Virus record (IMG/VR): IMGVR_UViG_3300044699_000014
Span: 1 to 51,190 of that record
Source: a virus
Reading direction: 5' to 3' (one strand)
DNA: 51,190 nucleotides
The first letter of the stretch is position 1. Each line of letters starts with the position of its first letter. Made by a program: the position numbers and the translations under genes. The notes below the pieces were generated by a model, which saw only the letters and a list, made by a program, of their open reading frames with translations, was not told where the DNA came from and did not search any database. This document shows positions 1-51,190 of this stretch, one piece after another.

Positions 1-14
1 ATAGCACGTTACGC
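1..14 (-). promoter_or_regulatory. Partial promoter/operator cut by the left edge
   Basis: Read on the minus strand, GCGTAACGTGCTAT runs into the left boundary. It matches the TG-n-TATAAT type -10 with the GTAACG half-site seen upstream of the other genes of this cluster. It should drive a gene lying left of the window. It overlaps the stop codon of the 9-224 gene. Confidence 0.45.
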
Positions 15-224
15 GGTGGCGTTGTTTGCTTTGTCACACGCGGCTTGTGCCGTGCTCTTCTTTGTGAAACGATTCGAAGCGCCGTTCTTCAGGTATTCGA
101 ACGAAGGGTAGACGCTGCCGTTCGGTTGCGTGATCTCGACTTTGCGGCTCACTTGCCACACCTTGCCGGTGCTGCCCCATGCGTTGCGATCCACGACGGT
201 CCAGGGGGAGAGAACTTTTATCAT
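9..224 (-). CDS. Small phage protein of unknown function (71 aa)
   Basis: I do not recognise this 71-residue protein. It is soluble, has no signal peptide or membrane segment, and ends in a lysine- and alanine-rich stretch (residues 53-71). The start at 224 follows the AGAAAG leader and the extended -10 promoter at 251-279, which supports it as a real single-gene transcription unit. The reading frame is intact. By position and promoter it is an early gene; any role in host takeover is only inferred. Confidence 0.75.
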   Translation of the reverse strand: MIKVLSPWTVVDRNAWGSTGKVWQVSRKVEITQPNGSVYPSFEYLKNGASNRFTKKSTAQAACDKANNATA

Positions 225-250
225 TTGCTGCTTTCTGTTGGTGTGTAGAG

Positions 251-279
251 ATTATAGCACCGCTACAGTGTAACGGTGC
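251..279 (-). promoter_or_regulatory. Extended -10 promoter with inverted-repeat operator
   Basis: Minus strand: TGC-TATAAT (-10 at 251-256) sits next to the inverted repeat GCACCGCTAC/GTAACGGTGC (257-266 and 270-279, one mismatch). There is no good -35 box. It lies 27 bp upstream of the 9-224 start. Confidence 0.75.
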
Positions 280-287
280 ATTTATTT

Positions 288-554
288 TTAGTTGGTGCCG
301 TAAACAGTGCGCTTCACGTTCCACTTGTCGCACACCGGCTTGCCGTTCTCGTCTTCGTCGATTGCGACGTGAACAACGGTCTGCAAGATGCGAGCGAAGC
401 GCTTCTCGCCGGTGTTGTTGAAAGCGATCTCGAAGGGGAAACCGTTCTGCGCGCCCCAGGAGTCGGCTTCAGCGGTGAAGAACTCTGCCCAATGCTTGCA
501 GCCGGAATCGTCGCGCCATTCGATTTGTCCTACGGGTTTGTTTGCTGCGGTCAT
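288..554 (-). CDS. Small phage protein of unknown function (88 aa)
   Basis: This is an 88-residue acidic soluble protein with no recognised domain. An upstream in-frame ATG at 599 is possible, but it would overlap the -10 box at 590-595. The ATG at 554 follows the conserved CAGAAAGCA leader and is chosen. The residues WAEFFTAEADSWG and the EDENGK stretch give it the look of the small conserved early proteins of siphophages. No function can be assigned. Confidence 0.75.
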   Translation of the reverse strand: MTAANKPVGQIEWRDDSGCKHWAEFFTAEADSWGAQNGFPFEIAFNNTGEKRFARILQTVVHVAIDEDENGKPVCDKWNVKRTVYGTN

Positions 555-589
555 GGTCTGCTTTCTGTTTGCGGGTTGCTGAAGCCTAG

Positions 590-618
590 AGTATATCACC
601 GTTATCGGGTAACGGTGA
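590..618 (-). promoter_or_regulatory. Extended -10 promoter with perfect inverted repeat
   Basis: Minus strand: TGA-TATACT (590-595), next to the perfect 9-bp arms TCACCGTTA/TAACGGTGA with a 5-bp spacer (596-604 and 610-618). It drives the gene starting at 554. Confidence 0.8.
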
Positions 619-626
619 ATTTATTT

Positions 627-1013
627 TTAGGCGACAACCTTGAAAGGCTTGTTCCACTTGCCGACGTTGATGTCGACGTAGTGTCCAACGTGGAAATAAT
701 CGGTCATGCTGTCGGACTTGTCGAAGTTGTCGAGGTTCAGAGCGTCGCTGATCTTCTCGAAGATTGCCGTGATGTCGGTGTCATGAAGCACTCGTCGACA
801 CGCTTGTGATAAATCTGAGCATAGGTCATTTCGGCGGGCTTGCGATACTCGCTCGGCACCAGAGCGGCGATGATGTCCACGGGCGCAGCGCTGATGTTCA
901 AGGACGATGGTCGAGTGTGTTGCTCACGCGAGTGTGTATTTCCATCCCTTCGGCATCACCGGCTTGAGAGCGGCGGCGATTTTTGCTTTCTTGTCTTGAT
1001 CTACGTAGGCCAT
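627..1013 (-). CDS. Conserved phage early protein, broken by frameshifts
   Basis: The start MAYVDQDKKAKIAAALKPVM (from 1013, after a CAGAAAGAAAC leader) belongs to a protein family common in unrelated phages, whose middle reads like VRHHSTIVLNI. Here frame 1 hits TGA near 935. The residues HSTIVL and NISAAPVDIIAALVPSEYRK then appear in the other two frames, and the end (DYFHVGHYVDIN to KPFKVVA, stop at 627-629) in yet another frame switch. At least three indels are needed to rebuild about 125-130 aa. I infer sequencing errors. The family has no known function. Confidence 0.75.
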
Positions 1014-1049
1014 GATGTTTCTTTCTGTGTGTCGGTTGCTGAAGATTCG

Positions 1050-1083
1050 ATTATAGCGAGCTTTTCGTCGTTACGCGCTAACG
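1050..1083 (-). promoter_or_regulatory. Promoter with CGTTA-N5-TAACG operator
   Basis: Minus strand -10 TATAAT (1050-1055). The perfect repeat CGTTA-CGCGC-TAACG (1069-1083) lies 13 bp further upstream than in the sister promoters. It drives the gene starting at 1013. Confidence 0.65.
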
Positions 1084-1097
1084 AACCAACTGTTACA

Positions 1098-1300
1098 TTA
1101 GGCCGCAATGATGGGGGCCATGCTGTAGGAGCCCATCGGCTTGACCGTCTCGCGCCCGTCATACTCGCTGACGCGCAGGGTCTTGCCGTTGCTAGTCTGA
1201 TTGTCTTCGCGGTGCGAGCCACGACGGTGATCGAGAAGATGCAATTGTGGTCGCAGGCAGAGCGGGTGCTGTAGGTTTGGCCGACTTGGAATTTGGTCAT
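1098..1300 (-). CDS. Conserved small phage protein, one frameshift
   Basis: The protein starts MTKFQVGQTYSTRSACDHNC at 1300 and continues through TVVARTAKT. After an indel near 1190-1200 the expected continuation appears in another frame (GKTLRV, YDGRETVKPMGSYSMAP, stop at 1098-1100). The rebuilt 67-68 aa protein matches a widespread small phage family that ends in a SYSMAP-type motif. It is beta-rich with two early cysteines (CDHNC). Function is unknown. The unshifted frame would read on to 1001 into an unrelated tail, which I regard as spurious. Confidence 0.75.
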
Positions 1301-1332
1301 TTTGTGCTTTCTGAATTTCGTTGCGATGAGGA

Positions 1333-1361
1333 ATTATAGCACCGTCACAGCGTAACGGTGC
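1333..1361 (-). promoter_or_regulatory. Extended -10 promoter with inverted repeat
   Basis: Minus strand TGC-TATAAT (1333-1338), next to GCACCGT/ACGGTGC arms (1339-1345 and 1355-1361) around a diverged CGTTAC core. It drives the gene starting at 1300. Confidence 0.75.
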
Positions 1362-1370
1362 GAATTCTTT

Positions 1371-1718
1371 TTATTCTTTTGCGAGCGCTGCGCTTACCAT
1401 TTCGCCGATTGTCTTGCCGGTGTTGCGCTTGGCAGCGCACATGCGGTCGTATGCGCCCTTCTCGTTGTCGGCGAAGGGACCGTACAGTGCGTCGATCTCA
1501 GCGCTGAATTGGCGAGCCAGTTCTTGACGGCGAGCCATCGTGGCGTCAGCCTTGGCTTGACGTGCGGCCTTTGCGGTCTGCGCTTTGGCGTGCTTGGCGC
1601 GTCAACCATCATGAAGCCTGCGCCATTGCACCGAAGCACACCGTGCCGCGTGTCAGATTGAAGCTGAAGTTGCCCGACCGTTGCAGCGTGTGCAGGTGAT
1701 TTTGGTTGCTTTGGTCAT
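1371..1718 (-). CDS. DnaJ-type zinc-ribbon phage protein, frameshifted
   Basis: The N-terminus MTKATKITCTRCNG carries a CxxCxG knuckle. Assuming indels near 1660, 1630 and 1605, a second knuckle CxxCxGxG follows (VCFGCNGAG), as in the DnaJ central zinc domain. The remainder, in one open frame (KAARQAKADATMARRQELA to GKTIGEMVSAALAKE, stop at 1371-1373), is a charged helix. The rebuilt protein is about 115 aa. Such isolated two-knuckle zinc ribbons are frequent phage early proteins, thought to mediate protein or nucleic acid contacts; the exact role is unknown. The start follows an AACGAAAGACGCA leader. Confidence 0.7.
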
Positions 1719-1750
1719 TTGCGTCTTTCGTTAATTCGTTGCGATGACGA

Positions 1751-1777
1751 AGTATAGCACGACGTTAACGCGTAACG
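1751..1777 (-). promoter_or_regulatory. Extended -10 promoter with CGTTA-N5-TAACG operator
   Basis: Minus strand TGC-TATACT (1751-1756) and the perfect repeat CGTTA-ACGCG-TAACG (1763-1777). It drives the gene starting at 1718. Confidence 0.8.
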
Positions 1778-1795
1778 CAACCGCGAATGAAATAA

Positions 1796-2012
1796 TTATT
1801 TGGCGACGGCTTTGGCGGCGAGTTGTCCTGCATAGGTGCAGGGTTCCCAGGTTAGCACCGTGACGACGCCATCCGCGAGAGCGGGCTATGAGCGCATTCT
1901 CGCGACTGATAGCGCGCATGGCCGTTGCTGCGCTCTTATAGGTGCGGTCGTGCTCTTTCCAGAGCCATCCACCAGAGGGAAGCTCCATCATGGTGATCGA
2001 GCGGTGAATCAT
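1796..2012 (-). CDS. Small phage protein of unknown function, one frameshift
   Basis: The ATG at 2012 overlaps the TGA of the upstream gene (ATGA), so the two are probably translationally coupled. The first part (MIHRSITMMELPSGGWLWKE to AISREN) is open to about 1890. The most natural ending lies one frame over (DGVVTVLTWEPCTYAGQLAA, stop at 1796-1798). The rebuilt length is about 72 aa. It is soluble with no domain I recognise. The longer unshifted frame runs through the next promoter and is rejected. Confidence 0.6.
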
Positions 2013-2263
2013 CGCACGTACCCATTGCGAATCAGGAAGTCGACCAAGTCCCACTTGTTCGCGGACTCGCGAATCTTGCCTTTGTGCAGCGGGTAGCAGT
2101 TGACGTAATAGACCGTCTTGCCTTCTTTGCACAGCGTGCCGATCAATTCAAGCGCTTTGTCTTCGCGCTTGCCGTTCTTCTCTGCCTGCGCGATGTCGCG
2201 ATTGATGCCCGCCATCCAGCGGGATTCTTGAACTTCTTCGAATGATTTGCGTGCGGTCATCAT
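2009..2263 (-). CDS. Small charged phage protein of unknown function (84 aa)
   Basis: This is an 84-residue intact frame with a helical, highly charged N-terminal half (residues 1-46) and a compact C-terminal part around YYVNCYPLHKGKIRE and a WDLVDFLIRNGY end. Two Met codons are adjacent at 2263 and 2260, after a CAGAAAGCAGATG leader; either may start. It is the first gene of a two-gene unit with 1796-2012 (ATGA overlap). Function is not recognised. Confidence 0.7.
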   Translation of the reverse strand: MMTARKSFEEVQESRWMAGINRDIAQAEKNGKREDKALELIGTLCKEGKTVYYVNCYPLHKGKIRESANKWDLVDFLIRNGYVR

Positions 2264-2286
2264 CTGCTTTCTGTTGGTGTGCCTCG

Positions 2287-2303
2287 ATTATAGCACACTG
2301 TTA
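2287..2303 (-). promoter_or_regulatory. Extended -10 promoter without a clear operator
   Basis: Minus strand TGC-TATAAT (2287-2292) precedes the 2263 start. Only a GTTAA half-site is present, so it may escape the control shared by its neighbours. Confidence 0.6.
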
Positions 2304-2304
2304 A

Positions 2305-2466
2305 TCATTGGCCCCAGGCAATGACGCGGAAGAAGTACGGCGTGAACGATTTGCAGTTCATCGCCAGAGCGGCGGCTTCTGCTTCATCGCGTGTTGCGTA
2401 TGACTGCGAGAGGTAGTGGCTGTTTAGGCCAGCGGACCCTAGATATTCTGCGTGGATTTTGAACAT
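2305..2466 (-). CDS. Small phage protein (53 aa)
   Basis: This 53-residue gene starts MFKIHAEYLGSAGLNSHYLS after a CAGAAAGGCGCATA leader and ends at TGA 2305-2307. The sequence SYATRDEAEAAALAMN resembles short ATRDEAxxAA motifs found in many small phage proteins. It is intact, soluble and has its own promoter at 2495-2520. Function is unknown. Confidence 0.75.
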   Translation of the reverse strand: MFKIHAEYLGSAGLNSHYLSQSYATRDEAEAAALAMNCKSFTPYFFRVIAWGQ

Positions 2467-2494
2467 TATGCGCCTTTCTGTTTGCGGTTGGTGT

Positions 2495-2520
2495 GCACCG
2501 AGTATAGCACAACTCGGTGC
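2495..2520 (-). promoter_or_regulatory. Promoter with a different perfect palindrome over the -10
   Basis: Minus strand TGC-TATACT (2501-2506). The -10 is embedded in a perfect inverted repeat GCACCGAGT/ACTCGGTGC (2495-2503 and 2512-2520, 8-bp spacer). The arm differs from the CGTTA operator of the neighbours but shares the GCACCG tip. It drives the gene starting at 2466. Confidence 0.65.
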
Positions 2521-2528
2521 GGTTAATC

Positions 2529-2832
2529 TCAGAAGCTAGTATACAGGCCGGTGTGTTTCTTCAAACGACTTACACAGCATGTCAGCGTAGATGCCGGTGA
2601 CTTCGGCCTTCTTCGTCAGCTTGAGCGAGCGCAGCGAATAGAAGGTCACGTCATACAGGTCGTCAGCCGTGAGCGTCACAGCAACGCGATTGATGCCCTT
2701 GCTGTTGCGACCAATTGCGAAGATCAGCGAGCCGTTTTGATCTTTGGAGTCGAACGCGAAGTTCTTCGCGCCGGTCATTGCGCAGAACTTGTTGCCGCCG
2801 AGTTGCGAGAGGATGGTTTGTGCGATTGTCAT
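2529..2832 (-). CDS. Conserved phage protein (TAADDLY-type), C-terminal frameshift
   Basis: The N-terminus MTIAQTILSQLGGNKFCAMT followed by GAKNF and a later TADDLYDVTFYSLR stretch marks a small protein family shared by many phages; its function is unknown. The uninterrupted frame stops at 2536 after FEETHRPVY. A one-base indel near 2555 would give TGLYTSF and a stop at 2529-2531, which is the ending I recall for this family. Length is about 98-100 aa. It has its own promoter and operator at 2859-2883. Confidence 0.8.
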
Positions 2833-2858
2833 TTGCTGCTTTCTGTTGGTGTGAATGA

Positions 2859-2883
2859 ATTATAGCAGCGTTATCACGTAACG
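2859..2883 (-). promoter_or_regulatory. Extended -10 promoter with CGTTA-N5-TAACG operator
   Basis: Minus strand TGC-TATAAT (2859-2864) and the perfect repeat CGTTA-TCACG-TAACG (2869-2883). It drives the gene starting at 2832. Confidence 0.8.
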
Positions 2884-2900
2884 CAAGCTACATCGCAAAT

Positions 2901-3077
2901 TTATTTTGCTGCCTTCGCTGCCTTGGCGCGGGCTTGCTTGGCGCGCAGAGCGGTCCAATAGGCAACGACGACGCGGGCGCGGGCGAGTTGGTTTGCGTCG
3001 AACTTGTCTGCGCGGGCAACCATGTCGGCGGCGGTGCCAAGGGTCATCGTGAGGTCGTTTTTGCTGATCTTGTTCAT
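2901..3077 (-). CDS. Small basic alanine/lysine-rich protein (58 aa)
   Basis: A longer frame opens at 3152, but it crosses the promoter at 3110-3133. The ATG at 3077 follows the CAGAAAGCCCGAA leader and gives a 58-residue protein starting MNKISKNDLTMTLGTAADMV and ending in an Ala/Lys/Arg helix (KQARAKAAKAAK). The basic tail suggests nucleic acid contact, but this is inference only. It is intact and carries its own promoter. Confidence 0.7.
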   Translation of the reverse strand: MNKISKNDLTMTLGTAADMVARADKFDANQLARARVVVAYWTALRAKQARAKAAKAAK

Positions 3078-3109
3078 TTCGGGCTTTCTGTTTGCGTTGT
3101 CGATGACGA

Positions 3110-3133
3110 AGTATAACACGTTATCGCGTAACG
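3110..3133 (-). promoter_or_regulatory. Extended -10 promoter with CGTTA-N5-TAACG operator
   Basis: Minus strand TGT-TATACT (3110-3115) and the perfect repeat CGTTA-TCGCG-TAACG (3119-3133). It drives the gene starting at 3077. Confidence 0.8.
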
Positions 3134-3144
3134 GAACAAGAGAA

Positions 3145-3175
3145 AGCCCCACTATTTTGTGGGGCTATTCTTTTT
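3145..3175 (-). terminator. Rho-independent terminator, probably bidirectional
   Basis: There is a perfect 8-bp stem AGCCCCAC/GTGGGGCT with a 6-nt loop (3145-3166). On the minus strand it lies 8 bp after the stop of the 3174-3733 gene and is followed by TTCTCTTG. On the plus strand the T-run (ATTCTTTTT) is better. It separates that gene from the next minus-strand promoter. Confidence 0.75.
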
Positions 3176-3733
3176 ATTGGATCACCGGACGGTTAATGAT
3201 CGTCTGGGCTAAGCCGTTATATGCGCCATGTTCCTTCACGGTGGCCTTCATCGTCACGGTGTCGCCGACTTCGCCGAGTTCCTTGCTGCCTTTGTAGACG
3301 AACGTGTTGCCGTTCTCGTCGGTCATGATGTGAATGTAGCTGATGCCGTACATGCCTTCAAGTTCCATCAGCTTATTGATGGTGAGCGTGAACACTTCGC
3401 GCTGTCCCACGGTGCTGACGTGGCGTCCAATCGTTGCCGGTGCGTTGCGGGCTTCGATCTTCGCTGCGGCTTTGGCTTTGGCCTTCGCGAGCATGCTTCG
3501 GCCTGCGTTCAATTGAGCGGGCGACAGGGTGCCACGGTCTTCGTAAGAGGCAGACAGGGACTTTGCGAACTCGGACCAGCTAGACGCGCTGTAGAGGCAA
3601 TCGAGCACTTCTTGTGCGTCTGCGTTCTCGCGGAAGAACTTAGCGTTCGCGGCGCTTCTGATCCTGCGCTTGATGGCGGCTTCATAGGCGGCTTCGTCTT
3701 CGATGATGGGGCTGAGGTGAATGCGCGGTTCAT
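3174..3733 (-). CDS. Phage protein with possible C-terminal OB-like domain
   Basis: The start MNRAFTSA at 3733 (after CAGAAAGCACACC) must shift frame near 3705 to join the long open frame IIEDEAAYEAAIKRRIRS onward. The rebuilt protein is about 186 aa. Residues ~20-105 are a charged helical region with LSPAQLNAGRSMLAKAKAKA. The C-terminal ~90 residues are beta-rich and end GDTVTMKATVKEHGAYNGLA followed by QTIINRP, a pattern shared by many phage proteins thought to contain an OB-type fold. A nucleic-acid-binding role is possible. It is the first gene of the leftward cluster and is followed by a terminator. Confidence 0.7.
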
Positions 3734-3767
3734 GGTGTGCTTTCTGTTGTGGGTTGCTGATGGAGCA

Positions 3768-3806
3768 AGTATAGCACGGGAAATTAAGCCATGTCACGCC
3801 GTAACG
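3768..3806 (-). promoter_or_regulatory. Extended -10 promoter, half operator
   Basis: Minus strand TGC-TATACT (3768-3773) upstream of the 3733 start. Only a half-site (CGTTACG, around 3800-3806) is kept. Confidence 0.6.
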
Positions 3807-3852
3807 AAGCATAACTCGAGTTTTTAGTCGGGTATTTGACGCGACGGCTTTG

Positions 3853-3888
3853 ATGTGGCAGGAATTTGCTTGTATTCGTCTGCCACAT
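3853..3888. repeat. Inverted repeat in the divergent intergenic region
   Basis: Perfect 9-bp arms ATGTGGCAG (3853-3861) and CTGCCACAT (3880-3888) are separated by 18 bp, between the leftward early genes and the rightward structural genes. No T-run follows, so it is more likely an operator or RNA hairpin than a terminator. A TTGACG hexamer at 3836 has no convincing -10 partner. I see nothing else in 3807-3941 apart from an AGGAAATAAAC ribosome site. Confidence 0.5.
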
Positions 3889-3941
3889 GGCGGTAAGGTG
3901 TCGTGGCTCGCGATTCGTGTTAACTCAACTAGGAAATAAAC

Positions 3942-4467
3942 ATGCTGAAGATTGCGCTCGCCTTATCACTGCAACTCTGATGACGGCGGCGCTAGCCGCA
4001 AGCGTGCACTTCAAACAGAATCGAAACCCAACGCTCATCGACAATGGCCTGTCGATCTCGGCAACCGGGTCGCTGGCGGGCCTGGGTGAGGGTGATGTCG
4101 TTGTCAACCTGTCGGCAACGGGCACGATCACCGCGACGTGTACCAATCCCAGCGGTCAGAATCAACCTCCTGGGCAGACACCGCAGCCGGTGACGCTCTC
4201 TGGCTCAGTAGCCATCCCTGATGATGAATTCAAGAACGGCAACGTCGGGTTCAGCGTAACGACGACACCGCCTGACCCTGTCATCGCTGGTGCACCTGAT
4301 TGCCCAAATACACATTGGACAGAGCGCATTACCGACATCAAATTCACGTCGATCACGCTGACAGTGCAGCAAGCGGTGTCACGGTGCTGTCGACAACTTG
4401 CACTGAGGCAACGCCGACGCAGAACGGTCCTGTGCCGCCAAGCACAGTCTCTTGCACGCCCACGTAG
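3942..4467 (+). CDS. Secreted protein of a bacterial exoprotein family
   Basis: The start MLKIALAL (after AGGAAATAAAC) plus LTATLMTAALAASVHF in the neighbouring frame rebuilds a signal peptide cleaved after an Ala-x-Ala type site. The mature part, SVHFKQNRNPTLIDNGLSIS, then GTITATCTNPSGQ, GAPDCPNTHWTERITDIKF and TVQQ, closely resembles a secreted protein family common in actinomycetes and other soil bacteria. An indel near 4375 leads to the ending VTVLSTTCTEATPTQNGPVP with stop at 4465-4467. The rebuilt length is about 175 aa with paired cysteines. Function is unknown. Its place between early and structural genes and its bacterial look suggest a horizontally acquired accessory gene. Confidence 0.7.
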
Positions 4468-4493
4468 ACGCAACTCCCAAAGGGAATTGATTC

Positions 4494-5308
4494 ATGTACT
4501 TGACGCGAAACGTACTTCAGAAGTATCGTTCACCTGACCCTGATCCGCCGGTGGCGGCGGAGGCGGTGCTCCTCCTCCTCCTCCACCGGCTCCACCTCCC
4601 AATTCCCTCAGATTCCCGAGAACTTGAAGCCTCTCGTGCAAGGCATGATCGAGGCTGCTGTCAACGAGCAAGTCGCAGGACTGAAGGCGAAGAACGGCGA
4701 GTTGATCGGCAAAGAGGAAAGAACTCAAGGCCAATCTTGCGCAGTTCGAAGGCATTGACCCTGAAGCAGTGCGCAACATTCTCAAACGCTTCGCCGATGA
4801 TGAAGAGGCAACTCTCATCAAGCAAGGCAAGATCGACGAAGTGTTGAACAAACGCACTGAGCGCATGGCGGCGGATTGGGACAAGAAGCTCAAGGCGGAA
4901 CAAGCACGCGGAGAGAAGCTCAAGGCAAAAGCCGACAAGCTCGCTGAGCGTGCGATGGCTGAATCAATCATCAAGGCATCGCAGAAGGCAGGAGCGCTGC
5001 CAGAAGCAACGGAAGACATCGTGCTACGCGCTAAGGGCGCGGGCTGGACTATCGACGACGACGGCAATGTTATCGCTATGAGCGGCGACACAATTGTCTT
5101 CGGAAAAGATGGCAAGACGCCCCTCACACCCGAGGAGTGGGCGGCTTCTCTGCGCGAGAACGCGCCCCACCTCTGGCCGAGGGCACAGGGTTCCGGTGCA
5201 ATGGGCACCAACGGCATCCCCAAAGGTGGTGCTGATTTATCCAAACTCCCGCCCGAGGCTCGCATCACACACTTCCGCGCCCAACAAGCGCACGGTGTTG
5301 CACGCTAA
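4494..5308 (+). CDS. Head scaffolding protein, frameshifted
   Basis: This gene lies directly before the major capsid gene. The start MYLTRNVLQKYRSP is followed by a Gly- then Pro-rich low-complexity linker (bases 4550-4605), where frame is lost. A helical region follows (QIPENLKPLVQGMIEAAVNE and onward), then a further indel near 4715. From KRFADDEEATLIKQG to the stop at 5306-5308 the frame is clean, with a coiled-coil core (RMAADWDKKLKAEQARGEKL) and an acidic C-terminal part. The rebuilt length is about 270 aa. Position, coiled coil and charge are typical of scaffolds, which guide procapsid assembly and then leave. Confidence 0.75.
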
Positions 5309-5335
5309 AGGGTGAACATCCTTTAAGGTGAAACA

Positions 5336-6262
5336 ATGGCACTGACCCTCGTCGAAGCCGCCAAGCTAAATTCTGGCGACGTCGTGCGTTCGGCTGTCAT
5401 CGAAATGTTTGCGCAGGAATCAGATATTCTGCAAGTCCTGCCGTTCGAAGACATCGCTGGCAACGCATTGAAGTACAACCGTGAAGGTTCACTACCGGGC
5501 ATCAGCTTCCGGGGTGTGAACGAAGCATTTCCGGAATCGTCCGGCGTGCTCAATCCACAAACCGAAGCGCTCGTCATCGCTGGCGGTGATCTCGATGTGG
5601 ACCGCTTCATCATTCAGACGCAAGGCGCAGGAGTTCGCGCAACGCACGAGCGCATGAAGGTGAAGTCGCTCGCGGCGGGCTGGACTCTGAAATTCATCAA
5701 GGGTGATTCATCTACGAACCCACGCGAGTTCGACGGCTTGCAGAAGCGTCTCGTGAATCAGCAAGTCACTTCAGCGGGTGCAACTTCTGGCGGCGCGGCC
5801 TTGTCATTGGGCACCATCGACGATGCGACCGATACCGTGGACAACCCGACGCACTACCTGATGTCCAAGGCCATGCGCCGGAAGTTCACCGCAGCGGCGC
5901 GCACGCCCACTGTGACGGGCTACGTGACATACAGCGCAGACGCATTCGGTCGGCGTATCTCGCAGTACAACGACATTCCAATGCTCGTCGCGTATGGCGC
6001 GAACGGCGGCGATGACATTCTCGGCTTCGATGAAGCGGCTGCGGCAGGCGCGGCAACGGCAACGTCGCTCTACATCTTGAGCATCGGTGCCGGTCGCATT
6101 TCGGGCATTCAAAACGGCCCGATGGATGTGCGTGATCTCGGCGAGCTTCAAGCCGCGCCAGTGTTTCGCACCCGTGTTGAATGGTACAACGGCATCGTGA
6201 TCGAACACGGTCGTGCCGCTGCGCGTATTCGCAACATCGGCAATCTCCCAATCGTTGCATAA
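5336..6262 (+). CDS. Major capsid protein
   Basis: This is a 308-residue intact protein after AAGGTGAAACA. It follows the scaffold and precedes a decoration-like gene. Sequence features typical of one HK97-fold capsid family are visible: an N-terminal arm MALTLVEAAKLNSGDVVRS, a conserved TIDDATDTVDNPTHYLMSKA segment followed by MRRKFTAAART, an AFGRRISQYNDIPML stretch, and a C-terminal VEWYNGIVIEHGRAAARI. It forms the icosahedral shell. No protease is seen upstream in this window and there is no obvious cleavable propeptide, in keeping with a separate scaffold. Confidence 0.9.
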   Translation: MALTLVEAAKLNSGDVVRSAVIEMFAQESDILQVLPFEDIAGNALKYNREGSLPGISFRGVNEAFPESSGVLNPQTEALVIAGGDLDVDRFIIQTQGAGVRATHERMKVKSLAAGWTLKFIKGDSSTNPREFDGLQKRLVNQQVTSAGATSGGAALSLGTIDDATDTVDNPTHYLMSKAMRRKFTAAARTPTVTGYVTYSADAFGRRISQYNDIPMLVAYGANGGDDILGFDEAAAAGAATATSLYILSIGAGRISGIQNGPMDVRDLGELQAAPVFRTRVEWYNGIVIEHGRAAARIRNIGNLPIVA

Positions 6263-6273
6263 GGAAGACAATC

Positions 6274-6657
6274 ATGCCTTCTCGCACCTATGACAATCTA
6301 CTGCTCCTGAAGGACGCTGGCGCAATCGTCGCCGATGCGCCCGCACAGGTTGGAGGTTCGGCTCGCGTCATCGACGTAGGCAATGCTCACATGGACGGTG
6401 TTGCCGTCGTGGACACCGGCGCGATTGACTTCGGAAATGTGGACGAGACATACGTCGTGCGCATTCAAGGTTCGACAAATCTCGCTTTCACCACTCCTGT
6501 CGAACTCGCTGCGCGTGCTATCACTGCTGTCGGTCGGACAGAAATCCCGTTCAACAACGAGATTGCTGGCACCTATCTACAGTACATTCGTGCATTCAAT
6601 GACACCGGAGGCACGACACCATCCATCAACAATACGATCTTCATCGCGAAGCCGTAA
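6274..6657 (+). CDS. Putative head decoration (cement) protein
   Basis: This 127-residue protein directly follows the major capsid gene (11-bp gap). An upstream in-frame start at 6181 would lie inside the capsid gene; the ATG at 6274 after GGAAGACAATC is preferred. It is beta-rich with no membrane segment (IDVGNAHMDGVAVVDTGAID and a Thr/Ala-rich second half). Size, position and composition match the capsid cement proteins of Bbp16-like phages, but I assign it mainly by context. Confidence 0.65.
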   Translation: MPSRTYDNLLLLKDAGAIVADAPAQVGGSARVIDVGNAHMDGVAVVDTGAIDFGNVDETYVVRIQGSTNLAFTTPVELAARAITAVGRTEIPFNNEIAGTYLQYIRAFNDTGGTTPSINNTIFIAKP

Positions 6658-6668
6658 GGAGAATGCAC

Positions 6669-7253
6669 ATGCCCAAAATTGCACTACGCTACACCGGCAG
6701 CGATGAAGCGATGCAGAAGCGGTTGGAGGCCACCGATGGCATTCAACTCTTTGAACCTGTCGATGCACGCGAGGTACTCGCGACACCCGATTGCGAGTAC
6801 GAGATTGACGAAGAGTCTCGCAAGCAATTCGGTATGCAATACGATCCGCGTCTATTCAGCGCTGGCGGCAAGCAGGGTGATGAAGTCGCGAAGCCTGAAG
6901 ATGAAGGCAAGGTCAACGTGCCGCAGTTGCACGGCATGGACGCCGAATTGCAAACGGGTCTGTCGGCTGAGAAGTACGGTCGCAGTCAAGTTGTCAAGGC
7001 GGTGCCTGACGGCTCGCAGGCAACGGCGACGATGCCCATGACCACGATGGGACGTTCTCTCGTTCTGGAAGAACGTCGCAACGAATCTGCGGCATCACCG
7101 CAGTATCAGCAATCGAAAGAAGAGAGCAAAGCATCTGAAGGCAAGACATCAGATGAAATGAGAGAAGCACTCAAGGCCAAGGGTGTGCAGTTTCCGCCTG
7201 ATGCAAAGAAGGCAGAACTCGCGGAGTTGGTCGACCGTCACAATGCACGCTAG
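6669..7253 (+). CDS. Head-region protein with C-terminal HeH/SAP-like motif
   Basis: This is a 194-residue protein in the head module. Of two close ATGs, the second (6669) has proper spacing to AAGGAG and is chosen. Residues ~1-60 hold a compact N-terminal part with ATPDCEYEIDEESRKQFG; the middle is polar and probably disordered. The last ~35 residues, SDEMREALKAKGVQFPPDAK then KAELAELVDRH, form a helix-extended-loop-helix (SAP/LEM/HeH) motif, known from phage head proteins and from DNA-binding domains. A capsid-associated DNA or protein contact is inferred. Confidence 0.65.
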   Translation: MPKIALRYTGSDEAMQKRLEATDGIQLFEPVDAREVLATPDCEYEIDEESRKQFGMQYDPRLFSAGGKQGDEVAKPEDEGKVNVPQLHGMDAELQTGLSAEKYGRSQVVKAVPDGSQATATMPMTTMGRSLVLEERRNESAASPQYQQSKEESKASEGKTSDEMREALKAKGVQFPPDAKKAELAELVDRHNAR

Positions 7254-7313
7254 TGCATCGTGACTTCGCATCGAGCTAAAACTCGAATCCTGAAACATCA
7301 AGGAGATTTATTC

Positions 7314-7559
7314 ATGGCAAAACCAGACGATCCCGGTTCACAAGGCAGATCACAAGCACCCGGTCAAGGCGGCGGCGCACCCGGCAAGAGCGGCCTGCAT
7401 GGTCATTCGCCCGAAGCGAAGGCAGAACGTGCAGCACGTCGCGCTCGCGGCGAAGATGTGCCAGAGCCACCGGAAGACGAAGGCGGCACGCAGCCAAGCG
7501 GTCCGACGACTGCGCCCGGTGGTGACACACCGCAGATCAACCCGCTCAACAAACCCTGA
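7314..7559 (+). CDS. Disordered Gly/Pro-rich head-region protein (81 aa)
   Basis: The 81 residues start at 7314 after AAGGAGATTTATTC. The composition is almost wholly Gly, Pro, Ala, Gln and charged residues (MAKPDDPGSQGRSQAPGQ), with no hydrophobic core, so it is predicted disordered. It lies in the head operon and is followed by a strong terminator. Function is unknown; it may be a minor head-associated protein. Confidence 0.65.
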   Translation: MAKPDDPGSQGRSQAPGQGGGAPGKSGLHGHSPEAKAERAARRARGEDVPEPPEDEGGTQPSGPTTAPGGDTPQINPLNKP

Positions 7560-7609
7560 ACGCCCGGCCCATATCTATCTCCTGTGACTTGAAGTATGGG
7601 CGTAACTTA

Positions 7610-7635
7610 CTCCGGACTTCGGTCCGGAGATTTTT
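7610..7635 (+). terminator. Rho-independent terminator with UUCG tetraloop
   Basis: A perfect 8-bp stem CTCCGGAC/GTCCGGAG (7610-7617 and 7622-7629) closes a TTCG loop and is followed by ATTTTT. It is a textbook intrinsic terminator inside the head module, between the 7314-7559 and 7652-7924 genes. It could set the relative level of capsid and connector transcripts. Confidence 0.9.
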
Positions 7636-7651
7636 AATCGAGAGGTTAAAG

Positions 7652-7924
7652 ATGAATACTGCAAAGAAGGCGAGTGCTTCCATCATCGAAGATGAGAGCG
7701 TGAGCACTCAAGCCGCAGAGCCCGAAAAGAGTGACGCGCCGAAAGGTGTGAACGAAGAACTCGGCATGACGGCTGTTGCCGATAGGTCTGCGAAAGCGCA
7801 GGCGGTTGCAGGCGTAGAGACTGAGACTGTGCGCATGGTGAACGCCGATGGAAACGAAGCCGACGTGAATGCTGCCGATGTGGCGATTCACGAGCGTGCG
7901 GGCTGGAAGAGACAAGAGGAGTAA
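7652..7924 (+). CDS. Small head-region protein (90 aa)
   Basis: The start at 7652 follows GAGAGGTTAAAG; a longer frame from 7589 would run across the terminator and is rejected. The first 50 residues are Ala/Glu/Ser-rich and probably disordered. The last ~30 (VRMVNADGNEADVNAADVAI then HERAGWKR) form a compact motif found at the end of many small phage head proteins. Function is unknown. Confidence 0.65.
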   Translation: MNTAKKASASIIEDESVSTQAAEPEKSDAPKGVNEELGMTAVADRSAKAQAVAGVETETVRMVNADGNEADVNAADVAIHERAGWKRQEE

Positions 7925-7930
7925 CGTATC

Positions 7931-8398
7931 ATGGCTGTAGCCGTCTACCCGGCTCCGGGCTATGACAGCTTCATCAGCCTAGAGGATGCCAACGCATATC
8001 TGACGAGTCTCGGTTACGCGAAAAACGTCTGGGACAACAAGTCAACCACTGAACGCGAAGCAGCATTGCGACGTGGAACACAATTCATCTACGCACGTCG
8101 TCTTCGTCCTGAAGCATTGTGGGACATCACGACGATACCCGCAACGGCACGTGTTCACCCTAATGTGGCGGCAGCGACGGCTGAAGCGGCACGTCGCCAT
8201 GTCGAGGGCAGTCTGTATAAGGACTTAGACCCTGCGCCTGTTCTCGAAAAGACTGTGGGACCGCTGACACTGCGCTACGGCGTGCCTACTGTTGTCACCG
8301 ATGAAGCAAAGCTATATCCGGTCATTACGGACTTGCTGTATGGCTTGACATACACCAGCGGTGCCGGACTCGGCGCTGTCACCTTCGAAAGAGTCTGA
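7931..8398 (+). CDS. Head-tail adaptor, DnaT-like family
   Basis: This 155-residue protein has an N-terminal DSFISLEDANAYLTSLGY motif, then WDNKSTTEREAALRRGTQFI and a C-terminal helix. This is the pattern of the phage DnaT-like (DnaT_2) proteins and of gp6-type connector adaptors that sit below the portal. It opens a tight run of connector genes: its TGA overlaps the next ATG (TGATG at 8396-8400). I favour head-tail adaptor over any replication role because of the neighbourhood. Confidence 0.75.
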   Translation: MAVAVYPAPGYDSFISLEDANAYLTSLGYAKNVWDNKSTTEREAALRRGTQFIYARRLRPEALWDITTIPATARVHPNVAAATAEAARRHVEGSLYKDLDPAPVLEKTVGPLTLRYGVPTVVTDEAKLYPVITDLLYGLTYTSGAGLGAVTFERV

Positions 8399-8769
8399 TG
8401 GCATCGGCACTGTACGGCGAACTCGCACAAGCGGCGGTTGACTTGCTCAATGAGCTAGGGCAACTTGTGCTTCTGTCTCGCCCAGGTGCCGGTGCTGGTT
8501 ATGACCCTGATACCGGCTTCGTTGACGAAGAAGCCGTTGTGGTATGGAGTGCCAACGGTGTTGAATTTGAATACAATCAACGCGAGGTCGACGGCTCACT
8601 CATTCAGAGCGGAGATCGTCGCGTGTTGATTGCGCCCAATCTTGGCACGATTCCGCAGAGCGGCGATGTCGTCACGCTCGGTGCTTATCGTCTCGAAGTA
8701 GTTGAATCGCGCCCGCTGCAACCTGCGGGCGTTGTCGTGCTCCATGAAGTGCAAGCGAGGGGCACATGA
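8398..8769 (+). CDS. Head closure (stopper) protein
   Basis: This 123-residue protein overlaps the adaptor gene by 1 bp and the next gene by 4 bp. An N-terminal helix (MASALYGELAQAAVDLLNEL) is followed by a beta-barrel-like region with IQSGDRRVLIAP, IPQSGDVVTLGAYRLEVVES and PAGVVVLHEVQARG. Size, fold pattern and order match SPP1 gp16-type stoppers, which seal the filled head. The assignment rests on order and beta pattern. Confidence 0.7.
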   Translation: MASALYGELAQAAVDLLNELGQLVLLSRPGAGAGYDPDTGFVDEEAVVVWSANGVEFEYNQREVDGSLIQSGDRRVLIAPNLGTIPQSGDVVTLGAYRLEVVESRPLQPAGVVVLHEVQARGT

Positions 8770-9167
8770 GCTTTTCCGATGACATCAGGGAATTCCAACG
8801 CAAGACAAACTTGTCGATGGATGTGATCGTGCGCAAAGTTGTGATCGACATGACGGTTGCACTCACGCGCATGTCGCCAGTGGACACCGGCAGGTTTCGC
8901 GGAAATTGGATGCTCGGTGTTGGCTCGCCTAATACGTCGACGATTGAGGCAGTTGACAAAGACGGATCGACGACTGTTGCGCGCATCACGCAAGGCGTCG
9001 AAGGTGTGAACGCAGGCGGTGTTGTCTACATCACTAACTCATTGCCATACGCTAGGCGGCTGGAATATGGTTGGTCGAAACAAGCACCGTCACCACCGGG
9101 TATCGTGCGCTTAACAGTGCAACGGTATACGGACTATATCGCGGCAGCGGTGAGGAGCTTGAAATGA
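8766..9167 (+). CDS. Neck/tail completion protein (HK97 gp10-like)
   Basis: This 133-residue protein overlaps both neighbours by 4 bp (ATGA). The conserved core MSPVDTGRFRGNWMLGVG, followed by VYITNSLPYARRLEYGWSKQ and APSPPGIVRLTV, is the signature of the HK97 gp10-like tail completion family. It attaches the preassembled tail to the head. Confidence 0.85.
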   Translation: MSFSDDIREFQRKTNLSMDVIVRKVVIDMTVALTRMSPVDTGRFRGNWMLGVGSPNTSTIEAVDKDGSTTVARITQGVEGVNAGGVVYITNSLPYARRLEYGWSKQAPSPPGIVRLTVQRYTDYIAAAVRSLK

Positions 9168-9574
9168 GCTTGCCGCAAATACGTCGTGCGCTAGAGAAGC
9201 ATCTTGCGGCGCTCATGCCGCCTATTCCGACATCATGGGACAACGTGTCGTTCTCTCCACCGGCTGATGGCTCGGTGTATCAAGAGGCGAAGCTCGTGCC
9301 TAATAAGCCTAACGGCGAAATGATGGACACGCTCACGTTTATTGAACAAGGCTTTTTGCAAGTCGCGGTGTTCTATCCGCAGGGTAAAGGTCCAAGGGAC
9401 GCTGAGAACCGAGTAGATGCATTGCGCGCTCACTTTCGTCGGGGCACTACTTTGATCGAAGGTGGCATCGAAACGAATATCACCGAAGTCCCTGAAGTAG
9501 CAGCCGGTCTGCCGGTAGAGGGACAGTGGCGAGTTCCGGTGACTATCTACTGGCAAGCGCAAGTAGCTAGTTAA
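9164..9574 (+). CDS. Tail terminator protein
   Basis: This 136-residue protein begins with ATGA overlapping the neck gene; the earlier in-frame start at 9071 is rejected. It has the alpha-beta pattern of DUF4128-type tail terminators: an N-terminal helix with MSLPQIRRALEKHLAAL, a middle LTFIEQGFLQVAVFYPQGKG then RDAENRVDALRAHFRRGTT, and a final beta part PVEGQWRVPVTIYWQAQV. These proteins stop tail-tube growth and cap the tube before head joining. It directly precedes the tail-tube gene, as expected. Confidence 0.8.
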   Translation: MSLPQIRRALEKHLAALMPPIPTSWDNVSFSPPADGSVYQEAKLVPNKPNGEMMDTLTFIEQGFLQVAVFYPQGKGPRDAENRVDALRAHFRRGTTLIEGGIETNITEVPEVAAGLPVEGQWRVPVTIYWQAQVAS

Positions 9575-9605
9575 AGATCAACGGTTCTTCTTTGAGGATC
9601 ACATC

Positions 9606-10829
9606 ATGGCAATCGCAAAAGGTGCAAATAAGCTCCTAATCGCAAAACGGCAAACGGCGAAGGGCACGCTCGCTGTTCCTTCTGTCGGCGGGCAGATCAT
9701 TCGTCGTGACACATCGACGTTCGACCGTGCGAAAGAGACGACGACAACCGAGGCTGAACAGACATCGCGCAAACAACTCATGTCGTCGCGTCACGGTGCT
9801 GTGACGGTGAACGGTTCTGTCGCTGCACTGTTCTCGCCCGGTACATACGCCGACTTCTTCGCTGCATTGCTGATGCGTGAGTTCACCGCAGTTGCGAACA
9901 TCACAGGCGTGACGGCAACGGTTGCAGGCAGTGGACCGACCTACACCATCACACGCACGACGGGCTCGTGGCTCACAGACGGTGCGAAGATTGGGCGTGT
10001 CATTCGTCCGACTGCGGGCCTTGCTGTCGGCTCGCGGCGCAATATGCTGATCGTCGGCGTGTCGGCACTCATCATCACAGTGATGCCTCTCAATCGCAAA
10101 GTACCGGCTATCGAAACAGCAGTCCCGGCATGCACGTTTATTTTCCCAGGTGGCATCACGTATGTACCTGAGACAGCGCACACCGACATCTACTACTCAT
10201 TCGAGGAGTGGTTTCCTGAAGTGCCGCGCAGTCAGGTCAGTCAGGACGTGAAGGCATCGTCGGTGAACGTGCGTCTGCCTGGATCGGGCAATGCGGGCCT
10301 TGATTGGACATTCCTGGGACTAGATCAGACCAAAGCGGCGACGCGCTACTTCACCACGCCGTTAAGCGAGACAACGACTGCTGTCATGGTGGCGGCGGGC
10401 GGTGCACTAATCGTGAATGGCTCGCGGCGCGGCACAGTGACAGACCTTACCTTGACGCTCGATGCTCGCGGCGCGGTGGCTGATCCTGTTGTGGGCGACA
10501 ATATCCGGCCCGACGTGTTCACCGGCAAACTCATGGCGAGCGGTAGCTTCACGGCATACTATGACACCGCCGAGATTCCTGACTTGTACGATGATGAAGT
10601 CGAGACAAGCATCGTGTCGGCACTGGCGGCGAGTTCATCGGACACAGCGGACTTCAACACGTTCTCGCTGCAAAAGATCAAGCTCAATTCGAGCACGCCG
10701 GATGACGTTGAAACCGGCCTGAAGCGCACGTATAACTTCGTCGCGCTTTACAACGATCTCGGCGGACCGGCACTCGCGGCGAGCGCGACAACAATTGAAC
10801 TGCAAGACAGTGCGGTTGTTCCTTCGTAA
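9606..10829 (+). CDS. Major tail tube protein
   Basis: This is a 407-residue intact protein after GAGGATCACATC. The N-terminus MAIAKGANKLLIAKRQTAKG then TLAVPSVGGQIIRRDTSTF is the common opening of one large phage tail-tube family. The rest is Thr/Ala/Val-rich and beta-dominated. Between tail terminator and chaperone genes this is the expected place. It polymerises around the tape measure to form the tube. At about 400 residues it is longer than lambda V and probably has an Ig-like extra domain. Confidence 0.85.
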   Translation: MAIAKGANKLLIAKRQTAKGTLAVPSVGGQIIRRDTSTFDRAKETTTTEAEQTSRKQLMSSRHGAVTVNGSVAALFSPGTYADFFAALLMREFTAVANITGVTATVAGSGPTYTITRTTGSWLTDGAKIGRVIRPTAGLAVGSRRNMLIVGVSALIITVMPLNRKVPAIETAVPACTFIFPGGITYVPETAHTDIYYSFEEWFPEVPRSQVSQDVKASSVNVRLPGSGNAGLDWTFLGLDQTKAATRYFTTPLSETTTAVMVAAGGALIVNGSRRGTVTDLTLTLDARGAVADPVVGDNIRPDVFTGKLMASGSFTAYYDTAEIPDLYDDEVETSIVSALAASSSDTADFNTFSLQKIKLNSSTPDDVETGLKRTYNFVALYNDLGGPALAASATTIELQDSAVVPS

Positions 10830-10847
10830 TTAACTAGGAGAACTTCT

Positions 10848-12327
10848 ATGGCTGATGCTGATGGTGCAGGCAAGCTCACAGGTACGTTCGTCGGGACGTT
10901 CACAGGTACGTTCCACCGCTTCTGCGTCGCCTGCGCCATCACCGACGCCGCCTGCACCATCTCCTACACCGGCACCTCCTGCGGTGCAGGCAGAGAGTCC
11001 GAGTGGCACAACGATGCCGGATGCGCCCGCTATCTTTGATAGCGAAGGTGCGCGATGGTCAGTTGTCGGCGGCGTTGTTCGTCGCAACGGTGTTGACACT
11101 CCATCATCGAACGTGAAGTTCATGATCTATTACAGCGGCGTCGTGTATCAGCAGAATGAGGCAGGCGGTTGGTGGAAGTGGGCAAACAATAGTTGGCAAG
11201 ATTCATTCGATCCGCGTGTATCGACATCAACACCGTCGCCATCTCCTGCGCCTGGACCGGCACCGGCACCGGCACCATCAGCAGGCGTGCCGAATATCTC
11301 GAATGTTGTGCGGCATCCTGCCGACATGCTAGAGATCGGCAAGTTCTGGGTGATCGACAATCGTTGGGGCGAAGGTGGATTAAGCGAAGGCAATGCATCG
11401 TATCAATTCACGCAAGCAATCAATCGCCTGGACACGTTGACGCCGAGTGGTGGCATGGCATGCCGCATTCAGTGGAAATGGCCCGAGTTCAACCAGCAAG
11501 GGCAGAAGATCGACGGCAACGGTGCCTACAGCGAAGTCAAGGGCTATCCTGGCATTATCTATGGTGCTGCGCCTGGGTTCTCTGGTCCCGATCAATGGCC
11601 CGCGTGGATGTATGCCGTGCGGGCACCTGATGGCGTCACTGTGCCGACTGCGCCGAGTGGTGCACCGCAGGACGTGTCGAAGAATTGGCAACCGCTAGGC
11701 GGCTCTGTGATTCGGCGTGTGCCAAGTGGACAAGCACCGGGTGCGACACTCGTGCCTAAGCGACTAGGTATGGCACCCGGTTCGATTGTGGGTGACTTCA
11801 AGTGGAAGAAGGCCAATGCATCGGGCAAGGGTCATCTGTCCTGGGACATCTGGCTTCAGGAGACAGTCGATCAGGGTTTCGGTTTTCCGAATGCGTCGGT
11901 GACGCACGAGATCATGATTCCAATGGGCAATTGGGGCACCTATGGTCGGCATCCGAACGGCCGCGCTCCGCAATGGTATAGCCACGATACGACGATTGAC
12001 GGAGTTGTCTATCACGTGTACTTCGCGGGCGCGGGCTATTCATTCGGCGGGCTTGCAGGCAAGTTCCGCAACGAAGAGACAGGTGGCATGCGCACGGGTT
12101 GGAAGTTCATTGTATTCCAGCACGACGGCGATAATCATCCGGTAGGTCCGGACGGGAATATTCACCTGGACTTTCCGAAATTCTTCGCGCATGCGGCAGC
12201 ATCGAAGTGGAATGGCGTGCCGATGGTGCGCGGCACTGAATACTGCACCAATATTCAGATAGGCGTTGAGATGGTCTATGGCGCAGGAGATTTGACCATC
12301 TACGATTTTAACATCACAGGAAAGTAA
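10848..12327 (+). CDS. Tail-associated GH12-like glycoside hydrolase
   Basis: The start at 10848 follows TAGGAG (MADADGAGKLTGTFVGTFTG). An indel near 10915 joins it to a 480-residue frame, about 493 aa in total. Order: Pro/Ser/Thr linker; a W-rich module (FMIYYSGVVYQQNEAGGWWK); a second Pro/Ala linker; then ~330 residues resembling GH12 endoglucanases: NRWGEGGLSEGNASYQFTQA, LSWDIWLQ, VTHEIMIPMG with Glu (bases 11908-11910) at the nucleophile position, WYSHDTTIDGVVYHVYFA, and IQIGVEMVYGAGDLTI with Glu (12268-12270) at the acid/base position. GH12 enzymes cut beta-1,4-glucans and xyloglucans. Between tail-tube and chaperone genes it is probably a virion protein acting on host or matrix polysaccharide. 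Activity and substrate are inferred. Confidence 0.7.
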
Positions 12328-12801
12328 ATGGAATTAGATCAAGTTCAAGAAGAGCCTAACACGCAACGCGTTGCCGTTGGCTGGGATGAAGAAGGCGAAC
12401 CGACAGAAGGCTTCGTCATCGTCGGCAAGGACTCGGAAGAGTATCAAAAGACGCTGGGTCATCAGCGGCAGAAAGCTATTCGTCGGCAGGCAGTGAAGCG
12501 CACGCGCTTCGATTTGAAAAGTGAAGAAGGCGCAGAGCAACTCGATTCCACGTTGCGTCAGAACGAATTCGAGATGGCGGCTGCTGTCGTTGTCGATTGG
12601 TTTGGTTTCACGGTCAAGGGTCAACCTGCGCCATTCAGCAAAGAGCGTGTGGTGCAGATACTTGCCGTGAAGCCAAGTTGGAAAGACCGCATCATCGCTG
12701 CCTTGGAGGATGAAGCTGCTTTTTTGAAGCCATCGCAGTCGACATCTGCGAGTTCGTCGAAGCCGGTGCTCGTGGCGGCAAAAGAGGTAAAGACGGCGTA
12801 A
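12328..12801 (+). CDS. Tail assembly chaperone G
   Basis: This is a 157-residue acidic protein between tail-tube and tape measure genes, starting right after the previous stop. Its C-terminal region contains the slippery site at 12720-12726. The normal frame continues LKPSQSTSASSSKPVLVA to TAA at 12799-12801. It is the short (G) form of the lambda-type G/GT pair that coats the tape measure during tail assembly. Confidence 0.85.
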   Translation: MELDQVQEEPNTQRVAVGWDEEGEPTEGFVIVGKDSEEYQKTLGHQRQKAIRRQAVKRTRFDLKSEEGAEQLDSTLRQNEFEMAAAVVVDWFGFTVKGQPAPFSKERVVQILAVKPSWKDRIIAALEDEAAFLKPSQSTSASSSKPVLVAAKEVKTA

Positions 12802-13118
12802 CGCTGTTCGATACGTTAGAAGTTGTCGAAAGGATGACGGGTGTTGCTCCTGACGAACTCGTTGAACTTCGCAGCCATGTGCTGCCTCCTGGGACTGACT
12901 ATCTCTGGGAGTGGTTCACTCGTCTTAGCAGCACGCGCACACCGGGCTTCGGCTTTGCTGCCATCACAGAAACGGAGTTGCAAGCGTTTTTCAACAATCG
13001 ACACATCACGCCTACATTGTGGGAATTTGATTTGCTCGTTCGCATGGATAGAGCGTTGCGCGATGCGTCTGCTGATGAAAAGCAGCAAGAGCAAGAGCCC
13101 GATGTCGACGAGGGATAG
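12328..13118 (+). CDS. Tail assembly chaperone GT (-1 frameshift product)
   Basis: A -1 shift at T TTT TTG (12720-12726) continues as FEAIAVDICEFVEAGARG and stays open, without a stop, through ERMTGVAPDELVELRSHVLP to the stop at 13116-13118. This gives a fusion of about 263 aa, compared with 157 aa for G. The T part alone (12834-13118) has no good ribosome site. In the lambda model GT is made in a low ratio to G and recruits tail-tube protein to the tape measure. Confidence 0.85.
12720..12726 (+). other. Programmed -1 ribosomal slippery heptamer T TTT TTG
   Basis: In the G frame the codons are GCT TTT TTG, so the heptamer X XXY YYZ is exactly T TTT TTG. The -1 frame is open from here to 13118. 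This is the one frame change in the window that has a recognised recoding signal. Confidence 0.9.
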
Positions 13119-13121
13119 CTC

Positions 13122-16100
13122 GTGGACATAACAACACTCGGCATCGGCATCGACACGCGGCAGGTTAACACTGCCAAGGACACGATGGATGCGTTCGCTC
13201 GCTCGGCTGAGAAGGCCGAGAAAGCCGCTGCCGGTGTTGGCGAAGGCGCGAAGAAAGGTGCGAAAGGTGCCCAGGAGGCAGGCGACTCGATGGCACTTTC
13301 TTTTATGAAAGGTGTTATCGGCGCGAACGCTATTGAAGATGCAGTAAAGATTGCAATTGATGCAGTTAAGCGACTTTATGAGTTGATGTCAGAAGCCGGT
13401 GACTATGCAGACCTTGCCGACATGACAGGTGCGTCAGCAGAGAATATCGCGAAGCTAAAGACCGCAGCCGATGTAGCCGGTGTGTCGATGCAAGGCATGG
13501 CTGGCTACATGAATCAGATGACGCGTGTGCTCAAGTCAACTGATGAAGAAGGTGACAAGGCAGCAAAAGCGTTGACGCGCATTGGACTTAGTTTCAAAGA
13601 CCTTCAAAGCATGGACCCTGCGGAACGCATAGCAGCGGTTGCGCAGGCAATGGGCAAGTATGCAGACGGTGCAGAGAAGACAGAGATTGCGCAAGCCTTG
13701 TTTGGTCGCGGTGCCGGTAGCGTGCTAAAGGTAATGAAAGAGCTTGCGGAAGCGTCTGCATTTACTACGCGACTTACGAACGAGTCAATCGCTGCTGTAG
13801 ATGGATTGAATGATGCGAATGCTCGATTCACTTCGCAGTCGCAGCAATACATTCAGGCATTACTCGTTGGTGCGGTGCCTGCGACAGAAGCATTCAAGAC
13901 CGCGATCAAAGCGACGACGATGGAAATGCTTGGCATGGGCGACGCGGCAACTTCGCTCGCTGCAAATGAAGGCATGAATACCTTCGCCACCAATGCGGGA
14001 AAATATCTTGCACTCCTGATTGCCCCAATTGAGGTAATCAACAAAGCGCTGAAAATTTTGAGCGCTGGTTTAGTTGCGGTTGTGCAAGCGGGTAAGGGTT
14101 TAGCGACATTGGACTTCGAGGCTATTGGACGTGCAGCGGATAACTTGAAAGAGCGTGTTGCCGCTATATGGAATCAAGAGTTGACGTGGACGAAATTCAA
14201 AAAGAATTTGAATGAGATAGGTAAGGCATCAAGGGATGCAGCGGGCAGCGGCGGCGGGCGGTGAGAACGCGTCCGGAAAAGAAAGAATAGAAACAGGACC
14301 GACTGACAAACAAATAAAAGACGCAAGAGAGTTCGACAAACTCTTGGCAGCGAACGCTGCGAAAGCCTCTGGTTACAATGCGAATTTCATCGAACAGATG
14401 AATCTCATTAACAGCGAGGCTAAAGAACGCAACTTCTCAGAAGAACAGTATAGACAAGCTGTTGACGCTTTGATTGCGCAGCAACCTTTCTACACCGACG
14501 GTGTAAAGAAAGGCACGAAGGCTGTAGAAGATGCGAAGAAGAAAACGGAAGACTTCTACAAGCTAGTGACTGGCGGCGAATTGAAGCAAGCCGGATACAA
14601 CGAGAACTTCATTGAACAGATGAAGTTGATAAACGCTGAAAGCGTGAAGGCAGGTTTCACAGAAAAGCAGCGTCAAGCGGCTATCAATAACTTGATTCAA
14701 CAGCAGCCGTTCTACACACAAGGGATAAAGGATCAAGCAGCGGCAGCGAAGGCATATCAGGATGCCGAAGAGAAGGCATTTGAAGCAGCGGACAAAGGCG
14801 ACAAAGCTGCTGTAAAGGCAGCGGAAGATGCTGCGACAAAGGCTGAAGAAGAACTCGCAAACTTCGGCAAGTTAAAGAGCGCAATTGCGGAAACAACATT
14901 ATTGCGACTGCAAGATAAACTAGCTGCTGTCGGCGGAAAGGATGACGTTTTAGAGGCACAAATTGCGGCGCAGAAGCGTTTGATCGAAGCATTGAAAGGC
15001 ATCGAAGTTAAAGAGGCTGCGAAGAAGGGTGCTGAAGAAGCGGCGAAGGAATTCGAGAAGGCGTGGGATCAGATCGGGCAATCACTCACCGATCAATTGA
15101 TGAAGGGCTCGCTCAAGGCAGCGGACCTTATTAAGAATCTATTTAAGACGATGATTCTTCAGCCGACGATCATGGGTGCGGCGAGAGGTTTCGGGGCGAG
15201 CTTCATGGGCGGTGCAGCCGGTGGTGCCGGTGCTGGTGGCGGCGGTATGGGCGGAATAGGCGGCATGGCGGGCTCCTATGCCGGTACAGCGCTCTTTGGC
15301 GGCGTCGGCGCGGCTGCGTCAGGGGCTTACACCGCTGCGGCGGCGGGCGGCGCAGGGACGATAGGCTCGATGGGCGCGGGTGCTATGGCGGGCCTGGGTG
15401 CTATCCCGGTGGCGGGATGGGTTGTCCTGGCTGCGGTTGCGGCCTATGCACTCTACAAAAAGTTCGGTAAGGGTGGCGGGCCAAAGGTCGAAGGCTCTGC
15501 CGGTTATGGTGCTGGCGACTTGATCGGCAAATACGGCAATGAGATGGATTCGAATGCCTTGAGTGCCGTCAAGGATTTGAACAGTAACTATCGGCGCATG
15601 ACGCAAGCGCTCGGTTCCACCGCAGCGAATGCACAATTCGGCGTTGGTTATTCAATGGACCCGCGAGGTGATGCGCCGTCGATGGTTCAAGTTCGCAGTC
15701 AATACGGCGAGGTTGTGAATAGAGACGCTGGCCGCACTGCGGAAGATTTGGCGAAGGCATTAGCCGAAGCACAGGCAACGGTGATGGTAGAAGCACTGCG
15801 CAATTCTGGGTTAGATGCGCAGATGCTTGCCTACTTCGACAAGATCACCGAAGGCATGACCGATGAAGCGAAGCTCGCTGCATTCGAGCAAGTTGCTGCT
15901 GTCGGACAGTATTGGAAGCAGTTGCAGATGTTCGGCGGTGTGCTTAAAGGACTCGGTAGTATCTCTCTTGATGCTGCTGTTAGTCTCGGTGAATTGTCCG
16001 GCGGTGTTGAAGTTCTAATGTCGAACCTTGCTACCTATCAAGAGCACTTCTTGAGTCCGGCAGAGCAAGCAAGCGCTAAGTATCAGCAGATTGCTGCGAC

Positions 16101-17157
16101 GCTTAATGAGGCAGGTAGTGGGTGGTACGGGTTCTCTGAGCAACTATTGCGCACATACGATAAAGACTTCTTCCGTAAAGTCATCGAAGGGCTTAATCTC
16201 GAAGACGAAGGTGACAGGATGCGTTATGCATCCATGATGAAAGTTGCCGGTGCCTTTGCTCAACTCAAGGAAGCAGAAGAGGCGGCGGCTAGTTCTACGG
16301 AAGACCTTGCTAAGCGCTATCAGGAGGCGTCGGATAGGTATAACGATGCTCTTGATACCTTACGCGATGCGTATGATCGGCAGAAAGATGTCTTGACGAC
16401 GACGCGTGATGCGATGCGTGACGCGACGCAATCGTTCCTAGACTTCAATGATTCGCTGAGGGTCGATCAGACTTTGAGCAATCTCAATCCGCAAGAACGG
16501 ATGGCAGAACTTCAAAGACAGTACGGAGTGGCGCAAGATAAGGCGGTTACAGGTGGTTATCAAGCCGAAGATGTGCAGCGCATGCAAGACGCTGCACGAG
16601 CCTTGCTGCAAGGCGGCAGGGAGTTCTACGGCTCGGGCGCAGGTTACGATGACTTGTTCAAGAAGATCACGCAAGAAATGGAGCTTGCTGCGGGCTCGAC
16701 GAAGTATGCGCAGGATATTGCTCAATCGCAATTGAATGCGCTTGAGAGGCAAGTCGGTTATCTTGTGAGCATTGATAACACGCTTATCAGTGTCGATCAA
16801 GCGTTGCGTGAGTTTACGGCTGCACGCAATGACTTGTATATGCTCGGGTATCCGCATGCCGAAGGTCTGTCGCGTGTCCCGTACAACAACTATCCTGCGC
16901 TGCTTCACGAAGATGAAATGGTCTTGCCTCAAAATGAATCGGCCTTCATTCGCGGTCTGCCGGACTTCTCAGGGGAGTTGCGAGCATTGCGTCAAGAGGT
17001 CGCCGCGCTGCGCAAAGAGAATCGGCAGGACGCAGGCAACACTATCGGTGCCACGTACACTGCGGCGCAGCAATCAGCACAAGTGCAAAGCGAAGCGGTC
17101 ATTCGGGCCGCTCGTCAGCGACTCTATCAATCTCGTTCAAGGCCGGTTCTGGCCTAA
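13122..17157 (+). CDS. Tail tape measure protein
   Basis: The start is GTG at 13122, 3 bp after the GT stop. The first frame (380 aa) ends at 14264 in a G-rich run (GSGGGR). A second frame of about 970 aa opens at 14236 with no ribosome site, so one indel near 14255 probably splits a single protein of about 1,340 aa. The N-terminal ~150 residues have helical LKTAADVAGVSMQGMAGYMN segments; then come a tandem ~48-residue repeat; long coiled coils (14.7-15.1 kb); a Gly/Ala-rich hydrophobic stretch (15.17-15.45 kb) with likely membrane-active helices; and a C-terminal NNYPALLHEDEMVLPQNESA motif typical of tape measures. It sets tail length and takes part in DNA delivery. Confidence 0.9.
14371..14733 (+). 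repeat. Tandem repeat inside the tape measure protein
   Basis: Two copies of a ~48-residue unit occur at about 14371-14512 and 14593-14733. They read GYNANFIEQMNLIN...QQPFYTDGVKKG and GYNENFIEQMKLIN...QQPFYTQGIKDQ. They share the FIEQM-x-LIN core and the QQPFYT end, separated by a Lys-rich linker. Duplications of this kind change tail length in steps. Confidence 0.8.
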
Positions 17158-17171
17158 CAGGAGTTCATCAA

Positions 17172-17613
17172 ATGCCAGCAGCAAACAAGTTCAATGACTA
17201 CAGCGAACAAAAGAATCGCGGCGTCCACAATTGGGGCGCGAACACATTCAAACTGTTCTTGAGCAACACCGCACCAACTGCGGCGAACACGATTCTCTCG
17301 GACATCACGCAGATTGCGACGGGCTTTGGCTACACGGGCGGTGTGGGCGGCGGTATCGCGCCTTTCGAGTGTGACCATCAACGAAGCAGCCGGTGTGACG
17401 ACTGTCGCGGCCAATCAGGTTGTCGTGACGGCAGCGGGCGGTGCCATCGGTCCGTTTCGCTATTACGGCATCTACAATGACACCGCAGCGGCACCTGTCG
17501 ACGCTCTTGTGATGTGGTGGGATCACGGTTCTGCCGTGACGTTGAATGACGGTGACTCGTTCACTGTGAAGTTCAACAACGCGAGCCCAGGTACGATCTT
17601 CACTGACTCATAA
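17172..17613 (+). CDS. Conserved minor tail-region protein, one frameshift
   Basis: The first frame (MPAANKFNDYSEQKNRGVHN, then WGANTFKLFLSNTAPTAANT) breaks near 17360 within GGVGGG. The next frame continues SSVTINEAAGVTTVAANQVV and GPFRYYGIYNDTAAAPVDAL to FNNASPGTIFTDS. The rebuilt 147 aa protein is a beta-rich family seen in many siphophages just after the tape measure. It is presumably a virion protein; the exact role is unknown. Confidence 0.8.
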
Positions 17614-17622
17614 GTCGGTGCG

Positions 17623-17901
17623 GTGGCTTACACCAAAACCTGCGACCCGAATGTAGTCATCGAGTCGCAGACGCCTACTAGCGTCATCTACCTTGTCCCT
17701 CACACGGGGGAGAGGTGGAGGATCGACGGTGTGTGCAATCATTGCGGGGCATGCTATAAGAATGCCGTAGGGCCTGCTCCTGAATTAGATTGTCCGGTTC
17801 GGCCTGAAATTAATCGTGTCTTCCCTACGTGTACGCTGAGTGGGGAGTATCTGAATCAAGTCTGTATTACGATTGCTCCTAATGGGGAGTATCTTCTGTA
17901 A
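17623..17901 (+). CDS. Small cysteine-rich tail protein with CxxCxxC motif
   Basis: The 92 residues start at GTG 17623 (GTGCG spacing, no strong ribosome site). C38, C41 and C44 (VCNHCGACY) plus C57 followed by Pro resemble a ferredoxin-like [4Fe-4S] motif; zinc is the alternative. Further cysteines are at 7 and in the last third. Its stop overlaps the next ATG by one base, so the two are coupled. Metal-binding small proteins do occur among phage tail-tip components, but the metal here cannot be told from sequence. Confidence 0.6.
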   Translation: MAYTKTCDPNVVIESQTPTSVIYLVPHTGERWRIDGVCNHCGACYKNAVGPAPELDCPVRPEINRVFPTCTLSGEYLNQVCITIAPNGEYLL

Positions 17902-20900
17902 TGGCAACCAAACTTTATTTCTCTTCTGTTGAATTAACGTCGCCGACGATTCCGGATGGCACGTATCTCAACACGACGAGTGTTCTGCTTAGTCCTACCC
18001 CTTTAGTTGCTTCACTATCGGGTCATAACGTCTATCGCAAGACGTTGTCGACCACAATGGTCAATGCAGTTAAGCTCCTGACGCTTAACGGCACGCTTAT
18101 ATTTAATGGGATGTTCTTTGGGCGTTATCAATCCGCCCCACTTGCTGCTCAAACGATACCCGCGCAAACGTGGACGATTGTTCCGGATCAAGGTGAAGGT
18201 TCTACAGGTGCCAATACTTTTCACTGGCCTTATCTTGCCATCTATCGACCATCAACACAGCAAGTAGTTGGCACATTCCTTGATGGTAGTGGTTCTTTTG
18301 GCGGCGTTGAGTGGTCAGGCGGTATAACTACAGGCAACCCGCAGAATTATGCTTGTTCCGCTATCACTTGCCAAGATGGTGACGTTCTTATCTACGAAGC
18401 CTGGGCTGCATTACAGACTTATGGTACGGCTGTACCAATGTCGACGGGTGTGCATTCATGGGGAATGGACGAACAATTCACCCGGATTGACTCTCCCTAC
18501 ACACTCACGTTCTACACCGGACCGACAGGGACAAACTATCCAAGCGTCGCGGACAAGATAGACCTCTCGCCGATGACGCCGTCTGCGACGACGGACATCG
18601 CGGCACTCAGCAGCGTTGCAACACCGTTCATTCTCACGCCGATGACGGCGTTCGATGCAACGTCCACGGTGACGCGTGCGCCGGTTCTGACATCGAGCGT
18701 CGCGAGTCCGACAACCTATGGCCCGACAGCGGCAACAGCGGCAACAGCGCTCGTTGCGAAGACGTATACGAGCACCGCACTGCCAACAACCTACGCGCAT
18801 GCGGCACCGGCTGCAATATCGAGTGCAACACGATTCAGTGCGGCAATGCCGTTCATCTTAACGCCGATGACGGTATTCGATGCAACGTCGACAGCGACAC
18901 GCGTTGTGTCCAGCGTTGCAAGCCCAACAAGCTATGCACTAGCGCCAGTGGCGGCAACGTCGTCGGTGAGTGTTGCGCCTGTCGGTGTCACAAGCAATGC
19001 GCTGCCGACAACCTATGCGCATGCTGCGGTGTTGGCAACGAGTTCGGTGCAGGGTTACAGCATCGCATTGCCAATTGCTCTAGGGCCGGTGTCTACGGTT
19101 GCAGCGACATCGACGGCACAGAAGTACAGCATCGCATCACCGGCAACCTATGCGGTGAACGTAGCGGCGACACCGGCAACTGATAGCGTGCAGGGCTACA
19201 GCATCGCGTTGCCGATCACCACTTATGCAGTCACGGCGGCACCGGCAACAGCGACGGCAGCACGAGTCTTCATCAGTAGCGGCGACGCGGCTGTCTTCGC
19301 ACCGCTAGCGGCGATGCCTGCGAATGTAAATGTCACGAGTGCTGCGTCACCCGCGACCTTTGCACTTGCTGCATTCCCGATGGATGTCGTCTTCAGCGGC
19401 ATCACGAATCTCTATTGCGTCGCGGACCCGTCGAACATCGTCATCTCCGGACTGAAGGCCGGATCACTTCCGAAAGCTGGCAACAACAACGTCGCGACAG
19501 GCAGCGGTGTTGACGGTGTGCTGAGTGCATTCTGGGGCGGCACCGGCAACATAACGAACCGCACCACGACAACGGTATCAAACACTAACCAGCAATCGAA
19601 CTATTTCGGGCGCTTCATTTCTCGCCCACTCGCTGCGCAAACAATTGCCGCGCAGAATTGGAACTACGCACCATTAGTCGGTGAAGGTAGCACCAATGCG
19701 AAGACGTTCTTTTGGCCTGTCATGTATGTGTGGAGGCCATCGAACAGCACCGTCGTTGGCTATGTCTTTGATGCAGCGGCGAATGCTGGCACCGAATGGC
19801 CCGCAACACCGGCAACAGCGACTCGCACGATTGCGGGTGCGAGAGTAGACGGTGTTCAAGATGGCGACGTGCTTGTTGTCGAAGCCTGGGCGGTATCAGC
19901 ACCGACGATAGCGGGTGTGTATACGCAGACGTGGCGTATTACGGACAACACGTCGAAGATCGTCACGCAATACAAGCTGCTGTACCTGCCATCGTCGATT
20001 CTGTACTTCAACGCCAATGTCCCGGCCTATTCTCCTACAGCCGGTTCGAAGGCGAGCAGCCTGCCAAAGGCACAGAATACGAATTGGAATGCGGGCCTGC
20101 CAGAGAGTTCGCTTAGCGAGACATTGGTTCAAGCGCCAGTGGGGCGCACGGTTAACTCAATCGCGAACACGACACAGCAGTCGCTCTATTTTGGTCGACA
20201 TTCAACACCGCGACTTGCTGCGCAAACCATTCCGGCGCAGACATGGGGCTGGGAAGTATCGGCAGGCATGTCGCAACCTTATGCGCATACCTATCACTGG
20301 CCGGTATTGTATGTTTGGCGTCCGTCGAACAATAGCGTCGTCGGCTACATATTCAATGCGTCAGCTAATTACGGCATTGAATGGCGCATCAATGTCGATC
20401 CGCAACTGAATCAGCAATTTGCCGGTGCAGCCGTCGATGTTCAAGATGGCGACATACTCGTTGCGGAAATTTGGGGCGTCAACACGCAGACGACAGGGTC
20501 ATCTGCCGCTGAACAAGTTTGGACGACTGCTGTCAATGCGAGCATCGTCTCGCCGTACAAGCTGGTCTACTACACAGGGCTGAAGCAGTCGATTCAATCG
20601 TCAGCAGACCCGACGACATACGATCTCGTCGAAGCCGATGCGACGAGCACCTATGCACGCGGCATCATCGACACGCCGTCGACGGCACTGCCTGCCGTCT
20701 ATGCCCATGCAGCACCGGCTGCGGTGTCACTTGCTGATCGTGTCAGCATTGCGCTGCCGTTAACGTACACACATGCGCCGACAGCCGCGACTTCTTCTGT
20801 CACGCGGATATACACAAGCAATGCCGTTGCGACATCGTATGCGCTCGCGCCGGTTGCAGCCACGAGCGCTTATGTGCCGACAGCCGGTAACGTCGCGCCT

Positions 20901-23900
20901 GTGGTCTACACGCTCGTGCCTGTGGCAGCGGTGTCGAGCGTGCAGGGCAACAGCGCGGCGTTGCCTTTGGTCTACAGTTTCGCCGCGACAGCTACGGGCA
21001 CCGGGCGCGGTTACGCGAGCATTGCGAATCCGGGCCTGTACGCTCTTGCAGGGGCTCCGGGCTCTAGTGGCATTGGCGGGGGTGCGTTCGCGTCGCCTGG
21101 ATCGTTCTCGCAAGCCGTTTTCCCCGGCCTCGGACGTGGCGAGCTACAGCAGCAACGCCGGACCGATCGGTTTCAGCTACGCGGGCGCGGCGGCAACGGG
21201 CATCGCTGGTCGCGTCTACTCATCCACGGCAACACCGTCGAGCTACACGGTCAGCCCAGCGTTTGCCGGTGAACTCGCAGCGTTGTTCTCTGTTGCATCA
21301 CCGCACGCTTACACGCAAGTCGCACAACCTGCGACGGGAAGCACATTCGTCGCAGCTATTGCGACAACGTCGGTTGCGCTGCCAGCGACATACGCACAAG
21401 CTCCACAACCTGCGACAGGTGTCGCTCGGGCGCGTCTTACACAAGCTGCTGCGCTGTCGACATCGTTCTTCTTCAATCCGATTGATGTCGGCGTAGCATT
21501 TGCGCGGACATCGAGCGCAACACCGGGTGCGTATAACTTAGCGGGTACGGCAGCATCGGTGCTGTTCGCGAGAGCGTCGATTGCGCTGCAAGCGAACTAC
21601 GATTTTGCGCCACAACCTGCGAACGGTGTCGCTAGGACGCACCTACACAAGTACGGCACTGCCGTCAGTATTCTTCTTTAATCCGATTGCTGTTTTCGAA
21701 GCGTTTGCGCGTGTTACCACTGCATCTCCCGTTGCATATAGCACGGTGGGTGCAGCGGCAACAGACACAGCCGTTGCAGCGTTGATCTCTGATGCGTCGC
21801 CTGCGACGTATAGTCTCGCGGCACCAGGATGTCGGCGGTGAGCTTCAAGCTCGTAACTTCGAGCTTTGCACAAGCAGCGAGCTACACGTTCATACCGCAT
21901 CCGGCGTATGGCTATGCGACGCGTGCGTCTGTTGCATTGCCAATCGCATACAGCGGTGTTGTCGGGACATCGACTAGCAGTAGCTTTGCTCGTGCGTCGG
22001 CGGCAATTCCGGCGACGTATCTCGTCTCGGGCTCTTACGTCTATGTCCTTGGTGGCGCTATCACTGTCAGTGTCGCTAATCCTGCAACGTACTTGCTCAG
22101 TGGCGGTTGGCATGGTGATGCATACGCTCGTTTCGTGGCGGCATCGAGCACTGCATATAGTTCGACGGCAATGGCGGCATCGAGCGTGCCGACAAAGAAC
22201 TCTGTCGCATTGCCTGCAAGCTACAGCAGCCCAATACCCGACGCATGGTCCGGGCGTGTCACATTCTCTACTGCGCTGCCTGCGACATACAGCTTCTCGT
22301 CGCCTTCAACATTCTCGTATGTCCCGAGTAAGCTGACATCGACTGCATTGCCTGCGACATATAGCTTCTCGTCGCCTGCGACGAATCATCTACGCGGCTA
22401 TGTTTCGCGAGCTATCCCGGCACCGTATGTGCTCACGTATTGGAACGTGGGCGACTTCGCGACTAGTCAGGTCAAGCCTCCGCTTGTCTATCCGCCATAC
22501 GTGCCGCAGGCGGTGGTGACAGATGCACAGTTCGTGACGTGGCTGTCTGATGAGCGGGCTGTGCGTATCACGTTGATCGAGACATCGTGCATTGATCCTG
22601 TGACAGGCAACACCGAGTTTGTTTACTTCGCTTCGTCTGGGTTCGTCACGAAGATCGAAGACGGTCCACCTAACTACTATGCGCCGTTGCTGCGCGGCGG
22701 ATTAGAGTTTGCACAGACGATTGATCTCGACTTGTCGGGCAATCAATCGTATGGTGACATCGAGCTTGACAACACAAGCGGTGAACTCGATTGGATGTTT
22801 GATCGTGTGTGGCTCTTTAAGGGGCTCAAGGCTTTCGTCGGTGATGCGACATGGCCGCGCCGGGACTTCAGGCAGATATTCGATGGCAACATCGAAGACG
22901 TTGACAGCAGCCAGCGCGACACCGTGAACGTGCGTTTGCGCGACAAGCTCTATCGGCTTGAGTCGCCGTTGCACGATACCATGATTAGCGGCACCGATAC
23001 TACCAACGCGGACAGACTTATTCCGGTGACGCTGGGTGAGTGCCATAACATCACGCCGCTGTTGAAAGACGCGACGCAGTTGATCTATACCTATCACGTG
23101 CGAGTCTCAGAGAGCGTGATTGAAGTTCGCGATAACGGTATTCCTGTGAATATGTCATTTTTATCAGGTGCACCGTCATCGTTCAAATTAGCTAAGCAGC
23201 CCTACGGTCGGATCACATGCAGCGTGCAAGGTGACTTGACTCCTGCTGGTCCTGACTCTGGATACGTCAACACCGTGGCGACAATCATAAAGCGCCTAGT
23301 CATGGAATGGGGCACCGTCGTCGCGAATCGGTTCAAGCGTTCAGATATTGACTTGGACAATTTCTCAGCGTTCGACATAAGCAATAAAGCGGCGGTTGGT
23401 CTATACCAGACAGAACGTCTAACTGTGCGAGAGGCGTGCCAAGAGATTGCCGCGTCTGTTGGTGCACGCATGACGATGACCGCGCTTGGTAAAGCGCAAC
23501 TCGTGAAGTTGCGGTTGCCGCCACCGAATCCAGGTCTAGTGAACTTGCAAGTCAATGGCGATTTCTCGTCGGGCATGGCAGGTTGGATATACGGCGGTTC
23601 TGTTGGCGGCGTTGTGCCGAGTGGCTATGTTGGCATCAACCTTGATCCGTCATGGTACATACCCGGTGGCTTCACGTTCTACGCGAATCAGCAAGGCACG
23701 CAAAATAACGCAGCCGGATATTTTGTTTACGCAGGCAGTCGAATTGCGGCAGAGCCGAATAAGCTATACACCGTGAGCGCGTACACAGGCGCTCACCGAT
23801 GCAAGGTCGATATTGTTTTCTATGAGTACGATGCGAACGACACCATACTCGCGATCTCTAGTCCGGCCAACGCTAACAACGCAGAGTCTGCCGGTGGAAC

Positions 23901-24546
23901 GGCACTCTCTGGCTATAAGCTAGTCACTAGCTCAAAGGTGACGACTCCCGGTGTTGTCTCTATTCGTGCTGCATTGCGTAAGTGGGACACTATTCCTGGC
24001 AACTCTGATTCATGGCTATTTGCGACGAACGTCACTGCGACGAGTGAGGGAAGTGACATCAAGGCACCCATCATCGTCACTGAGTCTGACATGGTGATGG
24101 GTTCTTTGCACATTGCGGATCGTCTGCCAGTGGTGCCGAGTGCGCGCCTTGGCTACTGCAAGAATTGGACAGTGCAAGAGGACACCGCAGCCGGTGTCCC
24201 TGAAGATCACAAGGCAATGTATTCGCGTGAGTGGCTTACCATCCTGTCCACTAATCAAGCATCACGCGATAGGTATGGTTTGTCGAGTGAACCAGAGCAA
24301 GAGAATTGTTTGCTGCTGGATAAGATGAACGCTACCAATGAATGTGCGCGACGTGTTGACTTGCGTTCCACACAGCGTCACGTCTATGAGTTCGTCGGTT
24401 TTGCGAACTTGATGTTCACACCAGTGGGTGCAGCGATGACGATCATTCACCGTCGATTTAACTTGTCTGCGGGCAAGACGGGACAAGTTGTGTCGGTCGC
24501 TGTAAACTGGCTAACGTCCCAGGTCACTATCAAGGTGCTGATCTAA
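17901..24546 (+). CDS. Giant repeat-rich tail protein (tail tip/fibre), frameshifted
   Basis: One gene of about 2,215 codons is interrupted near 21130, 21640 and 21830, where adjacent frames carry on the same repeat pattern. Order: domain A (FGRYQSAPLAAQTIPAQTW to DGDVLIYEAWA); a Ser/Thr/Ala-rich array of short units x-A-[LS]-P-x-x-[YF]; domains B and C, copies of A; a second longer array up to about 22440; then a ~700-residue C-terminal region without repeats (VTDAQFVTWLSDERAVRITL, LRGGLEFAQTIDLDLSGNQS, RDFRQIFDGNIEDVDSSQRD, a carbohydrate-binding-like beta stretch around 23.5-24.0 kb and a final RRFNLSAGKTGQVVSVAVNW). The C-terminal part looks like a tail-tip hub; the repeats probably form an extended fibre. 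Receptor binding is inferred. Confidence 0.75.
18080..20600 (+). repeat. Three copies of a ~160-residue beta-rich domain
   Basis: Copies lie at about 18080-18520, 19440-19985 and 20030-20580. Each contains FGR-x(4-5)-PLAAQTI-x-AQ-x-W, then E/M-x(7-10)-F/Y-x-WP-x(2)-Y-RPS, VVG-x(2)-F and DGD-[VI]-L-x(2)-E-x-W. The first is separated from the others by an A-[LS]-P array, so duplication was followed by insertion or loss. Confidence 0.8.
18600..22440 (+). repeat. Array of ~35 short A-[LS]-P-x-x-[YF] units
   Basis: Units of about 18-26 residues, such as TALPTTYAHAAPAA, VASPTSYALAPVAATSSV and IALPLTYTHAPTAATSSV, recur at about 18600-19390, 20590-21130 and 21130-22440. They are rich in Ala, Ser, Thr and Pro. 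Some copies are nearly identical at DNA level (the two TALPATYSFSSP units near 22270-22380), so unequal recombination is likely. The recurring Y/F and P suggest a regular beta or triple-helical shaft. Confidence 0.8.
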
Positions 24547-25118
24547 TGGCTGCTATTGCCAATGACCGCGATAACATTATGAGGACTTCGCCGTTGCGCG
24601 TTGTGCCTGTTCAAGCCGCCGATCAAGTTATCGTTCCCGGTTTTACCGGCATCGACTTGAAGAGCGATGTCGGTTATTGGGGTAGAGGTCCATTCCCTGA
24701 TCTAGGCGGCGTTTGGCAACTTCCAACGAACGGCAATTTCACAGGTCCGCGTGAGATTCTTACACTGATCTTTTCTGGCATGGACCCGAATCCAGTGATA
24801 ACGTGGGATATTGGCGGCGCAACAGGATTAGCGTATAGCGGCGGAAAGCTAACGGTCACTTCATTCACGGTGTTGCCGTCGGATCAACATGGAATTATCT
24901 TGTCGCAGCAAGCCGATCCAAGAAAGAAAATAATCGAGGCTACTAGCTACCCTTCTTCAGCGGCTTATCCGTGTACGTCTGGATATATGGGGCATGCCTC
25001 ATCGAATTCGGCTTTACATGGATGCGTCCGCGCTAAAGTGACATGGGGCGGCACCGATTTCTACGCCTACAAGGATGTCTACACGAGAGGTCCAGGGGGC
25101 ATGTTCCCGTGGGGTTGA
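24546..25118 (+). CDS. Tail-region protein of unknown function (190 aa)
   Basis: The start ATG overlaps the stop of the giant tail gene by one base (TAATG). The 190 residues are beta-rich: GFTGIDLKSDVGYWGRGPFP, REILTLIFSGMDPNPVITWD and a Cys-containing end. I do not recognise it. Coupled translation with the tail genes suggests a tail-tip component. Confidence 0.65.
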   Translation: MAAIANDRDNIMRTSPLRVVPVQAADQVIVPGFTGIDLKSDVGYWGRGPFPDLGGVWQLPTNGNFTGPREILTLIFSGMDPNPVITWDIGGATGLAYSGGKLTVTSFTVLPSDQHGIILSQQADPRKKIIEATSYPSSAAYPCTSGYMGHASSNSALHGCVRAKVTWGGTDFYAYKDVYTRGPGGMFPWG

Positions 25119-25121
25119 ACT

Positions 25122-25979
25122 ATGAGCAATATTCGAATCATCTGGGACAATGCAATCGACCGTGCAACGCTTGTTGCGTCGAGCGAGTCCGGCACACTCG
25201 TTGCCGCGAATCTGTTGTCGAATCTCAAGGCCAAAGTTTGGCGCGCAACAAACGTCAATGCCGGTGTGGTCTGCACATGGCCGACGAAGGCTGAGCCGAT
25301 AAGCTGTATCGTGGCAGCATTCAACAACCTCACACCACAAGCAACGATGCGTGCGTTCGGCTATACGTTCGCAACAGACACCGTGCCAGTGTTCGACACG
25401 GGTGCGGTCGCGTGTGCAGCGTCTCCGGGCCTGGGACAGTTCCTATGGGGCTCACCGCTAGGCGAGAACTTCTATCAGCGCGGCGGCGCTTCTCTGTTCG
25501 CCTATGGCTATGGTGGCTATGGCGTGCTATGGGTTCCCGGTAGCTACGCAGTGCGCAAGCTCGAAATTCAAATCTATGATTTGGACAATCCTGACACGTA
25601 CATCGAAGTCGGTCGATTGATTGCCGGTGCAGTCTGGTCGCCGAAATATAACTTCAGCTTCGGACACAATGTCACGTTCGTGGATTCAAGCAAGAACAAG
25701 CGCACTGAATCAGGCGACTTGCGCGGCGAGCGCGGTCCGAAGTGGCGGCGCATCGAATTCGAACTTGGCAACATGAACTCGGAAGATCGTGCCGCGTTGT
25801 TGCGCATGATCCGCCTGAACGGTGTGACAGAACCAATGTTCATGAGTCTGTTCCCTGAAGACGACGACACATTGCTTGAACAAAGCTATCAACTCTGGGG
25901 CAAGTTTGCAGATAGCCCGCAACTGTCTCAGCCCAATTATCATATATACGCTGCACGCGTTGCAGTGGAGGAAATGTGA
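25122..25979 (+). CDS. Conserved tail-tip protein
   Basis: This is a 285-residue intact protein. Features: a start with MSNIRIIWDNAIDRATLVAS and NLLSNLKAKVWRATN; a middle FGHNVTFVDSSKNKRTESGD; and the end part NMNSEDRAALLRMIRLNGVT then MFMSLFPEDDD. This pattern is shared by a group of siphophage tail proteins located after the large tip protein. Its N-terminal part resembles galactose-binding/jelly-roll domains (inference). Its TGA overlaps the next ATG. Confidence 0.7.
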   Translation: MSNIRIIWDNAIDRATLVASSESGTLVAANLLSNLKAKVWRATNVNAGVVCTWPTKAEPISCIVAAFNNLTPQATMRAFGYTFATDTVPVFDTGAVACAASPGLGQFLWGSPLGENFYQRGGASLFAYGYGGYGVLWVPGSYAVRKLEIQIYDLDNPDTYIEVGRLIAGAVWSPKYNFSFGHNVTFVDSSKNKRTESGDLRGERGPKWRRIEFELGNMNSEDRAALLRMIRLNGVTEPMFMSLFPEDDDTLLEQSYQLWGKFADSPQLSQPNYHIYAARVAVEEM

Positions 25980-26383
25980 TGGCTACTGCTCGCCCCTTTG
26001 ATTACGGCAAGAAAGACTACATTGATCGTTTGAACGATCTCTATAACTCGGGCATTCCGAAGGTGCGCACGAGCGCAACGGACCCTGATGCGCCGGGCAC
26101 CGACGTGACAGCAAGCAGACAAATGCGCCTTGGCGACAACGGGTGCTGCGCCGACTGCAAGGGGGCAGGCATCGTTATCACGTTCAATGCTGACTGTCTG
26201 CTCGATGGGTTTTCTGTTTGCATCAATGCCGTGTCCGGTGGCTCAGTGACGATCAATCCTGTCGTTCAAGCCGGTGTCACCTTTCAAGATGGCACAACGT
26301 CAAAGACAATTGCAGTGGGCAATGCTGCCATCATCTCAAGCGACGGTGTTGGCTTTCGCATCTTTAGAATGACTGCAACGTAA
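25979..26383 (+). CDS. Small tail-region protein with Cys cluster (134 aa)
   Basis: The ATG at 25979 overlaps the TGA of the preceding gene (TGATG). Residues near 54-62 read CCADCKGAG, a single CxxC knuckle in a Gly-rich turn. The rest is a repeat-like beta structure (VTINPVVQAGVTFQDGTTSK). I do not recognise it. It is tightly coupled to the tail-tip genes on both sides. Confidence 0.6.
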   Translation: MATARPFDYGKKDYIDRLNDLYNSGIPKVRTSATDPDAPGTDVTASRQMRLGDNGCCADCKGAGIVITFNADCLLDGFSVCINAVSGGSVTINPVVQAGVTFQDGTTSKTIAVGNAAIISSDGVGFRIFRMTAT

Positions 26384-26392
26384 GGGCACATC

Positions 26393-28384
26393 ATGCCGCG
26401 CATCTTTTCGAAATCTCGATTGAAGTTGCCGCCGTCAGGTATACCGGACAACGCGCCACCGATCAACACCGTGCCAGCGACACAAACAACGCCGGTCGGT
26501 ACGGCGAAGCAGTTCTCCGACACGAACGGTAATCAAGTCAAGGTCGGTGACGTTGATTCCCCAATCGTCACAGCCGTAGTGAGCACAACTAACGGCACGA
26601 TTGAAGTCATTCCGAATCCAGCGACATTGATATGGAATAACATTACCGCAAGCGTCTCATGCACCGGCTCAGTGGTCAACGTGAATCGCGCATTGAACGG
26701 TATGTACTTGCGCCCGGTTGCCGGATACAACGGCACGGCAACGATCACACTGCGCACGAGCGACGGGTATAACATCGACATCGACAGCTTTGATGTCACG
26801 GTAGGCGTCGGTACACCGCCTGCGCCAGCACCACAACCGCCCGTCAACACCGTGCCGGGTGCGAAGACAACGGCGTATCAAACAGCGCTCAATCTCGCGA
26901 GCGCGAACATTAGCGTCTACGATCCGGACTCTACGTCGCTCACGACAACCTTGACGATGCAAGGCGGCACGGTCAATGTGTCTGCCGCAGGCGGTGCGAC
27001 GGTGACAGGCAACAGCACAAACCTTGTCACCATCTCAGGCACGCAGGCGCAGATCAACGCAGCACTTGCGACGGTGGTCTATACACCTAGCACAGGTTTT
27101 GTCGGTGCCGGACAAATTCAGATGTCGACTTCAGACGGTTCGCTAGTTGACATCGACACCATTGACATCACTGTTCAAGCCGCTGCCGGTGCGCCGGTTA
27201 TCACTGCGCCAGTGGGTCGATCAGGCGGCAACATGACGTTCTCTGTTGCGAATGGCTATCCGATCTCTGTATCTGATCCTAATTCGTCGACACTCACGGT
27301 CACGCTCACGGCAGGTAATGGCAAGCTGAAGGCAGTTGACATAGGCACTGTTCCTCTTGCCGATGGTTTTCCTTCGAAGATTATTTACGGCTTTTGGCTG
27401 TATTGGTCTTCGCTACGCATAACGGCCATAAGCCAGAACTTCAACATCATCGGCCTGTTTCACTTTCGCAATTCAGGCAACGGCATGGATGGCGGCTCGG
27501 CATCCTGGCCCACGCCGGGTAATCCTACTGCGGCTGAAGTAAAGACGGTCGTGGATCGTGGACAAAAAATCTTCGTCGTCGTGGGCGGCGTTGGTTATTC
27601 GTTCTTCTATTCAACGCGTGCGCAGTCCGATGCTCTTTTGGCTGCTCTAATCCCATTCATCAACGGTCTGGGCGGCGCAGCGTACATTCACGGTGTTGAT
27701 TTCAACAATTGGTATACCGACATCACAGGTCTAGACTATGCGACAGAATTGGTCTACTTAGCGCAGCAACTCAAGGCGACGTTCGGTGTCAAATTTGCTA
27801 TTGTTTTTCCGGTAAAGAACAATGCCGCGTACAACCGCAACTTGATGAAAGCGATGTCAGACGCGAACTACTCTGGCACGAGCTTGCTAACGTGGGTCAA
27901 TCCGCAATACACAGACAACGTCGCCTATAAGACGGCGGGCGTCGTGAAAGGCGAGATCGACACATGGGTCAATACGCCGTTAGCAGAGACGAAGGTGATG
28001 ATGGGGCTTTCGTCGAACTACAACATGACGACGAACTCATTGACGCTGGCAGAGTGCACGCGTGAATGGGATGCTGCCTATGCTGCGCATCCGAATTTGC
28101 GTGGCGTAGGCTGCTACAGCATCGACACTGATGCGGCAATCAGCTACGCATTTGCAAACGCATTCAAGGCTCGGTTCGACACCGCCATGCAGACAGGTGC
28201 GTCGATCACGAATAACAACACGAGGCAAATTACCATCTATGGCACCATCGCACAATGCAATGCAGCACTCGATGGATTGACCTATACGATAGACGGTTCT
28301 GGCTCTGGCGACTCGATACAGATCACCGCGAATGACGGGGCACTGACTGACTCAGAGGTAATTACCCTCTTGTATCCGGCCTAG
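26393..28384 (+). CDS. Tail protein with degenerate GH18 barrel inside a beta-sandwich
   Basis: 663 aa. Residues ~30-290 hold two cadherin/Ig-like repeats (YDPDSTSLTTTLTMQGGTVN and ISGTQAQINAALATVVYTP). A third repeat starts SVSDPNSSTLTVTLTAGNGK, is interrupted after ~325, and resumes at ~605 (NNNTRQITIYGTIAQCNAAL) to the end. The ~270-residue insert follows the GH18 order: KIIYGFW (beta 1), KIFVVVGGVG (SxGG-type), YIHGVDFNNWY at the DxxDxDxE position, VMMGLSS, and VGCYSIDTDAA (beta 8). At the catalytic motif the residues are H433, D436, N438 and W440, so the acid Glu is replaced by Trp. It may bind rather than cut N-acetylglucosamine polymers. It is the last tail gene before lysis. Confidence 0.75.
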   Translation: MPRIFSKSRLKLPPSGIPDNAPPINTVPATQTTPVGTAKQFSDTNGNQVKVGDVDSPIVTAVVSTTNGTIEVIPNPATLIWNNITASVSCTGSVVNVNRALNGMYLRPVAGYNGTATITLRTSDGYNIDIDSFDVTVGVGTPPAPAPQPPVNTVPGAKTTAYQTALNLASANISVYDPDSTSLTTTLTMQGGTVNVSAAGGATVTGNSTNLVTISGTQAQINAALATVVYTPSTGFVGAGQIQMSTSDGSLVDIDTIDITVQAAAGAPVITAPVGRSGGNMTFSVANGYPISVSDPNSSTLTVTLTAGNGKLKAVDIGTVPLADGFPSKIIYGFWLYWSSLRITAISQNFNIIGLFHFRNSGNGMDGGSASWPTPGNPTAAEVKTVVDRGQKIFVVVGGVGYSFFYSTRAQSDALLAALIPFINGLGGAAYIHGVDFNNWYTDITGLDYATELVYLAQQLKATFGVKFAIVFPVKNNAAYNRNLMKAMSDANYSGTSLLTWVNPQYTDNVAYKTAGVVKGEIDTWVNTPLAETKVMMGLSSNYNMTTNSLTLAECTREWDAAYAAHPNLRGVGCYSIDTDAAISYAFANAFKARFDTAMQTGASITNNNTRQITIYGTIAQCNAALDGLTYTIDGSGSGDSIQITANDGALTDSEVITLLYPA

Positions 28385-28385
28385 T

Positions 28386-28700
28386 ATGTGGGATGACGTT
28401 CATCTATGGATACAGCGCTTAGCCGGTGTTGCTGGTGCGCTCACGTCGATTCGCTTCGTCAGTGGCTCATTGTTCGAGCGGGTGCTCATGGTGATTGGTG
28501 GTGCGTTCTTCTCGTTATACGCAACAGAATGGGTTGCGCAGTGGCTCTCGTTGCCACACGGGCTCACAGGCTTCTTGCTCGGCTTGTTTGGCATGTCGGT
28601 GCTTAGTCGCGTGTGGGAGTGGGTGCAGTCGACGAATGCTGTATCCGGCTTTCTTGATGCATGGTTAAATAGAGGCAAGCCGAAGGACAACGACAAATGA
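28386..28700 (+). CDS. Small membrane protein, putative holin
   Basis: 104 residues with two to three hydrophobic segments (about residues 10-25, 31-52 and 58-75) and a charged C-terminus RGKPKDNDK. It starts 1 bp after the preceding stop and overlaps the next gene by 4 bp (ATGA). Position directly before a second membrane protein and the endolysin suggests a holin or antiholin; there is no sequence signature to tell which. Confidence 0.65.
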   Translation: MWDDVHLWIQRLAGVAGALTSIRFVSGSLFERVLMVIGGAFFSLYATEWVAQWLSLPHGLTGFLLGLFGMSVLSRVWEWVQSTNAVSGFLDAWLNRGKPKDNDK

Positions 28701-29002
28701 GAATGCTCGATCTTTCCTTTGTGTCGTCGGCGTGCTGGTTCTTCATAGGCGTCACGGCTGTCGTTGCGAGCTTCAATGGCATGGTGCGTAAGACCGTGCT
28801 TGAGTGCGTTGCATTGGGCGGTGTCAGCCTGGGTGCGTTCTCGCGGTCTTACTATGTTTTCATGCGACAAGAAACGGACCCTGATGCCGTGTGGATTTCA
28901 ATTGCGCTTGCGATCTATTGCCTTGCCATGTGGTACAAACTCGTGTGGGTTATTCCGCATCGGCCTGACTATCGGCCACCGAAGAAATCGCCCTATTACT
29001 GA
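28697..29002 (+). CDS. Small membrane protein, putative holin/antiholin
   Basis: 101 residues with three predicted membrane segments (about 9-25, 36-52 and 66-84) and a basic Pro-rich tail (RPDYRPPKKSPYY). It overlaps both neighbours (ATGA at 28697, TGATG at 29000-29004). With 28386-28700 it forms a two-gene holin-type unit before the endolysin. Confidence 0.65.
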   Translation: MRMLDLSFVSSACWFFIGVTAVVASFNGMVRKTVLECVALGGVSLGAFSRSYYVFMRQETDPDAVWISIALAIYCLAMWYKLVWVIPHRPDYRPPKKSPYY

Positions 29003-30282
29003 TGGCAAACATCACGCTCAGTGACTACATTGTCAAGCGCAATGTGCGGGCGTTCCTGTGGGCGATTCGATATGGCGAAGGCACACAAGGCGAGAATGGA
29101 TACCGCACGCTGTTTGGCGGAATGCTGTTTAAGGGTGCCGACGGTGTATATGGCACCTTCGACGACTTCGCGGATCACCCGCGCATCAAGACGACAGTCA
29201 AGCTCAAAAACGGCAAGGTCTACACGTCGACTGCGGCGGGCGCTTATCAAATTATCGTGCGCACCTGGGACGGTGTTTGCAACGAGTACGGCTTCATTAA
29301 CTTTGAGCCACCGACACAAGACCTTGCGGCAATCGCATTGATAGCGGGCCGCAAAGCGCTTGAAGATGTCATTGAAGGCCGCATCGACACCGCAGTTGCG
29401 AAGTGCAATAAAGAATGGGCTAGTCTGCCTGGGAGTCCCTACGGTCAGCCCGTTGTCACGATGGGAGAGTTCAAGCGAGAATACGAAGAGGCGGGCGGGC
29501 TGTATCTGAACGAAGAAGCGCAACCCTTGCCGATACCGCTGCCAGTGGATGCAATTGCTCTTGAACCCAAATTGCCACCAGCTAACGGCGGCAGCGATGT
29601 TGTCGAGATTGCACGCGGCAAAGAAGCGGACATTGCGGCGAGCTACATACAGGAGAAACAAATGCCCATACCCGCAGTTGTCGCGGCGTTGTTGCCGACG
29701 CTCATTCAACTCGTGCCGCAGTTGGCAAAGATTTTCGGCACCGGCTCTGAGGTATCGAATCGCAATATCGCAGCGGCAGAAGCGGTGTTCACTGTTGCGA
29801 AGGATGCCATCGGCGCGAAGAATGAACAAGAGGTTGTCGAAGCCGTAAAGGCCGATCCTGTTCAAGCAACCATCGTCAAGAATGCCATAGAGAAGAACTA
29901 CCTGAATATTCAAGAGGCAGGCGGCGGCGGGATCGAGGGGGCACGGGACTACAGCCTTGCTGTCGCGCAGATGCGAACATCGGAGGGACAGCCGCTATCG
30001 CTATGGATTCAGCCAGCGTTCGTAATCTCTGTCGTGATGCTTGGCCTTGTTGTTATGATGGTGTTCGTAGTATTGTTTCCCTGGGAAATCTTCAGACCGA
30101 ATGGCGGACAGATTTATTCTGACGATGTCAGGCTAATCGTAGTGACAGCAATCATCGGCTCGCTTTCTACTATCGGGGCCTTCTGGCTCGGATCGTCTTT
30201 TGCAAGCCGACAAAAGGACACTACGATAAACACCGCGCTTAGCAACCGCACACGAGCAACTGATTTAAGGAGCACTCAATGA
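29002..30282 (+). CDS. Lambda R-like endolysin fused to a membrane domain
   Basis: 426 aa. Residues 1-170 match the GH104 family (lambda R transglycosylase): FLWAIRYGEGTQG with catalytic-type E26, then LFGGMLF, DHPR, TSTAAGAYQ, FEPPTQDLAAIALI and EWASLPGSPYGQP. Residues ~171-220 are a linker. From M221 (base 29662) follows a region that in other phages I recall as a separate protein: AALLPTLIQLVPQLAKIFGT, an Ala/Glu helix, two membrane segments (~330-355 and ~378-395) and a polar tail. An AGGAGA ribosome site stands at 29651-29656, so the second part may also be made alone. Whether the fusion is real or due to one wrong base at a stop codon cannot be decided here. It cleaves peptidoglycan at lysis. 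Confidence 0.8.
   Translation: MANITLSDYIVKRNVRAFLWAIRYGEGTQGENGYRTLFGGMLFKGADGVYGTFDDFADHPRIKTTVKLKNGKVYTSTAAGAYQIIVRTWDGVCNEYGFINFEPPTQDLAAIALIAGRKALEDVIEGRIDTAVAKCNKEWASLPGSPYGQPVVTMGEFKREYEEAGGLYLNEEAQPLPIPLPVDAIALEPKLPPANGGSDVVEIARGKEADIAASYIQEKQMPIPAVVAALLPTLIQLVPQLAKIFGTGSEVSNRNIAAAEAVFTVAKDAIGAKNEQEVVEAVKADPVQATIVKNAIEKNYLNIQEAGGGGIEGARDYSLAVAQMRTSEGQPLSLWIQPAFVISVVMLGLVVMMVFVVLFPWEIFRPNGGQIYSDDVRLIVVTAIIGSLSTIGAFWLGSSFASRQKDTTINTALSNRTRATDLRSTQ
29662..30282 (+). CDS. In-frame internal start: small lysis-region membrane protein
   Basis: ATG 29662 lies 5 nt after AGGAGA (29651-29656), in frame with the endolysin. The product would be 206 aa, starting MPIPAVVAALLPTLIQLVPQ, with two C-terminal membrane helices. 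It resembles stand-alone phage proteins of the lysis region, so independent translation is likely even if the long fusion is also made. Confidence 0.55.
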   Translation: MPIPAVVAALLPTLIQLVPQLAKIFGTGSEVSNRNIAAAEAVFTVAKDAIGAKNEQEVVEAVKADPVQATIVKNAIEKNYLNIQEAGGGGIEGARDYSLAVAQMRTSEGQPLSLWIQPAFVISVVMLGLVVMMVFVVLFPWEIFRPNGGQIYSDDVRLIVVTAIIGSLSTIGAFWLGSSFASRQKDTTINTALSNRTRATDLRSTQ

Positions 30283-30494
30283 AAATCGAAGTCAGCGAAG
30301 GATCGAGCGGCGTATGGTCTTGGCGTTTCAAGAGCGACAACGGCGAAACCGTCATCGCCGAAGGCACAAAGACCTTCGAGTCGAAAGCAGAAGCGAAGAA
30401 GGCAGTCGATGCATTCGCCGGAACAGTCGGCGTGAAAGCAAACGCTGTCAGCTATGTGCCGCTTTTTCCGGAACAGGAAGAAGAGGAGAAGTGA
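30279..30494 (+). CDS. DUF1508 (YegP-like) small protein
   Basis: 71 residues overlapping the endolysin stop (ATGA). The sequence VSEGSSGVWSWRFKSDNGET then KTFESKAEAKKAVDAF has the W-x-W-R-x-K...NGE...Y/F-x-SK-x-A pattern of the DUF1508/YegP domain, found in bacteria and archaea as one or two copies. Function is unknown. It is the last rightward gene; only 3 bp separate its stop from the stop of the convergent nuclease gene, and no terminator is visible between them. Confidence 0.75.
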   Translation: MKIEVSEGSSGVWSWRFKSDNGETVIAEGTKTFESKAEAKKAVDAFAGTVGVKANAVSYVPLFPEQEEEEK

Positions 30495-30497
30495 CGC

Positions 30498-30968
30498 TCA
30501 GAGATCGAGCCTGGGCAGGCGTTCGATCAGCGCTAGGGGTAGGGTAGCACCCATGCGCGTTCCGCAGTGCCACGTCGCGATCTGGCGCAGGCGTGCGGCA
30601 CTGGCGACAGACAGGTCCGCCATCTCCTCGGGTGTCAGCCCGCGTAGATCGACGAGCCACGTCGCCCGCTGGTTGCCGATCAGGCACCAGCACCGGCCAC
30701 CGGCCCAGACCCGTCGAGCCGCGTAGACGATCTGGGACCGGCGCATGCCGCGCCCGATCCTAAGCACCTGGGCGGTGTCGCCCGGTGCGGTGTCGTTGTA
30801 CTTCAGTTCGATGCCACCTTCAACACCGTCGATGCAGTAGTTCACGTCCGGTGTGCCATCGGCGACGATGTTCTCGATGCGCTCGAAGTGAAAGCGCAGA
30901 CCTAACGCCTGACACGACTTCGTTAGGTTTGGCCTGATGCGTTCTGACCAGAATCCGACTTCATCCAT
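30498..30968 (-). CDS. PD-(D/E)XK nuclease (VRR-NUC-like)
   Basis: 156 residues from ATG 30968 (MDEVGFWSERIRPNLTKSCQ). Core motif: ADGTPDVNYCIDGVEGGIELKY, i.e. PD...E-x-K with the catalytic Asp, Glu and Lys. It is followed by RSQIVYAARRVWAGGRCWC, as in VRR-NUC nucleases, which act on branched or structured DNA. The last ~50 residues are a helical extension. It is the final gene of the leftward replication block, so a role in processing replication or recombination intermediates is likely. The longer frame from 31058 is not preferred. Confidence 0.75.
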   Translation of the reverse strand: MDEVGFWSERIRPNLTKSCQALGLRFHFERIENIVADGTPDVNYCIDGVEGGIELKYNDTAPGDTAQVLRIGRGMRRSQIVYAARRVWAGGRCWCLIGNQRATWLVDLRGLTPEEMADLSVASAARLRQIATWHCGTRMGATLPLALIERLPRLDL

Positions 30969-31120
30969 TGTGTCTCGCCTTCGCGCAACAGCGCTTCTTT
31001 GACGATGTAGCGAATGTCCTGCAAGAAGCATCGTGCACCGGCATGCGTCATCTGACACAACCCTGCCTGCGCTTTGATGTCGATGTGCTCAAGTAGTTTG
31101 ATGAGGTTAGCTTCGTGCAT
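30923..31120 (-). CDS. Small phage protein (65 aa) overlapping the nuclease start
   Basis: 65 residues starting MHEANLIKLLEHIDIKAQAG, helical with LQDIRYIVKEALLREGETQW. It overlaps the nuclease gene by 46 bp and the preceding gene by 14 bp, longer overlaps than usual here; the real stop may be nearer if an indel is present. Function is unknown. Confidence 0.55.
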   Translation of the reverse strand: MHEANLIKLLEHIDIKAQAGLCQMTHAGARCFLQDIRYIVKEALLREGETQWMKSDSGQNASGQT

Positions 31121-31373
31121 GACGTGCCTCTAGTTCCTTGATTCGATCTTTCAATGATTCAACTGTGCTCGCTTCATGCAGTGCACGTTGAACGGCGGCG
31201 ATGCTTTCTTTGTCACCTGAGATGCGATGACCATCCCAGGACAGTCCTGCATCATTCGGCCACCGGCTGTCGGTTGCGTAGACTTCTTCGAGCGCTTCCG
31301 AATATTCGGCATAGTCAGCGTCGTTGAGGTTGTTGCGCAAATAGTGGTCGATCCTGTCGTATGCCTTACTCAT
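31107..31373 (-). CDS. Small acidic phage protein (88 aa)
   Basis: 88 residues, starting MSKAYDRIDHYLRNNLNDAD, with a WPNDAGLSWDGHRISGDKES middle and a coiled-coil end (VESLKDRIKELEARHARS). It overlaps the preceding gene by 8 bp, and the frame is intact. Not recognised; coupled to the DNA polymerase operon. Confidence 0.65.
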   Translation of the reverse strand: MSKAYDRIDHYLRNNLNDADYAEYSEALEEVYATDSRWPNDAGLSWDGHRISGDKESIAAVQRALHEASTVESLKDRIKELEARHARS

Positions 31374-31671
31374 GATCGTTAATGTATTTAATTTGCGCTG
31401 CGCTGGGACGTTCTAGCTTCGGCGCAAAGCCTTCGAGCCGATTGACGAAGAGGCGCGGCAAGTTTGTTTCGAGTGCCCAATAGTCTTTCTTGTTGATCTT
31501 CATCTTGCACACGAGCACTTCGATGGCATTGAATCGTCTGCCGTCGTGTGTCTCTACCCATCCCTTTGTCTTGATGTTCACACGCTCGCCGATCTCTTCA
31601 CTCACGTGTTGTGGCACATCAATTGTGCCAAGCAGCATGTCTGTCTCAGTCGACCAGAGTTCATAGATCAT
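31366..31671 (-). CDS. Phage protein of unknown function (101 aa)
   Basis: ATG 31671 overlaps the polymerase stop (ATGA), so the start MIYELWSTETDMLLGTIDVP is preferred to the in-frame ATG at 31737. It is beta-rich with HDGRRFNAIEVLVCKMKINK and ends in a helix with LERPSAAQIKYINDHE. No domain recognised. Translation is coupled to the polymerase. Confidence 0.65.
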   Translation of the reverse strand: MIYELWSTETDMLLGTIDVPQHVSEEIGERVNIKTKGWVETHDGRRFNAIEVLVCKMKINKKDYWALETNLPRLFVNRLEGFAPKLERPSAAQIKYINDHE

Positions 31672-33707
31672 GTGCAGTCTCCCCAATTGTTGCCGCGTGA
31701 TTGTTCTGCGATTATTGGAACGGTCAATGTCATACAATTCTCCATGATGTGTTTAACTTCGCTAATAGCCTCTTGATGCTCTCTGCTTGCGTTGGCGCTA
31801 TGGCCTAACTCGTCGTGACAAGTTAACTTTGGCACGCCGACAACCTTCGTTGCTCCGCTGCGATGAATGTCCCGCATCGCGGTCTTCATCAGGTCCGCTG
31901 CGCTGCCTTGCAATAGACCGTTCAATGCTTTGTGAGTGTAGGCGCGTGAGACTCGCGGTCCCCACTCTTCGACAGCGTCATCGTATTTCAGTGCAGTCTT
32001 GCGCAGCGTGTTGAATCGCGGTTCCCACAAATTGAAGCGCACACGCCTGCCACCGAATGTCGTGATGTAGCCACGCTCGTTCGCACGGTTCTTCGCGCTG
32101 TTGTATGTGGCACGCACGAATGGAACAGCGTCGTGATAGTTCGTGATGATGGCTTCGGACTCTTCACGCGACAGGCCTAGGTACTCAATCAGCGTGTCGA
32201 TGCCCATGCCGTACACGAGCCCGAAATTGATGTTCTTCACCGGCTTACGCCATAGCTTGCGGCGCGGCGGTGTGCTGATGTCCCACTTAGCGAACGGCGC
32301 AACGAGATCGAGCGTCATCTCGTGGAAGTCGGTCGATGGATCGTTGCGGTAACGCTCGCGCACGACTTCGCCGGACGGTCCGCGTGCGTAGTGCGCTAAG
32401 AAGCGATACTCGATCTGCGACCAATCGTGGCGCACCCATTGCTGCCCCTCTTCGGGAATGAACAGCGCACGCAGGCGCGGTCCCCACACCTCATCGCGAG
32501 AAGGAATGTTCTGTAGGTTTGGCAGCGATGAAGAGAAGCGGCCCGATACGGTGCCGTTCTCGTCGCCTTTGAGTTGGTGAAAGAGCGCGTACACGCGACC
32601 GTTGACATGCTTATCGAGGATGTATGATCGGACAAACGTGTTGCGGTACTTCTGCAACTTACGGCGGTGTCGCACAAGCTCGCCCGCTGGATGTCCGATG
32701 CGCTCAAGCCATCCCTTGACGAACGACGGTCGACCGTTCGCAGTCTTTGGATAGTCAACACCGGCAGCGTCAAATAGTTGCGCGAGATGGGTTGTGCTGA
32801 TGTCCTTGTCTGGATCGAGATTGTGAAGCAGCCCGCCTGAGATGCCGCGCAGACGCATGTCTGCTTCGAGAATACCGGCAGTGAGTTCGTCGTCGAGTTG
32901 CTTGGCATATTCGATGTCGACACGCACACCGGCTTGCCGCATCTGCACCATCATCGGAATGAGTTCTGTTTCGAGATCGAACAGACCCATCATCAACTGT
33001 TGCTCAAGGATCAAGCGTTGCTTGGCCCAAATGCGAAGCGGCAAGTCAACGTCGCCTTCAGCATAGGGACCGACTAGGCAAGGCGGTGCACACCAGATGT
33101 ATGCGCGATAATTGTCGTCGCCATACGCTAGCTCGATCCACTTCGCGAGTTCGCTCTTCTTCTTCGTCTCGCCCAGGTATGATGTCGACAAAGCATCTAA
33201 GTTGTACGTGAAGCGATTGCTGTCGATCAGCGCTTCTGCATGCTGCACGTCGATGAATGGCCCGGTGACGGGCACGCCTTCACTCCACAAGGCGTCAACG
33301 TCATAGGACAGGTTCGCGCCGACCTTGGCTTGACCTTCGGTGCAGAGGTTGTCGCGTGCCCATGCCAGCACGTGCGCAGGATCGAGGTTCTGCTCCGGTG
33401 CGACGGTGTGCCGCATGGGGAAGTACCAGCGTCCACCATCGAGCGTGCCGACGCTCATGCCCACGATGTGCGCGCCTTCTTCGCCGTCGCGCCTGAAGCC
33501 CGGTCCCTTTTCGAGAAGGGCTCGATCCTTCGTCTCGGTGTCCAGACCCAGCACGCGGGCGTCAGACAGGCGCGGGAATGCGTTAGGCGCGACCCAGCCC
33601 GTGTCAGGGATCAGCGGTGTCAAGCGGTTCTTAGGCCGCTTTATCTGCAAGTCCTTCGCCTGCAACTCTTCCCAGAAGAAGTCGGATTGCGGCGACTCGA
33701 TGCTCAC
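31668..33707 (-). CDS. polA: DNA polymerase I (family A) with 3'-5' exonuclease
   Basis: 679 aa from GTG 33707 (overlapping the upstream TGA). The exonuclease domain (~1-230) has Exo I LGLDTETKD, Exo II VGANLSYDVDAL and Exo III YAEGDVD, all acidic residues kept, so proofreading should be active. The polymerase domain (~240-679) has motif A HDWSQIEYRFLAHYA, motif B RKPVKNINFGLVYGMG and motif C LTCHDELGHS. There is no 5'-3' exonuclease domain, as usual in phages. It copies the phage genome with the primase, SF3 helicase and ssDNA-binding candidates of this window. The frame is intact. Confidence 0.95.
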   Translation of the reverse strand: MSIESPQSDFFWEELQAKDLQIKRPKNRLTPLIPDTGWVAPNAFPRLSDARVLGLDTETKDRALLEKGPGFRRDGEEGAHIVGMSVGTLDGGRWYFPMRHTVAPEQNLDPAHVLAWARDNLCTEGQAKVGANLSYDVDALWSEGVPVTGPFIDVQHAEALIDSNRFTYNLDALSTSYLGETKKKSELAKWIELAYGDDNYRAYIWCAPPCLVGPYAEGDVDLPLRIWAKQRLILEQQLMMGLFDLETELIPMMVQMRQAGVRVDIEYAKQLDDELTAGILEADMRLRGISGGLLHNLDPDKDISTTHLAQLFDAAGVDYPKTANGRPSFVKGWLERIGHPAGELVRHRRKLQKYRNTFVRSYILDKHVNGRVYALFHQLKGDENGTVSGRFSSSLPNLQNIPSRDEVWGPRLRALFIPEEGQQWVRHDWSQIEYRFLAHYARGPSGEVVRERYRNDPSTDFHEMTLDLVAPFAKWDISTPPRRKLWRKPVKNINFGLVYGMGIDTLIEYLGLSREESEAIITNYHDAVPFVRATYNSAKNRANERGYITTFGGRRVRFNLWEPRFNTLRKTALKYDDAVEEWGPRVSRAYTHKALNGLLQGSAADLMKTAMRDIHRSGATKVVGVPKLTCHDELGHSANASREHQEAISEVKHIMENCMTLTVPIIAEQSRGNNWGDCT

Positions 33708-33844
33708 TTCTTCGTCTTCTTCTTCGTTGGTCCTGGCGCGGGTGCCGGTGGTGGCGGCGGCGGTTGCGGTGCCGGTGGTTTCTTCGGTCCGGCTTGCGTT
33801 TGCATGTTCGTCGGGTTTGCGTCGGATGTGTAGTGTGTCGGCAT
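33704..33844 (-). CDS. Tiny proline/lysine-rich protein (46 aa)
   Basis: 46 residues starting at ATG 33844, one base after the stop of the upstream secreted protein, and ending GTGA into the polymerase start. It contains KKPPAPQPPPPPPAPAPGPT and ends in a KKKTKK tail. It is probably disordered. It could be a real small protein, a translational-coupling leader, or, if an indel is missed, an N-terminal extension of the polymerase. Confidence 0.5.
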   Translation of the reverse strand: MPTHYTSDANPTNMQTQAGPKKPPAPQPPPPPPAPAPGPTKKKTKK

Positions 33845-33845
33845 T

Positions 33846-34139
33846 TCAGTCGTCCTTCTGCGTGGTGAGAATTCTATAATTCTTTGGATCAACGCCGATC
33901 TTAAGGCAAGCGACGTTGCCATCGGCGGGATTTACTTTGCTCCGTAGCGCTGAGATGAAGTAGTGTTGAACGGCGTCGAGGTCAGTCACCTTTCGAGCGA
34001 CTACCTTGGCACCGTCGTGACGATGCGTCTGCATCATGTACGTGAAACACGTCGCGATGTTCAAGTCTGCTTCAGCGGCGAACAGGTCAAGCGATGACAA
34101 GCTCAACACCGCGACGAAAACGATAAGTGCCTTTGTCAC
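33846..34139 (-). CDS. Small secreted/periplasmic protein (97 aa)
   Basis: GTG start at 34139 after AAGGAAAACAAGC. Residues 1-23 are a clear signal peptide (MTKALIVFVAVLSLSSLDLF then AAEA). The mature part (~75 aa) has two cysteines and a DLDAVQHYFISALRSKVNPA helix. Not recognised. Envelope targeting of a protein in the replication block suggests a host-envelope role such as exclusion, but this is inference. Confidence 0.65.
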   Translation of the reverse strand: MTKALIVFVAVLSLSSLDLFAAEADLNIATCFTYMMQTHRHDGAKVVARKVTDLDAVQHYFISALRSKVNPADGNVACLKIGVDPKNYRILTTQKDD

Positions 34140-34156
34140 GCTTGTTTTCCTTGTTC

Positions 34157-34423
34157 TTACAGGCCGATGATGCGATGCGAGTAGTCGCGAGAAGCGAGCA
34201 TGTGCGGCACCATCACGAGACAGCCAGCGCGGAAGCTCACTGCTTCGCCGTCGAAAACGTGCCGGGTGAGTTCGATGATGTAGGCGTCATAGCCGTGGTC
34301 GCGGTTGCTCGTCTCAACGACTTTGCCTTCATGGTAGCAGTCGTTGCGTCCGGCGCAGGGTTGGAATTCGTATGCGCGCACCGTGTCGCCGATGTTGAAC
34401 TTGTTTGCGTGAGAGAGTTTCAT
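34157..34423 (-). CDS. Conserved small phage protein (88 aa)
   Basis: 88 residues after CAGAAAGGCTAAATC. FNIGDTVRAYEFQPCAGRND then CYHEGKVVE and VPHMLASRDYSHRI match a small beta-barrel-like family found in many phages (a FKVGD-VRAYDF...G-REDC type). Function is unknown. It has its own promoter at 34451. Confidence 0.75.
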   Translation of the reverse strand: MKLSHANKFNIGDTVRAYEFQPCAGRNDCYHEGKVVETSNRDHGYDAYIIELTRHVFDGEAVSFRAGCLVMVPHMLASRDYSHRIIGL

Positions 34424-34450
34424 GATTTAGCCTTTCTGTGTTGATGAGCA

Positions 34451-34456
34451 ATTATA
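34451..34456 (-). promoter_or_regulatory. -10 element TATAAT before the 34423 gene
   Basis: Minus strand CTGATC-TATAAT, 27 bp upstream of the start and followed by the AGAAAGG leader. It has neither a TG extension nor the CGTTA repeat. Confidence 0.5.
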
Positions 34457-34466
34457 GATCAGTTAT

Positions 34467-34643
34467 TCAACCTTCGGCGCATTGACCAAAAAAATTTTTC
34501 GCCATTGCATGCGCGAGCTTGATGTTCTTTGCATACGCGTAGAACTTGCCTGTCGGGTCATAGACGGCGTATTCACCTGGGCGGCTTGCCGACAGGCGAC
34601 AGGTCAGTCCGTTCGCGAGTGAGTGTGTGATGTAGTAGCCCAT
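34467..34643 (-). CDS. Small phage protein (58 aa)
   Basis: 58 residues: MGYYITHSLANGLTCRLSAS, then YAVYDPTGKFYAYAKNIKLA and a short end with a cysteine. The start lies 1 bp after the upstream stop (TGATATG). Frame intact; unknown function. The A/T-rich run AAAATTTTTTT near its end falls inside the coding sequence. Confidence 0.7.
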   Translation of the reverse strand: MGYYITHSLANGLTCRLSASRPGEYAVYDPTGKFYAYAKNIKLAHAMAKNFFGQCAEG

Positions 34644-34644
34644 A

Positions 34645-34892
34645 TCAATGCAGAGGGTCTTCTTTGCGTTTACGCTCTTCTACTTCGGCGTCGATGTGGG
34701 CGACGATGTCGCGCACAAGATGATCGTAGTCGGCATTCGCGACGGCGTAAGGGTATAGCTCATAGAGCGCAGCGCGAACGACTTGACTCTCTTGTCGAAG
34801 GATGTGATCGTCGTTTGCACGAGTAGTGCGATCTCATCAAGCACACGCTTGCGTTGTGACTCGGGCCAATTTTTCCAAGGGGTGATGTTCAT
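34645..34892 (-). CDS. Small phage protein, one frameshift
   Basis: Start MNITPWKNWPESQRKRVLDE at 34892, overlapping the Imm stop (ATGA). After an indel near 34800 the natural continuation is ESQVVRAALYELYPYAVANA, then YDHLVRDIVAHIDAEVEERK to TGA 34645-34647; the rebuilt product is about 82 aa and all-helical. The unshifted frame runs to 34680 in a Ser/Thr-rich tail that does not look coding. Unknown function. Confidence 0.65.
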
Positions 34893-35108
34893 GATGCGCA
34901 TTCCTTGTTTGGCACCATCAGAGCCCAGACAAGCGCAAGCACCCATCCAATCATCGTCCAGCCTAGTAACGCGTTGAAGTGCGACGATTGCGCCGGTGTT
35001 GCGGTGTTTGCGAAGAACGGCGATGATCGTTGGAACGAAGTAAAGGGCGATGAAAAATAGGATGATGAACGTGCCGAAGATAAAACCTGCGATTGCTGCG
35101 CTGTTCAT
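34889..35108 (-). CDS. imm: Superinfection immunity protein (Imm family)
   Basis: The first part MNSAAIAGFIFGTFIILFFI then ALYFVPTIIAVLRKHRNTGA is followed, after an indel near 34990, by NALLGWTMIGWVLALVWALM and PNKECAS, stop at 34889-34891. The two-helix layout with the FLPTIIA-x(2)-RKH and LNLFLGWT-x-IGW signatures is that of T4 Imm-like inner-membrane proteins, which block DNA entry of related phages. The rebuilt length is about 73 aa. It sits among other small envelope-directed proteins. Confidence 0.8.
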
Positions 35109-35132
35109 GATGGTGCTTTCTGTTTTTGGCTG

Positions 35133-35288
35133 CTAGTAGCAGGTTGTTTGGCTGTTGCCGTGGTTGTCCCAGCAGGTCTGACAGTAGACGGTCTTGCCGT
35201 TCTGCTGATAGCTCTGTTGCGTGCAGCGCATGGCGAGTGCAACTGTAGGTGCGATTGCGGCGACGAGGAGGATGACGATGGTTTTCAT
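35133..35288 (-). CDS. Small secreted cysteine-rich protein (51 aa)
   Basis: ATG 35288 after CAGAAAGAACTGAA. Residues 1-19 are a signal peptide (MKTIVILLVAAIAPTVALA). The mature ~32 residues MRCTQQSYQQNGKTVYCQTC end in CY with four cysteines, so disulfides are likely in the periplasm. Tiny phage proteins with a CQTC-type ending recur in proteobacterial phages. The function is unknown, and no lipobox is seen. Confidence 0.7.
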   Translation of the reverse strand: MKTIVILLVAAIAPTVALAMRCTQQSYQQNGKTVYCQTCWDNHGNSQTTCY

Positions 35289-35307
35289 TTCAGTTCTTTC
35301 TGAGGGG

Positions 35308-35557
35308 TTAGTCGTTGAAGATGCGCACGGTGATAACACCGCAATGCTGTCGGTAGTCGACAGCGATGAGCACGTCTACATCTTCGATGATGTAGTCCAT
35401 GCGGAAAAGGGGAAGACCGTTGCCGATGTCGGCGATGTGAAGTGTATGCGGGCCACACATTATCGGGCAGACCCAGGCTTGACGCTTCGCCTGTGTACGT
35501 GTGAAGCTCGGTCTCCTTGAGTGCGTTGCGGGCGGTGTCGCCGTCGATGTGTAGCAT
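35308..35557 (-). CDS. Small phage protein, one frameshift
   Basis: Start MLHIDGDTARNALKETELHT at 35557 after CAGAAAGGATCATC. Near 35450-35470 the frame changes to TLHIADIGNGLPLFRMDYII then EDVDVLIAVDYRQHCGVITV, ending FND at 35308. The rebuilt product is about 83 aa, beta-rich. Not recognised. A -10 with a CGTTACG half-site lies upstream at 35594. Confidence 0.6.
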
Positions 35558-35593
35558 GATGATCCTTTCTGTTGATGCTGGGGCCGAAGCCCC

Positions 35594-35608
35594 ATTATAC
35601 ACGTTACG
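35594..35608 (-). promoter_or_regulatory. -10 TATAAT with CGTAACG half-operator
   Basis: Minus strand CGTAACG-TG-TATAAT. It keeps half of the operator of the left-end cluster and lies 37 bp upstream of the 35557 start, overlapping the end of the DUF932 gene. Confidence 0.5.
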
Positions 35609-36411
35609 CTGCGACGATGTCGAGCACTTGTTGGCGAACGTCCAGATGCCCGTGATTGAAGTTGATGTCACGGTTCACTGAGGTGATGCCCGCCGTCGTG
35701 ACGTTGCGTCCTGCGCGATCCTGGGAGGCGTAGCCCCCCTTCATGGCGTTCTCTTGCACCCGGTTGAACACCGACCAGAGCGTCATGTTGTCGTCTTCGA
35801 CGCGACGCACGTTGAGCAAGCTCATGGCGTGATCTTCACGCTTCTCGCCCCACTTCAGGAGGGTTGCGCCCGTGGCGAAGTCGAGCAGCTTGTTGCTTCG
35901 TCAACTCGATGGCGCGCATCTTCTCGATACGCGGCAGAGCGTGGTTCGCGTGCACTTCGCGGATGAGATCGGTGCCGTCGATGATGTGATCCATCATGCG
36001 CGGATCGTTGTGCAGCACGCGAATGCGACCGTACTGAGTCGAAGGGATCATCATGCCGTTCAGGCATGCGAGCACCTTCAGTGCTGCCATCATCTCGTAG
36101 GCCGATGTGCGGTTGTGGCTGTTCGTCATCGCCACTTCAGGTATGTAGTCGCCGACTTGCAACTTGCCTTCGAGGTAGTCGCGGTGAACGAGGCGCACGA
36201 GGTGCTTCGCGTAGGGTTTCTTGTCAGCAGACAGGGTCTTCGATTGCGATGCTTGAACGACTTCCCATCCTTCGGTGCGCATGGTGTCGATGACATCGGC
36301 GGTGCGCACGAATTGATAGCGGGAAGATGCGCCGGGTGCGGGCTCTTCGGAGAAGATCGACGGCGCGACTTTGAGAAGTTGGTCGTTAGAGAGAGCGATG
36401 AGTCTAGACAT
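35604..36411 (-). CDS. DUF932 phage/plasmid-like protein
   Basis: Start MSRLIALSNDQLLKVAPSIF at 36411. The pattern RYQFVRTADVIDTMRTEGWE, then AYEMMAALKVLACLNGMMIP is the DUF932 (phage/plasmid-like TIGR03299) signature. An indel near 35893 leads to LLDFATGATLLKWGEKRED then NVRRVEDDNMTLWSVFNRVQ (the family's W-x(4)-NR-x-QEN motif), ending at 35604. The rebuilt length is about 269 aa. Function is not firmly known; it is widespread in phages and plasmids near replication genes. Confidence 0.85.
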
Positions 36412-36465
36412 GATTGGCCTTTCTGTGGAAGATTTTGTTACCGCAACTCGTTGTTGCGTGAATGA

Positions 36466-36471
36466 ATTATA
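36466..36471 (-). promoter_or_regulatory. -10 element TATAAT before DUF932
   Basis: Minus strand CGACC-TATAAT-TC, 54 bp upstream of the start; the leader contains CACAGAAAGG. No inverted repeat. Confidence 0.45.
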
Positions 36472-36516
36472 GGTCGGAATAAGCCCGTGCCAAAGCTCAG
36501 GCTCATCTTTCTTGTT

Positions 36517-36723
36517 TCAGAGTGTTTCTGTAGCGGTTCGCTCGATTGCGAGTTTGCGCATCTCATGACGCCGGATGGCTTCGACGAGCCCGTGCTCTTT
36601 TAAGTCGACCATGATGTGCGCACGTGCGGCATCGTACAGCGGGCGCATTGTTGCGAGAACTTCGTCGCGTCGTGCGGCACGTGCTTTCTCTTTGATGTTG
36701 CGTGCGTAGTCTTCATAGCTCAT
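36517..36723 (-). CDS. Small basic helical protein (68 aa)
   Basis: The ATG at 36723 has the strong site GAGGAGAAAACA; the frame open from 36789 lies in the upstream gene. Start MSYEDYARNIKEKARAARRD, fully helical with many Arg, Lys and Glu. Unknown function; unlike its neighbours it uses an AGGAG-type ribosome site. Confidence 0.65.
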   Translation of the reverse strand: MSYEDYARNIKEKARAARRDEVLATMRPLYDAARAHIMVDLKEHGLVEAIRRHEMRKLAIERTATETL

Positions 36724-36745
36724 TGTTTTCTCCTCGTGTTGTTGA

Positions 36746-37075
36746 TTAGTGGTGCAGTGCTTTGCACTCGTTCGCGATGCCTTTGCCAAGGTCGACGGCT
36801 TCGAACTTGATCCTGCCTTTGTACTGCGGGTTCGACTTCGTCAGGTAATCGGCCATTGACTCTGCACGCGTCATCGTCGTCAGGCGCACAGAATACAGAA
36901 TCGACAGGTCGCCTTCTGTCATGCGCACGGCGTAGCGTCCTTGTGGATGCGACAGCATGCAGTTCGGGCCATAGCTAAACCATGAATGCGACTCTTCATC
37001 CCACGCTTCATCAGCGACGGGTTTGCCGCAGTAGATGCAGTTCGGGCGCGCGGGAATGCTCTTGAAATACGACAC
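36746..37075 (-). CDS. Phage protein with CxxC zinc knuckle (109 aa)
   Basis: GTG 37075 follows AGGAG with 5-nt spacing; the longer frame to 37201 is rejected. Residues RPNCIYCGKPVADEAWDEES then NCMLSH give C-x2-C...C, a likely zinc site. The second half is YSVRLTTMTRAESMADYLTK and KGRIKFEAVDLGKGIANECK. Function unknown. Confidence 0.65.
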   Translation of the reverse strand: MSYFKSIPARPNCIYCGKPVADEAWDEESHSWFSYGPNCMLSHPQGRYAVRMTEGDLSILYSVRLTTMTRAESMADYLTKSNPQYKGRIKFEAVDLGKGIANECKALHH

Positions 37076-37115
37076 ACGTTCTCCTGCGGGGCACAGCGTG
37101 CCCCTTGATTTTGAT

Positions 37116-37331
37116 TTAGTTTGCGACGCAGAAATGGAAATGCATGCCAGCTTGAATTGCACGCTCGCCCAGGAACATAGGGAAGAAGCGGCCTTCAGCA
37201 TTTACAACGACGACGAAGTCAAGACGCTCGTCGCGGGTCTGACGATTGGCGAAAGCCTTTTCGACAGCCTTGATGGCGTTTTCGCGGGTTGCGTAGGTCT
37301 TGGCGGGAGTCATTTCGAGGTGGCGGATCAT
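37116..37331 (-). CDS. Conserved small phage protein (71 aa)
   Basis: 71 residues after the CAGAAAGCACGAA leader. TPAKTYATRENAIKAVEKAF, then ERLDFVVVVNAEGRFFPMFL, ends in AGMHFHFCVAN. This small alpha-beta protein with the RFFPxFxG...GxHFHF ending is shared by many phages. Function unknown. Confidence 0.8.
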   Translation of the reverse strand: MIRHLEMTPAKTYATRENAIKAVEKAFANRQTRDERLDFVVVVNAEGRFFPMFLGERAIQAGMHFHFCVAN

Positions 37332-37420
37332 TTCGTGCTTTCTGTTTTATCGACTCACCGTGAGCCGATGAGTTAATGTACTCGAAAATTGATGCCGGTT
37401 GAAGTTTCCGGCAAAAATAA

Positions 37421-37669
37421 TTAGCTGTCTAATTGCACAGCGATCTCGCGGCTGTGTCGATTCACCCATTTGACCAACTCGTGAAGCGATGCGTCAGGGG
37501 GCAGAAGTCCCATCATGTTGCATCGCACTGACTCTTGTTCTAGATTCTCGTCATCAAGAATCACTTGATTAACGATGTCGGTCAATTCATCGGGCGTGCC
37601 TTCGACGCTCAATGGGTAATAGGGATGCGCATTCTCGGTGTTGTCGAGGGGATAGACGAGCAGTTTCAC
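37421..37669 (-). CDS. Small acidic phage protein (82 aa)
   Basis: GTG start at 37669 after CAGAAAGTAATC. MKLLVYPLDNTENAHPYYPL then PDELTDIVNQVILDDENLEQ; acidic and soluble. Not recognised. A promoter with a CCCGA/TCGGG repeat lies upstream. Confidence 0.65.
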   Translation of the reverse strand: MKLLVYPLDNTENAHPYYPLSVEGTPDELTDIVNQVILDDENLEQESVRCNMMGLLPPDASLHELVKWVNRHSREIAVQLDS

Positions 37670-37693
37670 GATTACTTTCTGGTGTACGGAATT

Positions 37694-37807
37694 CTATTGT
37701 ATCCCGACAATTCGGGGTTTCGGCTCCTGGGGCCGGTCCGGACGGTCACGGGGCGGTAGGGGTTTATCCCGTGGCGTCGGTGCGTTGTCGTGTGGTGGCT
37801 TGCTCAC
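37694..37807 (-). CDS. Tiny proline/arginine-rich protein (37 aa)
   Basis: GTG 37807 overlaps the TGA of the upstream membrane protein (GTGA). 37 residues, with KPLPPRDRPDRPQEPKPR, ending GIQ at TAG 37694-37696. It is probably disordered. Overlap coupling is the main support; it could be fortuitous. Its 3' end overlaps the next promoter. Confidence 0.4.
   Translation of the reverse strand: MSKPPHDNAPTPRDKPLPPRDRPDRPQEPKPRIVGIQ
37696..37716 (-). promoter_or_regulatory. Promoter with CCCGA-N4-TCGGG inverted repeat
   Basis: Minus strand -10 TACAAT (37696-37701), preceded by CCCGA-ATTG-TCGGG (37703-37716). It has the same architecture as the left-end promoters (repeat just upstream of the -10) but a different arm. 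It drives the gene starting at 37669. Confidence 0.55.
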
Positions 37808-38040
37808 GTCGGCCAATATGCGATCACGAAGGCAACGATGGTCGCGAAGGTGATGCTCGCGAAAAAAACGGTCCAGGCCAGCACGGCAAGCGGAACACCG
37901 GGCTTCGGCGGCGGACGCATTAGGCGGGCGCTAAACGGTCCGTCGTCATGGTCTGTGTGGGTTGGCATGGGTGAACCGTCGATCTCGCGTCTGCGGCGAT
38001 CCTGCGGGTCATACGGCTTGTTTGCGCGGTCAATGGGCAT
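37804..38040 (-). CDS. Single-pass membrane protein (78 aa)
   Basis: Start MPIDRANKPYDPQDRRRREI after CAGAAAGGAAAGAAGTC. The N-terminal ~50 residues are polar and basic; one membrane helix follows near the C-terminus (GVPLAVLAWTVFFASITFAT then IVAFVIAYW). C-tail-anchored, N-terminus predicted in the cytoplasm. Function unknown. Confidence 0.65.
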   Translation of the reverse strand: MPIDRANKPYDPQDRRRREIDGSPMPTHTDHDDGPFSARLMRPPPKPGVPLAVLAWTVFFASITFATIVAFVIAYWPT

Positions 38041-38094
38041 GACTTCTTTCCTTTCTGTCAGGGGGCAGGGGTTGCGAGCCCCTGCCGGTGGTGA

Positions 38095-38981
38095 TTATTC
38101 TTCTGTCGACTTGCCAGCAGCGGCAGCGATGCGGGCTTGCACTTCTTTCTCGGCTTGCTCGCGTGCTTCGCGATTGGCCTTGAGCATGGCTTCGCGCAGA
38201 GACTCGCGCATCTCGTCGCGTTCCTTCGCAGCCTTGATGCGAGCGGCTTCTTTCGCATCACGAGCGGCGCGGCGCATCTCTTCGCGTTCGTTTGCTGCCT
38301 TCACGCGGGCGGCTTCTTTCGCTTCGTGATTGGCGCGGCGCTCTGCTTCGCGATCTTCAGCGGCTTTCGCACGCTCAGCTTCTTTCGCTTCGCGATCCAG
38401 GCGGTTCTGCGCTTCGCGTTCTGCGCGGGCCTTGATCTTCGCTTGTGCTGCTTCGAGCTTCTTCGCGGTGCGGGCTGCGATCTCGGCTTCACGATCCGTG
38501 CCACGGTCAGCGGCTTCGTTGAAGCGGTTGCTGCGGGCGAATTGGAATTGCGTGCTTGCCGTGGCAGGGCTGATACCCAGCGCTTGATCGGACGTGATCG
38601 TCAGCACATCACCGCGAGTCAGCGATTTCTCATCCCAGAGAGCAAGCTGACGAACGAAGGCGACGCGGGACATCTTGCCGGTACGCACCAGCGGGTCGAG
38701 CGTGGCAGCGAAGTCGCGGGCCTTAGCCAGCAGTTCCGGCGACGTTGCGACGCGCTTCGTCGCCGTTCTTTCACTTTCTTGCCGATGGTGGTGCGGGTGG
38801 CTTGCGTGTTGGCAACATCTTCGGCTGCGCCGAGAATCGAGTTGCTGCCTTCTTCCGGCGCGGTCACGTCGGTGGTCACGTCATCAGTCTTGTCGGCTGC
38901 GGGGCTGAGCGTTGCGGTGTCGGTCACGGTGGTTCCTTCTTCAAGAATAGGGGCATTGGTGTCGAGTTCGTAGGATTTCAT
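38095..38981 (-). CDS. Large charged coiled-coil protein, one frameshift
   Basis: Start MKSYELDTNAPILEEGTTVT at 38981 after CAGAAAGGCTTACC. After KKVKER an indel near 38760 joins ELLAKARDFAATLDPLVRTG, SRVAFVRQLALWDEKSLTRG and DVLTITSDQALGISPATAST. The last ~150 residues are an almost pure Ala/Glu/Arg/Lys helix (EAKEAARVKAANEREEMRRA). The rebuilt length is about 296 aa. It is probably a long coiled coil or single alpha-helix. The repeated DNA makes it prone to slippage. Function unknown. Confidence 0.7.
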
Positions 38982-39098
38982 GGTAAGCCTTTCTGTGCTT
39001 GTTTGTTGTATCGCGGAAGTGCGATGTAGTTAATGTAGCCGATAACTCGACTGTTATTCATCGCACTGCCAAAAGAGATGCAACAAATTGTAGAGCGA

Positions 39099-39425
39099 TT
39101 AGGTCGCTGTCGGCTCGGGCCACCGCATGATTCCGGCGACGTAGTCTTCTGCGGTCTTGTTGAACACAGCAACTCGCGTCGTGAAGACGATCACACCGCG
39201 ACGCTCGAAGTAGGCAGAGTTGTCGACTGAGATGATCCGGTCATAGATAGGGTGCTTTGGCTCGCCATAGGTCCAGGCTGCGTCGCCACCTGGGGCATTG
39301 CCACTGATGACGTAGCAGTCACCCAGGCGGTGTAGGTCGGCTACAATGAACCTGCCTTGTGAGATGTCCTGAAACAAGCAGCCGGTAATGATGCACTCGG
39401 GATAGTTATAGCGTTCGTGGCTCAT
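39099..39425 (-). CDS. Phage protein of unknown function (108 aa)
   Basis: 108 residues from ATG 39425: MSHERYNYPECIITGCLFQD, then GRFIVADLHRLGDCYVISGN and a C-terminal AEDYVAGIMRW. Intact, soluble, alpha-beta pattern, three cysteines. Not recognised. Confidence 0.65.
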   Translation of the reverse strand: MSHERYNYPECIITGCLFQDISQGRFIVADLHRLGDCYVISGNAPGGDAAWTYGEPKHPIYDRIISVDNSAYFERRGVIVFTTRVAVFNKTAEDYVAGIMRWPEPTAT

Positions 39426-39570
39426 AGTGTTGTGAAGAAGAAGAGGTATAAAAAAGTAATGGCGCAGATTATCACTGCCAGAAGCAGTGTAATCCGCGCC
39501 ATCAGGACGAGAAAACGAAGCACAGAGAATGTCTTCAGTGCTCGCGGTAGACCGTGGGGAGACGTACCAT
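39422..39570 (-). CDS. Possible tiny membrane peptide, one frameshift
   Basis: ATG 39570 stands behind a strong GGAGGGAGTG site (MVRLPTVYRE). After an indel near 39535 the frame LKTFSVLRFLVLMARITLLL then AVIICAITFLYLFFFTTL ends in TGA overlapping the next ATG (ATGA). The two hydrophobic halves could form a membrane hairpin. However, part of the sequence also forms a terminator-like hairpin, so coding is uncertain. Nothing else is seen in 39571-39614. Confidence 0.35.
39450..39500 (-). terminator. Strong hairpin followed by T6 (minus strand)
   Basis: Arms 39461-39478 and 39483-39500 (GGCGCAGATTATCACTGC against GCAGTGTAATCCGCGCC) pair over 16 positions with one G-T type mismatch and one bulge; the loop is 4-5 nt. 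On the minus strand it is followed by ATTAC and then TTTTTT (39455-39450), an intrinsic-terminator layout upstream of the 39425 gene. Confidence 0.6.
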
Positions 39571-39614
39571 CACTCCCTCCGCGAGCTTAACGCACCTGTT
39601 GCCGTGCGGGTTAA

Positions 39615-40414
39615 TCAATACGGGATGTCGTCGTCGACACCGGGCTCTCTGCCGCCCAGGTCCGGAGCCTTCTCGTAGTCAGGTTTCACTTCGCCGGACT
39701 TCACGCTCTTGGCAAACTTCTGCGCTTCGATGAGATCGGGTCTTGTGGACCCTTGAGATAGCCTGCATGCGTGAACGCCCATCCCATCCACGAGCCCTTC
39801 TCGTTGCTCTCTGGCACGGTGGTGATGCGCCACTTCGAAGCGTACATCGGAGGCGTGTAGGGACCGTTCGGGCCTTTGAGCTTGAGCATGTTCTGCTGCA
39901 TGTACCATGACTTCGCTTTCTTGATCTGCGTCGAGGTCATGGTAATGAGTGCCGGTGTCGCGAAGCCTTCTTCGTTGTAGACCATGACATAGAACGTGCG
40001 CGTGTCATTGAGTTGATTGCCACTCTCGATGATGTCGCGATTCTTGTCGTCGCGCATGCTCTTCTCAAGCAGTCGCTCGCCTTCTTCGACCGAGTGCTGA
40101 CCCTTGAAGCCACCGCCGTTCTCGCGAATGCGCCATTCGACGAAGTGCCGATCATAGGCGCACGGGATCACGTAGAGCGGCTTCTTCACCGGGTCGTAGA
40201 GTTCCTTCGTCACTCTGTTGAACAGCATGCCTTCGCGGCACCTTCGATGTACTCGCCTTCGCTGCGCTTTGACTTGCGGCGAGTTCGATTGCAGGATCAC
40301 GAGAAAGGGAATCGCGAGATCGTCCTTTGTCGCGCCTGCGAAGCCTTCACCGGCAAAGCCGCTGAAGTCGTTATCTGTTGCTGTCGTCACTGCGCCAGTA
40401 GGCTTCGGCGTCAT
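39615..40414 (-). CDS. Putative single-stranded DNA-binding protein
   Basis: Main frame: ATG 40414, DDLAIPFLVILQSNSPQVK, GMLFNRVTKELYDPVKKPLY, VIPCAYDRHFVEWRIRENGG, ALITMTSTQIKKAKSWYMQQ and KGSWMGWAFTHAGYLKG. Frame is lost and regained around 40235-40270, and lost again near 39740, where EAQKFAKSVKSGEVKPDYEK and an acidic tail GREPGVDDDIPY finish at 39615. The pattern matches a ~260-residue family that I know as a ssDNA-binding/recombination protein of phages; the acidic tail fits an SSB-type partner contact. A better start may be ATG 40462 behind AAGAAAGCATCGAA, with an in-frame TGA caused by an error. Confidence 0.7.
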
Positions 40415-40487
40415 GATTGCGTTCGCTGATGCCTGCGGGTGTCAATTGCGGTCGTCTGTCATTTCGATGCTTTCTTTGATGTGGTCT

Positions 40488-41020
40488 TTAACTCTGCCTT
40501 CTTAAACTGAACACGCTGAACGAAGGCGGCAGAGCGGTGCCTTTTTCCAGCAATTCCTTCACTAACGCTTTGAGCGTCGATGCGTGGATAGATTCTACAT
40601 CTTCCAGCGTGACATCATAGCCCGTTATTGCGTTATACAGCGCTTGACGTTGTTCTTCGGTCAACGTGCGCACGTCAACGACATACGATTCTTTGATGAC
40701 ACCGCCATGACCGTTCTCGCGCAGCCACTTGTGTGCATACGGGCGGTTCTCGATGGTGATGTTCGCCTTCACGTCGTCGCGCACGATCAGCCTTGTGCCA
40801 TCGGATAGCGTGTAATTGGCGACACCGGCAAGCTCCATCGCTTCGGGCAAGACGTTGAGTTGATAGCGGTTCAAGTCCGCCGTGAGCCGGTCGAGTTCGG
40901 CCTGTGCATCGGCGACTTCTTGCAACTTGTCGCGCAGCGTGCTCGCCATACGCACGAGCATCTGCAAGTGATCTTCTTTGGGGCTTCGGCTGTAACGCCG
41001 CTGAAGTCTGGGTCTGTCAT
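40488..41020 (-). CDS. Conserved phage protein near replication genes, one frameshift
   Basis: Start MTDPDFSGVTAEAPK at 41020 (overlapping the upstream stop, ATGA). An indel near 40975 joins EDHLQMLVRMASTLRDKLQE and the long frame to 40488. The pattern LPEAMELAGVANYTLSDGTR, WLRENGHGGVIKESYVVDVR and IHASTLKALVKELLEKGTAL matches a conserved phage family (about 178 aa) with an N-terminal coiled coil. Function unknown; usually beside the ssDNA-binding and polymerase genes. Confidence 0.75.
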
Positions 41021-41241
41021 GTTTCTCTAAACCTTTCTCTGAATGCTGTTTCTGCACACACGATTGTTTTTGTCACGCGTGTGGGGCTGTAGTATACAAC
41101 GCATGGCACCTCAGTGCCAAGCACTTCGAGCACCGTGTCTGTGTGGATGATGCCGTCTTCGTTGGCGGCAAGCACTGTGTAGGTGATGCCCGTCTCAAGT
41201 TCGACGTAGTCAGTGTCTTGTTTGATCGGGCCGTGGATCAT
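41017..41241 (-). CDS. Small phage protein (74 aa)
   Basis: 74 residues starting MIHGPIKQDTDYVELETGIT, beta-rich with VLEVLGTEVPCVVYYSPTRV and an Arg-rich end. Its TGA overlaps the next start. Unknown function. Confidence 0.65.
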   Translation of the reverse strand: MIHGPIKQDTDYVELETGITYTVLAANEDGIIHTDTVLEVLGTEVPCVVYYSPTRVTKTIVCAETAFRERFRET

Positions 41242-41434
41242 TTTGGGCTTTCGGTAGATCGAGACGCTTGTTCAAGGCTTCGATCAATTCGTAGGCTTCG
41301 GCGTGAACCTTGCGCGCTGCTTCGGCGTTATTCGCTGAGCCGTAGGGGTTGACGGTGACGCATAGTTGCAGCACCTTGCGTGCATGACGCAAGAAGTCTT
41401 CGTCGGTTGGTTCTTCTTCAGGGATGTATGACAC
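41210..41434 (-). CDS. Small phage protein (74 aa)
   Basis: GTG 41434 follows the TAACAGAAAGGACATC leader; the upstream ATG frame from 41488 is not preferred. VSYIPEEEPTDEDFLRHARK then ANNAEAARKVHAEAYELIEA; helical and acidic. It overlaps the next gene by 32 bp, so the true stop may be closer. Confidence 0.6.
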   Translation of the reverse strand: MSYIPEEEPTDEDFLRHARKVLQLCVTVNPYGSANNAEAARKVHAEAYELIEALNKRLDLPKAQNDPRPDQTRH

Positions 41435-41500
41435 GATGTCCTTTCTGTTAATGGCGGGTAGTTGGTCGCGTGCCCAGGCCAATGCCACTGCGTTAAAGGT

Positions 41501-41752
41501 CTAACCTGGGCGTGTGGCAGATAGGTTCACCTTGAGCACGGCTTCAAGATGCTTTTCGAGTTCGGCGTCAGTCAAGATGCGACCGGCCATACGATCCGCC
41601 GTCGCTGCCTCTTCTGCGAGTAAAGCAACGGTCATGTGATGTTCGAGGAGTGCCGCGACTTCAGGGTCAGTGCTCTTGAGTTCGGCAGTGTTCCTGCGTA
41701 GCCGGTCCCACCAGCGGGCTTTGAGTTCGTCGTCGATTTGTTTCGGTGTCAT
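41501..41752 (-). CDS. Small helical phage protein (83 aa)
   Basis: ATG 41752 overlaps the upstream stop (ATGA). MTPKQIDDELKARWWDRLRR then VALLAEEAATADRMAGRILT. Intact; unknown function. Confidence 0.65.
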   Translation of the reverse strand: MTPKQIDDELKARWWDRLRRNTAELKSTDPEVAALLEHHMTVALLAEEAATADRMAGRILTDAELEKHLEAVLKVNLSATRPG

Positions 41753-42024
41753 AGCTTGCCCGAAACGATGATGACGTTCTTGCCCATCGTCATCGCAATC
41801 TTGCGAAGATCGTCGGGGTTGACGTTGTTCTCGTCGCCAAATGCTTTTTCCCACTCGGCACTCGTCACGCCGGACATGAGAAATTGCCGTTCATCTGGTG
41901 TGAGATTTGGGCAGACGTTTTGAATGAGCCCGCCGTCTTTCCAGGCAGCGAGTTGTTCGTGCGTTACGGGGATGTCTCTCGTGTGCCACTCTTGCGTGAG
42001 CACGCTCTGCTTTCGTATCAGCAT
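41749..42024 (-). CDS. Phage protein of unknown function (91 aa)
   Basis: 91 residues after CAGAAAGGCAATC. MLIRKQSVLTQEWHTRDIPV, VCPNLTPDERQFLMSGVTSA and EWEKAFGDE. The TPDERQFLMSGVT stretch is typical of small phage proteins that pair with early regulatory genes. Function unknown. Confidence 0.7.
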   Translation of the reverse strand: MLIRKQSVLTQEWHTRDIPVTHEQLAAWKDGGLIQNVCPNLTPDERQFLMSGVTSAEWEKAFGDENNVNPDDLRKIAMTMGKNVIIVSGKL

Positions 42025-42051
42025 GATTGCCTTTCTGTGTGTGAGTTGAGA

Positions 42052-42255
42052 TTATGCCACGGGTTTTTCTGCCGGTGTTGGCGGACGTGCACGATTATTC
42101 CAATCGCGTCGACCGCATGTGGTGCAGACGCGCCAATTGCTCTCGCCACTCTCCCACATCCACGAGTGCGCTCGTCCGGTCTGGTTCTCCGGATCACCGT
42201 AGGTGGTGCAGTTGTTCTCGTCGTTGTCCGGGCGTAGGTGTGCTAGGTCGCTCAT
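42052..42255 (-). CDS. Small phage protein with CxxC (67 aa)
   Basis: 67 residues starting MSDLAHLRPDNDENNCTTYG, overlapping the preceding stop (ATGA). A VCTTCGRRDWNN segment gives one CxxC; with the earlier Cys and His it might bind zinc. Unknown function. Confidence 0.6.
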   Translation of the reverse strand: MSDLAHLRPDNDENNCTTYGDPENQTGRAHSWMWESGESNWRVCTTCGRRDWNNRARPPTPAEKPVA

Positions 42256-42614
42256 GCTGCTTCTGCCACTTGCGGGTGAATGTCGATCACGATAGAGAGG
42301 TACTTCTTCACCTGTCTATCCCACACGAGCGCGGGCACGACGCCGCCGTTCACCTCTGCGATGATTGCGCTTGCTGCGGCGATGACTACTGGGTCACCCA
42401 GGCACAGCAGCCAATCATTCGGCTTGAAGTCGCGCAGCTTCTCGCGCATCTTCATGATGGAGAGTTGCGGAGAGATCAACACCGGGCCTGACGGAAGCAA
42501 GACTTCCAGACTGCCGTACTCACGAGCGGCTGTCAAGTCGTACTTATACACAAGCTCGTTGTAGACGTTGCGACGCATCGGGTTCTGCGTGATAAAAACT
42601 TTGCCGGATTTCAT
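42252..42614 (-). CDS. Phage protein of unknown function (120 aa)
   Basis: ATG 42614 follows CCAGAAAGGGAACATC; the longer frame to 42719 overlaps the helicase end and is rejected. MKSGKVFITQNPMRRNVYNE, EVLLPSGPVLISPQLSIMKM and RDFKPNDWLLCLGDPVVIAA form an alpha-beta protein. Its C-terminal AAASAIIAEVNGGVVPALVW stretch is found in several phage proteins of unknown role. It has its own -10 at 42648. Confidence 0.7.
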   Translation of the reverse strand: MKSGKVFITQNPMRRNVYNELVYKYDLTAAREYGSLEVLLPSGPVLISPQLSIMKMREKLRDFKPNDWLLCLGDPVVIAAASAIIAEVNGGVVPALVWDRQVKKYLSIVIDIHPQVAEAA

Positions 42615-42647
42615 GATGTTCCCTTTCTGGGACTGGTGAGACTGTTG

Positions 42648-42653
42648 ATTATA
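42648..42653 (-). promoter_or_regulatory. -10 element TATAAT before the 42614 gene
   Basis: Minus strand CAAC-TATAAT-C, 33 bp upstream of the start, with an AGAAAGGG leader; no operator repeat. Confidence 0.45.
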
Positions 42654-42669
42654 GTTGAGAGGAGGCGCT

Positions 42670-44250
42670 TCATGTCCAGACATGCGAAATAGCCGCCTGT
42701 AGGACAACTTCGCTGACATCTTGTGCGGCCTTGAGGCACTGCACGACTTCTTCGTCGACGGTGTGTTGCGCGATCAGGTCGTAAACCTGCACCGTGTTCG
42801 CGCCATCTGTTCTCGCGAGTCGGCTGATGGCTTGCAGGCGTTCAAGGTAGCTGTAGTCATTCGAGTAAAAAACCATGTAGCTCGCCACACCCTGCAAGCC
42901 GTCGAGGCCGGTGCCGCCTGACTTCTGCTGACCTACAAAGAAGCGACATGCGGGATCGTCGATGAACCGGCGCTTACTTGCGTCCTTCTCGTTCGATGTG
43001 ATGCGCCCGTGATACTGCGTCACAGCCGCGTCGCCGTAGGTCTGCTTGAGCGTGTCCACAACGGTGTCGATCTCGGCGCTAAAGCGGCACCAGATGACCA
43101 GCTTTTCGCCTTCGCATTCGAGCGCGATCTGCAAGAGTTCCTGCACCTTCGGATTCACGCCCGGTGGCGTGATCGGGCGGGCCTTCGGATCGTCGTCAGA
43201 CGGCGCAAAACCGCCCACAACCTGCGACAACCGGGTTCCCAATGCCAAGGCACCTTCAGCCGTCAGTTGCCCGCTAGGAGCCTGCGCGACGCCCCATCGA
43301 ATCAACTGATCGTAGAGCGTCTGCTGATCCGGGTCTAGCATCACGTAACGCGGGTCTTCATTGACGATGGGCTCAGTGCCGTTGACATCTTCGAGCGTGA
43401 GGAATGCTGACACGCGTTCCAGGCGTTTGCGCAAGTCTCCCAGGTTGCGATAGATGGGCCGGTCTAGTTCGTCCTTCGCGATGATGGCGGGATGAATCGG
43501 GTTGCCGTTCTTGTCTCGGCGCAAGCGTCCTTTCTCTGCGAGTCCCTTCTCAATGTGTTTGACCAGCGGATTATTCGGGCCAAGCATTTGCGCATAGGTC
43601 GACTTGAATGATGCGAGTGATGAATAGCCTAGCATCGCGTCGCCCATTAGTTCAAACTGACCGTATGCAGAGAACGGGTTTTGCCGCAGGAGTGTGCCTG
43701 TGCCGATGCGACGAATGCGGGCCATGCGCATTACTGGTTTGATTGCCTTGTATACATCGCTGCGCGGATTGCTCGTGCGGTGGCTCTCATCGTCGTCGCA
43801 CATATAGCGCTTCACGGTTTGCAATAGTGCGATGATCTTTCTGCCGCGTGGCGTTTGCAATGCATCGAAGCTCATTGTGAGAATGAACATCACACCCAGC
43901 GGCGGTGTTGCCAGCACGAGTCGCTCAAGTTGTGCGTAGGCGCGCACACCCATCTTCGCATAATAGTTGCAACACACCGTCGGGACAGCGCAGTGCTTCG
44001 GCACGCCTTCTTCGATCCACTGCCGGTCGACACCGTCGGGGCAGATAACAACGAGTGCGTCGATGCGTCCAGCGAGAAAGTTCGCCGCAGCGTGATCGAG
44101 GCCGATCTTTGTCTTGCCGGTGCCGGGACGACATAGGAACGCGAGCGCTGGCCGGTCCCACATTGTCTCGATGACATCGCGTTGCTTGCCGCGTGGCTCG
44201 GTCTTGTACTTAAACGTCGGCGGTAGGGGCGGCGGTAGCGGGTGCAGCAT
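42670..44250 (-). CDS. SNF2-like DEAD/H-box helicase
   Basis: About 526 aa from ATG 44250 (MLHPLPPPLPPTFKYKTEPR); an in-frame ATG at 44277 is possible. Motif I LCRPGTGKTKIGLDHA, motif II CDDDESH, motif III IGTGTLLRQNP, helicase C-half LVIWCRFSAEIDTVVDTLKQ, motif V KSGGTGLDGLQG and motif VI RLQAISRLARTDG: the complete set of an SF2 SNF2-type motor. Phages use such helicases in replication, replisome remodelling or recombination. The frame is intact throughout. Confidence 0.9.
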   Translation of the reverse strand: MLHPLPPPLPPTFKYKTEPRGKQRDVIETMWDRPALAFLCRPGTGKTKIGLDHAAANFLAGRIDALVVICPDGVDRQWIEEGVPKHCAVPTVCCNYYAKMGVRAYAQLERLVLATPPLGVMFILTMSFDALQTPRGRKIIALLQTVKRYMCDDDESHRTSNPRSDVYKAIKPVMRMARIRRIGTGTLLRQNPFSAYGQFELMGDAMLGYSSLASFKSTYAQMLGPNNPLVKHIEKGLAEKGRLRRDKNGNPIHPAIIAKDELDRPIYRNLGDLRKRLERVSAFLTLEDVNGTEPIVNEDPRYVMLDPDQQTLYDQLIRWGVAQAPSGQLTAEGALALGTRLSQVVGGFAPSDDDPKARPITPPGVNPKVQELLQIALECEGEKLVIWCRFSAEIDTVVDTLKQTYGDAAVTQYHGRITSNEKDASKRRFIDDPACRFFVGQQKSGGTGLDGLQGVASYMVFYSNDYSYLERLQAISRLARTDGANTVQVYDLIAQHTVDEEVVQCLKAAQDVSEVVLQAAISHVWT

Positions 44251-44754
44251 GGGTGCTTTTCGGATGAAGTACAGCACGCTTCTGTACGGCAGTGAGCCAA
44301 CGTGTATTCTCGGGTGTGTAGTCCTTCTTTTGATCGAGGCGACTTAAGATCGTGTTAGGCGGGCGCGGTCCAACGTCTTCGAGCCAGTTGTCGAAGTCAT
44401 TCCAGCGTTCGCACACTCTGATGCCAAGTGCACCGCATGTCTGATAGCCGTGTGCTTTCGGTTGGTCGTGCGTTTATGCATGCCTTTCCAAATGAAGTAC
44501 AGCGGGTGCGCGCTCTTTGGATCACCTTTGCGCGAGCAACCGCACGACTTGACTGTGCCCAGGCGCAGGTATCGTCCTTGTACGGTCTTGAGTGTTCCAC
44601 ATTCGCATTCACAAAGGAATGCGCGATTTTTGCCGATGTTGTTTGCTTGCCTTATGACGGTGAGTTTGCCGAATTGAGAGCCGATGGGTATGTCAATTGC
44701 TTGCACAGAAGAATTAGGCCAAGCGTTAGGCCAAGTGCTAGGAGGGGCGTTCAT
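44210..44754 (-). CDS. HNH-type homing endonuclease-like protein, frameshifted
   Basis: Start MNAPPSTWPNAWPNSSVQAI at 44754. Residues IGSQFGKLTVIRQANNIGKN, then LCECECGTLKTVQGRYLRLG with SCGCSRKG form the Cys-rich N-terminal part. HPLYFIWKGMHKRTTNRKHT then shifts frame near 44465 to YQTCGALGIRVCERWNDFDN, WLEDVGPRPPNTILSRLDQK and DYTPENTRWLTAVQKR. This is the order of the HNH/AP2-like phage endonucleases (W-x(2)-M...YG-x(2)-GI-x-VC-x-RW...DMG-RP...LDRID...Y-x-PENCRW). Rebuilt ~181 aa. It lies next to the helicase gene, with which it overlaps. Confidence 0.75.
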
Positions 44755-44780
44755 TTCATCGCTTTCTGTTTTGTTTGTGT

Positions 44781-45035
44781 CTAGTGTAGCGTCAACGGAT
44801 TTGTGTTGAGCACGAGAAACTCGTCGAGACGTGCTTCGACCTCTTCTTCTTGTGGGGATTTTTCGCGCCAGTCTGCGACTTGACGCAAGAACACTCGGCG
44901 CATTTTGCCGTGAGAGTACGTGGCGATGTGATGTTCTTTGTCAACGACTTCTACACCTTCAGTGCGTAACGCACCACTGCCGGTGAGCGTGCACACGACG
45001 TACTTCTCGTTCTCGAATAGGCATCTGAGTTCCAT
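44781..45035 (-). CDS. DUF3567 family protein
   Basis: 84 residues from ATG 45035 (CAGAAAGGACAGAA leader). MELRCLFENEKYVVCTLTGS, EGVEVVDKEHHIATYSHGKM and REKSPQEEEVEARLDEFLVL end in NPLTLH, the typical ending of DUF3567. That family is largely confined to Burkholderiales and their phages. Function unknown. It is the first gene of the long leftward block and sits under a consensus-like promoter. Confidence 0.8.
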   Translation of the reverse strand: MELRCLFENEKYVVCTLTGSGALRTEGVEVVDKEHHIATYSHGKMRRVFLRQVADWREKSPQEEEVEARLDEFLVLNTNPLTLH

Positions 45036-45063
45036 TTCTGTCCTTTCTGGGTTGGTAGGCGAG

Positions 45064-45091
45064 ACTGTAGCAGAGAATCGAGCTATGTCAA
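45064..45091 (-). promoter_or_regulatory. Sigma-70 promoter for the leftward replication block
   Basis: Minus strand TTGACA (45086-45091), 16-bp spacer, TACAGT (45064-45069), 29 bp before the 45035 start. This is the best -35 on the minus strand and divergent from the next promoter. Confidence 0.75.
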
Positions 45092-45112
45092 TAACCCCAA
45101 TGGATGAGCAGG

Positions 45113-45140
45113 TTGCAATCCTGGGGAATCCGTGTAGAAT
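45113..45140 (+). promoter_or_regulatory. Promoter for the primase-helicase operon
   Basis: Plus strand TTGCAA (45113-45118), 16-bp spacer, TAGAAT (45135-45140), 54 bp before the 45195 start. The leader carries CCAGAAAGG, the same ribosome-site word as the minus-strand early genes. Confidence 0.6.
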
Positions 45141-45194
45141 GTACGACCAGCCTACGGGCGGACCGATGAGCTAACCCAGAAAGGTAAAGAAAGC

Positions 45195-46154
45195 ATGCCC
45201 GCACTTGACGGCATAACTAATTCCGTTGTCCTAGCCGAATTGTTCAAAGGACTAGGACCAGAAGAGAGAGCAATTCTCTGTTCTGTGAGAGGAAATCCCA
45301 GCGAAGCATCACCTAAAGCATGGAGTGGCACGCCTTGGAATGGCGGCGCATGTCCATTGCATCATGACCGCAACAACTATGTCGCCATCAGTAGCTTTCG
45401 CGAAGAAGAAGGGCCGCTTCAAACGACGCAAAGCACAATTCTCGCGAACGTGGTGCATCATGATCGACGATGTCGGCACGAAGATACCGCAGCACAGCAT
45501 TGCCGACTGATCTTCTGCCTACGCTTGTCATCGAGACATCGCCGGGCAACTTCCAAGTATCCTATTTTCTCGAAGCACCGCAGAGCAATGGTGATCTCGT
45601 TGCTGATGGCATTCAAGCGCATCATTGAATCATTGACTGCGGGCGGTGTCGATCCAGGCATGGCCGGTGTTACTCGCGTGCTTCGTCTGCCTGAAGGTAT
45701 CAACGGCAAGCCGCGTGACGGTGGACCGTGGCAATGCAAGGTGTGGGTGTGGCGTCCTGAATCGCGCACACCGTGGAATGATATACGCGATGCGTTCCAC
45801 ATCACAGAGCGACACAGGTCATACGTCGAGCCTGATGACGGTGTGACGCAAGAGCGCATTCGGTGCTTCAAGATCATGCGCGATGCAATCAAATTCCTGG
45901 GTCTTGTGAAGCATGCAACCGGCAGCGGTTGGATGGATATTACTTGTCCTTGGATTGCGCATCACACCGCACGCAGCAACACTGGCACTGCCGTTGCGCC
46001 ACCGATGAAGGCGAATGGATGGATGGGCGGCTTCAAGTGCCATCATGGGCATTGTGAGGCAAAGAATTGGGGCGACCTTGAATCATGGGTTGCCGACACG
46101 ATCATTGAACAGGGCGAGCGAAATCGCGGTCCGTTCTACGGAGATAACGCATGA
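45195..46154 (+). CDS. RepB-like DNA primase with zinc motif, frameshifted
   Basis: Start MPALDGITNSVVLAELFKGL at 45195. After NNYVAISSF the frame changes near 45395 to RTWCIMIDDVGTKIPQHSIA, then near 45505 to LPTLVIETSPGNFQVSYFLE, and near 45620 back to SLTAGGVDPGMAGVTRVLRL. The DD-x-GTK and ETSPGNFQ motifs are those of RepB-type archaeo-eukaryotic primases of phages and plasmids. The C-terminal CPWIAHHT...FKCHHGHC is a zinc-binding element. The last codons overlap the helicase gene (ATGA). It makes primers for replication; the frame changes are read as indels. Confidence 0.8.
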   Translation: MPALDGITNSVVLAELFKGLGPEERAILCSVRGNPSEASPKAWSGTPWNGGACPLHHDRNNYVAISSFREEEGPLQTTQSTILANVVHHDRRCRHEDTAAQHCRLIFCLRLSSRHRRATSKYPIFSKHRRAMVISLLMAFKRIIESLTAGGVDPGMAGVTRVLRLPEGINGKPRDGGPWQCKVWVWRPESRTPWNDIRDAFHITERHRSYVEPDDGVTQERIRCFKIMRDAIKFLGLVKHATGSGWMDITCPWIAHHTARSNTGTAVAPPMKANGWMGGFKCHHGHCEAKNWGDLESWVADTIIEQGERNRGPFYGDNA

Positions 46155-47897
46155 CAGATTCAGTCGATCCTTGGTCCGACACTGAGCATGACAAAGAACT
46201 CTTAAGGCAGCAACGCCTAAAGCCAGCGGATAAACCGGAAGACCTTGGACCGGACAACTCAGGACACATCACTGTCGATGGCACCGGGATATTAGACACC
46301 GATCTCATGCACGAATTCGTGCGCGATAACGGGTATATGTTCTGCATGGACAACTCGATTCCAAGGCGCAGAGCTTTTCGTGTTCAGCAGAAAGCAGCGA
46401 ATGTGGCGAAACCATCATGTGATCGAGAAGATTCATGATCTCGCGAAAGATGTTGTGAACCATCACAAGATGCGATTGATCGAGATTCAAGATGAGATGA
46501 GTAGCATAGGCGTGACGGCAGAGAGACGACAGGCACTTGCACCGCAACACGCTGCACTGATGTCGTTGGTCAAGCGCTGTGGCAAGGCCAATACGATTCG
46601 AGACATCGCGAGCATGTCACACAAGCACTTGCTGTCGACGCTCATTGAGAAACGTGTTGCTCTTGATGCGAACCCATTGTTGTTGAATTGCGAGAACGGC
46701 GCAGTCGACTTGAACACCGGCAAATTCAGACACCGCAGAAGGGATGACTACCTCACGAAGAGCACTGGCACATGGTATGACCCTGATGTCGACTACTCAT
46801 GGTTCGAAGAAGCGGTGCGAAAGATATTCGATGGCAATGAAGAGATATATGACTTCGTGCATAAATGGTTCGGCTACAGCGTCACTGGCTTGCGTCGAGA
46901 TCACGCGATTCTCATTCTGTTCGGCAAAGGACGTAACGGCAAGAGCTTGCTGATTGACGCGATTGCGACGGCACTCGGTGCGTATGCGTTTAAGTTGCCG
47001 CGAGGCTTCATGGAGATAAAGAAGTTCGGCACAGACAATAATGATTTGTATGCGCTAGCGGGATTGAACGGTGCTCGCTTTGCTCATGGGTCTGAGACAG
47101 GAGAACACGCAGACCTTAAGCCTGAAGTGATTAAAGCGATTACCGGCGATGACACCATCACGGCACGTCACTCGCATAGGGACTTGAAGACATTCACGAT
47201 CACGCACAAGATCACGCTTGCGACTAACTACAAGCCAAAGGTGCCCGCCGATGATGATGCGATATGGGCTCGCTTGTTTCTGACGCCGACACCGGCACGA
47301 TTCGACCGAAGGATGAAGTGTTGCTCGGTGAGGCTAAGTATGAATGGGATCAACAACTACTAGAGCGATGCAAGTCACCTGAAGGTCGATCAGCGGTGTT
47401 GCGCTGGGCTGTTGCCGGTGTGCCGAAGTATCTCGCTGAAGGGCTCGTTGTACCGGGCAGCATCAAGAATCAGATTGCACTACACCGCAGGGACATGGAT
47501 GATGTCGGCGCGTTTGTGCAGGAGGTCACAGAATACATGACACCGGCAGAGACTAGCGAGTTGGACTCTGTTAGTGTTCCGGTGGATCAGAAGAAAAGCG
47601 TGCAAAGTACGCTGCGATGAAAGATTACGTACAGGGTTGTCAAATTGATCGAGGTCTGTTCTTCAAGCTCTATCAAGCATGGTGCAAATCACAGGGTATT
47701 ACACACCCAAAAAATCAACGGCAACTCATACGCTATCTTAAAGAAAACATACGCATGTGGTCAAACGATGTTGAAGGTCAATTGAAGATGTCGCCCATGA
47801 TTGAGAAGCAAACACCGAAGGTGGTTACGTGTGGCGATGGGTCAAGCTGTCGCAACAAGGTCGACGACTTCTGTCCGAGATCAGGGGTGGGCACTGA
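46151..47897 (+). CDS. SF3 helicase, D5/P4 primase C-terminal type, frameshifted
   Basis: Start MTDSVDPWSDTEHDKELLRQ; indels near 46385, 47290, 47600 and 47820 join four open segments. The N-terminal part has DTDLMHEFVRDNGYMFCMDN. The D5-N region runs to LLNCENGAVDLNTGKFRHRR. Walker A is FGKGRNGKSLLIDAI; then ETGEHADLKPEVIKAITGDD, LATNYKPKV and AIWARLFLTP are the SF3/P4 helicase motifs. The C-terminal winged-helix-like KDYVQGCQIDRGLFFKLYQA then GYVWRWVKLSQQGRR ends at TGA 47895-47897 (an alternative stop lies at 47922). Rebuilt ~582 aa. Works with the upstream primase at the replication origin. Confidence 0.85.
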
Positions 47898-47956
47898 GCA
47901 CGACGAAAATACTCCGTTCTAAGCTAAAGGACCAAAGAACACACCGGCAAGGGGGG

Positions 47957-48067
47957 TGAAACAGTGAAACAGGACGACAGATGCGTTTTGGCCTATTCTC
48001 TCTAGTAAATGCATTTCTAAGGGCGATTTACCCTAAAAAGCATCTGTCGTACTGTTTCGCTGTTTCA
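47957..48067. repeat. Long inverted repeat with GAAACAG direct repeats
   Basis: Arms 47957-47989 and 48035-48067 match at 30 of 33 positions around a 45-bp loop. Each arm contains two GAAACAG-type words and ACGACAGATGC. A third CTGTTTCAG word lies in the palindrome CTCTGTTTCAGAG (48181-48193). The loop holds AAATGCATTT and GGGCGATTTACCC. The whole non-coding stretch 47898-48208 (311 bp) also holds a promoter. Position between the replicative helicase and the small terminase gene fits a packaging site (cos or pac) or replication origin; which one is not decided. Confidence 0.75.
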
Positions 48068-48137
48068 GTATTTAAGTGTTATAGCCGTTTAGTGATAGGT
48101 TTTGGGCTGAGTTGTGTCGATCTCCGGTGTTGTTCGC

Positions 48138-48164
48138 TTGACAAGTTGCGATTGCCGGTATACT
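48138..48164 (+). promoter_or_regulatory. Sigma-70-like promoter before the terminase genes
   Basis: TTGACA (48138-48143), 15-bp spacer, TATACT (48159-48164), 45 bp upstream of the small terminase start. Both boxes are near consensus; the spacer is short and may have lost a base. Likely the late promoter for packaging and head genes. Confidence 0.7.
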
Positions 48165-48208
48165 TCTGCGGTGTTGTCCGCTCTGTTTCAGAGTTTCTTA
48201 GAGGGATC

Positions 48209-48634
48209 ATGAGTGACGAAACAAACACACCCGACGAAGAAGACCGCTCTCCTGGGTGGAATCTTCGCGGTCGCAAATATCCTGGCTCGGGTCGCAAAGA
48301 AGGTGTGCAAAACAAAGTGACTCGCGAGTTCAAGACGATTGTGCAAGACCTCATCGACGAGAACGCCGACAACGTGCGCGTGTGGCTTGATCGAGTCGCT
48401 AACGGTGTGGCCGGTGAGTACCTAGATCGACCCGAAGGCGGGCGCGATGTCGTGCGGCACCCTATCGCGGCGGACCCTGCGCGGGCCGTGGACCTCATAG
48501 GCAAGCTCGCGGAGTACGTTGCCCCCAAACTCACGCGAACGGAGGTCACAGGCGCCGGCGGTGCCCCTCTTGCCCCTCCGGTGTTGCGTGTGACCATCGA
48601 GGGCAAGCCCGGTGACGCAGAACCCGAGTCCTGA
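48209..48634 (+). CDS. terS: Terminase small subunit
   Basis: 141 residues from ATG 48209 after TTAGAGGGATC; the longer frame from 47981 crosses the inverted repeat and promoter and is rejected. GRKYPGSGRKEGVQNKVTRE then FKTIVQDLIDENADNVRVWL is the usual DNA-binding opening. DPARAVDLIGKLAEYVAPKL is the oligomerisation part found in many small terminases. It recognises the packaging site, for which the adjacent inverted repeat is the candidate, and overlaps the large-subunit gene. Confidence 0.85.
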   Translation: MSDETNTPDEEDRSPGWNLRGRKYPGSGRKEGVQNKVTREFKTIVQDLIDENADNVRVWLDRVANGVAGEYLDRPEGGRDVVRHPIAADPARAVDLIGKLAEYVAPKLTRTEVTGAGGAPLAPPVLRVTIEGKPGDAEPES

Positions 48635-50068
48635 TCTCGGCTCGATTCTGCGATTGCAGTACAAGCAGGGGCTCGCGTTTCTTTCGAAGGCGACTGAGCT
48701 TCTCTATGGTGGTGCGGCGGGCGGTGGCAAGAGTTACCTGATGCGCGTTGCGGCGATTGCGTGGTGCGTGCTCATACCTGGGCTTCAGGTCTACATTTTC
48801 CGGCGCACGTTTCCTGACTTGCACAAGAATCACATGGAGGGACCGACATCGTTCCTCTTTTGCTTGCTGCGTGGATTCTTTTTCGATGGGTCAAGATCAA
48901 CTATCAAGAGGGGCAGATACGTTTCTATAACGGCTCGGTTATTCATCTGTGCCACTGTCAATACGAGCACAATGTCTATAACTATCAAGGCGCAGAGATT
49001 CACGTTCTGTTGATCGACGAGATTACACACTGGACTGAGCCGATGTATACCTATCTGCGCGGACGTGTGCGCATGGTAGGCATCAATATCCCGCCTGAGT
49101 ACGCAGGCTTGTTCCCGCGTGTGCTGGTGAGTGGCAATCCAGGCGGTATCGGTCACAATTGGGTCAAGGCTTCGTTCATAGACAACGTCGCACCGTTCGC
49201 ACTTAGGCAGATGGAAGAAGACGACGGAGGCATGATCCGATCATTCATCCCTGCGAAACTCGCGGACAATCCGGCATTACTCAAGGCTGATCCGAAGTAT
49301 CGGGCAAGGCTAGCGGGTCTTGGCTCGCCTGCGCTCGTGCGTGCGATGCTTGAGGGTGATTGGGACATCGTTGCCGGTGGCATGTTCGATGACGTGTGGC
49401 GTCGTGAGGTGCATGTCATCGAGCCCTTCGCAATTCCCCCATCGTGGGCGATTGATCGTGCATTCGATTGGGGATCGAGCAAACCGTTCAGCGTTGGATG
49501 GTGGGCAGAGAGCGACGGCACAGAGTGCTATCTCGCAGACGGTCGACGTTGGTCCTATCCACGAGGTACGCTGTTCAGGATCAACGAGTGGTATGGTTGG
49601 AATGGCAAGCCTAATCAGGGATTGAAACTCTCTGATCGAACCATTGCACAAGGCATCATCGAGCGACAGAAAGAGTGGGGCATGCACATGCGGTGTTCTG
49701 CGGGGCCAGCGGACAGCAGCATCTTCGACGAGATCAACGGCGACAGTCCAGCGAAGCAGCAATCAGCGCTCGGTGTGTATTGGACGAAGGCCGATAAGAC
49801 ACCGGGCTCACGCAAAGCTCGATGGTCCCTAATGCGTGGGCGCATGGCAGCGTCGCTTAAGCCACGCATGGAAGACGCAGGCTTGTTCATCTTCAACACG
49901 TGCCCGCATTTCTTTCGCACGATACCCGTGTTGCCGCGTCTAGAGCGTGATCCTGATGACATCGACACCGACGCAGAGGATCACGTCGCAGACGAGGCGG
50001 GCTATCGCTTGTTGAAAGAAGCAACTGATGCGATGACGATTCGCATGGGATTCAGCACCAACGGTTAA
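48612..50068 (+). CDS. terL: Terminase large subunit, one frameshift
   Basis: GTG 48612 (inside the end of terS). ATPase part: TELLYGGAAGGGKSYLMRVA (Walker A GGAAGGGKS), FRRTFPDLHKNHMEGP. Frame changes near 48875 to WVKINYQEGQIRFYNGSVIH. Walker B is VLLIDEITHW, with the coupling motif VSGNPGGIGHNWV. Nuclease part: AIDRAFDWGSSKPFSVGWWA, GPADSSIFDEINGD and EDHVADEAGYRLLKEATDAM, with the acidic residues of RNase H-like terminases. Rebuilt ~485 aa. The motor that packages DNA through the portal. Confidence 0.95.
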
Positions 50069-50079
50069 AGGAGAAAGCT

Positions 50080-50286
50080 ATGCTATCACCAGATCAGCGC
50101 TTGCTATTGGGCGAGCTAAAGGAGTTTCTCACGGCTCTACCTGCGGAAGTGGCACCGGGCAGACCCGAGTGGCGTGCTGTGCTCATGACACGCATCGACA
50201 CGACGCTCGCAGCGGACGCAGAGCAAGAAGCGATGATCGGTGGCATACGCGGTGCGTTCACGCGTTGGTTGAGCAAAGGCAAGTAG
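50080..50286 (+). CDS. Small protein between terminase and portal (68 aa)
   Basis: 68 residues after AAAGGAGAAAGCT. Helical: MLSPDQRLLLGELKEFLTAL then MIGGIRGAFTRWLSKGK. Not recognised. Tight spacing to terL and portal suggests a packaging or connector accessory role. Confidence 0.65.
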   Translation: MLSPDQRLLLGELKEFLTALPAEVAPGRPEWRAVLMTRIDTTLAADAEQEAMIGGIRGAFTRWLSKGK

Positions 50287-50290
50287 CATC

Positions 50291-51190
50291 ATGGCATCAC
50301 TATCTACCGGCATCGTTGCCGATGTCTCGTTCAATCGCGTACCTCAATCAATCAAAGAGCGCTGGTCTGTCGTGCGTGACGTAGTGTCCGGCGACGATGC
50401 ACTACGCAGCGACACCTACTTGCCGCAACTCAATGCCTCTGATGCGAGCGTCGAGAACATAGCGCGCAACAAAGCCTATCGCACACGTGCGGTGTGGTAT
50501 CCAGCAACGCAGTTCACGCTCGAAGGGCTCGTCGGCTTAGCTTTTCATCGTGACCCTGTGTCCGAGTTGCCGACACAGCTTGAGTATTTGCTCAAGGACT
50601 GTGATGGTATGGGCGTGTCACTCTATCAGCAGTCGCAAGCGACGTTGAACAACAATCTCGCAGTCGGTCGACACGGTCTGTTTGTCGATTGGTCGAGTCG
50701 CTAGGGCATCCGGTCATCAAGGCGTATCACGCTGAGTCGATCATCAATTGGCGATATGACATCGTCGATGGCAAGGCGACACTCGTGATGGTGGTGCTCG
50801 AAGAAGAAGCCGAAGAAGAAGACGGCACGGAGTTGGCTGAGGCCAGTTGTGTGGTGAGTCACAGACGCGGCGCATACGAGATTCCAGCAGCCTGCCGATG
50901 GTGTCGCGGTAACTGTGAAGTGGTCTGTTGGTGGCAAGAGAGTGAGAGCGGCTGTGACTCGGAGATCGATCGACGGCTCGTGGCTTCTCGCGGGTGTGCA
51001 GGGCTAGAGCGGCAGAGTAGAACAGGAGTGCTGTGGTGAGAATCGTCGTGCGCACGCGAGGCACGAATTGAGCACCGATGGTGCAAGGGTTGCCTGAGAC
51101 TGAGTGCTGCAAGACGGCCTCTCGTATCGGTGTTCGAGATCGGCTTCAGCAAGCAGAACAACGATGCGAGCATCGCCGTCGCCGCTCTAT
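50291..51190 (+). CDS. Portal protein (DUF4055 type), partial, multiple frameshifts
   Basis: Start MASLSTGIVADVSFNRVPQS at 50291. SIKERWSVVRDVVSGDDALR, YLPQLNASDASVENIARNKA, FTLEGLVGLAFHRDP, LKDCDGMGVSLYQQSQATLN and GRHGLFVDW fit the DUF4055 portal family. The frame breaks near 50695 and continues SLGHPVIKAYHAESIINWRY and DGKATLVMVVLEEEAEEEDG. Beyond 50830 single-frame readings are short, but GSWLLAGVQ and, at the very end, GFSKQNNDASIAVAAL (compare FIGSENND...PPLYD of portals) still fit. The gene runs off the right edge. It forms the ring through which DNA enters and leaves. Confidence 0.8.

Follow-up and report, generated by a model that had tools for sequence, protein, structure and literature searches.

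The window, by which we mean the whole stretch of DNA analysed here, is the 51,190-base IMG/VR virus record IMGVR_UViG_3300044699_000014, which belongs to an uncultivated phage. It encodes a major head protein, a tape-measure-like protein, tail genes, a holin, an endolysin, a DNA polymerase and a terminase, and thus represents a tailed phage that uses a tail-length ruler. The gene of interest, henceforth termed the fibre gene, and its neighbours are as follows.

14236..17157, + strand: tail tape-measure-like protein (phrog_25966, E 5e-12)
17901..21272, + strand: large repetitive protein in the tail-gene region, putatively of the tail tip (no family match in Pfam or PHROGs)
21829..24546, + strand: large protein (905 aa) in the tail-gene region (phrog_8917, E 1e-54)
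25122..25979, + strand: phrog_8610 protein (weak match to phrog_6278, E 0.0095)
25976..26383, + strand: 135-aa protein directly upstream of the fibre gene, conserved in all relatives with coverage of the locus
26393..28384, + strand: fibre gene, 663 aa (open reading frame; AlphaFold2 model; homologues L002-L027)
28386..28700, + strand: holin (phrog_2359, E 1e-11)
29002..30282, + strand: endolysin (phrog_90, E 2e-39)

Every relative covering the locus shared the same gene order, namely the phrog_8610 gene, the 135-aa gene and the fibre gene, followed by the holin and endolysin genes. No relatives of the two proteins upstream of the fibre were found by tblastn in 50,697 phage records. The protein encoded at 17901-21272 showed ~30-52% identity among the relatives other than L001 and contains multiple overlapping internal matches. 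ALPATYSFSSP-like repeats were seen in the N-terminal part of the 905-aa protein (positions 21829-22400) and also matched the gene 17901 region in relatives.

Layout of the fibre protein

The fibre protein consists of a short N-terminal tail, two cadherin/Ig-like domains (Ig1 and Ig2) and a third such domain (Ig3) that is interrupted by a GH18-like barrel.

26393..26452, + strand: N-terminal ~20 residues (pLDDT <50 at residues 1-14; R3 and F5 invariant in alignment A1)
26453..26812, + strand: cadherin/Ig-like domain 1, residues 21-140 (AlphaFold2 model; repeat alignment)
26834..27178, + strand: cadherin/Ig-like domain 2, residues 148-262 (AlphaFold2 model; repeat alignment)
27182..27355, + strand: N-terminal half of domain 3, residues 264-321 (z 5.4 to domain 2; strands 269-313)
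27356..28195, + strand: inserted GH18-like (beta/alpha)8 barrel, residues 322-601 (profiles, AlphaFold2, Foldseek)
28196..28372, + strand: C-terminal half of domain 3, residues 602-660 (z 12.1 to domain 2; strands 603-660)

The N-terminal ~20 residues are a possible virion-attachment peptide. According to the preliminary description, the third beta-sandwich is split by a GH18-like barrel of ~270 residues and resumes afterwards; the split was borne out, while the insert turned out to be ~280 residues long (322-601). Domains 1 and 2 are mutual repeats (z 19.0). Residues 264-321 joined to 602-663 aligned with domain 2 at z 16.6 against shuffles, a score above those of the N- and C-terminal halves taken singly, and the insert itself gave no alignment with domain 2 (z 0.5). 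The AlphaFold2 model, built from an 18-sequence alignment (mean pLDDT 83.8), comprises three beta-sandwiches and an eight-stranded beta/alpha barrel at residues 330-599, the third sandwich being made of the strands at 269-313 plus those at 603-660. Strands 192-195 and 203-205 of domain 2 are linked by a short turn in this model, and their equivalents in domain 3 (310-313 and 603-606) have the barrel in between; thus, the predicted insertion site is a beta-hairpin loop. With a pTM of 0.48, the orientations of the domains, including that of the barrel against the stalk, are unreliable.

No profile of cadherin-like or tandem-95 domains matched above its curated cut-off, and the beta-sandwich fold rests on the AlphaFold2 prediction. 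NF012211 (tandem-95 repeat) matched residues 212-272 weakly (E 2.5e-4), and Cadherin_5 matched the relative L006 (E 7e-4), both under the cut-off. A Pfam KH_1 match (E 1e-4, residues 600-627) fell on the C-terminal half of Ig3 and was taken as spurious. We found no uninserted (empty) Ig homologue among the viral contigs, as every sufficiently complete relative of Ig1-Ig2 carries the barrel. Neither Pfam nor PHROGs gave a Dit or Tal match to the fibre, for which the top Foldseek matches were GH18 and Ig-like proteins.

The GH18-like barrel and its active site

Structure prediction, which the preliminary description had set as the check on the fold, returned a full TIM barrel with strand and helix alternating eight times across residues 330-599. 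In the Foldseek search of the window protein against PDB, GH18 chitinases ranked first (9fbo, 4mb3, 3n11 and 3ebv; E 1e-12 to 1e-11), and a profile of 11 barrels (A2) reached GH18 chitinases in PDB at E 6e-16. Considering these two results together, the homology to GH18 is not a matter of chance. A nine-barrel profile of the non-nested relatives also reached hevamine, concanavalin B, XIP and Endo H, and the AlphaFold2 model of the relative L041 (pLDDT 88.3, pTM 0.89) had a TM score of 0.83 to 3ebv. Single-sequence searches of the window protein (Pfam, PHROGs, NCBIfam and phmmer on PDB) did not detect GH18. PF00704 gave no match to the window barrel even at E<=5, matched two of the 11 relatives (best E 0.0009) and reached the full protein of L018 at 8.6e-7, just under the cut-off. 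By tblastn, no relatives of the fibre, or of the barrels of two of its relatives, were found in 50,697 phage records. Altogether, the predicted fold, the insertion and the loss of residues detailed below appear well supported in silico. The positions corresponding to the GH18 active site are the following.

27566..27589, + strand: beta-3 SxGG equivalent KIFVVVGG, residues 392-399 (model, alignment)
27689..27712, + strand: degenerate DxxDxDxE motif HGVDFNNW, residues 433-440 (Glu position is W440)
27905..27916, + strand: beta-6 QYTD, residues 505-508 (GH18 catalytic Tyr position is T507)
28103..28138, + strand: beta-8 GVGCYSIDTDAA, residues 571-582 (conserved beta-8 Trp position is Y575)

His, Asp, Asn and Trp occupy residues 433, 436, 438 and 440 precisely as the preliminary description had read them, and its beta-8 landmark YSIDTDAA lies at residues 575-582. 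At beta-3 (VVVGG), the GG is retained and the Ser of SxGG is absent. The key residues of hevamine are Asp125, Glu127 and Tyr183 (PMC3662789), and their counterparts in the multiple alignment are N438, W440 and T507. The window barrel has no Glu at either of the two candidate positions (W440 and Y441). Among the 10 distinct Ig-inserted barrels, the Glu column is filled by W (five), F (two) or Y (three) and the column after it by Y, N, T, V, I or D. As neither column holds a Glu, the loss of the catalytic acid, which the preliminary description had claimed for the window barrel, extends to every Ig-inserted homologue regardless of which column is the Glu equivalent. The beta-6 Tyr column contains T, L, I or M, with Tyr absent in all 10, and the beta-8 Trp is replaced in eight of the 10. 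The window barrel therefore lacks DxxDxDxE with its proton donor as well as two residues of the -1 subsite, the beta-6 Tyr and beta-8 Trp, and displays what distinguishes chitinase-like lectins, a GH18 barrel with replaced catalytic residues.

Relatives of the barrel and divergence of the fibre

L001 is a different genotype that is 97.2% identical to the window over 18 kb. The fibre genes of the two differ at 25 bases, eight of them within the barrel, all at third positions and synonymous (0 nonsynonymous). The dN/dS of the barrel was 0.08-0.24 in other pairs, in which dS was often near saturation, and 0.12 in the unsaturated pair L003/L007. From the synonymous differences and the low dN/dS, we conclude that the fibre gene is neither decaying nor misread, and these sequence comparisons support purifying selection on it. 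Nine further Ig-inserted homologues were identified, all without the Glu and with 39-72% identity to the window fibre; L005 and L017 were left out for frame breaks, probably by assembly damage. One may suspect that the nesting or the motif loss is an artefact of sequencing, assembly or alignment, or the mark of a decaying gene, particularly as GH18 is invisible to single-sequence searches of the window protein. This suspicion, which we regard as having a negligible chance of being correct, is refuted by the identical protein of the independent genotype L001, by the layout common to ten homologues and by the support for their clade (see below). A sequence error concealing an intact DxxDxDxE, one of the two outcomes that the preliminary description had named as fatal to its claim, is likewise ruled out by L001 and the nine homologues.

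The ten Ig-inserted barrels formed a monophyletic clade with a support of 100/99; thus, the nesting most likely arose once. Non-nested relatives of the barrel exist in other viral contigs and in bacteria, and most of them read DGxD(F/W)N(N/T)(F/Y)E, in which the Glu is shifted one residue later, with the beta-6 Tyr and beta-8 Trp kept. Two contigs classed as viral, L119 (185 kb) and L120 (129 kb), encode a free barrel with the intact motif DGVDWDLES and, as judged by eye, a LysM-like tail at the C terminus (L119:3965-4960 and L120:1-966), which is possibly an endolysin or a secreted chitinase. The search for homologues retaining the Glu, also called for by the preliminary description, thus recovered none among the Ig-inserted barrels, a shifted Glu in most non-nested relatives and the intact motif in L119. 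In the tree, where secreted chitinases of the usual kind (DGIDxDxE) from the same bacterial family served as the outgroup, L119 fell among the barrels with the shifted Glu (NNxE; 100/98 and 100/99); the viral contig L051 was left out of the second tree. Given that most related barrels have N-N/T-F/Y-E and one relative from a large virus has the intact motif, the catalytic loss was probably stepwise. The simplest reading of the sequences would be a one-residue change at the end of beta-4 in the NNxE group, followed by full loss in the Ig-inserted clade. The nearest cellular relatives are Ramlibacter barrels (32-35% identity to the window barrel), which look like lipoproteins from the lipobox-like N termini recognised by eye. 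Ramlibacter sp. Leaf400 has three copies in a single genome (L053, L054 and L060; DGCDFNNFE) that constitute a divergent cellular GH18 branch, and a lipoprotein-like N terminus is present in L053 and L054.

The fibre is far more divergent than most of the genes around it. In the relatives except L001, the identity to the window was 78-84% for the phrog_8610 protein, 76-93% for the endolysin and 80-93% for polA, as against 39-72% for the fibre; in L029, for instance, the endolysin and polA were 89% and 93% identical and the fibre 40%. Gene 24546 and gene 17901, the latter putatively of the tail tip, are likewise divergent (about 30-57%), so that fast change is shared by several genes of the region, the fibre among them. 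Between L003 and L007, the third-position identity was 40-58% in Ig1-Ig2 and rose to 74-94% from about residue 276, placing the breakpoint of a recent exchange near residue 250-276. This jump indicates that Ig3 and the barrel were exchanged together as a unit. The divergence and the module exchange match, albeit indirectly, what may be expected of a host-recognition gene, and the position among tail genes together with the faster divergence is consistent with a tail fibre.

Related barrels recur across several unrelated virion proteins. In L018, a 762-aa protein whose N terminus is tail-fibre-like ends in two barrels in tandem, and L042:4960-6744 and L043:447-2231 encode a Phage/GTA baseplate hub protein (TIGR02218, E 1e-67) with a C-terminal barrel. 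The barrel was also found with a phrog_6278 protein and a beta-helix in L038, phrog_6278 being the family weakly matched by gene 25122 of the window. A 1,989-aa viral protein of L040 (63-6029) combines a beta-helix, a barrel and GH8 (Pfam E 4.5e-14; phrog_1696, tail), L036 combines CBM35 with the barrel and L034 a beta-helix with the barrel.

Proposed function of the fibre

We propose, with a probability of about 0.68, that the protein is a receptor-binding tail fibre bearing a lectin that derives from GH18 and is catalytically dead. The stalk would consist of two and a half cadherin/Ig-like domains. A barrel derived from a GH18 chitinase would have entered the third domain of an ancestral fibre once, at a hairpin loop, to be presented as the distal head, and would have lost the GH18 machinery, i.e., the Glu, its Asp partner, the beta-6 Tyr and the beta-8 Trp. 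The cleft or loop surface of the barrel would then bind a saccharide of the host surface, possibly one containing GlcNAc, without cutting it. We infer the location in the virion from the gene order, the rapid divergence and the occurrence of the module as a fusion partner of bona fide tail proteins elsewhere, and glycan binding is the most likely role of the barrel, whatever its ligand. The GH18 chi-lectin TCLL binds GlcNAc although its catalytic Glu is replaced (PMC3662789), and CBM inserts in Dit promote adsorption (PMC10688798). The replacement of the beta-8 Trp in eight of the 10 Ig-inserted barrels and the uncertain orientation of the barrel against the stalk count against this proposal.

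The barrel could instead be a structural spacer or a protein-binding module. XIP and XAIP are plant inhibitors that have the GH18 fold and bind enzymes, and the profile and Foldseek matches do include such non-catalytic GH18 folds (XIP, XAIP, concanavalin B and narbonin). Mapping conservation onto the Ig-inserted barrels gave no clear signal of a ligand site: the loops of the catalytic face had a mean entropy of 1.27 bits, against 1.19 for the helices and 1.03 for the far-face loops. Conservation of these loops does not exceed that of the remaining barrel and so gives no sign of a single ligand shared across the clade, which counts for a spacer and against the proposed lectin, but the same pattern would also fit a binding face diversifying with the host. 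The recurrence of the module beside CBM35, beta-helix and GH8 domains (L036, L034, L038 and L040) points to a carbohydrate-directed setting, and repeated recruitment would be needless for a mere spacer; we therefore consider this alternative unlikely. Rather improbable, too, is that the barrel is still an enzyme, namely a depolymerase cutting a host polysaccharide with rearranged catalytic residues. The depolymerase of Geobacillus phage TP-84 was annotated as GH18-like (PMC10131341), related phage and cellular barrels keep the shifted Glu, the Tyr and the Trp, or even the intact motif in L119, four Ig-inserted members have an Asp at the downstream Glu position, and the Ig-inserted clade keeps acids at 508 and 580. 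Nevertheless, in the window barrel the two candidate Glu positions read W440-Y441, the Asp is replaced by N438 and the Tyr by T507, and both Glu and Tyr are absent in 10/10 Ig-inserted members.

It is also conceivable, albeit with a very low likelihood, that the fibre or its barrel binds an environmental polysaccharide such as fungal or arthropod chitin and retains the phage near its hosts. GH18 ancestry suggests polymers of GlcNAc, and the Ig-like domains of phage T4 Hoc, which bind mucin glycans (reviewed in PMC9853417), offer a precedent. The fast divergence of the fibre and the module exchange, on the other hand, fit the evolution of host range better than an invariant substrate like chitin, and the beta-8 Trp is mostly gone.

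Among known systems, the chitinase-like lectins (TCLL, YKL-39, YKL-40/SPG-40, concanavalin B, narbonin and XIP) resemble the barrel in having the GH18 fold with catalytic residues replaced. Several of them bind GlcNAc or chitooligosaccharides, as we infer for the phage barrel, but they are eukaryotic and mostly secreted free, whereas the phage barrel is nested in an Ig-like domain and has an aromatic residue at the Glu position. The secreted GH18 chitinases of Chromobacterium (4tx8), Streptomyces (3ebv) and Bacillus cereus (3n11) share the fold, the beta-3 GG and the beta-6 and beta-8 landmarks with the window barrel, but their DxxDxDxE, Tyr and Trp are intact, all of which are replaced in the latter. 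The preliminary description regarded the nested design as undescribed. Dit and Tal proteins with CBMs inserted in their loops have already been described (PMC7291167, PMC10688798), so that nesting in tail proteins as such is not new; in a limited search of open-access papers, we came across neither a phage adhesion module made from a GH18 pseudoenzyme nor a TIM barrel placed inside a cadherin-like or Ig domain. In the evolved Dit and Tal of siphophages of Gram-positive bacteria, too, a saccharide-binding module occupies a loop of a beta-sandwich tail protein, and the adhesion region around it is one in which modules are swapped. The inserts of Dit and Tal are CBMs, frequently BppA-like, and sit in domains of galectin or gp27 type, whereas in the fibre the insert is an entire GH18-derived barrel of 280 residues, housed in the cadherin-like domain of another gene. 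The evolved Dit principle would thereby be extended to an insert that is larger and derived from an enzyme, and to a different scaffold.

More tentatively, and with somewhat less than an even chance in our estimation, a mobile GH18 pseudoenzyme may be a general adhesion head of environmental phages. It would have originated in a bacterial chitinase lineage seen today as the Ramlibacter-type lipoproteins and been passed among unrelated virion proteins (the hub, beta-helix proteins and tandem fibres), and in one lineage, nested in a cadherin-like domain, it would have lost the remaining active-site residues to become a diversifying host-recognition lectin. Receptor-binding modules of environmental phages mostly go unrecognised, and both Pfam and PHROGs miss the one in the window, which can now be named and searched for in phage genomes. 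The Ramlibacter-type lipoproteins and other N-N/T-F/Y-E barrels share the beta-7/alpha-7 and beta-8 motifs with the window barrel but are not nested and retain DGxD(F/W)N(N/T)(F/Y)E, the beta-6 Tyr and the beta-8 Trp. Across viral and bacterial proteins, there is thus a graded series from the intact motif through the shifted Glu to no catalytic residues, which makes the route from an enzyme to a probable lectin testable residue by residue.
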